Below, piece by piece: positions 1 through 64,000 of a stretch of DNA of 64,000 nucleotides. A program made the position numbers and the translations under genes. The notes beneath the pieces are model-generated. The model worked only from the letters and a program-made list of their open reading frames with translations. It was not told the DNA's origin and searched no databases. Origin of the DNA: Acidobacteriota bacterium (GTDB lineage: Bacteria; Acidobacteriota; Terriglobia; Bryobacterales; Bryobacteraceae); contig JAFDVS010000016.1 in NCBI GenBank assembly GCA_018268935.1, positions 1 to 64,000 of the forward strand, given 5' to 3'. Numbering within the stretch: the stretch's first letter is position 1; the number at the start of each line of letters is the position of its first letter.

Positions 1-21
1 GGCTCTCCGCAGGAATCCGAT
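1..21 (+). repeat. Left terminal inverted repeat of the ISL3 element
   Basis: The first 21 bases of the window are the exact reverse complement of 1327-1347. Similarity continues weakly for a few bases inward (AGCCC here against GAGATGCCC inside the other end). The window starts exactly at the IS end, so the flanking target duplication is not visible. Confidence 0.95.
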
Positions 22-78
22 AGCCCTTCGGTTACAGGCCCACTTGGGTGGTGGCGTAGTTCGCTACTCTAATGGGGC

Positions 79-1314
79 TTGAGAGACTCCGACTGGACAC
101 GAATCCTGGATTGGCCCGGATACCGGGTCTACCAGCATGAAATAAACGAAAAGGCCAAGCTGTTGACGCTATGGGTGCGACGCAAGCGCGGCAATAAGAA
201 GCTGGTCTGCTCGGCCTGTGGGCGCCGGTGCACGACCATCCATGAAATCGTGACACGCGAGGTGCGCGATCTTCCTTGGGGGCTGTATCGCACCACAGTG
301 GTTGTGGAACTGTACCGGGTGAAGTGTCCTGACTGCGGGCCCCGAATTGAGAAGGTGGATCAACTACCGAGTAAGGCTCCGTTCAGTAAGCGCTTCGAAG
401 AGACGGTGGGGGAGGCCTGCGAAAGCGCCTCGGCACGACGAGTGGCACGGCAGTTCGCCCTCAGCGAAAGCACGGTGCGGGCCATCGATTTGCGTTATCT
501 GGAACGTTGGAGTGCATCGAGGCGCAAACCATCCTTGCGGCAGTTGGGTGTTGATGAGTTGTTTCTAGGAAAGCGAACGAAATTCGTGACTGTGGTGAGC
601 AATCTGGAGTCGGGCGAACCGGTATGGTTCGGCGAGGACCGGAAAAAGGAGACGCTCGACGGGTATTTTCGGACGGAGCTAAGCCGGAGTCAGCGTCACC
701 GTATCGAGGCGGCGTGCGTGGACATGTGGGCGCCGTTTCAACGAAGCATCGAGGAGTGGGCACCGAAGTGCATGCTGGTCTACGACCGTTTTCATGTGAT
801 GCAACATGCCAACAAAGCGGTGGACGAAGTGCGGAGGTCGGAATTCTTCCGTAAGGGAGGTTGGCGGCGAGAAGTGGTGAAGGGAAAGCGGTGGCTTCTG
901 CTCACTCGGTGGGTGAATTTGAGCGAACAAAAGCAGCAGCAGTTGAACCAGTTGTTCGCCTTGAACCGGCGGTTGATGAAAGCATATCTGCTGAAGGAGA
1001 GCCTGGAACGGCTATGGCAGCAACCCAATGAAAACGCTGCTCGGGAGTATCTGCGGGCGTGGGTGCGGCAGTTGCGGTGGCAGCGTTTGCCGTCGTTCGA
1101 GAAACTGGCGCATCTGTTGCTGGATCATCAGGAGGGGCTGCTGGCGTTCTATCGGGTGAAGATACGGTTCGGAGTCGTGGAAGCGATTAATGGAAATATC
1201 CGAGCTTTGTTGAGGCGAGGGCGCGGATATCGAAACCTACGCTACTTGCTCCTCAAAGCGCAGCGCATCGCCGCGACGAAGACCGAATTCATCGCGCTTC
1301 GGAAAGCGGCCTAG
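79..1314 (+). CDS. ISL3 family transposase
   Basis: This 411-residue protein catalyses movement of the surrounding IS. The N-terminus has a zinc ribbon (C44-x-x-C47 and C83-x-x-C86) that binds the IS ends, followed by a helix-turn-helix region around residues 115-145. The DDE-type catalytic core shows the ISL3 signatures GVDE (D159), VDM (D215) and YDRFH (D236), with the conserved VVEAINGNIR block near the C-terminus supplying the Glu. Length is normal for the family and no frameshift is seen. The start is TTG at 79; an in-frame stop lies just upstream (70-72), so no longer version is possible. Confidence 0.95.
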   Translation: MRDSDWTRILDWPGYRVYQHEINEKAKLLTLWVRRKRGNKKLVCSACGRRCTTIHEIVTREVRDLPWGLYRTTVVVELYRVKCPDCGPRIEKVDQLPSKAPFSKRFEETVGEACESASARRVARQFALSESTVRAIDLRYLERWSASRRKPSLRQLGVDELFLGKRTKFVTVVSNLESGEPVWFGEDRKKETLDGYFRTELSRSQRHRIEAACVDMWAPFQRSIEEWAPKCMLVYDRFHVMQHANKAVDEVRRSEFFRKGGWRREVVKGKRWLLLTRWVNLSEQKQQQLNQLFALNRRLMKAYLLKESLERLWQQPNENAAREYLRAWVRQLRWQRLPSFEKLAHLLLDHQEGLLAFYRVKIRFGVVEAINGNIRALLRRGRGYRNLRYLLLKAQRIAATKTEFIALRKAA

Positions 1315-1326
1315 AATGGGCATCTC

Positions 1327-1347
1327 ATCGGATTCCTGCGGAGAGCC
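1327..1347 (-). repeat. Right terminal inverted repeat of the ISL3 element
   Basis: A perfect 21-base reverse complement of 1-21. The transposase stop codon lies 12 bases before it, a normal compact IS layout. Confidence 0.95.
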
Positions 1348-1506
1348 GAAAAACAGGACGGCGAAGCTGGCCATGGAGAGATAGATATGGAGCCAGCGCG
1401 ACCAGGCGGCGAGGCGGCGCTGCCAGGCGGGGCGGGGTGTGGTGTCGACGCGGACTTCAACGCGGGGTTTTCCGGTAGTCGAGAGAGGCGCTGGCGATTT
1501 CGGCAT
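1348..1506 (-). pseudogene. PepSY-associated TM helix protein, N-terminal fragment cut by the IS
   Basis: Reading on the minus strand from the ATG at 1506, about 53 residues remain. They include the block WSRWLHIYLSMASFAVLFF, which is characteristic of the first membrane helix of PepSY-associated TM proteins (usually followed by VTGLTLNH). The reading frame runs straight into the ISL3 right end at 1347, so the rest of the gene must lie left of the window if it survives. The start overlaps the end of the upstream ApbE gene by about 50 bases in another frame. This family often accompanies ApbE/DUF2271 genes in flavin- or metal-linked membrane redox clusters; the insertion probably inactivates it. 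Confidence 0.8.
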
Positions 1507-2953
1507 TGGGGGTGAGTTGTACCTGTTTGGGTTTTCCGGAAAATTCCATTTCCTGGCGGATGAGCTGATAGGTTCCGTGCTCGCGCGCGGCCTCGATGAA
1601 GACAGTGTAGAGGCCGGCTCGGACGGGCTTGCCGTGGTGATCTTTGCCATCCCATTTCACTGAGTATTTGCCTGGGGGACGGGTGGCGCTGGAGACGGAG
1701 GCGGTGAGATCGGTACCTTCGGCCATGGAGCGCATGCGGTCGGCACGGGACCAGGCTTTGAGGTCGGGGAGCCAGCGGGGTTTGTCGAACCAGAGGGCGA
1801 TGGTGCGGACGGGGAAACGGTCTTTGTCTTCGATCCAGATGGCGATGAAGGGGCGGCGGAAGCGCTGGGCGTCGATGCGGGCGAGTTCGAATTGGACGGT
1901 GAGCTCCATGGAGGAATCCCAGGGGGCTTTTTCGAGTTGAGCGGGGGCAGCGGCGAGGCCGGCCCAGCCGGGGCTGGTGAATTGGCGGCCGTTTTTGGCG
2001 ATGAGGAGATACTCTACGTTTTGGCGCGACTGCGCCAGTTTCTCACTTTCGCTGATCGATAGGACGGAAAAGGCCGTGGCGAGGGCACCGGCATCGACGG
2101 CACTGGGGGCGACGACGGTGGAACTGAGGATGTGTTCGACGGGGTAGCCGGTGCGGGGATCGAGGATATGGGAGTAGTGGACGCCGGCGATTTCGACGCC
2201 GCGGCGGTAGTTGCCGCTGGTGGCGACGGCGCGGTTGGCGATGTTCAAGAGGGCGGCGCGGGGGCCGTTTTCCTGGTCGGAGCGGGGATCGGCGATGGCG
2301 ACGGGCTCGGTGGTATTGCCGCGGACAACGAGGTCGCCGCCGATGTTGACGAGTGCGGAGTGGACACCGGTGCGCATGGCGGCTTCGGCGGCACGTTCGA
2401 CGATGTAGCTTTTGGCGAAGGAGTGGAGGGCGAGGGGGGCGCTGGTGAGGCGTTGGGCGGCGCCTTCTTTGTGGTGGAGACGCCAGTGTTGGGCGCGGAC
2501 GAGGGCGAGGGTGGCTGCGAGGTCAGTGGGATCGGGAAGACGCTGCACGGAGGCGGCGTTGCGCCAGAGTTGGGAGAGGGCCTCGGCGGAGGCATCGAGG
2601 GCACCGGCGGTGGCATCGCGCCAGGTATCGAAGAGGTAGAGGATGCGAAACAAATCGGGGGAGATTTGTTTTGGGGTTTGGGCGGTATTCAGCCACTGGC
2701 GGAATTCGCTGTGGGGGTGGAAGCGGCTGAGGATGAGGTTGAGGCGGTCGATTTCGGCGAGGGCGGCGGCCTCGGCCTTTTCGGCGGCATGCGGCGTATC
2801 GGCGGTGAATTTCAGTTCGAGGGAAGTGCCGAGGACGTTCTCATGGGCGAAGACGAAGGCTTGAGGGCCGCCTGGCGTGGTGGCTGCGGCCCTGATGTGG
2901 GAGGAGAGGAGCCCGCTGCCAGTGAGCAGGCTCAAAAAACGTTTTCTATTCAC
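1457..2953 (-). CDS. FAD:protein FMN transferase (ApbE) fused to DUF2271
   Basis: A 498-residue exported protein. Residues 30-325 form an ApbE domain, which transfers FMN from FAD onto a threonine of target proteins outside the cytoplasm. Visible family blocks are HSFAKSYIVE (177-186), LVNIGGDLV (201-209), SHILDPRTGYP (261-271) and the metal-binding DAGALAT (287-293). Residues 345-480 match the DUF2271 pattern, a domain often found beside PepSY membrane proteins. The start is GTG at 2953, six bases after the EF-hand gene stop, so the two form an operon. The downstream PepSY gene is broken by the IS, so the pathway is probably incomplete now. Confidence 0.9.
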   Translation of the reverse strand: MNRKRFLSLLTGSGLLSSHIRAAATTPGGPQAFVFAHENVLGTSLELKFTADTPHAAEKAEAAALAEIDRLNLILSRFHPHSEFRQWLNTAQTPKQISPDLFRILYLFDTWRDATAGALDASAEALSQLWRNAASVQRLPDPTDLAATLALVRAQHWRLHHKEGAAQRLTSAPLALHSFAKSYIVERAAEAAMRTGVHSALVNIGGDLVVRGNTTEPVAIADPRSDQENGPRAALLNIANRAVATSGNYRRGVEIAGVHYSHILDPRTGYPVEHILSSTVVAPSAVDAGALATAFSVLSISESEKLAQSRQNVEYLLIAKNGRQFTSPGWAGLAAAPAQLEKAPWDSSMELTVQFELARIDAQRFRRPFIAIWIEDKDRFPVRTIALWFDKPRWLPDLKAWSRADRMRSMAEGTDLTASVSSATRPPGKYSVKWDGKDHHGKPVRAGLYTVFIEAAREHGTYQLIRQEMEFSGKPKQVQLTPNAEIASASLDYRKTPR

Positions 2954-2959
2954 TTTGTT

Positions 2960-3694
2960 TTATTGCTCCCGGCGTTGACGGCCGCCCGGGCCACCGGGGC
3001 CGAAACTGGGACGAACTTCGTCTTCGGTGAGTTTGCCATCGGAGTTGGTGTCGAGCTTGGCGAGGGATTTCCCGGCGGCTTCCAATTCAGCGGCAGAGAC
3101 GGCGCCGTCCTGATCGGTGTCGAGGGCGGAGAAGACCTTGTCCATGCGGGCCATACCGGGGCCGCCGGGGCCGCGCTCGCCGCCGGGTCCACCTTGGCGC
3201 TCGCCGCCGGGTGCACGCATGTTGGAGGCGCTTTTGGTGAGCTCTTCTTTAGTGAGCTTGCCGTCGTTATCGGCGTCGGCGCGGGTCATGAGGCCCTGCA
3301 TGCGTTCGGGGAGTTCGTCTTTGGTGAGGACGCCGTCGTTGTTTTTGTCGAACTCCATGAGGTTTTTCACCATGGCCTCAGGGTCGCGAGCGCCGGGTCC
3401 GCCTTGCCCGGCGGGACCACCGGGGCCGCGGCCGAAGCGGGGGCGGGCCTCTTCGGCCGAGAGCTTGCCGTCGTTGTCTTTGTCGAGGGTTTTCAGGGCC
3501 GTGGTGGCTTGGCTGAGTTCGGCGGCGGAGACGGCGCCGTCCTGATCGGCATCGAGGGCCGCGAGCAGGGGATTCATGCGCATGAAACCGCCGGGGGGCC
3601 CGCCGAAACCTTCTCTTCGTTCGCGCCGTCCCTCCTGCTGACCGAACGCCATGGTTGCGGCCAGAATACCGATCGTGAAAACAGTCCGTGTCAT
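2960..3694 (-). CDS. Secreted EF-hand calcium-binding protein
   Basis: A 244-residue protein with a signal peptide (MTRTVFTIGILAATMAFG). It carries six canonical EF-hand loops of the form DxDxDGxxxxxE, starting near residues 48, 71, 116, 140, 192 and 215. The loops come in three pairs separated by Gly/Pro/Arg-rich linkers. The first and fifth loops are nearly identical, suggesting internal duplication. It probably binds calcium in the periplasm or outside the cell. ATG at 3694 is chosen over GTG at 3700 because a GAGGTG ribosome-binding site lies just upstream. It is the first gene of the EF-hand/ApbE/PepSY operon; its specific role is unknown. Confidence 0.88.
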   Translation of the reverse strand: MTRTVFTIGILAATMAFGQQEGRRERREGFGGPPGGFMRMNPLLAALDADQDGAVSAAELSQATTALKTLDKDNDGKLSAEEARPRFGRGPGGPAGQGGPGARDPEAMVKNLMEFDKNNDGVLTKDELPERMQGLMTRADADNDGKLTKEELTKSASNMRAPGGERQGGPGGERGPGGPGMARMDKVFSALDTDQDGAVSAAELEAAGKSLAKLDTNSDGKLTEDEVRPSFGPGGPGGRQRREQ

Positions 3695-3817
3695 AGTCAC
3701 CTCACATGGTAAGACGCGGGTGTGGGGTGGGAGGTAGCGTTTCGGGGCAGGGCTTTACATTCCTTTACAATCGGCCTTTTGCAGGCGGCGGCGTTCGATA
3801 TACTGAACGGACCTACT

Positions 3818-3901
3818 ATGAGTCTGTCGGCTGGTGTGCGGTTGGGGCTCTACGAGATTCTTGTTACGGGGGCACGGCGTGGTCGCGGGATGGGAAAATC
3901 G
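3818..3901 (+). pseudogene. Remnant of a Ser/Thr protein kinase N-terminus
   Basis: The short frame begins MSLSAGVRLGLYEIL, close to the usual start of acidobacterial Ser/Thr kinases (…GTRLGPYEIL followed by the glycine loop GAGGMGEVY). After the first 15 residues the sequence has decayed: GARRGRGMGK stands where the glycine loop should be, and the frame then runs into the antisense end of the next fragment. No kinase catalytic core follows, so this is an N-terminal scrap. The call rests on a short similarity judged by eye. Confidence 0.4.
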
Positions 3902-3912
3902 GCGGCGGTGAA

Positions 3913-4228
3913 TCAGGCGATCTCGATTTTTGCGATGCGGTGTTTTTCGAGTTCGGCGAGGTTGATTTCGATGCCGAGGCCGGGGGCGGTGGGGACTGGG
4001 ATCAAGCCATCGGACTTGTCGACTTCGATGCGTTTCTTGGCGAGGCCCCAGGCCGGGCATTCGTGCGGGTGGTGGAGTTCGAACATCACTGGGGGTGCGT
4101 TCCAGGCTTTGGAGGACGAAGGGAAGTTGGCGCACCAATGGAGTTCGGCGGCGATGCGGATGGGAGTGCCCCAACTGTGCGGGACGAGGCGGACGCGGTT
4201 GAGCCAGCAGGCGTAGGAGATGCGGCGG
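3913..4228 (-). pseudogene. C-terminal remnant of an enolase-superfamily (mandelate racemase-like) enzyme
   Basis: About 105 residues read cleanly to a stop at 3913. They contain LVPHSWGTPIRIAAELHW, an MFELHHPHE block and VPTAPGLGIEI, all typical of the C-terminal end of mandelate-racemase/muconate-lactonising enzymes. The barrel and N-terminal cap are absent. Upstream coding is replaced abruptly at about 4228 by the first copy of the intergenic repeat, so the gene was cut there by deletion or by arrival of the repeat. A different, complete enolase-superfamily gene lies at 13701-14840. Confidence 0.7.
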
Positions 4229-4863
4229 CCATGGGGACAGGGTCGAAAGAAGAATGCCTCTCGCGCCTGTCGCGCCTCCGCTGCTCGTTTTGGCTCGGCA
4301 CTGCTTGTGGGCACCGATTCGGGCCGATGCCGAGTGATAGACACCGATGTCTCGCGGAGGATTCAGTGGGAATCGGGATTGGAAGGCGCGGGCTGTTCAA
4401 CGCGGCCTCTTTTCATGCATCTTCGCGGCTCGGGAGGCGCTAGCGCCCGAGCCATGGGGACAGGGTCGAAAGAAGAATGCCTCTCGCGCCTGTCGCGCCT
4501 CCGCTGCTCGTTTTGGTTCGACACTTCTTGTGGGCACCGATTCGGGCCGATGCCGAGTGATAGACACCGATGTCTCGCGGAGGATTCAGTGGGAATCGGG
4601 ATTGGGAAGCGCGGGCTATCCACGCGGCCTTCGGCCGAGGCAGGCCACATACGGCGATGACCTGCCCTACTTTTCGCGTGAATGTTGGGGCACGGGATTC
4701 CTTTTCATGCCAAAACAATGCCTCTCGCGCCTGTCGCGCCTCTGCTGCTCGTTTTGGTTCGGCACTTCTTGTGGACACCGATTCGGGCCGATGCCGAGTG
4801 ATAGACACCGATGTCTCGCGGAGGATTCAGCGGGATCGGGATTGGGAAGCGCGGGCTATCCAC
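4229..4863. repeat. Array of three imperfect copies of an intergenic repeat
   Basis: Three highly similar blocks lie at 4229-4408, 4452-4630 and 4717-4863. Copies 1 and 2 start alike at CCATGGGGACAGGGTCG and stay aligned to CGCGGCCT; copy 3 starts later, at AATGCCTCTCGCGCC. Copies 2 and 3 share the end GGCTATCCAC. Starts are spaced 223 and 241 bases apart. Each copy holds CCGATTCGGGCCGATGCC and the small palindrome AGACACCGATGTCT. Several frames stay open across the array, but the frames differ between copies, so these are not coding. No other copy was seen in the window. This stretch holds no gene. Confidence 0.85.
4427..4453. other. Strong hairpin between repeat copies 1 and 2
   Basis: GGCTCGGG pairs with CCCGAGCC, enclosing a further self-complementary CGCTAGCG core. 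It sits in the spacer just before the second repeat copy. No T-tract follows, so a simple terminator is unlikely; it may be part of the repeat element, in the manner of REP-type hairpins. Confidence 0.5.
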
Positions 4864-4868
4864 GAAAG

Positions 4869-5741
4869 TTAGCCGGCGAGGCGGCCCATGCGGCCGGCGC
4901 GGTAGTCGTCGATGGCTTGCATGATTTCGGCTTGGGTGTTCATGACGAAGGGGCCGTAGCTGGCTACGGGTTCGTTGAGGGGCTCGCCGGTGAGGACGAG
5001 GAGCAGGGACTCTTTTGCGGCCTCGAGCTTGACGGCGGAGCCTTCGTTGCTGAGGAGGACGAGGCGGGCTTCTTCGTCGACTTGTGCGCCGTTGACGGTG
5101 ATGCTTCCGCGAAGGAGGATGATGGCGGAGTTGTGGGTTGTGGGAAGCGAGATTTCGCCTGACGATCCGGCGGCCATGCGGATGTCAAAAACATTTACGG
5201 GGGTAAATGTTTGGGCGGCTCCTTTGATGCCTGCCAGTTCTCCGGCGATGATGCGGGCGGTTGCGCCTGCTCCGATGGGAAGCGTGGGGATCTGAGCGCT
5301 GGTGATGGCCTGGTAGCCGGGCTTCGACATCTTATGCGCGGCGGGGAGGTTGACCCAGAGCTGCACCATTTCGAAGACACCGCCCTGGCGGGTGAAGTCG
5401 CGCTCATGCATTTCTTCGTGGACGACACCGGATGCGGCGGTCATCCATTGGACGTCGCCGGGGAAGATGGTGCCTGCACTGCCGCTGGAATCGCGGTGGG
5501 AGACTGCGCCTTGATAGGCGATGGTGACGGTTTCAAAGCCGCGGTGGGGATGCTCGCCGACGCCTTTGGGCTGGTCGGAGGGCGGGAACTCGACGGGTCC
5601 GGCGTAGTCGAGCATGAGGAAGGGATCCATCTGCGCGACAAGGCCGTTGGAGGGGAAGAGATTGCGGACGGGGAATCCGTCGCCGACCCAGTGTTCCGAG
5701 CCGGGTTCGAAAACACCGCGCACCGTTTTGAGGTCTGTCAT
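4869..5741 (-). CDS. Pirin family protein
   Basis: A 290-residue bicupin. The N-terminal cupin keeps the iron ligands of pirins: HPHRG (H64, H66) and GVVHEEMH (H108, E110). Conserved pirin blocks FLMLDYAGP and QLWVNLPAAHKM are present, and the C-terminal pirin_C cupin follows. Known family members act as iron-dependent redox cofactors or quercetin dioxygenases; the substrate here cannot be told. ATG at 5741 is chosen, with GTG at 5750 as an alternative. The stop lies six bases from the end of the third intergenic repeat. It stands alone, with no operon partner on this strand nearby. Confidence 0.92.
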   Translation of the reverse strand: MTDLKTVRGVFEPGSEHWVGDGFPVRNLFPSNGLVAQMDPFLMLDYAGPVEFPPSDQPKGVGEHPHRGFETVTIAYQGAVSHRDSSGSAGTIFPGDVQWMTAASGVVHEEMHERDFTRQGGVFEMVQLWVNLPAAHKMSKPGYQAITSAQIPTLPIGAGATARIIAGELAGIKGAAQTFTPVNVFDIRMAAGSSGEISLPTTHNSAIILLRGSITVNGAQVDEEARLVLLSNEGSAVKLEAAKESLLLVLTGEPLNEPVASYGPFVMNTQAEIMQAIDDYRAGRMGRLAG

Positions 5742-5800
5742 GGTAGTCACGTTGTATCAGATGCGCGGATGCGCGGAAAGATGCAAGGGGGCCGCGCGGG

Positions 5801-6790
5801 TTAGCGCAGGCGGCACTGGGGGAGTGCGGCTTTGAGTTTGTCTTTGGCGGCGGGGGTGATAGCGGTGTCTTCGATGTCGAGCCAGCGGAGGGATTGGAGG
5901 GCGCTTAAGGCGGGGATGGCCGCGTCGTCGAGGCGCTTGCATTTGTGGAGGACGAGCGATTCGAGTTTGGTGAGTTTGGCGAGGGGTTCGAGGCCTTTAG
6001 CGGTGAGGGCGGTTTGGGCAAGGTTGAGATCGCGGAGTTCGGCGAGGGTGGAGAGTTGGGTCATGCCTGCGTCGGTGATTTTGGCGGCGAGGAGGTTGAG
6101 TTCGCGGAGGTTGCGAAGCTGGCCGATGGTTTCGAGGCCTTTGTCGGTGATGGAGGCGGCCCAGAGTCCGGAGTCTGTGCGTTGGGCGCCGGCGAGATCG
6201 AGGGCGATCAGATTGGGCAAAAGGCGGAGGAGGTTCAGGCCGATATCGGTGAGTTTGTTGCCGCCCGCGGCGATGCGTTTGAGGTTGGGGATTTGGGTAA
6301 GGGCTTCAAAGCCGTTGTCGGTGAAGAGGGAGTAGCCGACGTCGATGGACTCGAGGGAAGGATGGCCGGCGAGTTGAGCGACGCCGAGGTCGGTGACTTT
6401 AGTGCCGCGGAGGTTGAGGTGTTTGAGGCGGCGCCAGTTCTTCATGACGACGAGGGCGCCGTCGCCGATTTGTTCGGCGTAGTAGAGGTTCATGTCTTCG
6501 ACGGAAGGCACGTCTTTGAGGGCGGGAAAGCCGATGTCGGTGATGCGGGTGTGGGAGAGGTCGAGTGTTTTGAGGGCGGGCAAGGAGGCGATGGCTTTGA
6601 GGTCGGCGTCGGCGATCCAGGAGGACCGGAAGTTGACGCTGGTGATGCGGCCTTGGGCGTCGCGGGTGACGACGGCGCCGGTCTGTTCGAGGAGGGCGTC
6701 GATGCCGGTGGCGGCGATGCAGATGAATTGCGTCGCAAGGGCGAGGGCGCTAGCTTTTACGGCGGTTCGGTAGAGAAGATTCCGGATCAT
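5801..6790 (-). CDS. Exported leucine-rich repeat protein
   Basis: A 329-residue protein with an N-terminal signal or membrane segment followed by about eleven LRR units of roughly 24 residues, with patterns such as LKTLDLSHTRITDIGFPAL and LRELNLLAAKITDAGMTQL. This is the cysteine-containing/AMN1-like LRR subtype, a protein-interaction scaffold. Its start overlaps the end of the larger LRR gene by 41 bases, so the two are one transcription unit with coupled translation. No catalytic domain is attached; the function is unknown. Confidence 0.88.
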   Translation of the reverse strand: MIRNLLYRTAVKASALALATQFICIAATGIDALLEQTGAVVTRDAQGRITSVNFRSSWIADADLKAIASLPALKTLDLSHTRITDIGFPALKDVPSVEDMNLYYAEQIGDGALVVMKNWRRLKHLNLRGTKVTDLGVAQLAGHPSLESIDVGYSLFTDNGFEALTQIPNLKRIAAGGNKLTDIGLNLLRLLPNLIALDLAGAQRTDSGLWAASITDKGLETIGQLRNLRELNLLAAKITDAGMTQLSTLAELRDLNLAQTALTAKGLEPLAKLTKLESLVLHKCKRLDDAAIPALSALQSLRWLDIEDTAITPAAKDKLKAALPQCRLR

Positions 6791-8729
6791 AGATCACCTG
6801 GCACGCGGGCAGAGCTTGCTGCAGCGCCGCATTTCCTTTTTCGCTGACGGTGGTGTGATAGACATTCAGGTATTTCAGTTTTTTGAGGGCGGAGAGGGCG
6901 TCGACGCCTGCGTCGGTGAGGTTGGCGGTGTCGAGGCGCAACTCTTCGAGGTCTTTGAGGGCGGCGGCGAATTGCGCGATGCCTTTGTCGGAGTAGGCGG
7001 TGTAGTCGAGGTTGAGGCGGCGGAGCGAGGTGAGCTTGGCGAGCAATTCGGCGGAGGCGTCGCTGGCGCGGGTGCGGGCGATTTCGAGGCGGCGGAGGCT
7101 GGTGAGAGCTTCGAGCGCGGCCATGCCTTTGTCGGTGAAACGGCCGTAGCTGAGGTTCAGCTCTTCGAGAGCGGTGAGCGTTTTCAAGTGAGGCATGCCT
7201 GCGTCGGTGAGATCGATGGAGGTGAGATCGAGGGATTTTAAGGCGGTGAGTTTCGAGAGGACTTTGAGGCCGTCGTCACTGATGTTGGAGTAGCCTGCGC
7301 GGAGGGAGACGAGGGCGGGTAGTTGGGAGACGCGATGGAGGCCGGGATCGCCGATGGAGGTGGAGGAGACATCGAGGTCTTCGAGGTGCGGGAGGATGGG
7401 GAGACCTTCGGCGGTGATCTGCGTGTTGTTGAGGATGAGGCGGCGGAGTTGACGGGCGGAGGCGAGGGCGGCGAGACCTTTGTCGGAGACGAGGGTGTGG
7501 CTGAGGTTGAGCTGTTCGAGGTGAGGGAGCGCGCCGAGAGTGGCGAGGCCGAGGTCGCCGGATTCGGTGGATTCAAGGCTGAGCTTCTTGAGCGCGGGTA
7601 GTGCGGCGAGAACGGATAGCTGGCTATCGGTGATGGGGGTGCGGGAGAGATCGACTTCGCGGAGGCCGCCTTCGGCGAATGCGGCGTGGCCGCCCATTTG
7701 TTTGACCCAATCGGCGATGGCTTTTTCGGAGGTGTTTGCGGGCTTGCTGGTGCGGAGGCTGGCGGAACCGAGTTGGGGCGTGGCGTCCTGAAATTCGATG
7801 CGGCAATCGGGGACGGCTTTGCGGAAGTCGTCGACGCCGCCGCGGGAGACGCGGGTGTAGCGGAGATCGAGGTGCTTCAGCTTGCGGAGGGCGCGGAGTT
7901 GGGAGAGACCGGTATTGGAGATACGGGAGCGGTAGAGGATGAGCTCTTCGAGCGCGGGGAGTTTGGCGAGGACTTCGAGGCCTTCATCGGTGATGGCGGA
8001 GCCCATGAGGTTGAGGCTGCGGAGTTTGGATGCGCCGGCGAGGGCTCGGACGGAGGCGTCGGTAAGTTTGGCGCCATAGAGGTCGAGGTCTTCGAGTTCG
8101 GTGAGTGCGCTGAGGTGGGCGACTCCGCGATCGGTGACGAGGGTGTCGCGGGCGTAGAGGAATTTCAGTTTTTTCAATTTGGCGACGGCGGCCATGCCTT
8201 CGTCGGTAAGACTGGAATAATTGAGGTCGAGTTTTTCCAAATTGGGAAATGCGGCGAGACTTTCGCCTTTGACGCGGGATTGGGTGAGGCGGAGCTCGCG
8301 GAGGTTCTGCATGGCCTTGAGGTATGCGAGGCCGTTGTCCTGGACGTTGACGTTGGTGAGGAAGTGGAGGGAGAAGTGAAGCTTTTCGAGTTTGGTGAGG
8401 GCGGCGAGGTGTTTGAACTCTTCGTTGGCATCGAGGCGGCTGCCGGCGCCGGGGTTGAAACTGGGGCCGGGGAGGAGGAGTTCCTTGAGTTCGGTGCAGG
8501 CGGCGAGGCGGGGGAATTCGGAGGGTTCGATGATGGTGCCGACGAGGTCGACGGCTTCGATGCGGATGGGGCCGGGAGGGAGTTGGCTGAGACGGGAGAT
8601 GATGGTGGGATTGCCGGTGAGGCGAATGCGTCCGGTGGCGCGGATGGCCCATTCGGCGGCTGCGCGGTCATCCTGCGCGAGCAGCGGGAGGGTGGTGAGG
8701 AGCAGACCTAATAGGAACTTCGTCGGCAC
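6750..8729 (-). CDS. Large exported leucine-rich repeat protein with two LRR blocks
   Basis: 659 residues with a signal peptide (MPTKFLLGLLLTTLPLLAQ). Two LRR arrays are separated near residues 320-370 by a linker containing ADWVKQMGGHAAFAEGGL. This echoes the N-terminal AAEWAIRATGRIRL region, which suggests the protein arose by duplication of a cap-plus-LRR unit. Repeats follow the pattern LxxLDLxxTxITDxGLxxL. The start is GTG at 8729; no in-frame ATG precedes the repeats. It is the upstream partner of the smaller LRR gene. Likely a periplasmic or surface binding scaffold; the ligand is unknown. Confidence 0.9.
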   Translation of the reverse strand: MPTKFLLGLLLTTLPLLAQDDRAAAEWAIRATGRIRLTGNPTIISRLSQLPPGPIRIEAVDLVGTIIEPSEFPRLAACTELKELLLPGPSFNPGAGSRLDANEEFKHLAALTKLEKLHFSLHFLTNVNVQDNGLAYLKAMQNLRELRLTQSRVKGESLAAFPNLEKLDLNYSSLTDEGMAAVAKLKKLKFLYARDTLVTDRGVAHLSALTELEDLDLYGAKLTDASVRALAGASKLRSLNLMGSAITDEGLEVLAKLPALEELILYRSRISNTGLSQLRALRKLKHLDLRYTRVSRGGVDDFRKAVPDCRIEFQDATPQLGSASLRTSKPANTSEKAIADWVKQMGGHAAFAEGGLREVDLSRTPITDSQLSVLAALPALKKLSLESTESGDLGLATLGALPHLEQLNLSHTLVSDKGLAALASARQLRRLILNNTQITAEGLPILPHLEDLDVSSTSIGDPGLHRVSQLPALVSLRAGYSNISDDGLKVLSKLTALKSLDLTSIDLTDAGMPHLKTLTALEELNLSYGRFTDKGMAALEALTSLRRLEIARTRASDASAELLAKLTSLRRLNLDYTAYSDKGIAQFAAALKDLEELRLDTANLTDAGVDALSALKKLKYLNVYHTTVSEKGNAALQQALPACQVIYDPESSLPNRRKS

Positions 8730-8741
8730 TAGACAATCGTA

Positions 8742-8942
8742 TCATCGGTTCGGTAGGGGACTTGGAGCAGATCCCGGCGTTGTGAATGCGGGCGAGGCGC
8801 TGCGATTCCTCTTTGGCCCGAGCAGAGCCAGAGCCGCAAGACCGGCACCGAGCGACATCAGCGTGGAGGGCTCCGGTACATTGTTGACGGCGGCTATACA
8901 GAACCGTCGCCTGTGCGGAACCGGCGATCCATAAGGGATCAA
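8742..8942 (-). pseudogene. Orphan PEP-CTERM sorting tail (gene fragment)
   Basis: The frame encodes VPEPSTLMSLGAGLAALALL followed by GPKRNR, a textbook PEP-CTERM signal: the VPEP motif, a hydrophobic helix and a basic end. Such signals direct exported proteins to exosortase processing. Only about 20 unrelated residues precede it, with no signal peptide or mature domain, and the TTG at 8942 overlaps the stop of the neighbouring gene. It is best read as the surviving 3' end of a lost PEP-CTERM gene, with an extra C-terminal extension caused by decay of the stop codon. Confidence 0.6.
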
Positions 8943-9856
8943 GGCAGCGGCGGCCCGATGGGGATGAATACCTGCGTGCTTTGGATTGTCTCTGGGGAAC
9001 TGCCCCCAAGCCCAACCCAGCGATGCCGCACGAAAAAGAGACGGATCAATCCGAGTTCGACGGTGGAAGGGACAGTGAAGTTCGCCTGGAAGACACCAGC
9101 AAGCCCAGGCGCCAAACCCAGGAAACCGGGCGCCACCTCGGGAGCGCGAGTGGGGCCAACGAAGCGCATTGTGAAGTACGCCTCCGACCGAGGAAATGTA
9201 ATGGGCTCGAGCACACGTGGCACCAGTGCGGGGGGCGATGACGGAGAGGGCTCGCCGGTGGGGACCTCCGGAACGGTGCGCACGGGGATGCCGGTGAGGT
9301 AGGCGATGATGGTTTCGCCGGGACGGGCGGGGTTCTCTGCTGTGACAAGCGAGAAGTCGCTGGCGTGTTGGAATACGCCGGCGGGATTTCCTGGCCGGTA
9401 CGGGTCGAGGGGAAGGCGGAAGAAGTCTCCAGGACTACTACTACCGTGGACTATTCCCGTTCCCATAGTACCGCGGCTTCGAATGACGACTGGGACCCCC
9501 TCGGCGGTGAATTCCCTGACCCGTGGAACCTGCACGTTGATTTGTTGATAACCATTCCCGGGAGCAACGGCAAGAATGGGAGCAGGCGCGCCGCCAATGG
9601 TTACTGTCACTCCGGCAAGCTCAAAGGGCAGCGGGAATTCGCCAGCCTGTACGATGCCTTCGATTCCAGGAAGGCCGGTGCAGAAGATGGCAGCCAGCCC
9701 CCCCACAGGAGGGAGGAGTTGCTCGAAACTTGCCGCGGAAGTGACCACGACGTTTGCGATTTGACCCAAAGCGGGTTGCGCCAGTCCAAAGCAGAGGCTC
9801 GCCGCAGCGAGCCACAAGGTGGAACGACTGCGCTTGATGAGGATACGTTGCCGCAT
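8939..9856 (-). CDS. Exported protein with TIGR03437-type domain
   Basis: 305 residues with a signal peptide (SRSTLWLAAASLCFGLAQPALG). The body contains VVVTSAASFEQ, VTVTIGGAPAPILAVAPG and YQQINVQVP, which match the beta-rich TIGR03437 domain found in large numbers in Solibacter-type acidobacterial extracellular proteins. A second half with PGETIIAYLTGIP resembles a further copy of the fold. The function of the family is unknown; it is usually the C-terminal part of secreted proteins, whereas here it makes up nearly the whole protein. It lies 13 bases downstream of the CarboxypepD_reg gene and is probably co-transcribed with it. Confidence 0.85.
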   Translation of the reverse strand: MRQRILIKRSRSTLWLAAASLCFGLAQPALGQIANVVVTSAASFEQLLPPVGGLAAIFCTGLPGIEGIVQAGEFPLPFELAGVTVTIGGAPAPILAVAPGNGYQQINVQVPRVREFTAEGVPVVIRSRGTMGTGIVHGSSSPGDFFRLPLDPYRPGNPAGVFQHASDFSLVTAENPARPGETIIAYLTGIPVRTVPEVPTGEPSPSSPPALVPRVLEPITFPRSEAYFTMRFVGPTRAPEVAPGFLGLAPGLAGVFQANFTVPSTVELGLIRLFFVRHRWVGLGGSSPETIQSTQVFIPIGPPLP

Positions 9857-9869
9857 GTATGCTACCCCT

Positions 9870-10622
9870 TTACTTTGATGCTGCCGCTTGACCTTCCGCG
9901 GTCAAACCCACGATGCGAAAAACGAGGCGGAAGTCGATCGTCCGCCTCCCCGCGTTGAACATCAAAGGAACTGGAGAAACCACCGGCGGGGCAACTCGCA
10001 CGGTGCTGCGATATCCGCTCGATGCATCAATTGCTCGCCCGGTAGTGTCCGCAAGGGAGAACGCGGTGGTTCTTACGGTGATGGTGAAGGGGACGTCCGC
10101 GGGGACAATCGTCAGGAACCCGCCTGGGTCCGCAGCATCGGGTGGAATGATGCGCCGCTTTCCGTCCGAACCTGTCATGTCGACGGTAATGGGGCCCCCG
10201 GGGATCTTGCCTCGGAGTTTTTCGAGGAGTCCGTTCTGGTCGGCGAAGACGACGTTCAATGGAACGCCCCGCTGCATGGCGATTCTCGCGTCCACGGTTG
10301 AGGAGGCTACACGGGCCGGAACAGGAGAAGACCAGCTACACGTATCCAAGTAGCCGGAAAGCGCGGTGGCGCAGACTTGGTAGTTGCCGTCCTCCACTGC
10401 ATTGAGATTGTAGGCTCCCTTCTCATCGGTGATCGCACGATATGGCACGGCCCGTGCGGGATTCATCTCCGCGACAGACCGCATCGCCATCACATGTACT
10501 CCAGCCAGTGTGCCACCGGATATGGCATCGACGACGGTGCCGCGAATGACGCCCGCGCCGTGGATGGACAACCCCGCGGAGAGGAGTGTGGCGGCCAGTA
10601 GTTTCACGCCGATCTTGATCAT
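9870..10622 (-). CDS. Exported carboxypeptidase regulatory-like domain protein
   Basis: 250 residues with a signal peptide (MIKIGVKLLAATLLSAGLS). Residues 25-110 form a CarboxypepD_reg-like beta-sandwich: IRGTVVDAISGGTLAGVHV, then DEKGAYNLNAVEDGNYQV. The C-terminal half appears to be a second beta-rich region without a recognised name. A strong AAGGAGG ribosome-binding site precedes the ATG. It lies between the TIGR03437 gene and the SLH/glycosidase gene on the same strand, suggesting an operon of surface proteins. It may act in cell-surface carbohydrate or protein binding; that is inference. Confidence 0.8.
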   Translation of the reverse strand: MIKIGVKLLAATLLSAGLSIHGAGVIRGTVVDAISGGTLAGVHVMAMRSVAEMNPARAVPYRAITDEKGAYNLNAVEDGNYQVCATALSGYLDTCSWSSPVPARVASSTVDARIAMQRGVPLNVVFADQNGLLEKLRGKIPGGPITVDMTGSDGKRRIIPPDAADPGGFLTIVPADVPFTITVRTTAFSLADTTGRAIDASSGYRSTVRVAPPVVSPVPLMFNAGRRTIDFRLVFRIVGLTAEGQAAASK

Positions 10623-10642
10623 ATGATTTGTCCTCCTTACGG

Positions 10643-13220
10643 TCAGTCGATCGTCACACTAATGGGACCGGCCGGCGACGACGGGTACCCGTTGTAGACG
10701 TAAAGCTGCCATGGCCCGGCAGCGAGGCGCCCGCCGAGTTCAGCGCTGATCTGTGTGTAGGACTTCTCGTTGAAGGGAAGGCCGGAACCGTCGAAGGCAT
10801 AGATCCAGACATCGGTGAAGCCGGAACGAACGAACCTCAAGGAGTTTCCGCCCCATCGGGCGAAGGCGTTGCCGGTGATCTTGATTGTGTCGAATCGGCT
10901 GATGAGGGGCGAGCCGTCGCTATCGGTGACCGCGAAGACAAGTGGAGCACTCAAGGTAGTAGATTGAGCCGTGGCGGTAGTGGACGGAGCGCCACCAGCC
11001 GCCCTTGCCGTGAAGGTGTGGGTCTGCGTACCCGGCGTCGAAGGAGGATCACTGAAAGCGAACGCACAGCTTCCTGCTGGAACCGACGCAAACTGTGGCC
11101 CGGACATCCCAGAACTTTGATCTCTGCAGTCGTAACTTGCCGGGAGCGACGAACTGATCTGCCATATCGCCGTATTTGCCGCCGTCCAAACGAGTCTTGC
11201 GGGCTGCCCCGTGGTGTAGTGGGTGTTGTCGGTCTTGAAGGTTGTTATGGGTGTGGAGGTGCAAGAGGTTGAGCCGCCTTGATAGAAGTTTGTCAATGCA
11301 GTCCACGCCGGCTTGTTGCCGTCGGCTTCACGTTCGTACTTCAAGCCCCAGTAGCCGTTCCAGGCCAAGTCTTGGCCGGTTTGAAACCACGGGAAACCGC
11401 TCCACATGGTATATGGATCGTAAAGAGCCCAATAGGCGAGTTTCTGGATGCCGGCATTGGCGAATGCCGCAAGTGCGCATGTCAACCATTGTCCCTGCCC
11501 CGAGGGAGTCAACACGGGAGTATTCTCGTCGCCGTAGATTTGGACATCGTTGCCTTTTACCGCCTCCTGGGCCGGGACACCTGGTTCTTTCACGGGCGAG
11601 CCTGTGGCGAACTCGCTGACAAAAATCTTGTCGCGGTCCGGATTGAGGGCAGTCGCCGGGTTCTGGGGCGGAGACAGGAGCGAATTCAACGACGCCGAAA
11701 GGTCGAAGGAGTTCGGATGATAAACGTGCATCAAGTAGATATCCGGATCCTTGGTGTAGCCGAACGCACTGGTCAACAGGTTGCGCATGCCCTTGGCCGT
11801 TGTTTGCGCCGTTTGCCATTGCCAGACGTACTGGCTGCCGCGGGAGATCATCGGATTTCCAAACACGAGTACCATTTCGAGGTAAGTGCCGATCAGGCCC
11901 ATGATTCTTGGATTGGGGGATACCGCACGCGAGTTCTGGTCCATCAGCCGGTATGCGTCGCGCCATGCGATCGCCTTGGCGGACATGTCCGGAGGCGGTA
12001 CGACCGACCATGGGAAGCCCCACATGAGAATGTTCTTCCGTTCCCGCAGATGGTACATGAATTCGTTGGCCCACGAGGCGAATTGAGTGGCACTATTCAC
12101 CCCGGCGTTGAAGTCATTCTTGAACCGCCCGCTGGCGAAAGTCAGAGTGACATAGAGTCCCTTGGTTTCCGCTTTCTGCACGAAATCCGCGAGAGCGGTC
12201 CACTGACTCCCGCAGGACGAGGGAGAGTCCGGGTAGGGGCAGAACCCGGCAGACTCGTCGGGTCTCAATTCCTTCAGCAATGTGGTGTCCCAGAGATACA
12301 GGTGAAGCAGGTTGAAACCGCTCTGCTTGAGCATTGTCAAGTCCGCGTCCACCATCTGATGGACCGGCTGATTCGTTACGGAGTCGTTGGTGTACCAGTC
12401 GTAAAGCATGCGGAAGTAGGTGTGCAGGCGTGGAGAGTAGTTGATGCCTTTCCACTGTGTGGGGGGATTCAAATGCATCTCGACGAGAATCCGCGCATTC
12501 CAGTAGGACCACGTGACGATGCCGTCCATGACTTCCTTTGCCATCTCACCCCTTCTCGTAAAGACCCCGGAAGGGCAGAAATAACCTACAGAGCAACCGG
12601 GTGTCGCCACGAAAGGAGACACCACACCCAGGACGGCGATTCTTTGAATCCACCGGAAGTAGCCGTGGGTGCTGGGAACGTCGGAGAAGTACGGCGATTC
12701 CGGGAATTCGAAGTCGTCATTGGAGCAGGGCGCCAGGCAGTTGTTGTCGGTAACTTTGCGAGCCCTGGCGATGAATACCGCGATCTGGTAGTTTTCAATC
12801 GTTAAATCCGGACAGTACTTACGGGGAGTGGCAATGCAACCAGAGGTGATGCCCAACTCCCACATTTTCTGGATGTAGGGGAAGAACTGGTGGCCGGTGT
12901 CAACGTCGGTGAACCATGGCGTTTGGGATGGCGGCGCATAAGTTTGAAACGCCTCGGAGTCGTTCCAGCGTCTCCGGGACCACGCCCGAATGATAAAGGC
13001 CGCCATTTGGTCTCGCAGGAGACTCGAATCCGGACAATACTCGGGGGGATCGGGATTGTTGCATCCCCGTGTTATGCCAAGCGCATACATCGCTTTGGTG
13101 GGAGTGAAGTAGGGCGAGGTTGTGGGAACGTCGTTAAAGAGCTGCTGGCCAAAACCGTACGCCGGGAAGAGAAGAGAAGAGAAGAGAAGAGAAGAAGCGC
13201 AGTAGAAACATAAACTTCAT
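10643..13220 (-). CDS. Secreted SLH-domain glycosidase-like protein, out of frame at a signal-peptide pentanucleotide repeat
   Basis: The mature frame (open without an internal start up to ATG 13090) holds three SLH-type repeats, each with paired Cys (GC…YCPD). A barrel-like region follows with HLYLWDTTLLKE and IFVSEFATGS, suggesting a glycoside hydrolase, and then Ig-like C-terminal sections. ATG 13090 cannot be the true start because it lies inside the first SLH repeat: FNDVPTTSPYFTPTK is encoded just upstream in the same frame. The real start is ATG 13220, with a GAGGA site and a consensus promoter. From there the leader begins MKFMFLLR, passes through (TCTTC)6 and goes out of frame, reaching a stop after 28 codons. 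With four or seven units it would join the mature frame with a c-region PAYG. Either phase-off or a frameshift. Confidence 0.8.
13166..13195 (-). repeat. Pentanucleotide simple repeat (TCTTC)6 in the signal-peptide coding region
   Basis: Six perfect units, read as GAAGA on the plus strand, lie inside the leader codons of the SLH/glycosidase gene and encode alternating Phe, Ser and Leu. Because the unit is not a multiple of three, each gain or loss of one unit shifts the frame. The counts that join leader and mature frames are 4, 7 and 10. TCTTC is a rotation of CTCTT, the unit that controls phase variation of the Neisseria opa genes at the same position. Confidence 0.95.
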
Positions 13221-13243
13221 ACGTCCTCAACTAACGCACTGTG

Positions 13244-13272
13244 ATTATTCGCCTTTTCGATTTGATTGTCAA
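13244..13272 (-). promoter_or_regulatory. Sigma-70 type promoter of the SLH/glycosidase gene
   Basis: On the minus strand, TTGACA (13272-13267), a 17-base spacer and AATAAT (13249-13244) form a near-perfect housekeeping promoter in an AT-rich stretch. Transcription would start near 13237, giving a leader of about 17 bases that contains the GAGGA site before ATG 13220. This supports 13220 as the true gene start. Confidence 0.8.
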
Positions 13273-13700
13273 CATATTTTTTCAGTCAGAAACAAAATTA
13301 ACTATTTCACCAGCCATTCGGCTTCGACCGGGATGGAGGTTGGGCGGGAGGAGCACTATGGCAAGCCCATGAGGAGGGTCTTGGCAACTCCTATGCCGGA
13401 GAATCTGACCCAGTGGTTCAAGCTGAGCATGGAGGCACAAACAAGCCGAATCGCTGATCGCTTTAACGCAGAATAGTGGCCAGGGGCGAGATATTCCTCG
13501 GATCCATACGATCCTTGATGGTCTGCGTGAAATTGAAGTCACCTAAATCAAGATGAATCCGGAGGACGCCACGTTCCTGGAATGCGCTCACGCTTCCCGG
13601 CAAACTGAGAACCAAACAAGCGAATCACTCCGCGGGCATTCCTTGCCACTTGGCATGCAACTTACACGAAAGGCGCGGTACCGGTTTGCCTGGTGGGGCG
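13273..13700. other. Non-coding or decayed stretch
   Basis: About 430 bases between the SLH gene promoter and the enolase-superfamily gene. On the plus strand a 47-codon frame starts at 13333 (MEVGREEHYGKPMRR…) and ends at 13479; a second frame encoding RDIPRIHTILDGLREIEVT ends near 13545. They could be pieces of one frame-broken gene, but neither is recognised and no ribosome-binding site is obvious. No RNA gene or repeat was seen. Confidence 0.4.
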
Positions 13701-14840
13701 TTAGACGGAGTATTTCCTGACTGCGGCTTCGTCGAGTTCGACGCCAAGGCCGGGTGTGCGGGGAACGATGGCGAAGCTGTCCACAATGGGGATGGGTTTG
13801 ACGATCAGATCGTCGACCCGTTGATGGGAAAGGATGTCGCTGGGGAGGGTGCAGTTGGCGGCGGCGGCGCAGGAGTGGACCATGGCGGCGTCCATGATGC
13901 CGAGTTCGTGGCCGGAGCCGTGCCAGCAGGGCATGCCGCAGGCTTCGGCGAGGGCGACGTTGGTGACGAAGCTCTGCATGGAGGGGGATGGGCCGGTGTT
14001 GATGAGTGTGCAGGCGCCGAGCCTGGCGGCTTCGATGATGTGTTTGGCGTTGCGCGGGGTGAGGGTGATGGCGGTTTTCAGGGATTTGGCGATGATGGCC
14101 ATTTCGTTGAGGTCGTCGACGGGATCCTCGATGGTGCGCATGTTTCCGATTTCATCGAGGGCTCGGCCAATGGGGAGGAACTCGGCGGCGGTTTTGTAGT
14201 GGCGGTTGAAGTCGACGGTGATCTTGACGTTGGGGGCGATGTCTTTGACGACGCGAACGGCTTCGATGATGGGGTCGCCGGGGCGGCCTTTCATTTTGAG
14301 GGAGGTGAATCCGCCGGCGAGGGTGCGCTGGGCGACGCGTTTGGCGCCTGCTGGATTTTGGCGGCCACACCAGTAGGGGACGTAGACTTTGTCTTGGGCG
14401 AGGCCGCCGAGTAATTGATAGACGGGCCAGCCGACGGCTTTCCCGATGACATCGTAGAGGGCGATTTCGAAGGCGTGGCGGGTGGCGGGGTGAGGGAGCT
14501 TGAGGCGCGGGAGGTTGAGGTCGAGGGCGGTCTGGCCTTCGAGGTATTTCGCGTTTTGGAGGGCGCTTTCCTTGGGGACGGTGCGGGAGGATTCGCCGAT
14601 GCCGATGAGACCGGAGTCGGTGTGGATTTTGAGGATGATTTTGGGGCCTTTGGGGAATTCGGTGAGGCCGTCGGGGCCGAACTCGGGGCTGTTGATGATG
14701 TCGGGGTCGACGGGGACGATGACTTGGAAGACTTCGATGCGGGTGATTTTGAGGCGTTCGGAGTTGCCGGCGGCGGAGGCGGGGAGGGCTGCGAGGCCGG
14801 CGGGGAATGTGCAGAGGGATCGGCGGGTGAGGCGTGGCAT
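13701..14840 (-). CDS. Enolase-superfamily (mandelate racemase/muconate lactonizing-like) enzyme, Tat-type leader
   Basis: 379 residues. The leader MPRLTRRSLCTFPAGLAALP carries an RR pair and a short hydrophobic core, suggesting Tat export. The enolase fold is supported by a KxK pair (K182, K184), ITVDFN (D210) and TIEDP (E238) as barrel-strand ligands, and a C-terminal CWHGSGHELGI block. The third metal ligand of the classic set is not obvious near 261-265. Such enzymes dehydrate or epimerise sugar acids. The MFS gene that starts 118 bases away on the opposite strand is of the kind that imports such acids, so the two probably share a regulatory region and a pathway. The substrate is unknown. 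Confidence 0.85.
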   Translation of the reverse strand: MPRLTRRSLCTFPAGLAALPASAAGNSERLKITRIEVFQVIVPVDPDIINSPEFGPDGLTEFPKGPKIILKIHTDSGLIGIGESSRTVPKESALQNAKYLEGQTALDLNLPRLKLPHPATRHAFEIALYDVIGKAVGWPVYQLLGGLAQDKVYVPYWCGRQNPAGAKRVAQRTLAGGFTSLKMKGRPGDPIIEAVRVVKDIAPNVKITVDFNRHYKTAAEFLPIGRALDEIGNMRTIEDPVDDLNEMAIIAKSLKTAITLTPRNAKHIIEAARLGACTLINTGPSPSMQSFVTNVALAEACGMPCWHGSGHELGIMDAAMVHSCAAAANCTLPSDILSHQRVDDLIVKPIPIVDSFAIVPRTPGLGVELDEAAVRKYSV

Positions 14841-14958
14841 GAGAAGGACAATGTATCAGAAGTGGCAACCGGCCGCTTACGCTCCCGGCTCAGCAGGCAT
14901 GTGAGAGATGTGACGTCTTTCAGGGCTTTTTTCCACGGCTGTGATATCTTTGCCGAGT

Positions 14959-16239
14959 ATGTCTCGACTCCTGGCGCCCGGACCCACCAGTGTCCGCTAC
15001 CGGATACTTCTACTCACGTTTGTGGTGGCATTCGTGATGTATATCGACCGGGCGTGCATGGGCGCAGTTCAACCTCATATCATGCGCGAGTTCGGCATGG
15101 ACAAGATCCAGATGGGCTGGGCGTCGTCGCTATTCAACTTTGCGTACGCGGCCTTCCAGGTACCGTCCGGATGGATGACGGACCGATACGGGCCCCGAGC
15201 AATCCTCTGTATTGCGATCGCCTGGTGGTCGATCTTTACTGCGGCGACGGGCTTGACGTACAGCTTCGTGTCACTTGCGGTTACCCGGTTTCTCTTTGGT
15301 ATCGGCGAGGCGGCGGCATTTCCTGCTGCTTCCCGGGCGATTCTGCCGTGGCTGCCGGCCCGACAGCGTGCATTCGGACAGGGCTTCCAACACTCCGGGT
15401 CGAGGTTCGGGGCAGCCGTCGCGCCGGTGATTGCGGCGGCCCTAGCCACATCGTTCGGATGGCGTCACGTATTCTTCCTCTTTGGCGCGCTTGGCCTGGG
15501 ACTAGCGCTGTATTGGATGTGGTACTTCCGCGACCACCCGCAAGACCACCGCGGCGTCAACGCAGCAGAACACGAGTTATTGGCGACCGCGGTTCTCCCG
15601 CGCAGAAACAAGAATCAACACGTGCCTTGGGGCCGGATTCTGCGGCATCGCGACTTGTGGTTTCTGACTGCGATGTACTTCTGTTACGGGTGGGTGCTTT
15701 GGCTGTATATGACATGGCTGCCGACCTACTTTGTGGAATTCCGAAAATTTCCGGAGATGAAGATGGGCTTCGCCGTCAGTCTGCCGTTACTTGCGGCGAC
15801 GATAACGAACATCGTTGGCGGCACGATGTCCGACCGGCTCGCGCACATGTGGGGAAACCTGCGGCGCGGAAGGATTGCGGTGTCGGTCCTGGGGTTCCTG
15901 ATTGCAGGATTGGGATTGATAGGAGTTTCCCTCGTTTCCAGCGCGGCAGGCGCACTGGCATGCCTAACGTTTGCTCTGGCAGGTCTTGAATTAACCGTCG
16001 CGGTGTCCTGGGCGATGGCACTTGAGATGGGCGGCGACTTCGGCGGGTCGGTGTCAGCGGTGATGAACACCGGGGGCAACCTGGGCGGTGCACTGGCGAC
16101 GGTTGGGATCGGCTACATCGCCACGTTATCGAGTTGGACGGCGGCCTTCACGGCGTCGAGTGTATTGTGCCTGCTCGCAGCAGTGCTCGCGTCCCGAGTA
16201 GATCCCCGGCGCTCGATTGCCGCGAATGCTTCGACGTGA
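14959..16239 (+). CDS. MFS transporter, anion:cation symporter (sugar-acid) type
   Basis: 426 residues with about 12 membrane helices. The family marks are FVMYIDRACMGAV in helix 1, GWMTDRYGPR between helices 2 and 3, and RFLFGIGEAAAFPAASRAI in helix 4. This pattern fits the ACS branch of the major facilitator superfamily (glucarate, galactonate or hexuronate uptake). ATG at 14959 is chosen; GTG at 14941 would add six residues. A TGATATCTT element resembling an extended -10 lies 9 bases before the ATG and no ribosome-binding site is seen, so the message may be nearly leaderless. Divergent from the enolase-superfamily gene. Confidence 0.9.
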   Translation: MSRLLAPGPTSVRYRILLLTFVVAFVMYIDRACMGAVQPHIMREFGMDKIQMGWASSLFNFAYAAFQVPSGWMTDRYGPRAILCIAIAWWSIFTAATGLTYSFVSLAVTRFLFGIGEAAAFPAASRAILPWLPARQRAFGQGFQHSGSRFGAAVAPVIAAALATSFGWRHVFFLFGALGLGLALYWMWYFRDHPQDHRGVNAAEHELLATAVLPRRNKNQHVPWGRILRHRDLWFLTAMYFCYGWVLWLYMTWLPTYFVEFRKFPEMKMGFAVSLPLLAATITNIVGGTMSDRLAHMWGNLRRGRIAVSVLGFLIAGLGLIGVSLVSSAAGALACLTFALAGLELTVAVSWAMALEMGGDFGGSVSAVMNTGGNLGGALATVGIGYIATLSSWTAAFTASSVLCLLAAVLASRVDPRRSIAANAST

Positions 16240-16281
16240 TGATGGTTAGCAGGCTCAGGCATAGTAGCGCAGGCAGACGGG

Positions 16282-17673
16282 TCAAGCGGACCTCAGTTCG
16301 TCCTGGGCGAGGCGCATGGCGGGGGTTATGGGGTCGGCCTGGGTTTTGGCGTAGTACGGGATGGCGGCGAGAAGCGAGGGTTGGTATTGCGGAGAGACGA
16401 GACGGGAGTCTTCGATGAGGGCAGCGAGGTACTTGAAGTAGTGGACTTCATCGGCCTTGAGGAAGGTGTGTTGCATGGTGGTGTTGAGAATTTCGTGGCG
16501 ATTGTTGGGGAGGTTGGTGAGGGCGAGAATGTTGAGGGGGCGGATGGCGTTGGGGCGGGATTCGGCGAAGGTGCGGAACTGGACCATCCAGCCGGCGGCC
16601 TGCAGGGTGAGAAGGAGTTTGGTTTCTTTGCTGGTGGAGGATTGCCAGGCGTGGCGGAGAGCATTGGCGGCGGAGACGGCGTGAATGCCGACGATGGTGT
16701 TGGCGGCGTGGCATCGCATGGCGAGTTCGGCGGCGGAGAGATGAATCGCGTCCCAGATGGATTGCGGGCTGGCGGAGCTTTTGGCGATGCGGGCCGCGAT
16801 GTCGCGGGTGGCATCGGCGAGTGGCGCCTGGCGTAGCGTGGTGAGGATTTCGGCGGTGGCGTCCGCGGCGCCTGGGTTGGCTTTGAGCAGGGATTTGACT
16901 TGCGCTTTGTTGGAGGCGTAGCACTGGTTATCGCGCGTGTAGCCGTTCATTTCCTGGGTGGGGGTGAAATCGAGGAGACCGAGGGCGATGGAGCGGAGGA
17001 CGGGTTCGGCGTGTTGGAGGCCGATGGTGTGGAGGGTGCGATAGGCATTGGCGGTGAAGATGGCTTTGTGGCCGATGTTGCGGTAGTCGCGGGCTCCGTA
17101 TTCCCAAAGGAGGCTAAATGCATCTTCGGTGCGATTGTGGCGGGCGAGGGCGGCGGCAGCGCGTTCGGCACGCTCGATGTCCCAGTGGTCCATGGCATTT
17201 GCGAATTCGGTGCGGGCAGCGGTTGGAGTGGGGAGGGATTGCGTGAGTTCGCACATGGTGTAGTCGCCGGTGGATGCTTTGGCGTCGCGATCCTGGGCGG
17301 TTTTGAAATTGTCGATGGCGTAGAAGAGCGGGAGAGAGCGGAGTTCGCTGGGGGCTTCGAGGGAGAGGCGATGGGCGGAGTGAATGACGAAGACACAGTG
17401 GAGGGCGAAGCCGGGCGGGCGCGGGTTGACGTTGCGGATGCCGGCGAGGAAGGTGGCGGCGAGGAGTTGTTTGTAGGGAGTGCCTTTGCGGAGTTGCTGC
17501 ACTGCCATGGCGGCGCATTTTTCGCGGGGGGTGCTTTCGAGGAGGGCGACGAGGGGCTCGAGTTCGGAGGCGAAGCGGAGGGTGTTGGGGGTGATTTGCG
17601 CGGCGGCTCGGGTGAGCGGGACGCCGGCGGTGAGTTGGAGGAGGTGGCGGCGGGGGATGAGCATGGTGACCAT
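16282..17673 (-). CDS. Uncharacterised Tat-exported protein
   Basis: 463 residues beginning MVTMLIPRRHLLQL, with a twin-arginine-like leader that ends near TRAAA. I recall similar proteins in Acidobacteriota, Verrucomicrobiota and Planctomycetota (blocks LLAATFLAGIRNVNPRPPGF and LPLFYAIDNFKTAQDRDA), but no function is known to me. The sequence is mostly alpha-helical, with alanine-rich helical pairs reminiscent of HEAT-type repeats; no catalytic motif was recognised. ATG 17673 lies four bases after the sulfatase stop, so the gene is the second cistron of a sulfatase operon; ATG 17664 is an alternative start. A helper role for sulfated-substrate breakdown is only inference. Confidence 0.7.
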   Translation of the reverse strand: MVTMLIPRRHLLQLTAGVPLTRAAAQITPNTLRFASELEPLVALLESTPREKCAAMAVQQLRKGTPYKQLLAATFLAGIRNVNPRPPGFALHCVFVIHSAHRLSLEAPSELRSLPLFYAIDNFKTAQDRDAKASTGDYTMCELTQSLPTPTAARTEFANAMDHWDIERAERAAAALARHNRTEDAFSLLWEYGARDYRNIGHKAIFTANAYRTLHTIGLQHAEPVLRSIALGLLDFTPTQEMNGYTRDNQCYASNKAQVKSLLKANPGAADATAEILTTLRQAPLADATRDIAARIAKSSASPQSIWDAIHLSAAELAMRCHAANTIVGIHAVSAANALRHAWQSSTSKETKLLLTLQAAGWMVQFRTFAESRPNAIRPLNILALTNLPNNRHEILNTTMQHTFLKADEVHYFKYLAALIEDSRLVSPQYQPSLLAAIPYYAKTQADPITPAMRLAQDELRSA

Positions 17674-17677
17674 TATG

Positions 17678-19498
17678 CTACGGGAACTTGGCGAGGAGGC
17701 GGCGGCGGAGAGTGGGGTAGAGGTTGAGGTATTTGGTTTTGGCGGCGGGGTCGGCGGCGGGGTAGGAGGCGAGTTTGGCGATGGCGGATTTGTCGATTTG
17801 GGGGAGTTCGTCGAGTGAGCTGAGGGCTTGGATGACGACGGTGATTGGGTTGGTGCGCGGGTCGGCGAGGGTGATGAGGACATCGGCATCGCTGAGTGCT
17901 TCGGCGGCGACAATGCGGACTGCCGGGGATGGATCGTTGAGGGCTTTCGTGAGCAGGCCGCGACTTTGCTGGATGGCTTCGCGGCCACGCATGAGGATGC
18001 CAAGTACGGCCCAGTAACGGATGGCGCTTTCTTTGTGGGTGGCTGATTGTTGGAGACGCGGAAGGGTGGCGGGATCGAGGTGCGAGGCGAGGTCGGCGAT
18101 GGGGAAGATTTCTTCGAGCGGGTATCTGGCGCGGCCGCGAGCCATGGCGTAGGGCGTTGTGTTGGTGGAGCGGGAATGCAGTTCGCTTTCGGGGAGGAAG
18201 CCGGTGTCGCGGATTTCGAAGATGTGCGTACGGAGCGCGGCTCGGAATTTTTCGAGCGTGGCGCGGTGGGATGGGGATTTGGCGAGGTTGTTGATTTCGT
18301 CGGGGTCGGCTTCGAGGTCGTAGAGTTCTTCGGGGGCTTTGGGCATCCAATAGGCGGCTTGGGTGGGGTTGAGTTTGCCGGCGTCGAAGAGGGCTCGCCA
18401 GGCGCGGGTGGTGGGGGTTTGGAAGGAGTAATCGCCGTATTGGCCGTGGGCTCGGTGGGGCATGAAGTTGCGGATGTAGACGTAGCGGTGATTGCGCATG
18501 GAGCGGATGAGGTCGTAGCGCTCGCCCATGCGGTCCATCATGCCGTGGAGGTAGTTTGGGGCGGGCTTCGCGTGCGGGCCGAGGAAGGCGCGGCCCTGGA
18601 AGTTGGTTGGGGGTTGGAGGCCGGCGATGCTGAGGACGGTGGGGGCGAAGTCGATGAATTGGGTGAGGCGGCGGTTGGGTTGGCCGGGCTGCCATTGTTG
18701 GGCGAGGTGTTGCCACTTGTTCGGGAGGTAGACGATTAGCGGAACGTGGAAGCCGGCGTTATAGGCATCGCGTTTGAGGCGCGGAAGGCCGGGGCCGTTA
18801 TCGCCGTAGAAAAAGACGATGGTGTTTTCGGCCTCTCCCGTGGCTTCGATTTCCTGGAGGAGTTTTCCGGCTTCGCGATCCATGTCGGTGATTTTGTCGT
18901 GATATTGTGCCCAGCCCTGGCGGGTTTCGATGTTGTCGGGGTGATAGGGCGGGATGCGGACTTTGGCGGGGTCATGGACGAAGGTGTGCGGGCGGAGACG
19001 GATCTGCGATTCGTGGGTCATGATGAAGTTGAAGACGGCGAAGAATGGTTTGCCTGTGGGGCGATTGCGCCAGTGGGCTTTGGGGCTGGAGTCGTCCCAG
19101 ATGGTTTCGAGTTGCGTGTCGAGGTTGAGGTTGTAATCGGTTTTGGAGTTGTTGGTGCAGTAGTAGCCAGCCTGGCGGAGGAGTTCGGGATAGGTGCGCA
19201 GGTTGGACGGGAAGGTGACCGTGCTGCGCATATGCTGGGCTCCGATGGATTGGGGGTACATGGAGGTGAGGATGGAAGTGCGCGCAGGGGCGCAGACGGG
19301 GGCGATGGACCAGACGTAGGGGAAGCGCATGCCTTGGGAGGCGAGGCGATCGAGGTTGGGGGTGTTGGAATCGGGGCAACCGAAGGCTCCGAGGTGGGGG
19401 CCGATGTCTTCGCAGGTGATCCAGAGGATGTTGGGTTTCGCGGAGGTGGGGGCCGCGGCGGCGGCGAGCGGCGTGGTGAGGAAGGAGCGGCGGTTCAT
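17678..19498 (-). CDS. Sulfatase (arylsulfatase-type, type I formylglycine)
   Basis: 606 residues. The leader MNRRSFLTTPLAAAAAP is Tat-like. The catalytic signature C69-A-P-A-R73 (CxPxR) is the substrate for formylglycine formation, and metal-binding ITCEDIG (D31) and YGDNGPGLPR are present. The sulfatase core covers residues 20-470; residues 480-606 look like helical HEAT-type repeats (VRIVAAEALSDADVLITLA), an addition common in planctomycete/acidobacterial enzymes. It cleaves sulfate esters, probably on polysaccharides, outside the cytoplasm. The start is ATG 19498; longer in-frame starts would add a non-leader sequence. Divergent from the PSD1 gene. Confidence 0.92.
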   Translation of the reverse strand: MNRRSFLTTPLAAAAAPTSAKPNILWITCEDIGPHLGAFGCPDSNTPNLDRLASQGMRFPYVWSIAPVCAPARTSILTSMYPQSIGAQHMRSTVTFPSNLRTYPELLRQAGYYCTNNSKTDYNLNLDTQLETIWDDSSPKAHWRNRPTGKPFFAVFNFIMTHESQIRLRPHTFVHDPAKVRIPPYHPDNIETRQGWAQYHDKITDMDREAGKLLQEIEATGEAENTIVFFYGDNGPGLPRLKRDAYNAGFHVPLIVYLPNKWQHLAQQWQPGQPNRRLTQFIDFAPTVLSIAGLQPPTNFQGRAFLGPHAKPAPNYLHGMMDRMGERYDLIRSMRNHRYVYIRNFMPHRAHGQYGDYSFQTPTTRAWRALFDAGKLNPTQAAYWMPKAPEELYDLEADPDEINNLAKSPSHRATLEKFRAALRTHIFEIRDTGFLPESELHSRSTNTTPYAMARGRARYPLEEIFPIADLASHLDPATLPRLQQSATHKESAIRYWAVLGILMRGREAIQQSRGLLTKALNDPSPAVRIVAAEALSDADVLITLADPRTNPITVVIQALSSLDELPQIDKSAIAKLASYPAADPAAKTKYLNLYPTLRRRLLAKFP

Positions 19499-19552
19499 AG
19501 GAAGAGGACAGTATACCGGGTGCGCTGGCCTGGAAGATGCGCGCGCGAGGCT

Positions 19553-19561
19553 TGATATAAT
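19553..19561 (+). promoter_or_regulatory. Extended -10 promoter of the PSD1/DUF1501 operon
   Basis: TGATATAAT is a perfect -10 hexamer with an upstream TG. It ends 9 bases before the ATG at 19571, so transcription would begin about three bases before the start codon. No ribosome-binding site precedes the ATG and no good -35 is seen. The message is therefore probably leaderless or nearly so. Confidence 0.65.
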
Positions 19562-19570
19562 CTCTTTCAA

Positions 19571-21883
19571 ATGCTAGCGAGATGGGCTGTGATGGCGTGC
19601 GCCGCCGCCATGTACGCACAAGAACCGGCGAAGATCACTTTCTATGAAGAGAAGGTGAAGCCGATTTTGCGGCTGAATTGCCTCGCTTGCCATTCGGAAA
19701 AAGCAATCAATAGCGGCTTGTCTTTGGAGACGCAGGAGTCGATTCTGCGCGGGGGAAATCGTGGTCCGGCAGTGAAGAAGGGTGCGCCGGATGAGAGCGC
19801 GCTGATCGCCGCGGTGAAGCATTCGGGCGATGTGAAGATGCCTCCGGGGCGGAAGTTGAAGGACGAGCAGATCGCGGTGTTGGAGCAGTGGGTGAAGGAT
19901 GGCGTGGCGATGCCGCAATCGGCAATGAAGTCGCGGCGGCCAGGGGCGGATCATTGGGCGTTTCAGCCGGTGAAGCGGAGCGCGCTGCCGGAAGTGCAGG
20001 CGAAGCAATGGACGCGGAATCCGGTGGACTTTTTTGTACTGGCGAAGATTGAGAAAGCGGGGCTGACTCCTTCGGCGGAGGCGGACAAAGCGACGTTGCT
20101 GCGGCGAGTGAGTCTGGATTTGACGGGGCTGCCACCGACGTGGAAAGAGCTGCAGGATTTCGTGGCGGACACGCGGCCGGATGCGTATGAACGCGCGGTG
20201 GACCGTTTGCTGGCGAGCCCGCACTACGGTGAGCGCTGGGGGCGGCTGTGGCTGGATCTGGCGCGGTATGCCGATTCGGATGGCTACACGATTGATGCTC
20301 CGCGCGAGATGTGGATGTACAGGGATTGGGTGATCAACGCGTTCAATCGCGACATGCCGTTCGATCAATTCGTGGTGGAACAGGTGGCGGGGGATATGCT
20401 GCCGAACCCGACGCAGGATCAGATCATTGCGACGGGGTTCCATCGGAACACTCCTTCGAATTACGAAGGCGGGATTGATTTCGAGCAGTACCGGGTGGAG
20501 GCGGTGGCGGATCGTGTGATCACGACGGGCTCTGTGTTCATGGGGCTGACGCTTGGTTGCGCGCGGTGCCACGATCACAAGTACGATCCGGTATCGCAGA
20601 AGGAGTTTTATCAGATCTTCGCGTTTTTGAACAACGTGGATGAGATTGATAAAGAGGCGGAGCGGAAGGATTTCAACCGGCCGTTTTTGCCGGTGGGCAC
20701 ACCGGACCAGATGACGGCGTATCACGCGTGGGAAGCGCAGTTGCAGGCGCTGGAGAATGAGCTGAATCAATTTCGCGATACGCTGCCGGGCGAAGGGCAG
20801 CCGCTGCATCCGGGCGTGGTGGAACGGCAGAAACATATTGAGGCGCATCGGAAGCGGATTCCGAAAGTGACGCGGGCGCTGGTGATGCGCGAATTGGCGA
20901 AGCCACGGGTTTCCTATATTCATTTGGGCGGCGATTTCACGCGGAAGGGCTCGACGGTGGAGCCGGGCGTGCTGGCGGTGATGCCTCCATTGCCGAAGAC
21001 CGAAGGGCGGCCGACGCGCTTGGATTTCGCGAAGTGGCTGGTGGCGAAGAACAATCCGTTGACGGCGCGGGTGACGGTGAATCGCATCTGGCAGAAGTAT
21101 TTCGGCAAGGGGATTGTGGACACGGAGAACGATTTCGGAAAGATGGGAGATCAGCCGACGCATCCGGAGTTGCTGGACTATTTGTCGTTGGAGTTTATGG
21201 ACAAGGGTTGGAGCCAGAAGGCGCTGCACAAGACGATTGTGATGTCGGCGGCGTACCGGCAGGATTCGGATGCAAGGCCGGAAGTGAAGAAGGCGGATCC
21301 GGAGAACCGGCTGCTGGCGCGTCAATCGCGGTTGCGGCTGGATGCGGAACTGGTGCGCGACTCGGCGCTGGTGGCGAGTGGATTGTTGTCGGATAAGGTG
21401 GGTGGACCGAGCGTGTTTCCGCCGCTGCCTCCGGGGGCGAACTCAGTGACGCAGGTGTCGCGGGAGTGGAAGACGAGCACGGGGCCGGATCGCTTCCGGC
21501 GTGGCGTGTATACGTGGTTCCAGCGATCGGCGCCGCATCCGGGATTGATTTTGTTTGATGCTCCGGATGCCACGGTGACGTGCACGCGGCGGATTCGATC
21601 GAACTCGCCGTTGCAGGCGTTGACGCTGTTGAACGATGAAGCGTATTTCGAATTTGCGCAGGCGCTGGCGGACCGGTTGATCAAAGAAGATATGAAGGCG
21701 GATGGGGAGCGGTTGCGGCAGGGATTCTTATATGCGCTGAACCGGCGGCCGGTGGGGGATGAGGAATCGCGGTTGTTGAAATTGCTGAATGCGCAGCGCG
21801 ATGCAAAGAAGGACGAGAAGGCGGCATGGACGGCCGTGTCGCGAGTGTTGTTGAATCTTGACGAGTTCATGACGCGGGAGTAA
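19571..21883 (+). CDS. PSD1 protein: planctomycete-type cytochrome c with DUF1549 and DUF1553
   Basis: 770 residues, exported. A haem-binding C37-LA-C40-H41 site sits in the N-terminal planctomycete cytochrome c domain (residues 25-115). DUF1549 (about 140-345) includes GERWGRLWLDLARYADSDGY and a second CxxCH motif (CARCHDHKYDP). DUF1553 (about 490-745) includes ARVTVNRIWQKYFGKGIV and FPPLPPGANSVTQV. These proteins are nearly always paired with DUF1501 proteins, as here three bases downstream. The biochemical role is unproven; a link to outer-surface redox or polymer breakdown has been proposed because of frequent sulfatase neighbours, also true here. Confidence 0.93.
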   Translation: MLARWAVMACAAAMYAQEPAKITFYEEKVKPILRLNCLACHSEKAINSGLSLETQESILRGGNRGPAVKKGAPDESALIAAVKHSGDVKMPPGRKLKDEQIAVLEQWVKDGVAMPQSAMKSRRPGADHWAFQPVKRSALPEVQAKQWTRNPVDFFVLAKIEKAGLTPSAEADKATLLRRVSLDLTGLPPTWKELQDFVADTRPDAYERAVDRLLASPHYGERWGRLWLDLARYADSDGYTIDAPREMWMYRDWVINAFNRDMPFDQFVVEQVAGDMLPNPTQDQIIATGFHRNTPSNYEGGIDFEQYRVEAVADRVITTGSVFMGLTLGCARCHDHKYDPVSQKEFYQIFAFLNNVDEIDKEAERKDFNRPFLPVGTPDQMTAYHAWEAQLQALENELNQFRDTLPGEGQPLHPGVVERQKHIEAHRKRIPKVTRALVMRELAKPRVSYIHLGGDFTRKGSTVEPGVLAVMPPLPKTEGRPTRLDFAKWLVAKNNPLTARVTVNRIWQKYFGKGIVDTENDFGKMGDQPTHPELLDYLSLEFMDKGWSQKALHKTIVMSAAYRQDSDARPEVKKADPENRLLARQSRLRLDAELVRDSALVASGLLSDKVGGPSVFPPLPPGANSVTQVSREWKTSTGPDRFRRGVYTWFQRSAPHPGLILFDAPDATVTCTRRIRSNSPLQALTLLNDEAYFEFAQALADRLIKEDMKADGERLRQGFLYALNRRPVGDEESRLLKLLNAQRDAKKDEKAAWTAVSRVLLNLDEFMTRE

Positions 21884-21886
21884 GCC

Positions 21887-23284
21887 ATGCAAGACCAACT
21901 GCTGAAGAAGACAAGGCGGCAACTGTTTCGCGATTGCGGAGTAGGCGTGGGCAAGGTGGCGCTGGCGTCGCTGATTCAGGAAACGATGCTGGCGAAGCGG
22001 CACCATGCGGCGAAGATTGAGAACGTTATCTTCTGCCAGATGTGCGGTGCGCCGTCGCATCTGGAGTTATTTGAATACAAGCCGGAGTTGGTGAAGTGGG
22101 ACGGGAAGACGGCGCCGGATAGTCTGCTTGCGGGCAAGCGGTTCGCGTTCATGGACACGTTCAGCAAAGAGAAGCCGAAGCTGTTGGGGACGCGGCGGAA
22201 GTTCACGCAGAACGGCAAGAGCGGGATGTGGATGTCGGAGCTTTTTCCGAACGTGGCGGGGATAGTGGATGATCTGACGATGGTGCACAGCATCTCGACG
22301 GAGAACTTCAATCACGGTCCGGCGAAGCTGTTTTGCAATACGGGATCGGTGCGGCCGGGGCGGCCGAGCATGGGGGCGTGGATCACGTACGGGATTGGAA
22401 GCGATTCGAAGGATCTGCCGGGGTTTGTGGTGCTGCAATCGGGTGGACGCGGGCCGCGCGGCGGGGCGTTGTTGTGGAGCAGCGGGTTTTTGCCGACGGC
22501 GTATCAGGGGATTCCGTTCCGCAATGTGGGTGATCCGATTCTGGATTTATCGAATCCGAAGCCGGTGAGCGCCGACGATCAGCGGCAGACGTTGGATGCC
22601 ATTCAGGATTTGAACCGGATGCGGCTGGGCGCAACGGGCGATGAAGAGATTGAGACGCGGATCAGCTCGTATGAGATGGCGTACCGGATGCAGACGAGCG
22701 GGCCGGAGCTGATTGATTTCGCGAAGGAGTCGGCGGCGACGCTGGAGATGTATGGGGCGAAGCCGGGCGAGGGCTCATACGCGAATAATTGTCTGCTGGC
22801 GCGGAGGCTGGTGGAGCGCGGGGTGCGATTCGTGCAGTTGTATCACGCCGATTGGGATCATCACGACGACATCACGAAGCCGCTGGATAAGGTTTGCGCG
22901 GAAGTGGACAAGGCGACGGCGGCGTTGATTACGGATTTGAAGCAGCGCGGGTTGTTGGAGAAGACGCTGGTGGTGTGGGGCGGCGAGTTTGGACGGACTC
23001 CGATGGGCGAGGTGCGGGAGAAGGGGAAGATCGGGCGGAATCACCATATTGATTCGTACTCGATGTTCATGGCGGGCGGCGGATTGAAGCATGGGTACAC
23101 GTATGGGGCTAGCGATGAGCTGGGCTTTTCGCCGGTGGGGGATAAGATCGAAGTGCATGATCTCCATGCGACAATGCTGCATTTGCTGGGGATTGATCAT
23201 TTGAAGTTGACGTATCGGTTCCAGGGGCGGGATTTCCGGCTGACGGATATTAAGGGGAAGGTGCTGGATAAGATACTGGCGTGA
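21887..23284 (+). CDS. DUF1501 domain protein (Tat-exported, phosphatase/sulfatase-like fold)
   Basis: 465 residues with a twin-arginine leader (KKTRRQLFRDCGVGVG). Family blocks include FCQMCGAPSHLELFEYKPEL, MVHSISTENFNHGPAKLF, RLVERGVRFVQLYHADWDHH and GEFGRTPMGE. DUF1501 proteins belong to the alkaline-phosphatase-like superfamily and accompany PSD1 proteins. The gene starts three bases after the PSD1 stop, indicating translational coupling. Substrate unknown. Confidence 0.93.
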   Translation: MQDQLLKKTRRQLFRDCGVGVGKVALASLIQETMLAKRHHAAKIENVIFCQMCGAPSHLELFEYKPELVKWDGKTAPDSLLAGKRFAFMDTFSKEKPKLLGTRRKFTQNGKSGMWMSELFPNVAGIVDDLTMVHSISTENFNHGPAKLFCNTGSVRPGRPSMGAWITYGIGSDSKDLPGFVVLQSGGRGPRGGALLWSSGFLPTAYQGIPFRNVGDPILDLSNPKPVSADDQRQTLDAIQDLNRMRLGATGDEEIETRISSYEMAYRMQTSGPELIDFAKESAATLEMYGAKPGEGSYANNCLLARRLVERGVRFVQLYHADWDHHDDITKPLDKVCAEVDKATAALITDLKQRGLLEKTLVVWGGEFGRTPMGEVREKGKIGRNHHIDSYSMFMAGGGLKHGYTYGASDELGFSPVGDKIEVHDLHATMLHLLGIDHLKLTYRFQGRDFRLTDIKGKVLDKILA

Positions 23285-23383
23285 TGCGGTATTTTGCATG
23301 GCGGGTGAAATTCAACGAGGGATGTACCCTTCTGTGCAGGTGAGGAGGGTGCCGTCGAGCATCATAATCGGGAAAGCGACGAC

Positions 23384-23794
23384 GTGCGCCAGGCTGTTGC
23401 TGCACCGAAGGGTGGCAATACCTGGTTTTATTTAACTACTGCTTCACGCGACTACGGACTCACCAGCGGCACCCGGGACACACCAAAGATCCAGATCGAA
23501 GAACTTGGACGAGAAATCGTCTATGCTCCCAATGCAGAAGCTGAGCTTGCGCTCAAGAAGAGAGCGTTCCTGCAAATCGAAAGAGGTTTCTTCGCCGTGA
23601 TCATTAACGACCTGATCGAGGCTGACCTGGTGATTGCCGATCTTACTGAGCATAATCCGAACGTGCTATTTGAGCTTGGTGTGCGCATGGTTCAGGACAA
23701 GCCAGTCCTACATAAACATCCTGCGCGGAAAGGGGAAGGGATAGCGGGATCACCGAAGGCCCGGTTACCATCAACAAGCGCTGGCGCGAGATAA
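23384..23794 (+). CDS. Nucleoside 2-deoxyribosyltransferase-like protein, C-terminus probably lost
   Basis: 136 residues from GTG 23384. The recognisable core is IEADLVIADLTEHNPNVLF followed by ELG and DKPV, matching the conserved ADxVVADLTxxNPNVxxELG block of nucleoside deoxyribosyltransferase-like (Rossmann-type) domains seen in NAD/nucleotide-processing proteins. After DKPV the expected family sequence is replaced by a basic low-complexity tail, while another frame across 23747-23830 (ITEGPVTINKRWREIMEE) looks more protein-like. That suggests a frameshift or fusion scar near 23720-23750. No ribosome-binding site is seen. It may be a decayed part of an accessory or defence island. Confidence 0.5.
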   Translation: MRQAVAAPKGGNTWFYLTTASRDYGLTSGTRDTPKIQIEELGREIVYAPNAEAELALKKRAFLQIERGFFAVIINDLIEADLVIADLTEHNPNVLFELGVRMVQDKPVLHKHPARKGEGIAGSPKARLPSTSAGAR

Positions 23795-23801
23795 TGGAGG
23801 A

Positions 23802-24119
23802 GTGCCGATCGTTTCCAGAGGGTTTGTCCACCAAAGCGAACTCGAACAGGCTGTAAAGCGAGCCGAAGAGGCGTTGCGCCCGGACGTTGTGCACATACGC
23901 TATAGCCTTGGCGAGGATTGGAGCGGGGCAGGAGCGCTTTTCTTCCGCGTTCTGCTCAGCGACAAAGCGAGCGAGCGCACGCGATTACAGGAAGTGGCAC
24001 GACGCGTTGCACTTCGGATCTCTCAGGAAGTACAGCCGGATGAATTCGGACTGCAGCCTTACTTCAACTTTCGAAGCGAATCCGAGCAGGAAAAGTTGAA
24101 CGAACCAGCTTGGGCGTAG
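23802..24119 (+). CDS. Small uncharacterised protein paired with a HEPN protein
   Basis: 105 residues from GTG 23802; an in-frame stop at 23742 excludes a much longer form and a GGAGG lies immediately upstream. The block RPDVVHIRYSLGEDWSGAG and the C-terminal FNFRSESEQEKLNEPAWA look like conserved features of a small family that I associate with HEPN genes. The next gene starts five bases after the stop, so the two are one unit. By analogy with HEPN/MNT modules it could be the partner of a ribonuclease-like HEPN protein, but no nucleotidyltransferase motif (GSxARG) is visible. Confidence 0.7.
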   Translation: MPIVSRGFVHQSELEQAVKRAEEALRPDVVHIRYSLGEDWSGAGALFFRVLLSDKASERTRLQEVARRVALRISQEVQPDEFGLQPYFNFRSESEQEKLNEPAWA

Positions 24120-24124
24120 TTCTG

Positions 24125-24628
24125 ATGCCATTTGCCAATGATCTGCTTGAGCAGGCGAAACATCTTGCCAACCGGGAGAGAAAGAAACCGCGGCAGGCGA
24201 GCCTTCGACGCGCGGTATCAACGGCCTACTACGCACTTTTCCATCTCCTGATACACGAGGCCACTCTGAATTGGCGGCGGGCTGGCCAGCGGGCTTTGCT
24301 TGCGCGTTTTTTCGAACACGGGAAGATGAAAGCCGCTTCCGAAAGGCAGCGTGGAGACTGCACCCGCTTCATCAACTCGAAGCCACCACCTCCACCGGGC
24401 CAATTACTTGATTGTATGAAGCATCTGCTGAACGTTGCGGACGCATTCGTTCAAGCGCAACAGCAGCGGCACACAGCGGATTACGACAGTTCCACGAATT
24501 GGTCGAAGACCGAAGTTCTGGCGTTGATCGCTATTGTCGATGGAGCCTTCCAGAGTTTGGCAACCATCAAGAAGGAAGACGTCGCACAAGACTACCTATT
24601 GTCGCTGCTTGGCGCGCCGAAGGGGTGA
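24125..24628 (+). CDS. HEPN domain protein
   Basis: 167 residues, helical. The N-terminus MPFANDLLEQAKHLANRERK followed by LRRAVSTAYYALFHLLIHEA is the usual HEPN start, with YYALFH in the conserved helix. The RNase signature Rx4-6H of active HEPN toxins is not clearly present; the nearest candidate is the R-rich segment RRAVSTAYYALFH. It is translationally linked to the 105-residue gene. Possibly one half of a toxin-antitoxin or sensing module; function unproven. Confidence 0.8.
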   Translation: MPFANDLLEQAKHLANRERKKPRQASLRRAVSTAYYALFHLLIHEATLNWRRAGQRALLARFFEHGKMKAASERQRGDCTRFINSKPPPPPGQLLDCMKHLLNVADAFVQAQQQRHTADYDSSTNWSKTEVLALIAIVDGAFQSLATIKKEDVAQDYLLSLLGAPKG

Positions 24629-24661
24629 GCTACCGGCGTGATTGGGTAAGATCGTAGGTTA

Positions 24662-26230
24662 ATGAGACACTTTTGTACGGCGGGGCCGGTTCAGTCCGAT
24701 ATTCACTACAGCCTTGCACCAGAGAAGCGGATTGACCTTAGTGGAATCATGCAACTGATTGAAGGGCGAAAATACTTCATTCTGCATGCCCCGCGACAGA
24801 CTGGGAAGACGTCTTCGATGAATGGATTGGTGCGTGTGTTGAATGCGTCGGGGAAGTACCGCGCGGTGTATGTGAATGTCGAGGGAGCGCAATCGGCACG
24901 GGATGACGTGGATGCGGCGATGAAGGCAGTGTTATCGGCGTTGGCGCGGCAGATTGAAGATACACTGGGGGACTCTTTCGCCGAGGAGAATCGGAGTGCG
25001 ATTCTCGCTCGGTCTGGCGGGCACGACGCATTGCAGGAGTTGCTTTCGGAATGGTGCAAGCGAAGCCCGTTGCCGGTGTGTCTGGTGATGGATGAGATTG
25101 ATGCGGTGGTGGGAGATTCGTTGATTGCGATACTGCGGCAACTGCGCGCCGGGTATAACGATCGGCCGGGCCGGTTTCCGCAGTCGGTGATTTTATGCGG
25201 CGTGCGGGATGTTCGCGATTACCGGATTCATGGGGCGAAAGAAATCATCACGGGGGGGAGTGCGTTCAATGTGAAGGCGGAGTCGATCCGGCTGCCGGAT
25301 TTTTCGCGGGACGATGTGCGGGCGTTGTATGAGCAGCATACGGCGGAGACGGGGCAGGTGTTTGAGGAAGGGGTGTATGAGCGGGTTTGGAAATTGACTC
25401 GCGGACAGCCGTGGCTGGTGAACGCGCTCGCCGATGAAGCCTGCTTCAAGCTGGAGGAAGACCGCGCAAAGCCGATCACGGCCGCGTTGATTGATCAGGC
25501 GAAAGAGAACCTGATCGTGAAGCGGGTGACGCATCTGGACAGCTTGACGGATAAGTTGAAGGAGCCGCGGGTGCGGCGGATCATTCAACCGATTTTGCAA
25601 GGCGAGGATGAGACCGGGGTGGAGTTGGCTTATGACGATGATGCGCAGTATGTGATGGATTTGGGGCTGATCCGGCGGGGTGAGAATGGGTTGGAGATTG
25701 CGAATGGAATTTATCAGGAAGTGGTTCCGCGGCAGTTGAATTTTTTGATGCAGTTGGGATTTGAAAGCCGGGAACGGACGGCGTGGTATGTGGGGGCGGA
25801 TGGCCGGTTGGATATGGAGAAGTTGATGGCGGGGTTTCAGCAGTTCTTCCGCGAGAATTCGGAGATCTGGCTGGAGAGGTATGAGTATCGGGAGGCGGGT
25901 CCGCAGTTGTTGTTGCAGGCGTTTCTGCAGCGGATTGTGAATGGGGGCGGGCGGATTGACCGGGAGTATGCGCTGGGGCGGCGGCGGACGGATTTGCTGG
26001 TGACCTGGAATTATGCGGGTGGCGTGCAGCGGGAGGTAATTGAGATCAAGGTGGTGCGGGGGAGTTTAGAGAAGACCATTGCGGATGGGTTGCGGCAGAC
26101 AGCGGAGTATCTGGACAGTGTGGGCGTGGGGCGCGGGCATTTGGTGATCTTCCGACGGGATCCGGAGATCCCGTGGGAAGAGAAGGTGTTTCGGCGCGAG
26201 GAGGGTCGCGTCACGGTTTGGGGGATGTAG
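24662..26230 (+). CDS. AAA-like ATPase with C-terminal PD-(D/E)XK nuclease-like region
   Basis: 522 residues. Walker A is APRQTGKTS (43-51), Walker B is VCLVMDEIDAVV, and the arginine/helical region around GRFPQSVILCGVRDVRDYR resembles the AAA_35/AAA-ATPase-like group that follows an N-terminal tag FCTAGPV. The C-terminal 90 residues contain GRRRTDLLVTW and then EVIEIKVVRG, spaced like the D…ExK core of PDDEXK-type nucleases. Related proteins are common, often mobile, and some are suspected phage-defence ATPases. The gene ends one base before the convergent Oar gene. No ribosome-binding site is seen before ATG 24662. Confidence 0.85.
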   Translation: MRHFCTAGPVQSDIHYSLAPEKRIDLSGIMQLIEGRKYFILHAPRQTGKTSSMNGLVRVLNASGKYRAVYVNVEGAQSARDDVDAAMKAVLSALARQIEDTLGDSFAEENRSAILARSGGHDALQELLSEWCKRSPLPVCLVMDEIDAVVGDSLIAILRQLRAGYNDRPGRFPQSVILCGVRDVRDYRIHGAKEIITGGSAFNVKAESIRLPDFSRDDVRALYEQHTAETGQVFEEGVYERVWKLTRGQPWLVNALADEACFKLEEDRAKPITAALIDQAKENLIVKRVTHLDSLTDKLKEPRVRRIIQPILQGEDETGVELAYDDDAQYVMDLGLIRRGENGLEIANGIYQEVVPRQLNFLMQLGFESRERTAWYVGADGRLDMEKLMAGFQQFFRENSEIWLERYEYREAGPQLLLQAFLQRIVNGGGRIDREYALGRRRTDLLVTWNYAGGVQREVIEIKVVRGSLEKTIADGLRQTAEYLDSVGVGRGHLVIFRRDPEIPWEEKVFRREEGRVTVWGM

Positions 26231-26231
26231 T

Positions 26232-29200
26232 CTAGAAATTGACCTTTGCGCCGAGCATGATCTGACGGGGGCCGCTGCTCAAGTCGGCGCCGATGCGTCC
26301 GAACAGAGTGCTGGTGACGGTTGCAGTGGGACCGTTGAAGCTGGGCGTGTTGGTGAGGTTGCTCACGTCGGCGCGCAGTTCCAATTCGAAGCGTTCGGTG
26401 ATGGCGGTCTTCTTGTTGAAGCTGGCGTCGAAGTTCAGGAAGCGCGGGCCGTAAAAGCGATTGCGGCCGGTGTTGCCCTGCTCGCCGGCAACCGTGTTGG
26501 GCGCTGTGGCGGAGAAGGGGAAGGTGGCGCGCTCAGTGGGATTGAAGAACCACTTGAAGCCGCCTTCTTCGCGGACCTGGCCGAAGGAACTGGAGCAGCC
26601 ATTGCAGTTGGCGAGTGCTTGCACGACCGAGTTGAAGCTGGTGTTGCCGGAGTAGACGGTGAAGGCGCGTCCGGTGGAGTAACGGTAGAGGCCAGCAACT
26701 TGCCAGCCGCCGATGAGGCGATTGAGCCACGGGCCTGCGCCGCTGGCGAACGGGCGTCCTTTGCCGAATGGGAGTTCGTAGACGAAGTTGGCGAAGAAGT
26801 TGTGACGTCGGTCAAAGTCCGAAGGGGCGTAGTTGAGGCGGCGGTTGTTGATATCGAACGGCGTGCTGGAGGCGGATTGCGAGTTGGCGGTGCTAAACAC
26901 GGTGAGCGATGGGTCGAAGCTGCGGGTGTCGAGCGATTTGGCGACTACGTAGTTTGCCTGCACCGTTGCTCCGCGGGCGAACTGGCGGGAGAAGTTGAAT
27001 TGCACGGAGTGGAAGGTGGAGAAATCGTTAGAGTCCACTACGGCGAGACTGCCGGTGTACTGCGGATAGGGGAAGAAGAAGAATGGGCCAAGGCCACTGG
27101 CGTTGACAAGTGAGGTGCCGGATTGCGGCTGGTTGCCGAGCGTGGCGGCGAGGCCGCCCACGTTGCCGGCGGTGAATTGCGGGCCGTAGAGACGGCGCGC
27201 CATGGCGGCTCCGGTTTCGCCGGCCTGGCGGCGGGTATCGGCGGAGAAGATGCGATCGAACAACGCGCTCTGGCCGCCAGCGCCAACGGTGCGGAAAGCA
27301 TCAAGGAAGCCGTTTTCGCGGATGATGGCCTGGTTGACGTTGTAGGCGCCGAGGAGGTTGTGGGCGCGGCGTCCGATGTAGTTCACTTCGATGACCGTGC
27401 GTTTGTGAATCTCACGCTGGATGCCGAAGCTCCACATGTTGGTCTGCGGGGTTTCGAGGTGCGGATCGACGACGGTGTTGTTGCCTGCGCTGAATGGAAT
27501 GGGCTGGCGCAAGTCGCCGGGGCGGCGGGTGGGCGTGATATCGGGGAGGCTGCGGAGGCGTCCGCCGCCGGCGCCGAAGGCCTGTTCGACAACGCCGAGC
27601 GTGGAGCCGGGCATGTTGGGGAGAACGGCGCCGGAGATGAGGAAGGTGGGCACGCGATCGTAGGCGAGGCGGTAGTTGGCGCGGATGGAGGTTTTGCCGT
27701 TGGCCCAGGGATCCCAGGCGATGCCGATGGTCGGCCCGAGGTTGTTGAGGTCGCTAGGGTAGAGGCGCTCCCGCGGGGCCCAGGCAAGCGTGTTCGATGG
27801 GGTTTGGCCGGCGACAGGAACGAGGCCGGGCACAAGAAGCGGCGATTTGTTGCCGGAGCGCGGAGCGGTGCGGGGCTCAATGCGAAGGCCGTAATCCAAG
27901 GTGAGATTGCGGCGGATTTTCCAGGTGTCCTGAATGTAGAAATCGAGTTCGCCGTAGCGGGAGTCGAAATCGAAGGTGCCGCGGCGGTAGCTGTCGCCGT
28001 CGGCGACGAAGCCCTGGGTCATGCGGCCGACGCGGCCGAGCATGACGTTGATCATGCTTTCGAGGGCGGGGCGATCGAACTGCTGATTGATGGCAGCGGG
28101 GAGGCCGAAGGCGGCGGGGTCGACGGTGTTGAGCGTGCGATCGAAATCGACGGTAAGGCCTGCATTCTGGCCACCGACGGAGCCACGCGTATCGAGGTGC
28201 TTGGTGAAGCGGAAGTTGACGCCGAGCTTGATGGCGTGGGCGCCGCGGAAGTAGCTGAAGTTGTCGGCGACCTGCCAGGTGCTGAGCGTGCGCTGGTTGT
28301 TGTAGGTGTAGGCAACCGGGACCGTGAATACGGAAGTGGTGAAGGAAGGCTTGGTGAGATCCTGGACGGGGTTGGGGAAATCGAAGGCGAAGCGGCTGTA
28401 GCCGACGATGAATTCGTTGGTCATGCGGGCGCTGGGGTTGGTGCGCCAGTTAAAGGCGTAATTGCGCGGGGTGCGCTTCGTATCGGTGAGGCAGGGGGCG
28501 CCGGGCACGCGGGGCAGACCGCCATTGACGCTGTCGCAGAGGGTGTTCTGGAAGCCGCCGTATAAGCGGGCATAGACTGCGTTTTTGGAATTGATGACGT
28601 GATCGATCTTGGCGGTGAGGTCGCGCTGCTTTTCGGTTTCGGTGGGGCGGAAGACGAAGCCGGCGGTGTTGAGGCCGTCACCAGCGTCGAAGCGATTGGG
28701 CAGCGGCGTCTGATCGATGAGGGCTTTGACGGTTGCATCCTGGCCCAGGCGTTGCGGGTCGCTGTTGAAGATGTTGTAGGACTGGACGGGGACGATGGGG
28801 TTGCCGGAGAGATCGATGGATGCGCCGGGCACGCCCGCGGGGGTGTTGCGGCCGACGGTGGAGTAGCGGTAGATGCCTTGGCGCGCGGAGGCGGTGAGAA
28901 CAGTGGCTTGCGAAGTGATGTTGCGAATGGCGCGAAGTTCCTGCCAGTTGGCGAAGTAGAAGGTTCGGTTCTTGATGATGGGACCGCCGATGGAGCCGCC
29001 GTAGATGTTCTGAACGAATTGTTCCTTGCCGACGCGGTTGAAGTTGTTTTGCCAGGGGTTGGCGTTGAGACGGGGGGTGCGATAGAACCAGTAGGCGTTG
29101 CCGTGGAGTTCGTTGGTGCCGGAGCGAGTGACGAGGGCGACCTGGCCGCCGGAGTTGCGACCGAATTCGGCGGAGGCGTTGGAGGTTACGATTTTCATTT

Positions 29201-29834
29201 CGGCGACGGAGTCAGGGTTGACGCGGATGGGGTTGTTGCCGACGCCGCCACCGGCGGAGGTTTCGTTCATGTCGACGCCATCGAGGGTGAAGTTCCAGGC
29301 GCGATCGCGAGCGCCGTTCATGTGTCCACCGGAACCAGTGTTACTGCCGGAGTTCATACCTGGAACGTAGGTGAGGATGGAAGTGGGGTCGCGGCGGCGA
29401 GTGGCGACGATGGGCATTTCCTTCATCGTGCGCTCATTGACGAGGGGTCCGATGTTGCCGCTTTGGTTGGTTTGGACGAGTTCGGCGGCGGCGGTCACTT
29501 CGACGGCGTCGGAGACAGTGCCGAGTTGCATGGGGATGTTGATGGTGAGGGGCTCGCCGACGGTGAGCTGGTTTTCGCGGGCGACGAATTTCTTGAAGCC
29601 GGAGGCTTCGACTTCGATGCGGTAGGTACCGATCTGGAGGGATTCGAACTGATAGTTGCCGGAGGCGGAAGACGTGGACTCAAAACTGACGTTGGTCAGT
29701 TCATTGGTCAACTTCACCTTGGCATTGGGGACGGCGGCACCGGTGGGATCGGTGATGAGGCCAACGATTCGCGAGGTGGTTCCTTGCGCGAAGAGGAGAG
29801 CTGTGAGGAACGATAGTGCAAGTACCCTGAGCAT
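26232..29834 (-). CDS. TonB-dependent receptor, Oar-like (CarboxypepD_reg + plug + barrel)
   Basis: 1200 residues, outer membrane. Order: signal peptide (MLRVLALSFLTALLFAQG); CarboxypepD_reg domain at 20-100 (GLITDPTGAAVPNAKVKL); plug at about 115-230 (WNFTLDGVDMNETSAGGG, NASAEFGRNSGGQVALVTRS); then a large beta-barrel ending in MLGAKVNF, a terminal aromatic as in outer-membrane proteins. This is the acidobacterial Oar-like family that takes up large substrates such as oligosaccharides or peptides with TonB energy. It lies alone on the minus strand, 41 bases downstream of a Uma2 gene. The substrate is unknown. Confidence 0.94.
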   Translation of the reverse strand: MLRVLALSFLTALLFAQGTTSRIVGLITDPTGAAVPNAKVKLTNELTNVSFESTSSASGNYQFESLQIGTYRIEVEASGFKKFVARENQLTVGEPLTINIPMQLGTVSDAVEVTAAAELVQTNQSGNIGPLVNERTMKEMPIVATRRRDPTSILTYVPGMNSGSNTGSGGHMNGARDRAWNFTLDGVDMNETSAGGGVGNNPIRVNPDSVAEMKIVTSNASAEFGRNSGGQVALVTRSGTNELHGNAYWFYRTPRLNANPWQNNFNRVGKEQFVQNIYGGSIGGPIIKNRTFYFANWQELRAIRNITSQATVLTASARQGIYRYSTVGRNTPAGVPGASIDLSGNPIVPVQSYNIFNSDPQRLGQDATVKALIDQTPLPNRFDAGDGLNTAGFVFRPTETEKQRDLTAKIDHVINSKNAVYARLYGGFQNTLCDSVNGGLPRVPGAPCLTDTKRTPRNYAFNWRTNPSARMTNEFIVGYSRFAFDFPNPVQDLTKPSFTTSVFTVPVAYTYNNQRTLSTWQVADNFSYFRGAHAIKLGVNFRFTKHLDTRGSVGGQNAGLTVDFDRTLNTVDPAAFGLPAAINQQFDRPALESMINVMLGRVGRMTQGFVADGDSYRRGTFDFDSRYGELDFYIQDTWKIRRNLTLDYGLRIEPRTAPRSGNKSPLLVPGLVPVAGQTPSNTLAWAPRERLYPSDLNNLGPTIGIAWDPWANGKTSIRANYRLAYDRVPTFLISGAVLPNMPGSTLGVVEQAFGAGGGRLRSLPDITPTRRPGDLRQPIPFSAGNNTVVDPHLETPQTNMWSFGIQREIHKRTVIEVNYIGRRAHNLLGAYNVNQAIIRENGFLDAFRTVGAGGQSALFDRIFSADTRRQAGETGAAMARRLYGPQFTAGNVGGLAATLGNQPQSGTSLVNASGLGPFFFFPYPQYTGSLAVVDSNDFSTFHSVQFNFSRQFARGATVQANYVVAKSLDTRSFDPSLTVFSTANSQSASSTPFDINNRRLNYAPSDFDRRHNFFANFVYELPFGKGRPFASGAGPWLNRLIGGWQVAGLYRYSTGRAFTVYSGNTSFNSVVQALANCNGCSSSFGQVREEGGFKWFFNPTERATFPFSATAPNTVAGEQGNTGRNRFYGPRFLNFDASFNKKTAITERFELELRADVSNLTNTPSFNGPTATVTSTLFGRIGADLSSGPRQIMLGAKVNF

Positions 29835-29875
29835 ATCGTATCAATGTAGCAGATGTTACGGTGCGATTTGGCGTG

Positions 29876-30424
29876 TTACGCGTAGAGTTCGGCGAGCGGG
29901 AGGGTGAGGGGGATGGATTCAAGGAGGGCCTGCGCTTCCCTGCCCTCGTAGGTGGAGAGAACCCATTTATTTTCGGGCATGCGGCGGAAGACTTCGACGC
30001 GGGGCTGGTCTTGGGCGATGAGGACGTATTCTTCGACGGAGGGGAGTTGGCGGTAGAGTTTGAATTTGCCGTTGTAGTCGTAACCCTCGGTAGAGGGGGA
30101 GAGGATTTCGAAGATGATTTTGGGGTTGGTGAGGCTGGGGTCGGAGTCGGAGGCGAGGATGGGCTGGCCGCAGATGATGAGGAAGTCGGGGTAGACGTAT
30201 TTGGAGGCGGTGACGCGGACGCGGGCCAAGCTGGCTCCCCGGCATGGGGTCCCTGCCAGGCGGGGTACGATGCAACCGCCCAGGCTTGTGAGGAGCATGG
30301 CGTGGGGCAAGCTTGCGTCCACCATTGGGAAGATTTCGCCGTCGTGGAATTCGAGTGGGGTTTCGGATGTGGCGTCGGCGGCGAGGTAGTCATCGACGGT
30401 CAATCTCGGGATGGGAATCGCCAT
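29876..30424 (-). CDS. Uma2 family (PD-(D/E)XK fold) protein
   Basis: 182 residues. The N-terminus PRLTVDDYLAADATSETPLE matches the Uma2 start, and the active-site-like sequence YPDFLI … KIIFEILSPST … GKFKLYRQL supplies the D, E and K of the restriction-endonuclease-like fold. The family is abundant in multicopy in Cyanobacteria, Chloroflexota and Acidobacteriota, with no settled function. The full-length domain is present. It lies between the FAD oxidoreductase and the Oar-like receptor on the same strand, with 15- and 41-base gaps, so co-transcription is possible but functional linkage is not implied. Confidence 0.92.
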   Translation of the reverse strand: MAIPIPRLTVDDYLAADATSETPLEFHDGEIFPMVDASLPHAMLLTSLGGCIVPRLAGTPCRGASLARVRVTASKYVYPDFLIICGQPILASDSDPSLTNPKIIFEILSPSTEGYDYNGKFKLYRQLPSVEEYVLIAQDQPRVEVFRRMPENKWVLSTYEGREAQALLESIPLTLPLAELYA

Positions 30425-30439
30425 ATAGGTAGTGTAACG

Positions 30440-32020
30440 CTAGCCTCGGAGGATTTCGCGGGCGGCGTTGTGGCCGGGGGCTCCCATGACTCCACCGCCG
30501 GGGTGTGCTCCGGAGCCGCATAAATACAGGCCTTTGACGGGGGTTTTGTAGCGGGCCCAGCCGGCTAGGGGACGCATGACGAACATCTGGTCGAGGCTCA
30601 TTTCGCCGTGGAAGATGTTGCCGCCGGTGATGTGGAACCGCTGTTCAAGATCATAGGGGGTGAGGATCTGGGCGTGGTCGATAATGCTTCGGATATTGGG
30701 GGCGTATTCTTCGATTAATCCGAGGATGCGCTGGAAGAAGGGTTCGCGCTCCTGCTCCCAGGTGGTTCCTTTGAGGGTGTACGGAGCGTATTGGAGGAAG
30801 ATGCCCATGATGTGTTTGCCTTGCGGGGCGAGGGAGGAGTCGTAGGTGGTGGGCACCGTCATTTCGAGGAGGGGTTTTTGCGAGGGTTTGCCGTACTTGG
30901 CGTCGTCCCAGGCACGCTCGACGTATTCGATGCTGGGACAGATGTGCATGGTGGCGCGGTGTTGCGGGCCGGGAGTGCCGGGGAGAACACGGAAATCGGG
31001 GAGGCCGTTGAGGGCGAGGTTGATTTTGCAGGAGGTGCCTTCGCTACGGTAGCGGCGCATTTGCTGGACGAAATCGCCGGGGAGATGGCGCTCTTCGATG
31101 AGTTTGAGGAAGGTAATGATGGGGTCGAGGTTGCTGGCGACGATGGGCGCCGAGATTTCCTCGCCGTTGTCGAGGACGACGCCGGTGGCGCGGCCGTCGC
31201 GGACGAGGATTTGGCGGACGTGCGCGTTGCAACGGATTTCGGCGCCTTTGCTGCGGGCAGAAGCGGCGATGGCTTCGGAGACGGCTCCCATGCCGCCGCG
31301 GACGAAGCCCCAAAGACCGCGCTTGCCGGCGAGGCCGCCCATGCAGTGATGCATGAGGATGTAGGCGGTGCCGGCGGATTTGGGTCCGCCGTTAGCTCCG
31401 ATGACGCCGTCAGTGGCGAGGGTGACTTTGAGTTCTTCGGATTCAAACCAATCGTCGAGCATGTCGGCGGCGGATTGGGTGAAGATCTTGACGAGGCCGA
31501 CCAGTTCTTTACGGGAAAGGCCGCGGAGTCGGCCGGTGAGTTTGAGCCACTCGGCCATGTCGGAAAAGCCTTGCGGGGGGAATTCAGGGGGCGTGGTGAG
31601 GAGGAGGGATTCGACGACGACGGCGAGCTTTTCGAGATGCTCTTCGTAGGCGGGGAAACGTTCGGCGTCCTTTTTGGAGAATTTGGAAATTTCCTGGAGG
31701 GTTTTGGCGGCGTCCTGCCACATAAACATGTAGCGTCCGTCGGGGAATGGGGAGAAAAAGGCGGGGTCTTTGGCGTCGACTTTGTAGCCGTATTTTTCGA
31801 GGTCGAGATCGCGGATGACCTTTTCCTGGAGGAGGCTGGTGAGGTAACTGGCGGTGGAGACGCGATAGCCGGGCCAGAGTTCTTCGGTGACGGCGCAGCC
31901 GCCGACGAGTTCGCGGCGCTCCAGGACGAGGACTCTGCGGCCGGCGCGGGCGAGGTAGGCGGCGGTTACGAGGCCGTTGTGGCCGCCTCCGATGATGATG
32001 GCGTCGTGGTTATTCGGCAT
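30440..32020 (-). CDS. NAD(P)/FAD-dependent oxidoreductase, phytoene-desaturase/PYROXD2-like
   Basis: 526 residues. The N-terminal FAD-binding Rossmann motif is AIIIGGGHNGLVTAAYLARA, followed by VLERRELVGG. The C-terminal block GLYLCGSGAHPGGGVMGAPG is characteristic of CrtI-like and PYROXD2-like enzymes. The reaction is probably a flavin-dependent oxidation or desaturation; no carotenoid biosynthesis genes are nearby, which favours the PYROXD2-like branch of unknown substrate. It follows the molybdenum hydroxylase operon after about 50 bases that include a dispersed repeat, so it may be a separate unit. Confidence 0.88.
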   Translation of the reverse strand: MPNNHDAIIIGGGHNGLVTAAYLARAGRRVLVLERRELVGGCAVTEELWPGYRVSTASYLTSLLQEKVIRDLDLEKYGYKVDAKDPAFFSPFPDGRYMFMWQDAAKTLQEISKFSKKDAERFPAYEEHLEKLAVVVESLLLTTPPEFPPQGFSDMAEWLKLTGRLRGLSRKELVGLVKIFTQSAADMLDDWFESEELKVTLATDGVIGANGGPKSAGTAYILMHHCMGGLAGKRGLWGFVRGGMGAVSEAIAASARSKGAEIRCNAHVRQILVRDGRATGVVLDNGEEISAPIVASNLDPIITFLKLIEERHLPGDFVQQMRRYRSEGTSCKINLALNGLPDFRVLPGTPGPQHRATMHICPSIEYVERAWDDAKYGKPSQKPLLEMTVPTTYDSSLAPQGKHIMGIFLQYAPYTLKGTTWEQEREPFFQRILGLIEEYAPNIRSIIDHAQILTPYDLEQRFHITGGNIFHGEMSLDQMFVMRPLAGWARYKTPVKGLYLCGSGAHPGGGVMGAPGHNAAREILRG

Positions 32021-32034
32021 GGGGCAGTGTTTTT

Positions 32035-32064
32035 AGCCACAGATGGACACAGATGAAAACCGAT
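32035..32064. repeat. Dispersed CCACAGATGGACACAGATG-type repeat
   Basis: A short intergenic unit beginning AGCCACAGATGGACACAGA lies between the MoaD-like gene and the FAD oxidoreductase gene. Related units are at 51604-51632 and 51762-51790. Short tandem-like CCACAGATGAACACAGAT units are widespread between genes in many bacterial genomes; their role is unknown. Confidence 0.65.
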
Positions 32065-32069
32065 CTAGT

Positions 32070-32339
32070 TTAGTTCTTTCCTCCCGTGATGGCTTGGACG
32101 AAGTGGATTTCGCTGTCTGGGTTTACGGATTCGATTAGGCCCAGGGGTAGGATTTCGTTGTCTACCGCTACGGAGATGTTGGGTTTGAGACGGTTGTTTT
32201 CTACCAAGCGCTCTTTGATGCCTGGGTGTTGTTGTTCGAGGTTGTCTATGATTTGGCGGACGGTGGCGCCTTCTACCTGGACGCTTTCGCGGCCTCCGGC
32301 TAGAGGCCGCAATAGCGTGGGAAGGTATACGGTGGCCAC
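32070..32339 (-). CDS. MoaD/ThiS-like ubiquitin-fold sulfur carrier protein
   Basis: 89 residues with a beta-grasp pattern (MATVYLPTLLRPLAGG … VRQIIDNLEQQHPGIKERL … ISVAVDNEI … IHFVQAITGG). Sulfur carriers normally end in Gly-Gly; here GG is followed by Lys-Asn before the stop, so the tail would need trimming before activation, as in some family members. The gene starts one base after the stop of the Mo-binding subunit gene, so it belongs to the hydroxylase operon. It could supply sulfur for the dedicated molybdopterin cofactor or another thio-cofactor; that is inference. Confidence 0.85.
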   Translation of the reverse strand: MATVYLPTLLRPLAGGRESVQVEGATVRQIIDNLEQQHPGIKERLVENNRLKPNISVAVDNEILPLGLIESVNPDSEIHFVQAITGGKN

Positions 32340-32340
32340 T

Positions 32341-34581
32341 TTATTTGGCCCAGACGGCTTCCATGATGGTGGAAGGCTTCATGGGGAGGGTGCGGAGACG
32401 GACTCCGGCAGCTTGGTGGATGGCGTTGGCGAGAGCGGCGGGGGGCGGAACGATGTTGGCTTCGCCGACGCCACGGACACCAAAGGGATGGCCGGGATTG
32501 GGGACTTCGACGATGATGGTTTCAATCATCGGGAGGTCGAGCGCGGTGGGCATGCGGTAGTCGAGGAGGCTTGAGTTGCGCATGGTTCCGGTGGTGTCCA
32601 TGTAGTACTCTTCGTTGAGCCCCCAGCCGATGCCCTGGACGCTGCCGCCTTGCATCTGGCCTTCGACGTAAGCGGGGTGGATCGCTTTGCCGACGTCCTG
32701 TATGGAGGTGAAGCGAACGACTTGCGTTTTACCGGTTTCGGGATCGACTTCGACATCGGCGATGGCTCCGGCGAAGGAGCCGCCGACACCGCGGGGGTTG
32801 ACTGCTCCGCGGCCTACGATGGGACCGCCGGTTTCTCCGATCTTGGAGGCGAGTTCGGCGAAGGGCATCGACTTGCCGTTTTTGGAGAAGACGCCGTTTT
32901 CGAAGTTCACTTCCGCGGGTTCGGTTTCCCAGAGTTTGGCGGCGCGCTCTTTCATCTGGCGGACGATGTCGCGGGCGGCTTCAATGGCAGCCCAGCCGGT
33001 GGCGAACGTAGTGCGGCTGCCTCCGGTGACGGCGGTGAAGCCGATGGAGTCCGTATCGACGACGCTGGGGTGAACCTGTTCGGCGGGGATGCCGAGGACT
33101 TCGGCGGCTTGCATCGCAATGGAGGTGCGGGTGCCGCCGATGTCGGTGGAGCCTTCGACAAGATTGACGCTGCCATCGGCATTGACGCTGATGGTGCAAC
33201 TGGAGGGCAGGCCGACGTTGAACCAGAAGCCGATGCCGATGCCGCGTCCACGGTTGGGGCCGCCGAGGGGAGCGTTGTAATGCTCACTGGCTTTGATGGC
33301 CTGGAGCACTTCGACGCAGCCGACGCGGCGGTATTTGGGGCCGTCGACGCGTTGGGTTCCTTCTTTGGCGGCGTTTTTGAGGCGGATGTCGACGGGATCG
33401 ATGCCGAGTTTCTCGGCGATTTCATCGACTACGGATTCGGCAGCGAAGGCAGCGTTAGTTGCGCCGGGTGCGCGATAGGCGGCGGTGCTGGGCTTATTGA
33501 CGACGACATCGTAGCCATCGACAGTGACGTTTTTGATGTCGTAGGCGGCGAAGATGCACATGGCGCCGGGGCCGACCATCGCGCCGGGATAGGCACCGGC
33601 TTCGTAGGCGAGGTAGGCTTGTGCGGCGGTGAATGTGCCGTCGCGTTTTGCGCCGATTTTGGCGCGGATGTAGGAGCCGGGCGTGGGGCCGGAGGCTTCA
33701 AAGACATCCTTGCGGGTCATGACGATTTTGACGGGGCGGCCGGATTTCTTGGAGAGCACGGCGGCCACGGGTTCGAGGTAGACGGGGATCTTGCCGCCGA
33801 AGCCGCCGCCGATTTCCATGGGCGTGACTTTGACTTGAGCGACGGGGAGATCGAGGATGCAGGCGGTGGTGTCACGGACGACGAAGGAGCCTTGGGTGCT
33901 GGTCCAGACCTGTACGCGGCCATCGTTGTTCCAAAGCACGGTGGCGTTGTGGGGCTCGATGTAGCCTTGATGGACGGTGGAGGTGTGGAACTCGCGCTCG
34001 ATGATGAGGTCGGCTTCTTCGAATCCTTTTTCCGCATCGCCGATGGAGAAGCGGAAGTGGTCCGCAACATTATTGACCTTGTCTGTTTTTTTGCCGAATT
34101 CCTGCATGTGGAGGTCTTCGTGCAGGATGGGGGCACCGTCTTTCATCGCGTCGGGAGCGGTGAGGGTGCAGGGGAGCACTTCGTATTCGACTTCGATAAG
34201 GGAGGCGGCCTCTTCGGCAATGTGGGCGCTGGTGGCGGCAACACCGGCGATGGCGTGGCCGCGATAGAGCACTTTGCCCTGGGCGAGGACGTTGCCGCGA
34301 ATGTAGCTGAGCGGGGTAGCGCCTTCGCCGAGATCGACGATCTTGTCGCCGGCGGCGGGGAAATCGGCGGCAGTCGCGACGGCCTTGACGCCGGGCAACG
34401 CTTCGGCCTTCGAAGTGTCGATGCGTTTGATGCGGGCGTGGGCGTGGGGACTGCGAAGAATGGCGCCGTGGAGGAGGCCGTTGAGTTGGATATCGGCTCC
34501 ATAGAGGGCGCGGCCGGTGACCTTATCGGCGCCGTCGTGGCGAATGGGACGAGTCCCGATGACGTTGTATTGGGTGCTCAA
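32341..34581 (-). CDS. Molybdenum hydroxylase (xanthine dehydrogenase family), Mo-binding large subunit
   Basis: 746 residues. The start is TTG 34581: a GGAGG site lies seven bases upstream and the TTG overlaps the TGA of the 2Fe-2S gene (TTGA), giving coupled translation. Conserved features are KVTGRALYGADI at the start, GGGFGGKIP (molybdopterin contact) and the C-terminal GVRGVGEANIVPPPAAL, whose Glu is the catalytic base of the family. It hydroxylates an aldehyde, purine or aromatic heterocycle with water as oxygen source. Substrate class cannot be fixed; the single-chain length and gene order fit CO-dehydrogenase/xanthine-dehydrogenase-like three-subunit enzymes. The CO-dehydrogenase loop motif VAYRCSFR is not seen; CTAYRAPGATN-like sequence is present instead. 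Confidence 0.93.
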   Translation of the reverse strand: MSTQYNVIGTRPIRHDGADKVTGRALYGADIQLNGLLHGAILRSPHAHARIKRIDTSKAEALPGVKAVATAADFPAAGDKIVDLGEGATPLSYIRGNVLAQGKVLYRGHAIAGVAATSAHIAEEAASLIEVEYEVLPCTLTAPDAMKDGAPILHEDLHMQEFGKKTDKVNNVADHFRFSIGDAEKGFEEADLIIEREFHTSTVHQGYIEPHNATVLWNNDGRVQVWTSTQGSFVVRDTTACILDLPVAQVKVTPMEIGGGFGGKIPVYLEPVAAVLSKKSGRPVKIVMTRKDVFEASGPTPGSYIRAKIGAKRDGTFTAAQAYLAYEAGAYPGAMVGPGAMCIFAAYDIKNVTVDGYDVVVNKPSTAAYRAPGATNAAFAAESVVDEIAEKLGIDPVDIRLKNAAKEGTQRVDGPKYRRVGCVEVLQAIKASEHYNAPLGGPNRGRGIGIGFWFNVGLPSSCTISVNADGSVNLVEGSTDIGGTRTSIAMQAAEVLGIPAEQVHPSVVDTDSIGFTAVTGGSRTTFATGWAAIEAARDIVRQMKERAAKLWETEPAEVNFENGVFSKNGKSMPFAELASKIGETGGPIVGRGAVNPRGVGGSFAGAIADVEVDPETGKTQVVRFTSIQDVGKAIHPAYVEGQMQGGSVQGIGWGLNEEYYMDTTGTMRNSSLLDYRMPTALDLPMIETIIVEVPNPGHPFGVRGVGEANIVPPPAALANAIHQAAGVRLRTLPMKPSTIMEAVWAK

Positions 34582-35054
34582 AGGGTGACCTCCTGGGCGG
34601 CCTTCTGAACGGCCTTCACAATTTTGTCGTAGCCGGTGCAGCGGCAGAGATTGTTGGCGAGCCACCAGCGGATGCGCTCTTCGGTGGGATGCGGTTCCTG
34701 ATCGAGGAGGGCTTTGGCGGCGACGATGAAGCCGGGTGTGCAGATGCCGCATTGGAGGGCGGCTTCTTCGAGGAAGGCTTTCTGCAGCGGGTGAAGTTCG
34801 TTGCCACGGGCGATGCCTTCGATGGTGGTGATCTCGGCGCCTTCGGCTTCGACGCCGAGGACGAGGCAAGAGGTGACGATACGGCCGTCCATTGTGACGG
34901 TGCAGGCTCCGCAGTTGCCGTCGTTGCAACCTTCTTTCGTGCCGGTGAGATTGAGGATGTCACGCAGGCATTCGAGGAGGGATTGACGGGGCTCGCAAAG
35001 GAATTCGGCGGGTTCGCCGTTGATGGTGGTTTGAACGTGAACTTTGCGTTCCAT
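34578..35054 (-). CDS. Molybdenum hydroxylase, 2Fe-2S small subunit
   Basis: 158 residues with both iron-sulfur sites. The plant-ferredoxin-type cluster uses C43, C48, C51 and C63 (EGCNDGNCGACTV). The helical-domain cluster uses C102, C105, C137 and C139 (QCGICTPGF … NLCRCTGYDKIV). It passes electrons from the Mo centre to FAD. The ATG overlaps the stop of the FAD subunit by one base and its own stop overlaps the next start, so subunit stoichiometry is kept by coupling. Confidence 0.96.
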   Translation of the reverse strand: MERKVHVQTTINGEPAEFLCEPRQSLLECLRDILNLTGTKEGCNDGNCGACTVTMDGRIVTSCLVLGVEAEGAEITTIEGIARGNELHPLQKAFLEEAALQCGICTPGFIVAAKALLDQEPHPTEERIRWWLANNLCRCTGYDKIVKAVQKAAQEVTL

Positions 35055-35911
35055 TATTTCGACTCCTTGGCAGCGGCGATGGCGGATGCGAGGGCGCGGC
35101 GGGTGAGTACGGCGCAGAGGTGGCGACGGTAATCGGCGGTGCCACGCATGTCGGTGATGGGCTTGGCCGCGGCGGCGGCGAGTTCGCCTGCCTTCTTGAG
35201 TGTGTCGTCGTTGACGGGCGCGCCGGAGAGGGAGGACGCGTCGACGGTGATGGGCGTTGGCGCGACGGAGGCGAGGGCGATCTTCGCGGATTGGATGTTT
35301 CCGTTGGAGAGCGTGACGGAGACGCCTGCTCCGGCGACGGCGATGTCCATTTCGTTGCGTGGAATGAAGCGGAGGTAGCGGGCTCCACCGGCGGTGGGTG
35401 GGATTTGAATGGAGACGAGGATTTCGCCGGGTTGGAGGACGTTGACGCCGGGGGCGGTGCAGAAGGCAGCGACGTCGATGGTGCGCTCTCCGGATGGGCC
35501 GGTGATGCGGGCGGTGGCGCCGAGTGCGATGAGGAGCGGGATGGAATCGGCGCTGGGGGCGGCGTTGCAGAGATTGCCGCCGATGGAGGCGCGGCCCTGG
35601 ATTTGTGTGCCGCCGATGATGTTGGCGACTTCGGCGAGCGAGGGATAGGCGCGGGAGACGGCGGAGTCGTTATAGATGCGATAGCAGGGGACGGCTGCGC
35701 CGAGAGTGAGTCCGAGGCCGGGTTCGAAGTGGAGCTGATTGAGCTCGGGGATTTTCTTGATGTCGACGATTAAGTCTGGGGTACGGCGGCCTGCTCGCAT
35801 TTGGACGAGGAGGTCGGTGCCACCGGCGAGGGGGCGGGCGGTGGGGTGAAGGGTCATCGCCTCGACGGCTTCACCGATATTCCGCGGCGCCTGATAGTCA
35901 AACCATTTCAC
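35054..35911 (-). CDS. Molybdenum hydroxylase, FAD-binding medium subunit
   Basis: 285 residues starting at GTG 35911 (VKWFDYQAPRNIGEAVEAM). FAD-binding blocks ARPLAGGTDLLVQMRAGRR and IQGRASIGGNLCNAAPSAD are intact. The C-terminal CO_deh_flav_C domain ends GTADYRRHLCAVLTRRAL. It accepts electrons from the 2Fe-2S subunit. It is the first gene of a four-gene operon (FAD, 2Fe-2S, Mo subunit, MoaD-like). A longer in-frame version exists, but the extra N-terminus shows no family similarity. Confidence 0.93.
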   Translation of the reverse strand: MKWFDYQAPRNIGEAVEAMTLHPTARPLAGGTDLLVQMRAGRRTPDLIVDIKKIPELNQLHFEPGLGLTLGAAVPCYRIYNDSAVSRAYPSLAEVANIIGGTQIQGRASIGGNLCNAAPSADSIPLLIALGATARITGPSGERTIDVAAFCTAPGVNVLQPGEILVSIQIPPTAGGARYLRFIPRNEMDIAVAGAGVSVTLSNGNIQSAKIALASVAPTPITVDASSLSGAPVNDDTLKKAGELAAAAAKPITDMRGTADYRRHLCAVLTRRALASAIAAAKESK

Positions 35912-36078
35912 AGGGCTATGGGTCTCCTGATGGGTTGGGATGGAGTCAACAATATAGGGTATCGCATGCGGGTGGTGGGATAGGGGTGTTGGGGGTGCGA
36001 GGCGGGACGTCTGGGCAAGTGTTGCGGGGAATGCCACTGGTGATGTTGAACGGCGCGAAAGGGGGATGGCCAAATGTC

Positions 36079-36849
36079 TCAATCGAACGTCATCTCGCCA
36101 AGGTAGTCGCTAAATCGAAACGAAGGAAGCCAAGTTTGATTGAAGTACTGTGAGGCCAAGGTGTAGAACAGCAACAAGGATTTTCTTGTGTTGCAGACAG
36201 CCAGATTTGATGCCGGTGTTGGAAGAGCATCGAAGGTCCCATCAGGCGTTCTATTGCATATGACTCCTCGGTCGAGAACACAGACCATGTCTACGCGAGA
36301 GTGCGGAGGGAAATCTCCAGCGGCAGCCAATGCGTTCAAGCGGTTGGCGATGCTCGTGAGATCGGCGCTCTCGAAGGCAAACACGTAGTAGTTCACCGGC
36401 CAAATCGGCCAATCTTGTCCGAACATGTTAACTGACCGGGTAATTGGGCCTCTTTCGAGCTGATAAGCAGCCTTCTTAAGCTGCTTGACGCTCTTCATGT
36501 TTTCAAGAACAGAATCGACTTCTCTTAGCGTCAGGTTAGCCTTCACTTCGATCGCGGCGTACACACACTCGATTGGAACTACTCTAATCTCTTCGCCTTG
36601 GTACAAGATGGGAGTCTTGGCTGCATCCGTGATTATGACGTCTAATTGCCTCGAAACACCACCCTTGCTATCCACGGCCTGACCGGTGGAAACATCGAGC
36701 GATGCAGGCAGGTACTGCCGCAGAAACTTGCGCAGGATTTTTTCAAACTCACCACCTTTCAGCCCCGCGTGGCTGATGGCGGCGCGCGAACTCTCAACGT
36801 CGGCGCGCATTTGATTTGCCACCTGCGCAAAAACCTCAGCTACATTCAT
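36079..36849 (-). CDS. DUF6602-type protein, nuclease-like
   Basis: 256 residues. The N-terminal third, GEFEKILRKFLRQYLPASLD then RQLDVIITD and CVYAAIEVKANL, has the spacing of a PD-(D/E)XK core (D … ExK) and matches the general look of DUF6602 proteins. The rest is not recognised. Codon and base use are less GC-rich than the neighbours (many TTC/AAC, more A+T), suggesting transfer. It stands alone in a gap between the hydroxylase operon and toxin-antitoxin-like genes, fitting an accessory spot. Function not established. Confidence 0.7.
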   Translation of the reverse strand: MNVAEVFAQVANQMRADVESSRAAISHAGLKGGEFEKILRKFLRQYLPASLDVSTGQAVDSKGGVSRQLDVIITDAAKTPILYQGEEIRVVPIECVYAAIEVKANLTLREVDSVLENMKSVKQLKKAAYQLERGPITRSVNMFGQDWPIWPVNYYVFAFESADLTSIANRLNALAAAGDFPPHSRVDMVCVLDRGVICNRTPDGTFDALPTPASNLAVCNTRKSLLLFYTLASQYFNQTWLPSFRFSDYLGEMTFD

Positions 36850-37020
36850 GGCTCAGATGGTAACAGGATCTGGTGTAGGTGCGACGCAATGGCCCCCTCA
36901 TGAAGAACGGGCTCCATGAATTCGCTGCTCATTGGAACCAGGCTACGTCAGGATGTAGCGACAGCAAGGATTGCTGGATGATTTCTGAGGATAAAATGTT
37001 AGCAGGAGCCCCCCAACGCC

Positions 37021-37260
37021 ATGCCAGAACTCGGACTCATCGTCTCCAACCCGAAAGTTATGACGGGCAAACCCGTTATTCGGGGCACGCGGATCACCGT
37101 TGAATTGATTCTGGAGAAGTTCGCGGCGGGGTATGCCGAGGACGATATTCTTCGCGCGTATCCGCACATCACTCGGGAAGGTATCCGGGCGGCACTTGCG
37201 TTCGCGGCTGAAGCGCTGCAAGCGTCCGTGCTCTATCCTTTGGAACGCGCGGCATCATGA
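37021..37260 (+). CDS. DUF433 protein (antitoxin-like)
   Basis: 79 residues with the family sequence GKPVIRGTRITVELILEKFA and a C-terminal helical end. DUF433 proteins are small DNA-binding-like proteins coded beside PIN-like DUF5615 proteins. An AGGAG site lies upstream. Its TGA overlaps the ATG of the next gene (ATGA), so the pair is coupled. By context it is the antitoxin of the module. Confidence 0.9.
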   Translation: MPELGLIVSNPKVMTGKPVIRGTRITVELILEKFAAGYAEDDILRAYPHITREGIRAALAFAAEALQASVLYPLERAAS

Positions 37261-37613
37261 AATTGGTGGCAGATGAGAGCGTTGAGGGACCAACAGTGTT
37301 GGCCCTTCGCGCGGCTGGCCACGAGGTTCTGTTTATCGCCGAGACCTCGCCGGGAATTGAAGACATTGCGGTGCTGGAGTTCGCCAGAGGGGAAAAAGCC
37401 CTCTTGCTCACCGCGGACAAGGACTTCGGCGAACTGGTGTTTCGCAATCGCGAACCACACTTTGGAGTGCTCCTGATGCGGTCGTTAGCGCGAACCCCAG
37501 AGGAAACCGCTGACAGCGTGTTAGCCGCAATCACTAAGTACGGGACTCAGTTGGAAAACCACTTCTCCGTTCTTGCGGGAGGCGCGCTTCGAATCAGAAG
37601 AATAACTCACTGA
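37257..37613 (+). CDS. DUF5615 PIN-like protein (toxin-like)
   Basis: 118 residues. The start MKLVADESVEGPTVLALRAAGHEVLFIAE and LLLTADKDFGELVF carry the acidic residues (D6, E8, D-K-D) of the Mut7-C/PIN-like fold. It is predicted to be a ribonuclease partner of the DUF433 protein whose gene it overlaps by four bases. Its 3' end overlaps by seven bases the end of a second, convergent DUF433 gene. Confidence 0.88.
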   Translation: MKLVADESVEGPTVLALRAAGHEVLFIAETSPGIEDIAVLEFARGEKALLLTADKDFGELVFRNREPHFGVLLMRSLARTPEETADSVLAAITKYGTQLENHFSVLAGGALRIRRITH

Positions 37614-37834
37614 GGGGTTGCCGCGAAATCTAGGACGGCTAGAATGTGCTCACGGTTGACGGGGAAGTTTTCGAGCACTTCGTCGAGAGAGGAACATTTC
37701 AGGTTCTCAAAGATGGCGGACACGGGGACGCGCGTGCCTCGGAAGACCCAGGCGCCGCTGACCTTACCGGGAATACTTTCCACCGCGGAGCATTGCGACC
37801 AGTCCAGAGAAGTCATTGGTGAACCTGCTTCCAT
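37607..37834 (-). CDS. Second DUF433 protein, without its own toxin gene
   Basis: 75 residues from ATG 37834 (ATG 37816 is an alternative). The block SGAWVFRGTRVPVSAIFENL and LDEVLENFPVNREHILAVLDF is typical DUF433. It converges on the DUF5615 gene rather than preceding it, and no PIN-like gene follows on its strand. It differs clearly from the first DUF433 protein, so it is not a local duplicate. It may be a lone antitoxin or a relic of a second module. Confidence 0.8.
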   Translation of the reverse strand: MEAGSPMTSLDWSQCSAVESIPGKVSGAWVFRGTRVPVSAIFENLKCSSLDEVLENFPVNREHILAVLDFAATPQ

Positions 37835-37915
37835 CGTAGGATATCTCCTGGAAGATTTCACAGGGGGCGTTGACGGCCAGATGGAGAGGCAATCGGTTAT
37901 GCTTATCCTTTGTCG

Positions 37916-38491
37916 ATGGGTGAGATCACGGAACTGCTGAAGGAGTGGCGCGCGGGCAACGCGGAGGCATTGGAGCGGCTGATGCCGTTGATTTATCCGC
38001 GACTGCGCGCCATTGCGGGGAGTCTGGAGCGGATGGAGGAGGCGTCGCCGACGGTGCAGGCGACGGCGCTGGTGAACGAGGTTTATTTGCGGCTGGTGCA
38101 GCAGCGGAGTTTGAGCTGGGAGGACCGGGAACATTTCTATTCGTTCGCGGCGCAGGTGATGCGGCTGATTCTGGCGGATCATGCGCGGGCGCGGTTGTCG
38201 TCGAAGCGGGGCGGGACGATGAAGCGGGTGCCACTGCATGAGAACGTGCCGTGGGTGTCGGTGAATCACGAGGAATTTTTGGATTTGGGGCGGGCGCTGG
38301 ATGAGCTGGCGGCGTTCGATGCACGGAAGGTAAAGGTTGTTGAGCTGCGGTATTTTCTGGGGTGCACGGCGGAGGAAACGGCGGAGATACTGGGGCTGTC
38401 GAAGGCGACGGTGGACCGGGATTTGGAGCTGGCTCGGGCGTGGTTGTTCCGGCGGTTGAAGGGTACGGGCGGTTCAGTACCAATTGGATGA
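37916..38491 (+). CDS. ECF-type RNA polymerase sigma factor (TIGR02999-like)
   Basis: 191 residues. Region 2 includes IYPRLRAIAGSLERM and SPTVQATALVNEVYLRLV; region 4 is VVELRYFLGCTAEETAEILG followed by LSKATVDRDLELARAWL, the helix-turn-helix that reads the -35. The pattern fits the TIGR02999 branch common in Planctomycetota and Acidobacteriota, whose genes lie next to Ser/Thr kinases, as here. No anti-sigma gene is nearby, so control by phosphorylation from the downstream kinase is plausible. ATG 37916 is chosen; TTG 37910 is possible. Confidence 0.92.
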   Translation: MGEITELLKEWRAGNAEALERLMPLIYPRLRAIAGSLERMEEASPTVQATALVNEVYLRLVQQRSLSWEDREHFYSFAAQVMRLILADHARARLSSKRGGTMKRVPLHENVPWVSVNHEEFLDLGRALDELAAFDARKVKVVELRYFLGCTAEETAEILGLSKATVDRDLELARAWLFRRLKGTGGSVPIG

Positions 38492-38528
38492 GTCATTTTT
38501 GAGGCGGCTTACGCTATCCCTTCCGTAC

Positions 38529-38545
38529 GGCGAGTGACACTCGCC
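38529..38545. promoter_or_regulatory. Perfect palindrome upstream of the PEP-CTERM gene
   Basis: GGCGAGTGACACTCGCC is an 8-base inverted repeat around one central A, in the 71-base gap between the sigma factor and the PEP-CTERM gene. No T-tract follows. It could be an operator or a transcript hairpin just ahead of the GGAGGAGG ribosome-binding site at 38551-38558. Confidence 0.5.
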
Positions 38546-38562
38546 GGATAGGAGGAGGAATT

Positions 38563-39366
38563 TTGCAAACTTACTACACCACGCGCTTTGGGCGCGGGAT
38601 GACGGGACTGGCGGCGGCCGTTGTTGGCGTGATTGTGATGGCAGGGCCGGCGCAGGCAGGCTACGTGCATGCGAACGTCAACGTAGGGAACGGCCTGACG
38701 AACTGCGGCGGCGTTGACGAGCCTTTCCTGTCATGCCCGGTCTACAACGGCCCGGTGATGGTGGAACTGGGCAGCAGCAAGGCTTACACGGACTTCGGCG
38801 TGAACAAAGTGCTGGCACAAGGAAGCGATAGCGCATCTTCGCAGTGGAAGGTGGGGTATACGCTCAGCGGTACCGTGGGGACGCCCGTGAGCCTGACGGT
38901 GGAGATCGCCTACGACGTGAATATTTCCCCGGCCAACAATAGCGAGACGTTGTTCCGGATGGCGCTGAATAACGACTTCTTTGGTACGTTCGACATTTCC
39001 ATCAACACAGACGGTTTGGGCAATATCTGCGACGACCAACCTGTGGGAGCGCCCTGCCTCTCGGGGCAGCACTCGGGGATCTGGACACGGACCGTGAGTG
39101 CGACGGCAGGGCAGTACAACAACCTTTTTTTGAGTGTCTCGGCCAGCGTTTTCAACGGCGGGTGGGTGGATGCGTACAACACGGTCACGATCAACCGCAT
39201 CATCGTTCCGGATGGAGTGACCTGGGCGTATGACGGGATTTCCGGGAATCCGCTGAACTTCCAGTACGCCAGTGACTCCACGGTACCGGAGCCGGCAGCG
39301 GTGCAGTTGCTGGGGGCGGGGTTGGCGTTGGCGGCGATTGGACGGTGGTGGCGGAAGGGAGTGTAA
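38563..39366 (+). CDS. PEP-CTERM sorted exported protein
   Basis: 267 residues from TTG 38563, preceded by a very strong GGAGGAGGAA site. Signal peptide: TGLAAAVVGVIVMAGPAQAG. The central 190 residues are a beta-rich domain without a recognised name. The C-terminus VPEPAAVQLLGAGLALAAIG followed by RWWRKGV is a complete PEP-CTERM signal for exosortase processing and surface or matrix delivery. It lies between an ECF sigma factor and a Ser/Thr kinase, so it is a candidate output or sensor of that system. No exosortase gene is in the window. Confidence 0.85.
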   Translation: MQTYYTTRFGRGMTGLAAAVVGVIVMAGPAQAGYVHANVNVGNGLTNCGGVDEPFLSCPVYNGPVMVELGSSKAYTDFGVNKVLAQGSDSASSQWKVGYTLSGTVGTPVSLTVEIAYDVNISPANNSETLFRMALNNDFFGTFDISINTDGLGNICDDQPVGAPCLSGQHSGIWTRTVSATAGQYNNLFLSVSASVFNGGWVDAYNTVTINRIIVPDGVTWAYDGISGNPLNFQYASDSTVPEPAAVQLLGAGLALAAIGRWWRKGV

Positions 39367-39385
39367 GATAGCGTTCGGGAATCTC

Positions 39386-41995
39386 GTGTCACCGGAGCGC
39401 TGGAAGGAAGCCGAGGGATATATATGCGCCGCATGGGAATTGCCGGAAGGCTCCCGTGCGGCGTTTGTGCGGGAGAAGTGCGGGCATGATGCGGAGTTGC
39501 TGGTGGAAGTGTTGACGCTGGTAGATGCCCGGCGAGAGGCGGATGAGTGGCGGGCTCCGATGGAAGAGGCGCGGGGAGAGCGGCGGTTTGGGGCGTACCG
39601 GCTGGAGAAGATGATTGGGCGTGGTGGAATGGGGGCGGTGTACCTGGGGGCGCGGGCGGATGGGGAGTTCGAGCAGAAGGTGGCGATCAAGGTGGTGGGG
39701 TTGCCGTTTGAAATAGGGCCGCTGCGGCAGAGGTTCAAACAGGAGCGGCAGATTCTGGCGGATTTGAATCATCCGAACATTTCGCACCTGGTGGACGGCG
39801 GGGTGACGGAAGACGGCGAGTTATACCTGGCGATGGAGTACATCGATGGGGTGCCGCTCGATGAGTACATACGACTGCGGAAGTGGAGCGAGGCGGAGCG
39901 GCTGGGGTTATTCCGGCAGATTGCGAGCGCGGTGGCGTATGCGCATCAACACCTGGTGGTGCATCGTGATCTGAAGCCATCGAATATTCTGGTGACGGCG
40001 GATGGGGTGGTGAAGCTGCTCGATTTCGGCACGGCGAAGCTGCTGAGCGAGCAGGAGGGCGGACAGCAGACGGCGACGGGAGATGCGTTTCTGACGGTGG
40101 CGTATGCAAGTCCGGAGCAATTGCGGGGGAAAGCGGCGACGACACTGAGCGATGTGTTTGCGCTGGGTGCGATCTTGCACGAATTACTGACGGGGGAACG
40201 CGCGTTTGCTGAAGGACTGGGAGAGCGGCTCGATGCAATGGGAGCGGGGCCGCGGACGATTGCCGGGGATTTGGGGTTGATTGTGGGGAAGGCAGTGGAG
40301 GCGGAGCCGGAGCGGCGGTATGGATCGGTGCGGGAGATGCTGGAGGATGTAGAGGCGTATTGCGCGGGGCATCCGGTGAAGGCTCGGGCAGCGACGTGGG
40401 GGTACCGTGCGGCGAAGTTTGCGCGGCGGCACAAGTGGGCGGTGGGCGCATCGGCGTTGGTGGTGCTGGCCGTAGTGGCGGGCGCGGCGATGACGCTGTG
40501 GCAGGCGCGGAAGGCGCAGCAACGCTTTGAGGAATTGCGCGGGTTTGCGCGGTTTGTGGTTTCGGATCTGCACACGGGGTTGCAGCAATTGCCGGGGTCG
40601 ACGGCGCTGCAACGGACGAGCGTGGAGCGGTCTCTGGCGTATCTGAACCGGCTGGCGGCGGAGTCTGGGGCGGACGATGGGTTGCGATTGGAAGTGGCGG
40701 ATGGGTATCGCAGGCTGGGGGATGTGCTGGGGAATCCGTATGCACCGAATCTGGGAGATCGGAAGCAGGCGGAGAATTTGTACCGGAAGGGATTGGCGAT
40801 GGCGGGCGGAGTGCGGCAATCGGCGGAGGCGCGGCGCGTGGTGGCGGAATTAGAGATTCAACTGGCGGGGGCAGGAGGATTTGGCGGAGAGAAAGGGAAC
40901 GGATTGGAGGAGATTCGCAAAGGGGCGGAGGAATTGGACCGGCTGAGCAAGGCTGCGCCCAGGGATGTTGCGTTGCGGCTGAGTGCGGCAAGGGGATGGG
41001 AGGCATTGGGAACACGGCTGGTGGCGGGAGGGGGCAACATTGAAGGCGTTGGGACGAAGGAAGCGGAGGCTGCCTACCGCAAGTCGTTTGGGTTGGCGGA
41101 AGGAGTGCTTGCGGAGCGGCGTGACGATGCGGCGGCGATGTTGCAACTGGCGCGGTGCGAATTCAATTTAGGATTGCTGTATGGATCGGAGCAGCCTGTG
41201 TTGGCGCTGGAGCACCAACGGCGATCGTTGGCGTTGCTGGACCGGTTGCCGGAAGGCTCGGCACGTTTGGGAGCGCGGCAGATGCGGGCAAGAGTGCTAT
41301 CGAATGTGGGATGGGCGGAAGGGCAGGCGGGGATGCATGCGGAAGCGGTGGGGCATCTATTGGAAGCGGCGCAGGTGCTGGAGGCGCTGTCGGCGGGTGA
41401 TCCGGGGAACACGAACCTGGTGTATACGCTGACCGGGGCGTATCGGGCGCTGGGGATTGTGGAGGATTACCGGAAGCGGCATGCGGAATCGGTGCAACAT
41501 TTCCGGGCGGCTGTGGGGCTGCATGAGAAGTTGCTGGGGATTGATGGAGCGAACAAGGTGTACCGGTATCTGCGGGCGGAGTTGCTGGTGCGGGCGGGAA
41601 ATGGATTGGTGGCGATGGGACGGGAATCGGAGGCGCGGGCGGCGGCGGGCGATGGGCTGGTTGGATTGCGGGCGCTGGCTTCGGACGAGAAGGCATCGAT
41701 GACGCATGTGTTCGGGGCTTGCCGGTGGTTGACGGATACGGAGGTAGTTTCTCTGCGTGACGGGGCAGGTGCTGCGGTGTTCTGCCGGAAGGTGGTGGAG
41801 TTGACCGGGGGGCGGGACCTGGACGGATTTGCGGGACTGGCAAAGGCGCTGTGGGTATCGGGGGACAAGGATGGCGCGGTGAGGGAATTGGAGAAGGCGA
41901 TCGCGCTGTTGCCGCCGGTGCGAGTGGGGGAGCCGGCGAGCCGGCAGCGGAGCGAGTTGGAGACTCAGTTGAAGAAATGGAAGGCGGGGCGTTGA
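39386..41995 (+). CDS. Ser/Thr protein kinase with membrane helix and TPR-like C-terminal region
   Basis: 869 residues from GTG 39386, chosen because VSPERWKEAEGYICAAWEL matches the usual start of this acidobacterial kinase group. Kinase domain about 68-335: glycine loop IGRGGMGAVYLG, K102 in VAIKVV, HRDLKPSNIL (193-202) and DFGTAKLL (213-220), all catalytic residues present. A single membrane helix is near 351-372, followed by about 490 residues of helical repeats of TPR type outside the cytoplasm. It lies 20 bases after the PEP-CTERM gene and downstream of an ECF sigma gene, so it probably controls that sigma factor by phosphorylation in response to an external signal. Confidence 0.92.
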   Translation: MSPERWKEAEGYICAAWELPEGSRAAFVREKCGHDAELLVEVLTLVDARREADEWRAPMEEARGERRFGAYRLEKMIGRGGMGAVYLGARADGEFEQKVAIKVVGLPFEIGPLRQRFKQERQILADLNHPNISHLVDGGVTEDGELYLAMEYIDGVPLDEYIRLRKWSEAERLGLFRQIASAVAYAHQHLVVHRDLKPSNILVTADGVVKLLDFGTAKLLSEQEGGQQTATGDAFLTVAYASPEQLRGKAATTLSDVFALGAILHELLTGERAFAEGLGERLDAMGAGPRTIAGDLGLIVGKAVEAEPERRYGSVREMLEDVEAYCAGHPVKARAATWGYRAAKFARRHKWAVGASALVVLAVVAGAAMTLWQARKAQQRFEELRGFARFVVSDLHTGLQQLPGSTALQRTSVERSLAYLNRLAAESGADDGLRLEVADGYRRLGDVLGNPYAPNLGDRKQAENLYRKGLAMAGGVRQSAEARRVVAELEIQLAGAGGFGGEKGNGLEEIRKGAEELDRLSKAAPRDVALRLSAARGWEALGTRLVAGGGNIEGVGTKEAEAAYRKSFGLAEGVLAERRDDAAAMLQLARCEFNLGLLYGSEQPVLALEHQRRSLALLDRLPEGSARLGARQMRARVLSNVGWAEGQAGMHAEAVGHLLEAAQVLEALSAGDPGNTNLVYTLTGAYRALGIVEDYRKRHAESVQHFRAAVGLHEKLLGIDGANKVYRYLRAELLVRAGNGLVAMGRESEARAAAGDGLVGLRALASDEKASMTHVFGACRWLTDTEVVSLRDGAGAAVFCRKVVELTGGRDLDGFAGLAKALWVSGDKDGAVRELEKAIALLPPVRVGEPASRQRSELETQLKKWKAGR

Positions 41996-42000
41996 GAGAG

Positions 42001-43179
42001 CTAAATAAGGTCCGGATAGGAGTTCCTGATGGACTGGCGCCGGGCTTCGAGTGCGGCGGCTTCGTCCGTACGTCCTTGTTTCATGAGCGTGGCGGCAAGA
42101 TTGGCTAGGGTGTGGAGGAGACGGGGGTGATTGGGATTGGTCCGCTGCTCGGCCCAGTGCAGCGATTGGCGGAAGTTCGCTTCGGCATCGGCGTACTGGC
42201 CGGCGGCGAAGGCGATCATGCCGCGGAGTTGGAGGAGGGCGTGGCGTTCGGTTTCATCCAGCTGTGATTCGTATTGTTCGGCGGCAGCGAGGGAGGCGGA
42301 AGCTGCGGCGATTTGACCGGAGTCGGCGTAGCTTTGGCCGAGCAGGATGTGAGGCAGGGCGATGCGGGGATCGCCTTCCGGCAGATGCTGCCCGATGAGT
42401 TGGAGGGCCTCTCGATGCATGTCTACGGCCAGTTCGTGCTGCTCCAGTTCATCGAAGGCGCGGCCCTTGAGGTTGAGGAGAGCGGCATGCTCGATGGGGT
42501 CGGAGTCAGGAATGGCGAGGGCTTTGTCGAAGAGTGGGATGGCGCGGGCGGGATGCCCCGTATCGAGATAGGCTGTGGCGTGGCGCAGCCAAACGGTGTG
42601 TTGGGTGTACGGCGTCGCGCTGGCGGAGGCTTCGAGATTGTGAAGTGCGTCCAGCATGCGTCGATAGTCGCCCTGGTGAGAAGCGATTTCGGCCTCGACT
42701 TCCATGTGAAGAACGCGCGCAGTTTCGTTGCCCTGCTGTGCGCGGCGGGCGCATTGTTGGGCGGCCTCGATGGCCTCCGGGAGACGGGCGAGTTCGAGGA
42801 GGGACACGGCGCAGCATTTGTGGAGTGCGGCGAGACCGGTGGCATCATCGGCGTTGGCGGCGGCGGGGACATGGCGGATGGTGTGGCGGGCGGCTGTGAG
42901 CGCGTCCTCCCAGCGGCGCAGGGAGGTGAGGGCTGAGGTAAGTAAGACGGCTGCTGTGAGAACGGGCTGATGGCTCCTGTCGCGTAGTTTCGGGGCGACG
43001 GCGAGGGCTTGGCGCGCTGACGCTTCGGCGGCGGTGTAGTCGCCGTCACGAAGGGCCTGTACGGCGGCGGCCTGAAGGCGGGTGTAGTTTTGGAGGGGTG
43101 CTTTGTATAGTTTGGTAGCGGCGATCAGCAGGATGAGAAGGCAGACCGCGATGGGAGCGACGAAATCGGTGGCGGCCAT
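42001..43179 (-). CDS. Membrane-anchored TPR protein
   Basis: 392 residues. An N-terminal membrane segment (VAPIAVCLLILLIAATKLYK) is followed by tetratricopeptide repeats, e.g. LRDGDYTAAEASARQALAV, AILNLKGRAFDELEQHEL-like and QYADAEANFRQSLHWAEQ. TPRs mediate protein-protein contacts. It converges on the kinase gene with a five-base gap; since the kinase also ends in helical repeats, an interaction is possible but unproven. Confidence 0.85.
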   Translation of the reverse strand: MAATDFVAPIAVCLLILLIAATKLYKAPLQNYTRLQAAAVQALRDGDYTAAEASARQALAVAPKLRDRSHQPVLTAAVLLTSALTSLRRWEDALTAARHTIRHVPAAANADDATGLAALHKCCAVSLLELARLPEAIEAAQQCARRAQQGNETARVLHMEVEAEIASHQGDYRRMLDALHNLEASASATPYTQHTVWLRHATAYLDTGHPARAIPLFDKALAIPDSDPIEHAALLNLKGRAFDELEQHELAVDMHREALQLIGQHLPEGDPRIALPHILLGQSYADSGQIAAASASLAAAEQYESQLDETERHALLQLRGMIAFAAGQYADAEANFRQSLHWAEQRTNPNHPRLLHTLANLAATLMKQGRTDEAAALEARRQSIRNSYPDLI

Positions 43180-43246
43180 TTCCCTTGGTATTCGACCGAT
43201 GAGGGGGTGAACTGTAGGCCACGAGGCCGGAGGAGCGCTGTGGCAC

Positions 43247-43624
43247 TCACCAGATCAAGGGAATGCCGTAGGCGGACAGTTTGGAATCCTTGCTCACCAA
43301 AGCCAAACCTTCGGCTGCGGCCTGGGCGAGAAGAATCCGGTCAAATGGATCATTGTGGACATCCGGGAGTTTTCCCAGGCGCATGACGTGAGCACTGCGT
43401 ATCGGAAGCACTGCCACCCCGGAGCGAATCACATATTTGTCCCACCAAGGGAGAGGATCTGTGAGCAAGGCTCCAGGCCGAGATTTCTTCAGCAGCAACT
43501 CCCAGAGATTGGCGACGCTGGCAACAACTTCCGAATCCGTGAGCACCTTTCTGGCGGCACGGCTGAGCATTTTGGGGCTGGCAAGAGCCCAGACGAGGGC
43601 ATGTGTATCGGTGATGACGCGCAT
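43247..43624 (-). CDS. vapC: VapC-type PIN domain toxin
   Basis: 125 residues from ATG 43624. MRVITDTHALVWALASPKML shows the first catalytic Asp (D6), SVANLWELLLKK supplies the Glu, and HNDPFDRILLAQAAAEGLAL the later Asp residues. These are the metal-binding acids of PIN ribonucleases. The gene starts four bases after the Phd-type antitoxin stop. The family cleaves RNA (often tRNA or rRNA) when freed from its antitoxin; the specific target is unknown. Confidence 0.92.
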   Translation of the reverse strand: MRVITDTHALVWALASPKMLSRAARKVLTDSEVVASVANLWELLLKKSRPGALLTDPLPWWDKYVIRSGVAVLPIRSAHVMRLGKLPDVHNDPFDRILLAQAAAEGLALVSKDSKLSAYGIPLIW

Positions 43625-43628
43625 GGGG

Positions 43629-43865
43629 TCAATCCTGCGCCAGCCAGACTTCCATCTCCTCGTCGGTGAGGGGTCCCCACCAATCCCCATCAGAGACGAG
43701 GGGTGCGTCCTTTGCGATTCCGAGCGGGAGCCCTTTCCTGCGCTTAACGGGAACAAGTTCGGCAACCGGCTGGCCTTGCCGGGCGATGATGACTTTCTCG
43801 CCACTCTCCACCAGTTCGAGGAGGCGGGAGAGCTGGGTCTTGGCCTCATGAACGTTCACCTGCAT
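43629..43865 (-). CDS. Phd/YefM-type antitoxin
   Basis: 78 residues from ATG 43865. MQVNVHEAKTQLSRLLELVE followed by GEKVIIARQGQPVAELVPV is the Phd/YefM DNA-binding fold, and the acidic C-terminal part (DWWGPLTDEEMEVWLAQD) should wrap the toxin. It is the first gene of the pair and probably represses its own promoter together with VapC. Confidence 0.92.
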   Translation of the reverse strand: MQVNVHEAKTQLSRLLELVESGEKVIIARQGQPVAELVPVKRRKGLPLGIAKDAPLVSDGDWWGPLTDEEMEVWLAQD

Positions 43866-44054
43866 GGTTTTCAGGTTAGTCCGCTTAGTTAGCCAAGTCA
43901 AGGCGAACCGTTGACCGGCTCAGAAGAGGTTGGCGGGTGCGAAGGCGGCGCGTGCTGTGTCGTTGCTCGCCTCGATTGTGAGTGGGGGAAGGTGTGAAAT
44001 TGTTTGTAACGGGGAGGAGGGTGGTTACACATCCGGGGAGAGAAGGAGAACAAC

Positions 44055-44792
44055 ATGATTACGAATCAAGAGACGGGCACGAGAGTGGATGAAGTGGCGG
44101 CGGGGATTTATCGCATCAGTACGCGGCTGGATGTGATTCCCGGGGGGTTCACGTTCAATTCGTATTTGATTGATGACGAGGAGCCGGTGCTGTTTCATAC
44201 GGGGTACCGGAAGCTGTTTCCGATTACGGTTGGGGCCGTAAAGGCGGTGATGCCGGTGGAGAGGCTGCGGTGGATCGGCGGGTCGCACTTTGAGGGAGAT
44301 GAGTTCGGTGCGTTGAATGAGCTGCTGGAGGCGGCTCCGCAGGCGACGGGGTTTGGGACGGAGATCGGAGTGCTGACTTCGTTGAACGATTTTGCGTCGC
44401 GGCCGGCGCGCGGGTTGGGGGATGGGGAGGAGTTTTCGATCGGCAACAGGCGGCTGAAATGGATGTACACGCCGCATGTGCCGCATGGGTGGGATTGCGG
44501 AGTGCTGTTCGATCTTTCGACGAAGACGCTGCTGTGCGGGGATCTGTTTACGCAGGCGGGGGCGGATATGCCGGCGGTGACGGAATCGGAGATTCTGACG
44601 GCGAGCGAAGGGATGAGGGGGATGATGGATTACTACGCGCATGCGACGAGCACGACGGCGATTCTGGAGAGGCTGGCGGAACTGGGTCCGGCGATGCTCG
44701 GGTGCCAGCATGGGAGCGCGTATCGGGGAGACGGCGCGGCGTTGCTGCGGGAGCTAGCGAAGGTGATCAGCCGCGACGGGCAGCCTCAATAG
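44055..44792 (+). CDS. MBL-fold protein with flavodiiron-type diiron site
   Basis: 245 residues. The diiron ligands of the oxygen-binding flavodiiron (ODP) family are all present: H78-x-E80-x-D82 (GGSHFEGDEFG), H144 (VPHGWD), D163 (LLCGDLFT) and H219 (GCQHGS). There is no flavodoxin domain, so electrons must come from a separate partner. It may reduce oxygen or nitric oxide, or act as an oxygen sensor. A clear AGAAGGAGA ribosome-binding site precedes ATG. The 3' end overlaps the convergent VOC gene by 26 bases. Confidence 0.88.
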   Translation: MITNQETGTRVDEVAAGIYRISTRLDVIPGGFTFNSYLIDDEEPVLFHTGYRKLFPITVGAVKAVMPVERLRWIGGSHFEGDEFGALNELLEAAPQATGFGTEIGVLTSLNDFASRPARGLGDGEEFSIGNRRLKWMYTPHVPHGWDCGVLFDLSTKTLLCGDLFTQAGADMPAVTESEILTASEGMRGMMDYYAHATSTTAILERLAELGPAMLGCQHGSAYRGDGAALLRELAKVISRDGQPQ

Positions 44793-45243
44793 CGGCGATG
44801 TCGATTTTCTTCATCTTCATCATGGCCGCAAAGGCGCGCTGTGCTTCGGCGCCGCCGGCGGCCATGGCGTCTGTGAGCGCTCGCGGGGTGATTTGCCAGG
44901 AGATGCCCCAGCGGTCTTTGCACCAGCCGCATTGGCTTTCTGCGCCGCCGTTTCCGACGATGGCGTTCCAGTAGCGATCGGTTTCTTCCTGCGTATCGGT
45001 GGCGATTTGGAAGGAGAAGGCCTCGGTGTGGCGGAAGGCGGGGCCTCCGTTGAGACCGATACACGGGATACCGAGGACGGTGAATTCGACGGTGATGACG
45101 TCACCCTGCTTGCCGCTGGGATAGTCGGCGGGTGCTTTGTGGATGGCGGTTACCTGGCTGTCGGGGAATGTTGCGGCGTAGAAGCCGGCTGCGTCGAGCG
45201 CCTCTTTGTCGTACCAGATGCAGATCGTATTTTTTGCTTTCAT
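44767..45243 (-). CDS. VOC family protein (PhnB/3-demethylubiquinone-type)
   Basis: 158 residues from ATG 45243. The pattern KNTICIWYDKEALDAAGFYA, FTVLGIPCIGLNGGPAFRHT, SFQIATDTQEETDRYWNAI and WCKDRWGISWQITPRAL is the PhnB-like glyoxalase fold group (3-dmu-9_3-mt). These are small enzymes of mostly unknown substrate. It is divergent from the FG-GAP gene with only 37 bases between the start codons, so promoters must overlap. Confidence 0.93.
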   Translation of the reverse strand: MKAKNTICIWYDKEALDAAGFYAATFPDSQVTAIHKAPADYPSGKQGDVITVEFTVLGIPCIGLNGGPAFRHTEAFSFQIATDTQEETDRYWNAIVGNGGAESQCGWCKDRWGISWQITPRALTDAMAAGGAEAQRAFAAMMKMKKIDIAAIEAARRG

Positions 45244-45280
45244 GTGTGTTTGTTGCCCCTTATGGTTCAGACTAACAGGC

Positions 45281-47044
45281 ATGCGCTCTTTCGGCGTGAT
45301 GATGCTGCTGGCCAGCGGGGCATACGGGCAACAGGCTTTCGATTACAACAGGCCGAACGGGCTTGATCCGCTGACGGTGGGGATGAAGAACGATCAGCCA
45401 ATGGCCGTGGATTGGGATGAGGACGGGCGCACGGATATTGTGCAGCGGAACATCTATTCGACGGCTTTCGGCGAGCCGTGGTGGGGTGTGTATTTTTTCC
45501 GGAACATCGGGACGGAGAAGAAGCCGAGGTATGCGGCGGCGAAGCGGATTGCAGTGGATGGGCGGGTGATTGATGATACGTATGCGAGCTACCAGGTGCT
45601 CGATTGGAACCATGACGGGCATCCGGATCTGCTGAGCGGGATTGGCGCGGGGCCGCGGAAAGGGACGCTGCAACTTTACTTGAATGAGGGACGGAAGGAT
45701 GCGGGCGGGGCGCCGGTGTTGAAGACCGGGCCGACGCTCGCCTGGCTGAAGGACGGCGGCGATCTTGCTTATGGGATGCGGCTGATTGGGGGGGACCTAT
45801 ATACGCTGCGGATGAAGGTGCAGTACTTTCCGACGCAGGTGCTGGAACACACGCTGTACAGGCATCGCGCGGTTTCTGGCGGGTTTGGAAAGGCCGAGGT
45901 GATGAGCTTTGGGGGCAAGACGGTGTATGACGAGTGGCCATCGACACAGCGCAACGGGAAGTGGCTGGGGGCGACGCGGACGCGGAACGGGCCTTTGAAG
46001 ACGTGCATTGTGGAGTGGGCGGACCCGGGCGGGCCATCGCGGTGCATTTTCGATACGAGCCCGGATGGGTTCGCGATTCCGAGCGCGGGGAAGGATGGGA
46101 TTTTTGCGGCGATGATGGGGGGCTGGCTGCGATACATTCCTGACAAAGGCAAGGCGCATACTGTAATGGCAGAAGGGATGCCCTGTTCGTTCGGGGGGTA
46201 TAGCAGCGTGGAGGTAGCGGATTGGGAAGGCGACGGCGATTTGGATTTCATCGGAGGGAATGAGACCGGGTTTGTGCAGTTGATTGAGAACATCAGCAGC
46301 GGGGGCCGGACACAGTTTCAGACGGCGCGGCCAATTCCGGGGGTGTATGCGGCGCGGTGGATGTTCATTGACGATGAAGATCCGGAGAGGCCGTATGGAC
46401 AATCGAAGCCTGCTTATGCCGATTGGGATGGAGATGGGGACATGGATCTGCTGGTGGGGAACAATTCGAACCGGGTGGCGTATTTCGAGAATATCGGGTC
46501 ACGGAAGAAGCCGCGGTTTGCGAAGGCGGTGAAACTGGTTCACGATGGGGGCGAGCATTTTTCATTTCGCGCGCGGCCTGCGGTGGTGGACTTCAATGGC
46601 GATGGATTGTTGGATGTAGTGGCGGGCTACGCGGGGGCGCGGGATCGGAGCGATCCACCGTATATCGCGATTGTGGTGTATGTGCGGTATCGGGATGAGA
46701 AGGGCGTGCTGCGGTTGCGTGCTCCGGTGGCGTTGCGGGATACGGAGGGCAAGGAGTTGCGGACACCAATTCCGTATCACCACGGCTTTGAAGTGGCGGA
46801 TTGGGATGGCGATGGGGACTTGGATTTGTTCACCAATGAAAAGACGCAAGTCATTCTGTATCGCAAGGTGGGCGGCGGGTTCCGGCGAGAGCCGATTTTG
46901 TTTGAGGGCAAGCCGCTGAGTGTGAGCCATCACGAGACGAGCGTGAAGGCGATTGATTGGGATAAGGACGGGCGGCTGGATCTGATCACGGGTGGGGAAT
47001 CGGGGTGGGTGTACTTTTTTTCGCGCCAGGTGCTGGGGGATTAG
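45281..47044 (+). CDS. Exported FG-GAP/VCBS repeat protein
   Basis: 587 residues from ATG 45281, with a short signal peptide (MRSFGVMMLLASGAYG). At least seven calcium-loop repeats of the form DxDxDGxxDxx are present (DWDEDGRTDIV, DWNHDGHPDLL, DWEGDGDLDFI, DWDGDGDMDLL, DFNGDGLLDVV, DWDGDGDLDLF, DWDKDGRLDLI). They make a seven-bladed beta-propeller like integrin alpha heads. It probably binds a ligand at the cell surface with calcium. Its stop overlaps the end of the convergent propeller gene by four bases. Confidence 0.9.
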   Translation: MRSFGVMMLLASGAYGQQAFDYNRPNGLDPLTVGMKNDQPMAVDWDEDGRTDIVQRNIYSTAFGEPWWGVYFFRNIGTEKKPRYAAAKRIAVDGRVIDDTYASYQVLDWNHDGHPDLLSGIGAGPRKGTLQLYLNEGRKDAGGAPVLKTGPTLAWLKDGGDLAYGMRLIGGDLYTLRMKVQYFPTQVLEHTLYRHRAVSGGFGKAEVMSFGGKTVYDEWPSTQRNGKWLGATRTRNGPLKTCIVEWADPGGPSRCIFDTSPDGFAIPSAGKDGIFAAMMGGWLRYIPDKGKAHTVMAEGMPCSFGGYSSVEVADWEGDGDLDFIGGNETGFVQLIENISSGGRTQFQTARPIPGVYAARWMFIDDEDPERPYGQSKPAYADWDGDGDMDLLVGNNSNRVAYFENIGSRKKPRFAKAVKLVHDGGEHFSFRARPAVVDFNGDGLLDVVAGYAGARDRSDPPYIAIVVYVRYRDEKGVLRLRAPVALRDTEGKELRTPIPYHHGFEVADWDGDGDLDLFTNEKTQVILYRKVGGGFRREPILFEGKPLSVSHHETSVKAIDWDKDGRLDLITGGESGWVYFFSRQVLGD

Positions 47045-48939
47045 CGCAGATTACGCTCGGCGATGCGGACGAGGCCGTTGGCGGTGCCTACGTAGAGATA
47101 GCCGTTGTTGTAGGCGAAGGCGGTGACGTTGGTGGAAGGCAGGCCGGTGGTGAGGAAGTTCCAGCGATTGGAGGCGCGGTTGTAGATGGCGAGACCTTGG
47201 CTGAGAGTGCCTGCGTAGACGGCGGCATCGGTGGCGAGCATGGCGTTGGGATTGATTTCGATCTGGCCTCGGAGATCGGGGAAGCTATGCCAGGATGCGC
47301 CATCGAAGCGATAGACGCCTGCGCCGTAGGTACCGATGAACCAATCGTTGGCGGCAACGGCGGAGGCGCTGATCCAGTTCTGGCGGAGGGTGGAATTGGC
47401 GGTGGTGTAGCTGGCTGCGACCGCGCCGTTCTCTAAAACAGAAACGCCTCCTAATGTTCCGGCGAGCAGGCGGGGGCCGAGTTGGGCGAGGGTGTAGACG
47501 TGGTTGTTGACGAGGCCGTGGAAGGCGTAGATGCTTTGCGGGCCGGAAGGGGTGAGGAAGGAGATGCCGGCGGGGGTGGCGGCGATCAATCCGGCGGTGT
47601 CTTCGGCGAGGTCTGTGACGTGGGAGGCGATGAGGCCTTCCTGGCGGGTGAGCACGCGGCGGGTCTGGCCGGAGGAATCGGTGAACACGAGGCCGTTGGC
47701 GGTGGCGATGGCGGCGCCGTCTTTGCGCAACAGGATGCGGTTGACGCAGAAGAGATGATCGTCTTCGCGGTGGATGGCTTTGGAATCGGATGGAGGGAGG
47801 ATGTCGAGTCCGCGGTCGAAGTAGCCGACCCAGAGCTTGCCGTTAGGCTCAATGGCGAGGGCGGCGATGTTGGCGTCGGCGAGCGGAGCTTGTTGCGGCG
47901 TTGTGATGCGCTTCCAGGCGGCGCCGCGTTGGGCGCGTGTGTAGAGGCCGTCGCGGAGGAGAGCGTAGAGTTCGCCGCCGAGGAGGAAGATTTTCTCGAC
48001 GCGCCCCTCGGTGTGGGCGGCGACAGGCGGCGCAGTGCGCGGCTGGCGGGCCGTAATGTCGATTTCGAAGATGCCTTCTTCGAGCGTGCCGATGTGGAGT
48101 TTGTCCTGTTGCGGGAGTAAGGCGTTGGCGAAGAAGCCGGGGGCGAAGGTGCGATCGAGGCGGCCGGCGGCGATGCGGGCGACGCCCATTGCGGTGCCGG
48201 CCCAGGCGGATGTGCTGTCCACGGCGAGGGAGAGGATGTGATTGTCGGGCAGGCCTTCGGCGGTAGTGAAACGCGTCAATTCACCGGCGCGCAGGTGGAG
48301 CAGTCCTTGGTCAAGCGTGCCGATCCAGAGGTCGTCGAGCTTGCCTGCCAGGGCGGTGATGGATTGCGTCGAGAGCGAAGGATGAAAGACGGAGAGCGCG
48401 TTGCCATCCCAGGCGAGGATGCCGTTGCGCGCGGTGCCGAGGAGGATTTGGCCGGTGTCGAGAGGGAGCAGTGAGGTGAGCTTCCGGAGAGCTGGTGTTT
48501 CGGGGCGTAGCTGGCGGAAGCTTGTGCCGTTGAAGATGACGAGGCCTTCGCCCTCGGTGGCGAGGAAGAGCTCACGGCCGGCGGAGGCGGTGGTGAGTCC
48601 GGCGGCGATTTTCATGATGGGCGCGGGCGGGAGATCGAGGCCGGAGGAGAAGGTGCGGGCGATGGCGCCTTCGGAGTTGAGCTCATGGAGCGATGAGGCG
48701 GTGGCGACGTAGAGTTGTTCGTGGAGCAGGGCGGCATCGCGGAAGCTGGCGGTGGCGGCGATGGGCTCAAAGGCCACGGGGGCGCGCTGGAGTGGACCGC
48801 TGGTGAAGCGGATTTCGGTTTCCCGCTTCAGTTCGGTGGCCGATTGGCCGATGGCGCGGTGCGTTTGCCGGAGCCACAGTGCAGCGCCGGTGATGGCGAG
48901 CAAGGGCAGGGCGAGAAGGAGCAGGCGGCGGCGGGTCAT
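47041..48939 (-). CDS. Membrane-anchored beta-propeller protein (two-component-regulator propeller type)
   Basis: 632 residues. An N-terminal helix (RLLLLALPLLAITGAALWL) is followed by about fourteen short repeats of the type LWIGTLDQGLLHLRAGELTR and LYVGTANGLVRIAER, as in the Reg_prop sensor domains of hybrid two-component kinases. Two seven-bladed propellers are expected. No histidine kinase, receiver or DNA-binding domain follows, so the sensor-like region stands alone. It is the last gene of the ACT/metallopeptidase/propeller operon; its ATG overlaps the previous stop by four bases (ATGA). Confidence 0.85.
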   Translation of the reverse strand: MTRRRLLLLALPLLAITGAALWLRQTHRAIGQSATELKRETEIRFTSGPLQRAPVAFEPIAATASFRDAALLHEQLYVATASSLHELNSEGAIARTFSSGLDLPPAPIMKIAAGLTTASAGRELFLATEGEGLVIFNGTSFRQLRPETPALRKLTSLLPLDTGQILLGTARNGILAWDGNALSVFHPSLSTQSITALAGKLDDLWIGTLDQGLLHLRAGELTRFTTAEGLPDNHILSLAVDSTSAWAGTAMGVARIAAGRLDRTFAPGFFANALLPQQDKLHIGTLEEGIFEIDITARQPRTAPPVAAHTEGRVEKIFLLGGELYALLRDGLYTRAQRGAAWKRITTPQQAPLADANIAALAIEPNGKLWVGYFDRGLDILPPSDSKAIHREDDHLFCVNRILLRKDGAAIATANGLVFTDSSGQTRRVLTRQEGLIASHVTDLAEDTAGLIAATPAGISFLTPSGPQSIYAFHGLVNNHVYTLAQLGPRLLAGTLGGVSVLENGAVAASYTTANSTLRQNWISASAVAANDWFIGTYGAGVYRFDGASWHSFPDLRGQIEINPNAMLATDAAVYAGTLSQGLAIYNRASNRWNFLTTGLPSTNVTAFAYNNGYLYVGTANGLVRIAERNLR

Positions 48940-49679
48940 TCCACCATCCGGGCGAGAGTGCGGGCCACGTGCTGGAGGGCGGATTGATAGGTGCCGTGGT
49001 CCCAGAGATCGGCGTCGCTGAGCCAGGCGGCGAGTTCTTCGACCGCGGGCTGGAGCGTGGGATGACGTTGAGAGAGCAGCCGGAGGTAGGCGTCGCGATT
49101 GGCCCAGCCGCCTTCTTCAAAGGCGAGGGTGGCGTCGATCCATTCGGAGATGAGGAGCAGCTTCTGGCAGGCGTCGAGCTGCGGGGGTTCGGTGACGGGC
49201 GTTTCCCTTTCGAGCCAGGAGTCGTGGATTTGTTTCCAGAAGGCGGGGTAATCGAAGCCGCGGCGGGCGGCCTCTTCGCGGACGAGGATGTGCTGCACGA
49301 TGTCGCCGGTGGCGGTGGCGAGGCAGCGATCGGCGTAGGCAGGGGACTTGTAGCCTTTGGCGGCGAGCCAGATGTGCCCGTATTCGTGGGCGAGCAGATC
49401 GGCTTCCCTGCCCTGCCAATCGGCGGCGCGAGCCATGTTGAGGAGGATGAAGTGGAAAGCTCCTTCTTCGCCGGTGTAGTTGACGTTGAGGGCATGAGCC
49501 TGGATGAACTGGCGGACGAAGGGCTCCTGGGTGAGGAGGCGGACGATGACGGGGCGGCCGGGGAAATCGGCGGGGATGCGTAGAACATTTTCGGGTTGTT
49601 CTGTTTCGACGCGGATGAGCACGATTTGGCCGGCCGAGAGCGATTCGATTTCTTCGCGCCAGGTTTCGAGCGGGGTCAC
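48936..49679 (-). CDS. Putative zinc metallopeptidase (HExxH)
   Basis: 247 residues from GTG 49679. ADLLAHEYGHIWLAAKGY gives the zinc-binding H98-E99-x-x-H102. Around it the sequence EEGAFHFILLNMARAADWQG precedes and YADRCLATATGDIVQHILV follows, the latter offering possible third ligands. I do not recognise a named family. No signal peptide is seen, so it may be cytoplasmic. Both ends overlap neighbouring genes by four bases (GTGA, ATGA), showing tight coupling with the ACT and propeller genes. Confidence 0.75.
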   Translation of the reverse strand: MTPLETWREEIESLSAGQIVLIRVETEQPENVLRIPADFPGRPVIVRLLTQEPFVRQFIQAHALNVNYTGEEGAFHFILLNMARAADWQGREADLLAHEYGHIWLAAKGYKSPAYADRCLATATGDIVQHILVREEAARRGFDYPAFWKQIHDSWLERETPVTEPPQLDACQKLLLISEWIDATLAFEEGGWANRDAYLRLLSQRHPTLQPAVEELAAWLSDADLWDHGTYQSALQHVARTLARMVE

Positions 49680-50041
49680 GATTCGAGCACCTCATGCCCG
49701 GCGGCGCGCAATGCATGGAGCGCCGCGCCGAGCGTGTCTTCTTTCACCAAAACATAATCGGTGGCAAATGTCGAGACGGCGAAGATGCTGATGCGGGCGG
49801 AGGCGAGTGGGGCGGCGATGGAGGAGAGGATGCCGGTGAGGGAGAAATCGAGGGGGCCCTGGACCATAAGGGCTCGCCAACCGGTGTTGACGGCGGTTGC
49901 GGTTGGCGGGACGAGGTGGGCTTCCATGACGTAGGAGGATTCGTTGGTGGTGAGTGTGGAGGAGAAGAATGCGCCTGAGGGGGCGATGGGGGAGGGTGAC
50001 TGGAAGATAGCGAGGCGTAGAGGGAGGAGTGAAAGGCGCAC
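49676..50041 (-). CDS. ACT domain protein
   Basis: 121 residues from GTG 50041. Two ACT-type halves can be traced: MEAHLVPPTATAVNTGWRAL followed by VQGPLDFSLTGILSSIAAPL, and SARISIFAVSTFATDYVLV. This pattern matches the small ACT (CASTOR/ACT_7-like) proteins that bind amino acids and regulate enzymes or transcripts. It is the first gene of a three-gene operon with a metallopeptidase and a propeller protein and is divergent from the radical SAM gene. Confidence 0.85.
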   Translation of the reverse strand: MRLSLLPLRLAIFQSPSPIAPSGAFFSSTLTTNESSYVMEAHLVPPTATAVNTGWRALMVQGPLDFSLTGILSSIAAPLASARISIFAVSTFATDYVLVKEDTLGAALHALRAAGHEVLES

Positions 50042-50062
50042 GGAAATAGGATCGCATGGGTA

Positions 50063-50092
50063 TTGACTGCGAGAACTTTATACCGTAAAGTT
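50063..50092 (+). promoter_or_regulatory. Promoter with embedded palindromic operator, radical SAM gene
   Basis: TTGACT (50063-50068), a 17-base spacer and TAAAGT (50086-50091) form a sigma-70 type promoter. The inverted repeat AACTTTA-TACCG-TAAAGTT (50074-50092) covers the spacer and the -10, a place where a repressor would block polymerase. The start codon (50099) lies only seven bases after the -10, so the message is probably leaderless; no ribosome-binding site is seen. Confidence 0.65.
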
Positions 50093-50098
50093 ATTTTC

Positions 50099-51595
50099 AT
50101 GAGTTATCTGCCGCGGCCGATGCGAGTGGCCCCTTCCCTTCCCCCTGCTGTTCCACGACCCGTGAGGCCGCGGCTGGCGTTGTTGGTGAACCCGTTTTAT
50201 CCGAAGGATCCGCATGCGAGCTTCGGCAAGCATGTGTTGACGCCGTCGCTGGCGCTGACGAGTTTCGCGGCGACGACGCCGGAGCATTGGGAGGTGCGCT
50301 ATTGGGACGAGAATCTGCTGATGGGCGCGCCGCCCGCCGATCCGGTGCCGGAAGTAGTGGGAATTTCGGTGCATCTGACGTTTTCCAAGCGAGCGTATGA
50401 GCTGGCGCGATGGTACCGGCAGATGGGGAGCAAGGTGATCTTCGGCGGGTTGCATGTGTTGTCGTGTCCGGAGGAATGCGCGCCGCATGCCGATGCACTG
50501 GCACTGGGGGATGGAGTGCAGTTGTGGCCGCGCATCTTGAGCGATGTGGAAGCGGGGACGTTGCAGCCTCGCTATGCGGCCACGTACGAGAACGACTACC
50601 GGCAGGATCCGGCGCCGCGGCGTTCGATTCTGCCACGGGGGCATTTTCTGACGACGACGAGTCTGATTGCCACGCGCGGGTGCCACAATCGCTGCGGGTT
50701 TTGTTATCTGGCGACGGATGGGCTGCGGATGCCGTATCGGATGCGGGGGCCGGAACAGATTGCGCGGGAGTTCGCGGAGAACGATGAGCCTTACGCGGTG
50801 TTTATCGACAACAATCTGGGATCGCGGCCGGATTATCTGCGGGCGCTGTGCCAGGCGTTGCGGCCGCTCGAGAAGATCTGGAGCGCGGCGGTGTCGATTG
50901 ATGTAACGGATGATCCGTCGCTGGTGCGGGAGATGGGACTGGCCGGATGCACGGGGGTGTTCGTGGGGTTTGAATCGCTGACGGACGCGAATTTGAGCGA
51001 TGCGAGGAAGAAGACGCCGAAGGCGGCGGATTATGCGCGGAGAGTGCGGCTGCTGCATGACAACGGGATTCAGGTGAACGGGAGTTTCGTGCTGGGGTTC
51101 GACCATGACGATCGCGATGTGTTCGCGCGGACGGCGGCTTGGGTGGAAGAGAACCGGCTGGAATGCTCGACGTTTCATATCATGACGCCGTATCCAGGAA
51201 CGCCGCTGTTCCGGCAGATGGAGGCGGAAGGGCGGCTCCTGCACAAGGATTGGACGCTGTACGATACGGCGCACGCGGTGTTCCGGCCGAAGCACATGAC
51301 GGCGGAGGAACTGGAGGCGGGTTACGAATGGATCTACCGGCGGTTGTTTTCGCATGCGTCGATCTGGGCGCGGCGGCCGGAGGATTGGCGGGCGGTGGCG
51401 CCGTATTTGGGGATGTCGTATTTGTATAAGCGATCGAACCGGCTGTGGCATTTTCTGATCCGGCACGGGCTGGTGCATACGGTGTGGCGTCCGCTGGTGG
51501 AGTTGACGAGGTTGCGGCATTTGCGATTCCGGCGGGAATTGGAGCAGAGGGCGGATGTGGGGCAGGTGGGGAGCTTGTTTAGCGCGGGGGTTTGA
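50099..51595 (+). CDS. B12-binding domain radical SAM protein
   Basis: 498 residues. Residues about 25-160 form a cobalamin-binding-type Rossmann domain (LALLVNPFYPK, YWDENLLMG, VVGISVHLTFSKRAYEL, KVIFGGLHVLSCPEEC). The 4Fe-4S radical SAM motif is C195-x-x-x-C199-x-x-C202 (ATRGCHNRCGFCYLA), followed by a TIM-barrel domain with FVGFESLTDANLSDARKKT. B12-type radical SAM enzymes perform methylations or rearrangements at unreactive carbons, e.g. of hopanoids, fosfomycin or bacteriochlorophyll. No biosynthetic neighbours identify the substrate. ATG 50099 fits the family start; it may be read from a leaderless message. Confidence 0.9.
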   Translation: MSYLPRPMRVAPSLPPAVPRPVRPRLALLVNPFYPKDPHASFGKHVLTPSLALTSFAATTPEHWEVRYWDENLLMGAPPADPVPEVVGISVHLTFSKRAYELARWYRQMGSKVIFGGLHVLSCPEECAPHADALALGDGVQLWPRILSDVEAGTLQPRYAATYENDYRQDPAPRRSILPRGHFLTTTSLIATRGCHNRCGFCYLATDGLRMPYRMRGPEQIAREFAENDEPYAVFIDNNLGSRPDYLRALCQALRPLEKIWSAAVSIDVTDDPSLVREMGLAGCTGVFVGFESLTDANLSDARKKTPKAADYARRVRLLHDNGIQVNGSFVLGFDHDDRDVFARTAAWVEENRLECSTFHIMTPYPGTPLFRQMEAEGRLLHKDWTLYDTAHAVFRPKHMTAEELEAGYEWIYRRLFSHASIWARRPEDWRAVAPYLGMSYLYKRSNRLWHFLIRHGLVHTVWRPLVELTRLRHLRFRRELEQRADVGQVGSLFSAGV

Positions 51596-51603
51596 GTTTT
51601 GGG

Positions 51604-51632
51604 GCCACAGATTAACGCCGATGAACGCGGAT
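51604..51632. repeat. Dispersed CCACAGATTAACGCC-type repeat, copy 2
   Basis: The unit reads CCACAGATTAACGCCGATG then AACGCGGAT. It is related to 32035-32064 and nearly identical to 51762-51790, the latter being its copy within the tandem duplication. Confidence 0.65.
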
Positions 51633-51761
51633 GGGGAGAACGCCGCTTTGATGCGGCTGAGGGATATAGCTCTGCAGGCGCGCCGTTGGGCCGAAGGGTG
51701 TGCTGCCGCCGTATTTGGCGCAGGTGGGGAGCTTGGTTGGCGCGAAGGTGTGAGTTTTGAG

Positions 51762-51790
51762 GCCACAGATTAACACCGAGGAACGCGGAT
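51762..51790. repeat. Dispersed CCACAGATTAACACC-type repeat, copy 3
   Basis: Copy of 51604-51632 shifted by 158 bases with a few substitutions. Its GAGGA supplies the likely ribosome-binding site of the serine hydrolase gene, and its last bases form part of the ATG at 51789, so a repeat unit has become the start signal of a gene. Confidence 0.65.
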
Positions 51791-52982
51791 GCTACATTGG
51801 TCTCTCATGCACCTGCGTTTGATCGTTTTCCTTGGCATCTCGATGCTGGGATGGGCGGAGCGCCGCTTTGATGCGGCGCCGGTGAATCAGGCTTTGCAGG
51901 AGGCCGTTGGGCCGAAGGGTGTGCCTGGGGTGGTGGCGATGGTGGCGACGCCGGACGGAGTGTTGTACCGTGGGGCGTTCGGAGAAGCGCGGGCGGGCCG
52001 GGGGATGGCGGTGGACTCGGTGTTTCGCATTTTTTCGATGACGAAGCCCGTTACGTCTGTCGCGGCGATGCAGTTGGTGGAACGCGGGAAATTGGAGTTG
52101 GATGCTCCGGTGGAGCGCTACCTGCCGCAGATGGCGGGATTGAAGGTGCTGACAGGATATGACGCCAGCGGCAAACCGGTGCTGGAGCCGGCTCGGAGTC
52201 AACCGACTCTACGGCAACTGCTGTCGCACAGCGCGGGATTCGGGTACGGGTTTTGGGACGAGAAGCTGGTGCGTCATCCGGACAAGCCGAATTATTTGCA
52301 GGCGCCGCTGCTGTTTCATCCGGGCGAGCGATGGCAGTACGGAACGAACACGGATCTGATGGGGAAGATTGTGGAGACGGTGAGCGGGCAGAATCTGGAG
52401 GAGTACTTTCGGGCTCATATTTTTGCGCCGCTGGGGATGAAGGAGACGGCGTTTCTTCCGGCGGCGACGGTGCATGAACGGATTGTGTCTCGCTACGACC
52501 GGCAGGCGGATGGAACCTGGAAGGAAGATCCGCAGCCGGCTCCGGCGAATGTGACTCCGCGCGGTGGGGCGGGGTTGTATGGCACGGCGGCGGATTATAT
52601 TCGCTTCCTGCAGATGTTCCTGCATGGTGGGGAAAAGGTGCTGAGCAAGAAGAGCGTCGCGGAGATGCGGCGAAATCAGATTGGGGCGAACCATGTGCGG
52701 TTGATGAAGAGCACGAACCAGGCGTTTTCGCGGGATTTCGGGTTTCATCTGGAAGCGGGGGATAAGTTCGGGCTGGGGTTTCAGATCAACCCGGTGGCGT
52801 ACGAAGGCGGGCGGGGGAAGAATAGTATGGCTTGGGCGGGAGCGATGAATACGTTTTTCTGGGTGGATCCGGAGAACAGGATTTGCGCGGTGATTCTGAT
52901 GCAGACCATGCCGTTTTTCGATGAGCCGGCGGTGCGGGGGTTACAGGCGTTTGAGCGGGCGGTGTACCGGGGGTTGCGGTAA
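51789..52982 (+). CDS. Serine hydrolase, beta-lactamase family (class C/EstB-like)
   Basis: 397 residues with an N-terminal signal peptide (LRLIVFLGISMLGWA). The catalytic S83-M-T-K86 (SxxK) and a tyrosine block WQYGTNTDLMG are present; TLRQLLSHSAGFGYG is the usual conserved strand. It hydrolyses esters, amides or peptidoglycan-like bonds outside the cytoplasm; a true antibiotic-resistance role is not implied. The start at ATG 51789 uses a GAGGA within the dispersed repeat; ATG 51807 is the alternative. A broken partial copy of its 5' end lies upstream. Confidence 0.9.
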   Translation: MLHWSLMHLRLIVFLGISMLGWAERRFDAAPVNQALQEAVGPKGVPGVVAMVATPDGVLYRGAFGEARAGRGMAVDSVFRIFSMTKPVTSVAAMQLVERGKLELDAPVERYLPQMAGLKVLTGYDASGKPVLEPARSQPTLRQLLSHSAGFGYGFWDEKLVRHPDKPNYLQAPLLFHPGERWQYGTNTDLMGKIVETVSGQNLEEYFRAHIFAPLGMKETAFLPAATVHERIVSRYDRQADGTWKEDPQPAPANVTPRGGAGLYGTAADYIRFLQMFLHGGEKVLSKKSVAEMRRNQIGANHVRLMKSTNQAFSRDFGFHLEAGDKFGLGFQINPVAYEGGRGKNSMAWAGAMNTFFWVDPENRICAVILMQTMPFFDEPAVRGLQAFERAVYRGLR

Positions 52983-52984
52983 GT

Positions 52985-55390
52985 TTACAGCGGGCTGAGT
53001 TTGGTGTCGAAGTCGAAGCCGGCCTGGGTGGCGGCGAGGAGCTTTGCTTTCGATTTGAAGAGGTACATGCGGCGGTCGGCTTCGGCCAGCAGTTGTTCGG
53101 CATCGGTGCCGTCGGTGGGGAAATAGGCTTCTCCTACGCTGAAGCCGATGACGTCCTGTTGGAGGACTTCTTTGCCTGCAAGTTTCACGGTTTCGCGGAG
53201 GCGGGGGATCATTTTCTTGACGGCGTCGGGGGTGAGGCCGGGAAGGACGAGGACGAATTCGTCGCCGCCCATGCGGGCTACGCAGTCGTATTCGCGGCAG
53301 CTTTCCTTGAGTTTTTGGGCGACTCGTTGGAGCAGGCGGTTGCCTTCGAGATGGCCGAAGCGGTCGTTGACCTGCTTGAAACCATCGAGATCGCTGACCA
53401 GGACGGCGAGCGGCGATTCGAGGCGGCGGCAGCGGGCGAGTTCGCTATCGAGGTGAAGGAAGAGCGAGCGGGCGTTGAAGAGGCCGGTGAGGTAATCGGT
53501 GGAGGCGGAGCTTTCGGCCTGGCGGTATTTGAGGGCGTTCTCGATGGACACGGCCACTTTGGCGCTGATGACCTGGAGGACGCGGAGATGATCGGTAGTG
53601 AAGGCTTCCTTCTCGGCGCCGTAGAGGGTGAGGACACCGGCTACGCCGGTGAGACCTTCGAGAGGGATGGAGAGCGCGGATTGGAGCACGGTGGGACGAA
53701 CGGCTTGCTCGGCATAGCCTGTTTCTTCCATGGGGTCGCCATTCATGACGGGTTTGCGCGATTCGGCCACGCGGCCGGATAAGCCTTCGCCCATGGCGAT
53801 GCGGAGGTTGGAGAAGGCACGGACGTTTTCGCCGCTGACGTATTCGGGGCGGAGAATGGTGTCGCGGCGGACGTAGATGGCGATGGAATCGTAGGGGATG
53901 GTTTTGCGAAGGCGGACGGCGAAGACGGAGAGGGTTTCGTCGAGGCTGAGGGAATTGCCGAGTTCCTGCGCGACTTCGAAAAGCATTTGTGCTTCCTGGC
54001 GAGCGGCGGCGATGGAGTCGAGGAAACTGCCGGGTTCGGCGGCGTCGCGCTGCTGGCGGGTGACGGGGCGTTTCGTGGCCGGGTAATCGAGGGTGAGTTT
54101 GAGCCGGTCGGGGTTGCACTCTTCGGCGCGTTTGACGAACTTTTCGTGATGGTGGACGAGAGCGGCGGCGACGCGCGGATCGTAGGCTGAGCCGGATTCG
54201 GCGGCGACCATCGCGGCAGCCTGCCAGGGTGGCACGGAGGCTTTGTTGCCGCGGCGGGCGGTCAATTCCTCGAAGGCGTCGACGACAGCGAGGATGCGGG
54301 CCCCAATGGGGATGGCTTCGCCTTTCAAGCCGTCGGGGTAGCCCTCGCCATTCCACTTTTCGTGGTGATGGCGGACCATGGGGACCACAGGGTAAGGGAA
54401 GTTTGCGCGCTCGAGGATTTCGGCGCCGACGAGGGGGTGGATCTTCAGCTTGTCGGCTTCTTCGCGGGTGAGGCGGCCTTCCTTGCCGATGATGTGGTCG
54501 GGGACGGCGAGCTTTCCGATGTCGTGGAGGAGGCTGGCGGCGCGGAGGGCATCCATTTCGGGGGCGGAGAGGGCCAATTCTTCGCCCATGCCCATGGCGA
54601 AGATCTGCATGCGTTCGAGCCTGTCGTGCGTGTTCTGATCCTTGGCTTCGATGGCGGTGGCAAGGGCTTCGATGGTGCGCAAGTGGAGGCCGGCGATCTG
54701 TTCGGCGTGCTGTTTTTCGGAGCTGAGACGGAGGATGTACAAGCGGTAATCGCGGTAGAGCAAATAGATGAACGGAACGAAGAAGAGGAGGACGGGCCAG
54801 CCGGCGGCCTGTTTGAGGAAGCTGAACGACCCGGCGGCGATGGCGCCGATGAGGTAGTACGGCATGCTGTAGAGGTTGCATTCGCGCCAGGCGGCGGCAA
54901 TCGATTTTTTCTCTGTGTAGCTGATGGCGACGGCGACGTTCAGGCCGTTGATGATGAAGTAGACGAAGGTGGCGAGGAGGAGGCGCAGGGGGGCGTCGAT
55001 GGAAAGATCGGTGAAGCTCCAGGTGGAATAGGCGCGGGTCATGGCCGTGACGGAGATAGCGACGTTGGCCAGGTTGAAAAAGACCTGGAAGCGGGTAGCT
55101 TTGCGGGGCGGGCGCCAGAGGCATTGAATGAGCGTGACGACCAGGGCCAGGAGCATCGTTTCCGAGGGGCTGAGAGCAATGAGGCCGATGAGGACGAAGA
55201 TGAAGTTGATGGAGAGGGTGCCGGTAACATCCGGCAAGCTCAGGCGGATACCAGCGGCAAAGATCGCTACCAGGAGGAAGCAGGCGTAGCGGAGCGGGTT
55301 TTCCGAGACAAACGGAAAGACCGAAGTCAGTGCTCCCAAAACGCCAAGGGTGAACACCGTATAGAAGTAATACTTCTCACGTTTGTTCAT
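52985..55390 (-). CDS. Membrane c-di-GMP turnover protein: HD-GYP + GAF + GGDEF
   Basis: 801 residues. N-terminal membrane sensor with about seven helices (1-215), then an HD-GYP phosphodiesterase domain (HDIGKLAVPDHIIG and HHEKWNGEGYPDGLKG, both canonical), a GAF domain (about 455-620) and a C-terminal GGDEF cyclase domain (RMGGDEFVLVLP). The product-inhibition site RxxD (REYD) lies five residues before GGDEF. So one protein has both making and breaking domains for c-di-GMP with all signature residues kept. A GAGG site lies upstream of ATG 55390. It is divergent from the adaptor lipoprotein gene. Confidence 0.93.
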   Translation of the reverse strand: MNKREKYYFYTVFTLGVLGALTSVFPFVSENPLRYACFLLVAIFAAGIRLSLPDVTGTLSINFIFVLIGLIALSPSETMLLALVVTLIQCLWRPPRKATRFQVFFNLANVAISVTAMTRAYSTWSFTDLSIDAPLRLLLATFVYFIINGLNVAVAISYTEKKSIAAAWRECNLYSMPYYLIGAIAAGSFSFLKQAAGWPVLLFFVPFIYLLYRDYRLYILRLSSEKQHAEQIAGLHLRTIEALATAIEAKDQNTHDRLERMQIFAMGMGEELALSAPEMDALRAASLLHDIGKLAVPDHIIGKEGRLTREEADKLKIHPLVGAEILERANFPYPVVPMVRHHHEKWNGEGYPDGLKGEAIPIGARILAVVDAFEELTARRGNKASVPPWQAAAMVAAESGSAYDPRVAAALVHHHEKFVKRAEECNPDRLKLTLDYPATKRPVTRQQRDAAEPGSFLDSIAAARQEAQMLFEVAQELGNSLSLDETLSVFAVRLRKTIPYDSIAIYVRRDTILRPEYVSGENVRAFSNLRIAMGEGLSGRVAESRKPVMNGDPMEETGYAEQAVRPTVLQSALSIPLEGLTGVAGVLTLYGAEKEAFTTDHLRVLQVISAKVAVSIENALKYRQAESSASTDYLTGLFNARSLFLHLDSELARCRRLESPLAVLVSDLDGFKQVNDRFGHLEGNRLLQRVAQKLKESCREYDCVARMGGDEFVLVLPGLTPDAVKKMIPRLRETVKLAGKEVLQQDVIGFSVGEAYFPTDGTDAEQLLAEADRRMYLFKSKAKLLAATQAGFDFDTKLSPL

Positions 55391-55423
55391 CGGTGGTCCT
55401 CAATGGCATGGGGGAACACCAGG

Positions 55424-55441
55424 GGCGTGGAACCCCACGCC
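55424..55441. promoter_or_regulatory. Hairpin in the divergent control region
   Basis: GGCGTGG-AACC-CCACGCC can form a 7-base stem, followed by a smaller AGTGC/GCACT stem at 55444-55456. They lie between the c-di-GMP gene and the adaptor gene, which point away from each other, so a terminator role is not expected. A TACAAT -10-like element for the adaptor gene is at 55529-55534. The remainder of the 163-base gap shows nothing further. Confidence 0.35.
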
Positions 55442-55553
55442 AAGTGCGGCGCACTAGCCATATGAGTGGTACATCGGGTGTTACCTCCGATTTCCTTAGA
55501 CGTCGTTATGTGTCTGGTAGTATTTCGTTACAATCGAAGGATAAGTACTCCCG

Positions 55554-56792
55554 ATGCGGCACTCAATCTCTCTCCTCCTGATTGGTCTTCTTCTCGGCCT
55601 CAGCGGCTGCACGAAGAAGGCGGTGGAAGCTCCGAAGAAGGAGGCCGGCGGGCCCGTACCCGTGCGCGCGGCGCAGGTGCGCCCGAAACAGGTGCAGCGG
55701 GTGGTGGATTCGGTGGGCACCTTTTATCCCTATGATGAGGTGCTGGTGAGCGCGGAGATTGAGGGGAAGGTGGACCAGGTGAAGGTGGACCTGGGCGATG
55801 CTGTCAGCGAGGGTCAGGTGCTGGTGCATGTTTCCGATGAAGAGCAGCGCTACCTTCTGGCACAGAATGAAGCTCAGTTGCGCATGTCCATGGAAAAGCT
55901 GGGGTTGAAGGATGAGAAAGAGCGCATCAAAGACGTCCGGGAGACGCCCGATGTGCGGCGTGCAGCGGCCGATTTGACGGAAGCGCGGCAGCGCTTCACG
56001 CGGGTGACGAACCTGGTGAACCAGGGGATCGGCGCGAAGGTGGATCTGGACCAGGCCACGGCGCGGCATCAGGCGGCGCAGGCCGCTTATGACGCCACGG
56101 TGAATCAGACACGCAACCTGATTCAGGAAGTGGAACGCTTCAAGGCGCAACTGGATTTGCAGCGGAAGAAGCTGCGCGACACTACAGTACGAGCGCCGTT
56201 TGCGGCCTATGTGAAGGACCGGCAGGTGGCGGTGGGCCAGTATGTGCGGCCGAATGCTCCGCTGATCACGCTGGTGAAAACCGATCCGATCCGGCTGCGG
56301 CTGGAAGTGCCGGAGCGGATGGCGCCGTGGATCAAGAACGGGCAGATTGCCGAGGTTCTGGTGGAGGCGTTTCTGGGGCGGAAGTTTATGGGGAAGATCT
56401 GGAGGATTGCGCCGACGGTGGATCAGGCGAAGCGCACGTTCGTGGTGGAGGCGCTGATTCCGAATCCGCAAGGGGAGCTGAAGCCGGGCTCGTATGCCCG
56501 GGCGCGGGTTCCTACGGACAAGAGCGAGCGGATTATGGTGGTACCGGCGCGGGCGGTGAACTATGTGTTGGGATCGAACAAGGCGTATGTCATTAACAAT
56601 GAGGTGATCGAGGCGCGGGAGGTGAAACTCGGGGATCGCTTCGACGGGGCGGTGGAAGTGATTGAGGGCTTGCAGGAAGGCGAGCAGGTGGCAACGGGTC
56701 CGCTGGCGAGGCTGGACACGGGAATTCAAGTCAAGGTCACGGGGCGCGATGAGGGGGATCCACCGCCGGCGGACCGCAAGGCTTCGGAATGA
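55554..56792 (+). CDS. RND-type efflux periplasmic adaptor (membrane fusion) lipoprotein
   Basis: 412 residues. Lipobox LSGC with C19 gives a lipid anchor. Then the biotinyl-lipoyl halves (VLVSAEIEGKVDQVKVDLGD … TTVRAPFAAYVKDRQVAVGQ) around a helical hairpin (about 110-210), and a barrel and membrane-proximal domain (TYARARVPTDKSERIMVVPA-like). This is the HlyD/AcrA adaptor family, which links an inner-membrane pump to an outer-membrane channel. No pump or TolC-like gene is adjacent; instead a VWA gene overlaps its end by four bases (ATGA). The adaptor may serve a pump coded elsewhere. Confidence 0.92.
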   Translation: MRHSISLLLIGLLLGLSGCTKKAVEAPKKEAGGPVPVRAAQVRPKQVQRVVDSVGTFYPYDEVLVSAEIEGKVDQVKVDLGDAVSEGQVLVHVSDEEQRYLLAQNEAQLRMSMEKLGLKDEKERIKDVRETPDVRRAAADLTEARQRFTRVTNLVNQGIGAKVDLDQATARHQAAQAAYDATVNQTRNLIQEVERFKAQLDLQRKKLRDTTVRAPFAAYVKDRQVAVGQYVRPNAPLITLVKTDPIRLRLEVPERMAPWIKNGQIAEVLVEAFLGRKFMGKIWRIAPTVDQAKRTFVVEALIPNPQGELKPGSYARARVPTDKSERIMVVPARAVNYVLGSNKAYVINNEVIEAREVKLGDRFDGAVEVIEGLQEGEQVATGPLARLDTGIQVKVTGRDEGDPPPADRKASE

Positions 56793-57586
56793 TGCGGCTG
56801 CTTCTTATTGTGATGGCGGCGGCCTTTGTGTCGCCTGCGGCGATGCGGATGCTGGTGACGGTGGTGGAGCCGAAGACCGGCAAGCCGATTGAGAATCTGA
56901 AGGCTGAGGACTTTCTGGTGCTGGAGGATAAGCTGCCGCGGCGGGTGGAGGCAGCGGAGTTTTCGCGCAAGCCGATTGATGTGATGCTGCTGGTGGATAC
57001 GAGTCTGGTGGGTGGGATGGTGCAGCCGGTGGCCTCGTCGCTGATTGGAGAGCTGAAGGACAAAGAGCAGATGGCGGTGGTGAGCTTCGATTCGAGCGCG
57101 GAGATGATTCAGGATTTCACATCGAGCCGGCAATTGCTGGAAGCGGCGTTGGGGAAGGTGCGCTATGGGAACTCGCCGAAGGTGCTGGATGGGTTGTTCG
57201 CAGCGATGGACGGCGGATTTGATCATTCGACGTTCCGGCGGGTAATCCTGCTGGTGACGGCGGGGCTGGAAGGGCCGAGCCGGTTGCATGAGCGGGAGAT
57301 TATCAGGCTGGCGCGGAAGAACGGGGTGTCGATTTATCCGGTGTATGCATCGGGTTCGGGGCGTTCCTTGTTTGAGACGCTGGCGCGGGGGACGGGCGGG
57401 GCATCGTTTTTGCTGCGGGAGTTGCAGAAGAGCGCGACGGGCTCATCGCCGGCGTCGCGCATTTATGATGTAGTGCGGGGGAATTACACCTTGACCATCA
57501 CCGGCAATCTGGGATTGGGTGAGAAGGTGAAAGTGGAGATTAAGGGGCAGCCGAAGTTGTTGACGTCGGCTATGCCGGTGGATTAG
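56789..57586 (+). CDS. VWA protein, TIGR03436-like acidobacterial type
   Basis: 265 residues with a signal peptide (MMRLLLIVMAAAFVSPAAM). The pattern VVEPKTGKPIENLKAEDFLV and LEDK resembles the start of the acidobacterial VWFA-related domain; the VWA fold follows with IDVMLLVDTSLV. The metal site is D70-T-S72-L-V74, so the second Ser of the usual DxSxS is replaced by Val and metal binding may be weakened. The gene overlaps the adaptor gene by four bases, an arrangement that suggests joint production. The role could be in assembly or surface binding; not known. Confidence 0.85.
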   Translation: MMRLLLIVMAAAFVSPAAMRMLVTVVEPKTGKPIENLKAEDFLVLEDKLPRRVEAAEFSRKPIDVMLLVDTSLVGGMVQPVASSLIGELKDKEQMAVVSFDSSAEMIQDFTSSRQLLEAALGKVRYGNSPKVLDGLFAAMDGGFDHSTFRRVILLVTAGLEGPSRLHEREIIRLARKNGVSIYPVYASGSGRSLFETLARGTGGASFLLRELQKSATGSSPASRIYDVVRGNYTLTITGNLGLGEKVKVEIKGQPKLLTSAMPVD

Positions 57587-57587
57587 C

Positions 57588-57609
57588 AGGCGGACCAGGG
57601 GGTCCGCCT
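57588..57609. terminator. Bidirectional terminator hairpin
   Basis: AGGCGGACC-AGGG-GGTCCGCCT forms a perfect 9-base stem with a 4-base loop directly after the VWA gene stop and before the end of the convergent coiled-coil gene. The T-tract is weak (TTACT), but position between convergent genes fits a shared terminator. Confidence 0.75.
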
Positions 57610-57617
57610 TACTCAAG

Positions 57618-58502
57618 TTAACGGGCGACCGTTACTTTGGGGGTGGCGAGGTAGCCGACGATGTTGTCCTTCTTCACTTCGTTAACCACCAGTTCGTAAG
57701 GGATGCGAGCTTTCGAGGTGTAGAACTGGAGGGGCTCGTTGACGGTTTTGTCTTTCTTTTCCGTCTTCTTGTCGTCGGCGTAGACTTCCACGGTGTAGCG
57801 GTTCTTCTTGGTATCGACCTTCTTGAGGAGGAGGGCGATGTCACCGACCTTCATCGGGGCCTTGGTTTTGGTGAGGTTGAACTCGAAGTAGTTGCGCTCG
57901 CCTTTGGCGATGAGGGCGGCGAGTTCCTTGCCGTTGGTGGCGATGAGGCCGCTTTGGACGCCGAGGTCGCCGCGTACGGTCTTGAGGTCGGCGATGGTTT
58001 TGTCGAGTTCGGACTTGGTGGAAGCGACCTCACTCTTGACGACGCCGACTTCGGTGCCGACTGCGCCGAGCTTTTCCTTGGTTTCGACGGCTTCCTTCTT
58101 CACTTCACCGATTTCGCTCTTGATGGCGGCGCGATCGGCGGCGGATTTCTTCTGTTCGGCCTCGAGGCGCTTGTTGATTTCGAGCACCTTGGATTCGGCG
58201 TCGGTCTTGGCCTGGCCGACCGCCATGGCAGCCTGGCGGCGCGCGGTTTCCAGTTCATCGCGAAGATTTTCGGCGGTACGGCGATTGGTCTGGGCGGTGA
58301 CGGAGGAAGCTTCGCGGAGATTGGCGATCTCGGATTGCAGCGCCTCACGGTCTTTGGCCATGTCGGTGCGCACGCGATCCAGTTGCAGGAATAGATAGAC
58401 GTTGGCGGCCAGCAGCGCCAGCACGGCGCCGAACAAAATGGCGATCTTGATGTTCGATCCGCCCGAGGGGGGGATGTACTGGGTAGTGGGATTCTCGTTC
58501 AC
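57618..58502 (-). CDS. Membrane-anchored coiled-coil protein
   Basis: 294 residues from GTG 58502. A single membrane helix (IAILFGAVLALLAANVYLFL, about 19-38) is followed by a long heptad-rich coiled coil (about 40-200, e.g. LRDELETARRQAAMAVGQAK) and a C-terminal globular part of about 90 residues (NYFEFNLTKTKAPMKVGDIA, then ARIPYELVVNEVKKDNIVG). The last part looks like a beta-rich domain of unknown type. An AGGAG site is upstream at some distance. Function unknown; a structural envelope role is possible. Confidence 0.8.
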   Translation of the reverse strand: MNENPTTQYIPPSGGSNIKIAILFGAVLALLAANVYLFLQLDRVRTDMAKDREALQSEIANLREASSVTAQTNRRTAENLRDELETARRQAAMAVGQAKTDAESKVLEINKRLEAEQKKSAADRAAIKSEIGEVKKEAVETKEKLGAVGTEVGVVKSEVASTKSELDKTIADLKTVRGDLGVQSGLIATNGKELAALIAKGERNYFEFNLTKTKAPMKVGDIALLLKKVDTKKNRYTVEVYADDKKTEKKDKTVNEPLQFYTSKARIPYELVVNEVKKDNIVGYLATPKVTVAR

Positions 58503-58577
58503 GTTGATTCAGCTCCTGGTTCCGAGAGATGAGAGAAATACGTCCTCTTATTGTAACTGACGCAAGGCAAAGGCGGT

Positions 58578-59192
58578 TCAGGTACCTGCGCTGGTGGCGC
58601 GGGGGCGGGCGAACTCAAAGTACTCCTGTTTGGGGACGCCGGGTTCAAAGCAGCGGCGGCAGCGGGCCTCATACATTCCGGCGGCGCCGACGACGATGAG
58701 GTCGTCACTTTCGACGAGGCGCTGGTTGTGTTTGGCGGGATTACCGCAGCGCATGCAGATGGCGAGGGCTTTGGTAATCGATTCGGCGACGCAGAGGAGC
58801 TCGGGCATGGGGGAGAAGGGGCGGCCCATGTAATCGGTGTCGAGGCCGGCGATGATGACCTGCTTGCCGCTGTCGGCAAGTTGCTGGGCGACCTCCACCA
58901 GTTCGTTGCCGAAGAAATTCGACTCATCGATGCCGACGACCTGAGTGCGCCAATCGAGGCGGTCCAGGATTTCCTTTGCTGCGCCGACGACCTCTGCTTT
59001 CAGCCGCTGCTCGGCGTGCGAGACGATCTCGTCGACGGAGTAGCGATCATCCATGACGGGTTTGTAGACCTGGACTCGCTTGCGCGCGATCTTGGCGCGG
59101 CGGAGCCTGCGGATGAGCTCTTCGCTCTTGCCGGAAAACATCGGCCCGCAGATGACTTCGATCCAACCCAAATTACCGGAAACAATATCCAC
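58578..59192 (-). CDS. tdk: Thymidine kinase (type II)
   Basis: 204 residues from GTG 59192, the usual length of bacterial enzymes. It phosphorylates thymidine with ATP in the salvage pathway. The P-loop is GPMFSGKS (16-23), the Mg/Asp region VVGIDESNFFG, and the structural zinc site two CxxC pairs (CMRCGNPA and CRRCFEPG). The thymidine-binding lasso GMYEARCRRCF is kept. Longer in-frame starts would add an unrelated extension. It is divergent from a methyltransferase gene with only 24 bases between starts. Confidence 0.95.
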   Translation of the reverse strand: MDIVSGNLGWIEVICGPMFSGKSEELIRRLRRAKIARKRVQVYKPVMDDRYSVDEIVSHAEQRLKAEVVGAAKEILDRLDWRTQVVGIDESNFFGNELVEVAQQLADSGKQVIIAGLDTDYMGRPFSPMPELLCVAESITKALAICMRCGNPAKHNQRLVESDDLIVVGAAGMYEARCRRCFEPGVPKQEYFEFARPRATSAGT

Positions 59193-59216
59193 TCGGGGCA
59201 GTTTAACATAGCAGGG

Positions 59217-59900
59217 ATGGACTTCCTGGCGGGGCGAAGGATTCAGCCGGAGCGATTGGACGTGGCGAGTGATGAGGAGGCGGCGGCGAACCTGGGGGAT
59301 TTGCGGCGAATCAACCGGTGGCTGGGCGGACACAGCGTGTTGCGGGGGTGTTTACGGCGTTGGTACCGGCGCGGCGATGGGTTTCGGATGCTGGATATTG
59401 GGGCGGCGTCAGGCGATACGGCGGGGGTGGTGAAGAAGGCATTTCCGGGGGCGCGGGTGGTGTCGCTCGATCACATGTTACGGAACTTGCGGCTGGCGCC
59501 GGAGCCGAAGCTGGCGGCGGATGCGTTCCGGTTGCCGTTTGCGGAGGGGAGTTTCGATGTGGTGGGGTGCAGCTTGTTTCTGCATCATTTCGAGGATGAG
59601 GATGTAGTGCGGTTACTCAAGGAGATGGGGCGGGTGTCGCGAGGGCACGTGCTGGCGATTGATCTGGAGCGGCGGTGGCTGGCGCGGCAGTTTCTGCCGG
59701 CGACGGGGTGGTTGTTGGGTTGGAATGAAGTGACGCTGCACGATGGGCCGGTGTCGGTGGAGGCGGCGTTTCGGGCGGAGGAATTGCGGAGGTTGGGGGA
59801 AGCGGCGGGGTTGCAGGGAGTGCGGGTGCGGGCGCACTATCCGTGGTTCCGGTTGTCGCTCAGGGGTCGCGTTAGGCGGCTTCGCCGACCATGTGTTTGA
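59217..59900 (+). CDS. Class I SAM-dependent methyltransferase
   Basis: 227 residues from ATG 59217. Motif I is MLDIGAASGDTAG, motif II VVSLDHM, post-motif LPFAEGSFDVVGCSLFLHHF, as in class I (Methyltransf_11/UbiE-like) enzymes acting on small molecules or lipids. I recall similar proteins described as acidobacterial lipid or polyketide methyltransferases, but the substrate is unknown. A weak AGGG lies before ATG. The 3' end overlaps the convergent chemoreceptor gene by 29 bases. Confidence 0.88.
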   Translation: MDFLAGRRIQPERLDVASDEEAAANLGDLRRINRWLGGHSVLRGCLRRWYRRGDGFRMLDIGAASGDTAGVVKKAFPGARVVSLDHMLRNLRLAPEPKLAADAFRLPFAEGSFDVVGCSLFLHHFEDEDVVRLLKEMGRVSRGHVLAIDLERRWLARQFLPATGWLLGWNEVTLHDGPVSVEAAFRAEELRRLGEAAGLQGVRVRAHYPWFRLSLRGRVRRLRRPCV

Positions 59901-61287
59901 GATCATCGACAATCAGGCTCAGACGTTGGGCCTGTTCGGTGAGATCGGCGGCGGAGGCGCAACTCTCTTCGGCATTGGCGGCGGTGCGTTGAGTGACTTG
60001 CTCAATTGAGGCGATGGCTTTGGCGATCTGCTCAATGCCGTTGACCTGTTGCTCACTGCCGCGATTGACGTCGTCGACGAGCGTGCGGACGTGGGCCAGA
60101 TCGGCGGCGAGGGTACGCATGGCGGCGGCAACCTGGCCGACTTTTTCCTTGCCGGCATCCGTTTTGCGGATGGAGCCCTGGATGAGATCTTCGGTATCCT
60201 TGGCGGCGCGGGCACAGCGTTGGGCGAGTTCGCGCACGGCGTCGGCGACGACGGCAAAGCCCATGCCTGCTTCTCCGGCGCGGGCTGCCTCGACGGCTGC
60301 GTTGAGGGCGAGGATGTTGGTTTGGAAGGCAATCTCGTCGATGGTGCGGATGATCTGGGAGACGCGGAGGCTTTGGGCGTGGATGTCGGCCATGGCGGCG
60401 ACGGTATCGTCAAGGGACTGGCTGGTTTCGGTGAAGCGGCGGCCGGATTGGAGGAGGAGCTGGGCGACGGCCGCGGAGCTATCGCGGTTTTTGCGGGCCA
60501 TGGATTGGATCTCTTCGCTTGAGGCGGAGGTTTGTTCAATGGAACTGGCCTCACCGGTGGCATCGCGGGCGAGGGATTCGCCGAAGGAGGCGACATGGCG
60601 GGCAGCACTGGCGGCCTGATCGGAGCTTTCGCTGAGGGCGGATACGGCGCTGCGCAGGCGTTGATTGAGGTAGCGCACGAGGAGGAAGCTGACGGCGAGG
60701 GCAACGAGCAGTCCGGCGCAGCCGAAGAGGATGACCTGGAGGCGGCTCTTGCGGGCATCGGCCATCAACTGGCGCGTGTGCGCGGTGGCCGCCTGATTCT
60801 GGATGATGCGAAGTTTTTCGAGGAGATCGCCGGTGGCTTGCAGAGCGGGGAGGGATTCGGAGCGTAGGAGGGCGGCGGCGCCTTTTTCATCGCCGGCTTT
60901 TTTGCGGTCGAGAATGCGCTCCGCGCTGTGGTGTAGGGCTTTGTGCGAACGCTCCATGTCGGCGACGACGTTGCGTGTGGTTGCGTCCTGGCGTGCCTGT
61001 TCCTTTTCGTCGTAGATCCACAGGCCGAGCTTGCATTTGGCGGGGTCAAGCTGGCCCTGGAATGGGCCGGCGCCGAGGAGGGTAAGGCTGAGGCCTTTGA
61101 CCCAGTTGAGATGATCCTTCTGGCGTTCGGCGAGGAAGCGTTCCTGGTCGACGCGCGTGAAGGCGGAGTCGACGGATTCGAGGACTTTCGCGGCATCCGA
61201 TGCCGCGATGGTGGCGATACCCGCCAGAATCAGTGTTACGGCCGCGAACCCGGCGCCAACGCGCGTACTCAATTTCCAGTTCTTCAT
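59872..61287 (-). CDS. Methyl-accepting chemotaxis protein with CZB domain between membrane helices
   Basis: 471 residues from ATG 61287. Membrane helices lie near 10-29 and 184-205. Between them, residues 55-125 carry the signature of a chemoreceptor zinc-binding (CZB) domain: H59 in KDHLNWVKGL, C85 in AKCKLGLW, H115 and H119 in SHKALHH, the 3-His/1-Cys zinc set. The signalling hairpin IAFQTNILALNAAVEAARAG is standard. There is no clear HAMP domain; a coiled stretch follows helix 2. CZB domains usually lie in the cytoplasm at the C-terminus; here the domain would face the periplasm. No che genes are in the window. Confidence 0.9.
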   Translation of the reverse strand: MKNWKLSTRVGAGFAAVTLILAGIATIAASDAAKVLESVDSAFTRVDQERFLAERQKDHLNWVKGLSLTLLGAGPFQGQLDPAKCKLGLWIYDEKEQARQDATTRNVVADMERSHKALHHSAERILDRKKAGDEKGAAALLRSESLPALQATGDLLEKLRIIQNQAATAHTRQLMADARKSRLQVILFGCAGLLVALAVSFLLVRYLNQRLRSAVSALSESSDQAASAARHVASFGESLARDATGEASSIEQTSASSEEIQSMARKNRDSSAAVAQLLLQSGRRFTETSQSLDDTVAAMADIHAQSLRVSQIIRTIDEIAFQTNILALNAAVEAARAGEAGMGFAVVADAVRELAQRCARAAKDTEDLIQGSIRKTDAGKEKVGQVAAAMRTLAADLAHVRTLVDDVNRGSEQQVNGIEQIAKAIASIEQVTQRTAANAEESCASAADLTEQAQRLSLIVDDLKHMVGEAA

Positions 61288-61374
61288 TGCACTGCCACAT
61301 TCCACTTATCGGCGGAAATCCACAAGGGGAGCGGATTAATTTGTAACCGTTTGGCGTCACTAACGTATATGCAC

Positions 61375-61405
61375 TTGACAACCCCTAGCTAGTTAGGCAT
61401 AGCTA
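61375..61405 (+). promoter_or_regulatory. Putative padR promoter/operator
   Basis: TTGACA (61375-61380) is a perfect -35; after 17 bases CATAGC (61398-61403) is a weak -10. Two TAGCTA palindromes (61386-61391 and 61400-61405), 14 bases apart, flank the spacer and could be the binding sites of the PadR protein itself, since PadR proteins generally repress their own promoters. Confidence 0.5.
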
Positions 61406-61418
61406 GATAGGTATCGGC

Positions 61419-61751
61419 ATGACGAAGAAAAACGACATTTTGCAGGGGACACTGGCGTTGCTGGTGCTGAAGACGCTGGAGCATGGCAAGCGGATGCATG
61501 GGTACGCGATCACGGCGCATATCCAGGAGGTGTCCGATCAATTGCTGCGAGTGGAAGAAGGGTCACTGTATCCGGCGCTGCATCGGATGGAGCAAGAGGG
61601 TTGGGTGCGGGCGGAATGGGGCCGGACGGAGAAGAATCGGGAAGCGCGTTTTTATTCGTTGACGGCGAAGGGGCGGAAGCAATTGATGCAGGAAGAAGAG
61701 AGCTGGTCACGTCTCACCAGGGGTGTGGCGCGCGTGATTGGTTACGCATAG
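61419..61751 (+). CDS. PadR family transcriptional regulator
   Basis: 110 residues with a winged helix: DILQGTLALLVLKTLEHGKR, MHGYAITAHI, EEGSLYPALHRMEQEGWVRA and YSLTAKGRKQL. The small PadR-s2 type lacks a large C-terminal domain. The ADOP permease gene starts 11 bases downstream, the standard acidobacterial pairing, so it probably regulates that permease and itself. Confidence 0.93.
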   Translation: MTKKNDILQGTLALLVLKTLEHGKRMHGYAITAHIQEVSDQLLRVEEGSLYPALHRMEQEGWVRAEWGRTEKNREARFYSLTAKGRKQLMQEEESWSRLTRGVARVIGYA

Positions 61752-61762
61752 GGAGAAAGTAC

Positions 61763-64000
61763 ATGGCTTGGTATCGACGTTGGTGGAATGCGCTGCGGCC
61801 CGGACGGCTGCACGGGGATGTGGAGCGGGAGTTGCGGTTTCACATCACGGAGCGGATGGAGGAATTGCAGAAGGGCGGGATGAGCGCGGCGGAGGCGGAA
61901 CGCGCGGCGCGGCTACGCTTCGGAAGTTTCACGGCGGAAGTGGAAAGGACTCGGGATATGGACATCAGCGGCGTGCTGGATGCAGTGGTGCGCAATGTGC
62001 GGTATGGTGTGCGATCGTTGGCGAAAACGCCGGCGTTCACGGTGACGGTGATGCTGACGCTGGCGCTGGGGATTGGCGCCAACAGCGCGGTGTTCTCAGC
62101 GATCTACGCCGTGGTGTTGCGGCCGCTTCCCTTCCCCGATGGCGATCAACTGGTGCGATTGATGCATGCGCAACCGCGCAGCGGGCAGACGTTTCTGGCT
62201 CCGGTGAGGCTGGAGGAATGGAACCGGCTGAACAGCACGTTCACGGGGATTACGGGCTACTATTCAGAGGACACTTCGGAGACTACGGGCGAATTTCCGG
62301 AGAAACTGAAGCGGGCCTGGGTGGCGCCGCGTTTTCTGCAGGTGTTGGGAGTAGCGCCATTGATCGGGCGGGATTTCACGTCCGCGGAAGAACGCTTCGG
62401 CGGCCCGCAGGCGGTGATGATCAGCCACCGGTTATGGCAGCGGCGGTTTGGCGGGAATCCGAATGTGCTGGGGAAGACGCTACGTGCGCCGAGTGCGCCG
62501 TTCACCATTGTGGGAGTGATGCCTGCATCGTTCCAGTTTCCTGACCGGGATGTGGATCTATGGGCGGTGAGCCCGCCGGATTCGCCTTACGCGCAGTCGC
62601 GGTTGAACACGTGGTTCACGGCGATCGGGAGAATGAAGCCGGGCGTTGTGCCGGCGGAGGCGCTGGCGAACCTGGTGACCGTGCAATCGAATCTGGGACG
62701 CCAGTTTCCGAAGCCGGACGCCGAGATTACGCCGCTGGTGACTCCGTTGAAGGAAGCAACTATCGGTGGCGTGCGCCGATCATTGTGGCTGCTGTTCGGA
62801 TCGGTGACGCTGCTGCTGCTGATCGCTTGCACGAATGTGGCGGCTCTGTTATTGTCGCGGGCCACGGCGCGGCGGCATGAGACGGCGCTGCGGTTTTCGT
62901 TAGGCGCGTCGCGTTCGTCGGTGGTGGGACAACTGCTGACCGAGGTCTTGATTTTGGCGCTGGGCGGAGCGGTGCTGGGGCTGCTGATTGCGGCCGGCGC
63001 ATCGAGCGTGTTTCGCATGTTGGCGAAGGACTTGCCGCGCATTGACGAGATGGGTTTGAACGGGAACATCGTGCTCTATTCGTTGCTGTGCGCGGTGGTG
63101 GTGACGCTGATCTGCGGACTGGTTCCGGCGCTGCGCGGGGCGCGGAGCGGGCTGGCGGTGAATCTTGCCCAAGGCGGACGCGGGCATGTGCGCGGGCGGA
63201 ATAGACTGCAACTGCTGCTGGTGGGTGTACAGGTTGCGCTGGCGGTAGTGTTGCTTTCTGGCGCGGGCCTGCTGCTGCGCAGTTTTCAGGAACTGGGGCG
63301 TGTGTCGCCGGGGTTCGATCCGACGCAGGTGCTGACGTTTCACATCAGCAACACGTGGGCGGAGACTGGAGGAAAGGGGGCGCGGCAGCGCACGGAACGG
63401 CTGCTGGATGGATTGCGCGCGGTGCCAGGCGTGGAAGCGGCAGCGACGGCAATCAGTCTTCCGGGCGTGCCGGGGCAATATGAGATTGAACTGCAGACGA
63501 CGGAAGGACGCGCCGAAACAGAGCCGAAGATGCTGGCGCAAGGACGCTGGGTGACGCGCGACTACTTCTCCGTGATGCGGATTCCGCTGCTCGCCGGCGA
63601 GGTTTGTAGCGACGATCCGGATGTTCCTTCGATAATGGTGAACCGCACCTTTGCGAATTTGTATTTGAATGGCCCGGCGGCGATAGGGCGGCATCTGTTC
63701 CGGCCCGGGGACAACCCCGGGCCCGCGCGGGTGGTTCGCGGGATTGTGGGTGATGCGCGGGAAACGGGAATGGAACGGCAACCTCCGGCCGCGGTGTATG
63801 GGTGCGCGGGTTCGCTGCAACCTGGACTGCACTTTCTGATTCGCGTGCGCGGAGATGCGGGCTCGATGGCGGGCACGATACGCCGGAAGATTCAGGAATT
63901 GGAGCCACAGCGCTCGGTGTACGGATTGTCGGCGTTGACCGATCATATTTCCGATGCGTACGCGGAGAGCAGGCTGCGGATGTTCCTGCTCGGGTTCTTT
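61763..64000 (+). CDS. ADOP-type ABC transporter permease (MacB/FtsX-like), cut by window end
   Basis: 746 codons are visible from ATG 61763 and the frame is open to the end of the window. The N-terminal ADOP leader (DVERELRFHITERMEELQKG … AAEAERAARLRFG) precedes helix 1 (FTVTVMLTLALGIGANSAVF), a MacB_PCD extracellular domain and FtsX helices (LLFGSVTLLLLIACTNVAAL). A second MacB_PCD/FtsX set begins near residue 470. About 800-900 residues are usual for the family, so roughly 60-150 residues are missing. These permeases lack a linked ATPase and their substrate is unknown. Confidence 0.92.
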   Translation, partial: MAWYRRWWNALRPGRLHGDVERELRFHITERMEELQKGGMSAAEAERAARLRFGSFTAEVERTRDMDISGVLDAVVRNVRYGVRSLAKTPAFTVTVMLTLALGIGANSAVFSAIYAVVLRPLPFPDGDQLVRLMHAQPRSGQTFLAPVRLEEWNRLNSTFTGITGYYSEDTSETTGEFPEKLKRAWVAPRFLQVLGVAPLIGRDFTSAEERFGGPQAVMISHRLWQRRFGGNPNVLGKTLRAPSAPFTIVGVMPASFQFPDRDVDLWAVSPPDSPYAQSRLNTWFTAIGRMKPGVVPAEALANLVTVQSNLGRQFPKPDAEITPLVTPLKEATIGGVRRSLWLLFGSVTLLLLIACTNVAALLLSRATARRHETALRFSLGASRSSVVGQLLTEVLILALGGAVLGLLIAAGASSVFRMLAKDLPRIDEMGLNGNIVLYSLLCAVVVTLICGLVPALRGARSGLAVNLAQGGRGHVRGRNRLQLLLVGVQVALAVVLLSGAGLLLRSFQELGRVSPGFDPTQVLTFHISNTWAETGGKGARQRTERLLDGLRAVPGVEAAATAISLPGVPGQYEIELQTTEGRAETEPKMLAQGRWVTRDYFSVMRIPLLAGEVCSDDPDVPSIMVNRTFANLYLNGPAAIGRHLFRPGDNPGPARVVRGIVGDARETGMERQPPAAVYGCAGSLQPGLHFLIRVRGDAGSMAGTIRRKIQELEPQRSVYGLSALTDHISDAYAESRLRMFLLGFF

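Follow-up and report, generated by a model that had tools for sequence, protein, structure and literature searches.

A TCTTC array in the leader-coding region of an acidobacterial SLH/glycosidase-like gene as a candidate Opa-like on/off switch

The closest described counterparts of the locus reported here are the opa and pilC genes of Neisseria, the latter with a homopolymer near the 5' end. According to passages of PMC3960869, opa switching relies on 5'-CTCTT-3' repeats within the leader-peptide coding sequence, and gonococcal opa alleles are listed in a section of PMC5320596 in forms such as CTT(CTTCT)10CTTCC. The same section gives G9-G15 for pilC1 and pilC2 among strains and describes changes of the pilC1 tract in passaged culture (PMC5320596). 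Outside Neisseria, a passage of PMC6851277 describes a hypervariable repeat gene in a Gracilibacterium genome derived from a metagenome. The relevant passages further state that phase variation has been studied mainly in pathogens (PMC3711429) and that a link has been reported between long simple repeats and dependence on a eukaryotic host (PMC4060949). No report of phase variation in Acidobacteriota was found in the open-licence literature at the level of titles and opening lines of abstracts, and the passages obtained from PMC4060949, PMC3711429, PMC13082232 and PMC3234257 contain no acidobacterial case.

The stretch of DNA analysed here, called the window, comprises 64,000 nucleotides of an Acidobacteriota bacterium of the family Bryobacteraceae (assembly GCA_018268935.1, contig JAFDVS010000016.1, positions 1 to 64,000). 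On the minus strand, downstream of ATG 13220, a recount from the sequence gave six perfect TCTTC units (13195-13166) within a pure pyrimidine run of 34 bases (13197-13164). In the notation used for opa the array is CTT(CTTCT)5CTTCC (13197-13165). The leader ORF as assembled (13134..13220, minus strand) begins M-K-F-M-F-L-L-R-F-F-S-S-L-L-F-S-S, has a second in-frame ATG at 13211 and ends at TAA 13136-13134 after 28 codons. By the sequence and by the repeat and pyrimidine-run counts the six units (13166..13195, minus strand) fall within the hydrophobic core of the leader; they occupy codons 9-19 of the leader ORF and have a length of 5 bases that is not divisible by three, as in the 5' tracts of repeat-mediated translational phase-variable genes. 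Between 13216 and 10646 the mature frame contains no stop and, ahead of ATG 13090, no ATG, GTG or TTG. Because of the six units, the leader and the SLH/glycosidase-like protein are in different frames. All of this, the six units, the stop after 28 codons and the lack of a mature-frame start before ATG 13090, had been claimed in the preliminary description and was confirmed from the sequence. When the array was rebuilt by script with 1 to 11 units, the leader and mature frames joined at 1, 4, 7 and 10 units and were out of register at the other seven, and over this range the length of the tract sets the frame of the start codon. The earlier arithmetic, by which four or seven units would restore the frame, was right.

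Compared with opa, the window tract is likewise a CTCTT-type pentamer in a leader-coding region. The unit is a rotation of CTCTT, it is found at the same place in the leader, it follows the same three-frame logic and the array has the form CTT(CTTCT)nCTTCC, so that the likeness in unit and place asserted beforehand holds against the passages of PMC5320596 and PMC3960869. The locus differs from opa in that its protein is SLH/glycosidase-like and belongs to another phylum, and variation is reported for opa only. The Gracilibacterium gene is similar in being a case of repeat-array variation in an uncultured environmental bacterium, but its 9-base units, as described in that part of PMC6851277, keep the frame and vary the protein, whereas the acidobacterial units of 5 bases and 1 base shift the frame.

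Membership of the Opa family itself was considered and rejected, because the mature protein matches other families and its relatives are SLH/glycosidase-like. Pfam includes an Opa family, and the mature frame, searched against the whole of Pfam-A, yielded SLH alone at E 0.001.

The mature frame (10643..13144, minus strand; stop TGA 10645-10643) runs through 833 codons without an internal stop and comprises an SLH-like region, a barrel and C-terminal beta domains. The SLH-like repeats extend over approximately residues 1-215 (12500..13144, minus strand). The name SLH/glycosidase used in the preliminary description fits the relatives of the protein but is not fully carried by the window ORF, which has a Pfam SLH score of 19.9 bits against a cut-off of 20.8; the SLH label therefore rests on relatives that pass, namely P0025 and the own-genome copy G000:C18, both with PF00395 and the latter with a score of 47.4. 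Approximately residues 221-627 of the 833 (11264..12484, minus strand) form a glycosidase-like TIM barrel, with the (beta/alpha)8 arrangement of the glycoside hydrolase clan A fold. Two glutamates, E511 and E606, show almost no variation across 22 sequences and are candidate catalytic residues. The values of dN and dS were 0.37 and 1.9 against the G008 ortholog and 0.27 and 2.9 against the own-genome paralog, with dS near saturation in both comparisons. To judge from its sequence, the body of the gene has been under constraint in the past.

Ahead of the leader there is a promoter-like site, TTGACA-17-AATAAT (13244..13272, minus strand), with 11 of 12 consensus positions matched. The near-consensus promoter noted earlier is thus real as a consensus match, with a match count of 1 against a shuffle mean of 0.6. 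A GAGGA Shine-Dalgarno-like site (13224..13228, minus strand) is located 3 bases before ATG 13220 and 12 before ATG 13211. Downstream, 20 bases past the stop of the window gene, is a gene with a CarboxypepD_reg domain (9870..10622, minus strand; Pfam, 35.6 bits), found in the same order in G008, in the own-genome paralog and in L094. It is followed by a gene with a TIGR03437 (Solibacter C-terminal) domain (8939..9856, minus strand; 81.3 bits), the order of which is kept in three relatives.

The nearest ortholog, in genome G008, is 58% identical to the window gene and has an in-frame signal-peptide-like leader, MFLRTYVLLSLSLSLSVAAQ, followed by QPLFSDVPTTSPYY. The start of this leader (L005:1435) aligns by eye with ATG 13211, and a 29-base pure-pyrimidine run, with an internal repeat that differs from TCTTC, encodes the leader core. 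The equivalent region of P0025, SPSYGQTQVFTDV, is found behind a hydrophobic core and matches PAYGFGQQLFNDV of the window, which is upstream of ATG 13090. Since the G008 leader is in frame and P0025 matches PAYGFGQQLFNDV, the natural window protein very probably starts upstream of ATG 13090 with a predicted signal peptide, a term applied here on the basis of inspection and a hydropathy window.

The tract of the window gene was found in a single allele, and the cluster of the gene's catalogue entry, P0001, has one member. Residues 1-70 of the G008 protein, used in a protein search, gave 52 matches, and a regular expression for FSSLLFSS-like cores found none in the first 45 residues of P0001-P0095. 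A contig search with a single protein gave 0 confirmed of 8 stretches. The second contig search gave two loci, the record of G008 itself and a distant locus without such a leader. The leader readout was made on rows other than minus-strand matches, the latter including L004, L006, L007, L011-L014, L019, L021, L023, L026, L028 and L032.

The rarity of the pentamer was assessed in a sample of 958,584 bases of the window's own genome (the window and 54 stretches, with approximately 6,000 bases counted twice) out of an assembly of 8,991,788 bases. The only perfect period-5 array of at least three units in this sample is the window tract, and one first-order Markov simulation of the sample gave no arrays of periods 5-8. 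Four runs in the sample consist purely of pyrimidines or purines over at least 20 bases; the window tract, with 34, is the longest and the next has 22. Three consecutive TCTTC units are present in 1 of the 12 genus genomes, the window's own, and four in 5 of 396 phylum genomes, again including the window's own, where the window tract is the sole such site of the assembly. The five four-unit tracts of the four other phylum genomes are mostly found in low-complexity stretches. Hydrophobic cores favour pyrimidine codons, and part of the pyrimidine richness of the leader is compositional.

The pentamer as a device of the whole genus or phylum was rejected, given 1 of 12 genus genomes with three units and 5 of 396 phylum genomes with four.

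Three further repeats were observed. In G385, which belongs to a different family of the phylum, an ATG-led hydrophobic stretch covers four TCTTC units (L098:1501-1520); this tract was kept out of the count because none of the neighbouring open frames reaches the cut-off of a Pfam family. The other long simple repeat of the own-genome sample is a perfect 12-base array, TTCTTCACGGCT, in G000:C138 (L056:5093-5145), with 4.4 copies of a unit that keeps the frame. Within the window, positions 4228-4864 hold a 223-base unit in tandem (2.8 copies, 85% matches).

Pairs of close alleles were obtained at two sister SLH loci of the genus. An alignment of G003:C87 with G008:C225 shows 96.2% identity across 2,968 columns and a single gap, located at the leader tract: the former has ATGAAACT followed by C10 and a mature frame without upstream start, the latter ATGAAACT followed by G plus C8, with MKLPPPAPPHASGRDRKSPNLALTLSATILIGFALSISSSRSSAFFSDVY in frame. 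Between G003:C55 and G009:C469 the identity is 90.8% over 1,022 columns; of the three gaps, each of one base, one falls at the tract, which is C10 without an in-frame start in G003:C55 and C9 with MLQHSSHPPPILVVTVCFLGLILTVPAEAQQIFSDVPP in frame in G009:C469. A third ortholog, G008:C132, has an interrupted run and an in-frame leader, but farther along it carries a 2-base gap. In G008:C225 and G009:C469 the sequence reaches a contig end, and the remainder of their bodies is elsewhere or unseen. Tract length thus differs between close alleles at two sister SLH loci, while the window tract is known from one allele. From the two pairs it follows that slippery SLH leaders of the genus differ in length between close alleles, with consequences for the frame; since the genus genomes are drafts, homopolymer lengths could be misread. 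The frame-shifting variation foretold for the pentamer was accordingly seen at the sister poly-C leaders (C87/C225 and C55/C469), not at the window tract. Of the Opa-like switch first proposed for this locus, the design and the frame arithmetic stand and the sister SLH genes vary as predicted. The pentamer itself is confined to 1 of 12 genus genomes; the recurring feature is a slippery leader whose unit type varies and is mostly poly-C. The sister loci, with C8-C10, resemble pilC in that the length of a homopolymer sets the frame. Unlike pilC, they carry C instead of G in the coding strand, encode SLH proteins and are known from assemblies.

A search for runs of at least nine C in all 12 genus genomes gave 99 sites in 11 of the 12, or 100 distinct tracts after fetching. 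Twenty-two of the 100 were at most 120 bases from a locus end, many of these at contig ends, and were excluded from the expectation, for which the other 78 were used. Four of the 100 tracts (G000:C18, G003:C55, G003:C87 and G009:C469) are located 57-115 bases before an N-terminal SLH domain on the coding strand, against an expectation of approximately 0.03, calculated with the 78 tracts and with 273 first-look candidate positions of the protein. This count is partly post hoc because one sister locus was known before the poly-C search. Since G003:C55 prompted the search and C55 and C469 are orthologs, the independent support consists of two further loci and one ortholog. Two more tracts, in G000:C98 and G008:C213, are tied to SLH genes, and one, in G003:C144, to another predicted secreted protein; the remaining tracts of at least nine C in the genus had no comparable link to SLH.

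Counted the other way round, the association is less marked: among L004-L048, which were fetched by SLH similarity before the poly-C search, a long leader tract is present in four of the ten ORFs with SLH in the first 200 codons (the window gene, G008:C27, G009:C469 and G003:C55). The six without one are found in L017, L032, L034, L041 and, twice, in L045, and some of them are fragments. A further 29 ORFs have SLH beyond codon 200 and fall outside this leader count.

Several single loci were also recorded. An SLH gene of 721 codons, G000:C98, has C9 five codons past its start, in frame, and no ortholog besides itself in the genus at E 1e-60. In G008:C213 (L164) a C10 within the first SLH repeat is in frame and codes for SPPPY. 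In G003:C144 (L166/L235) a C10 is in frame in the leader hydrophobic core of a predicted secreted protein of 511 codons, a possible non-SLH locus of the same kind. In G000:C18 (L232:2136-2537) the leader C9 is in frame, the SLH gene ends after 133 codons and a long open frame follows directly behind, so that the SLH gene looks truncated. Long poly-C runs at contig ends of G005 and G001 are probably assembly artefacts.

Taken with its leader and frames, the window tract is probably a slipped-strand on/off switch for secretion of the SLH/glycosidase-like protein. Another reading, which we consider unlikely, is a recent frameshift in one direction: after a single slip of the tract the gene would now be a young pseudogene, and switching would not be under selection. 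The window gene was indeed found in an out-of-frame copy only. Two related copies, G000:C18 and G008:C132, are broken further on, which fits decay as well as switching, and leader tracts are not universal, being missing in six of the ten N-terminal SLH ORFs. Both observations count against a switch, and decay of such SLH genes also happens in the genus. On the other side, the sole frame break of the window gene coincides with the single period-5 array in the genome sample, the sister loci show alleles both in and out of frame, with the tract as the only indel of one pair in 2,968 columns, and a pentamer array can regain its frame by slipping again, all of which speaks against a single irreversible event.

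An error of assembly or sequencing in the number of units, the real gene being in frame and always on, is very improbable. It would agree with the in-frame ortholog and with the source being a draft assembly of 169 contigs, but a whole 5-base unit would have to be wrong, and like differences occur in separate assemblies at the sister loci. Ordinary reads span a 30-base array, which also counts against such an error.

Two database entries have internal starts. The catalogue protein P0001, of 787 aa, has its start at ATG 13006, and the metagenome protein P0002, 95.6% identical to the G008 protein, has its annotated start at the Met equivalent to ATG 13090. The latter would fit an out-of-frame third allele, as a weak hint, and is given little weight because gene callers can pick wrong starts. 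That the protein is made from ATG 13090 or 13006, or by ribosomal frameshifting or re-initiation, with the leader as a short upstream ORF, agrees with these two entries but has hardly any likelihood, as G008 and P0025 both conserve the codons ahead of ATG 13090, in each case behind a signal-peptide-like leader, and a start inside the gene would truncate the first SLH repeat and remove any leader of this type.

Under the preferred reading, a slipped-strand switch, replication slippage would add or remove units of the tract. With six units ribosomes would stop at codon 28 and no protein would be exported, so the window copy would be off in the cell. If the number of units brought the two frames into register, a complete signal peptide would direct Sec export, and the SLH region would hold the protein at the surface. 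The off state would be reversible through gain or loss of units. When translation ends at codon 28, expression of the two downstream genes may be lowered by polarity. Peptides from FGQQLFNDVPTTSPYF in the exported fraction would mark cells in the on state.

The sister leaders have repeats both in and out of frame, so genes of this kind in the genus likely flip on and off at random. Whether the genus has built contingency loci of its own is, in our judgement, evenly poised: these would be SLH genes with hypermutable signal peptides, in which the slippery unit differs from locus to locus and from lineage to lineage (TCTTC, CT-rich, poly-C), giving an environmental lineage surfaces that are randomly on or off and converging in one case on the exact array form of gonococcal opa. 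As to the selective benefit of switching, phage receptors, grazing and enzyme cost are guesses. If the switch is real, automatic gene calling puts the starts of these proteins in the wrong place and drops the secretion signals, as for P0001. Uncultured acidobacteria would then carry a random surface switch at the same place as in opa, and once with the same repeat, which would indicate that selection has acted convergently on signal peptides, with phages, grazers or the expense of surface enzymes as possible sources.
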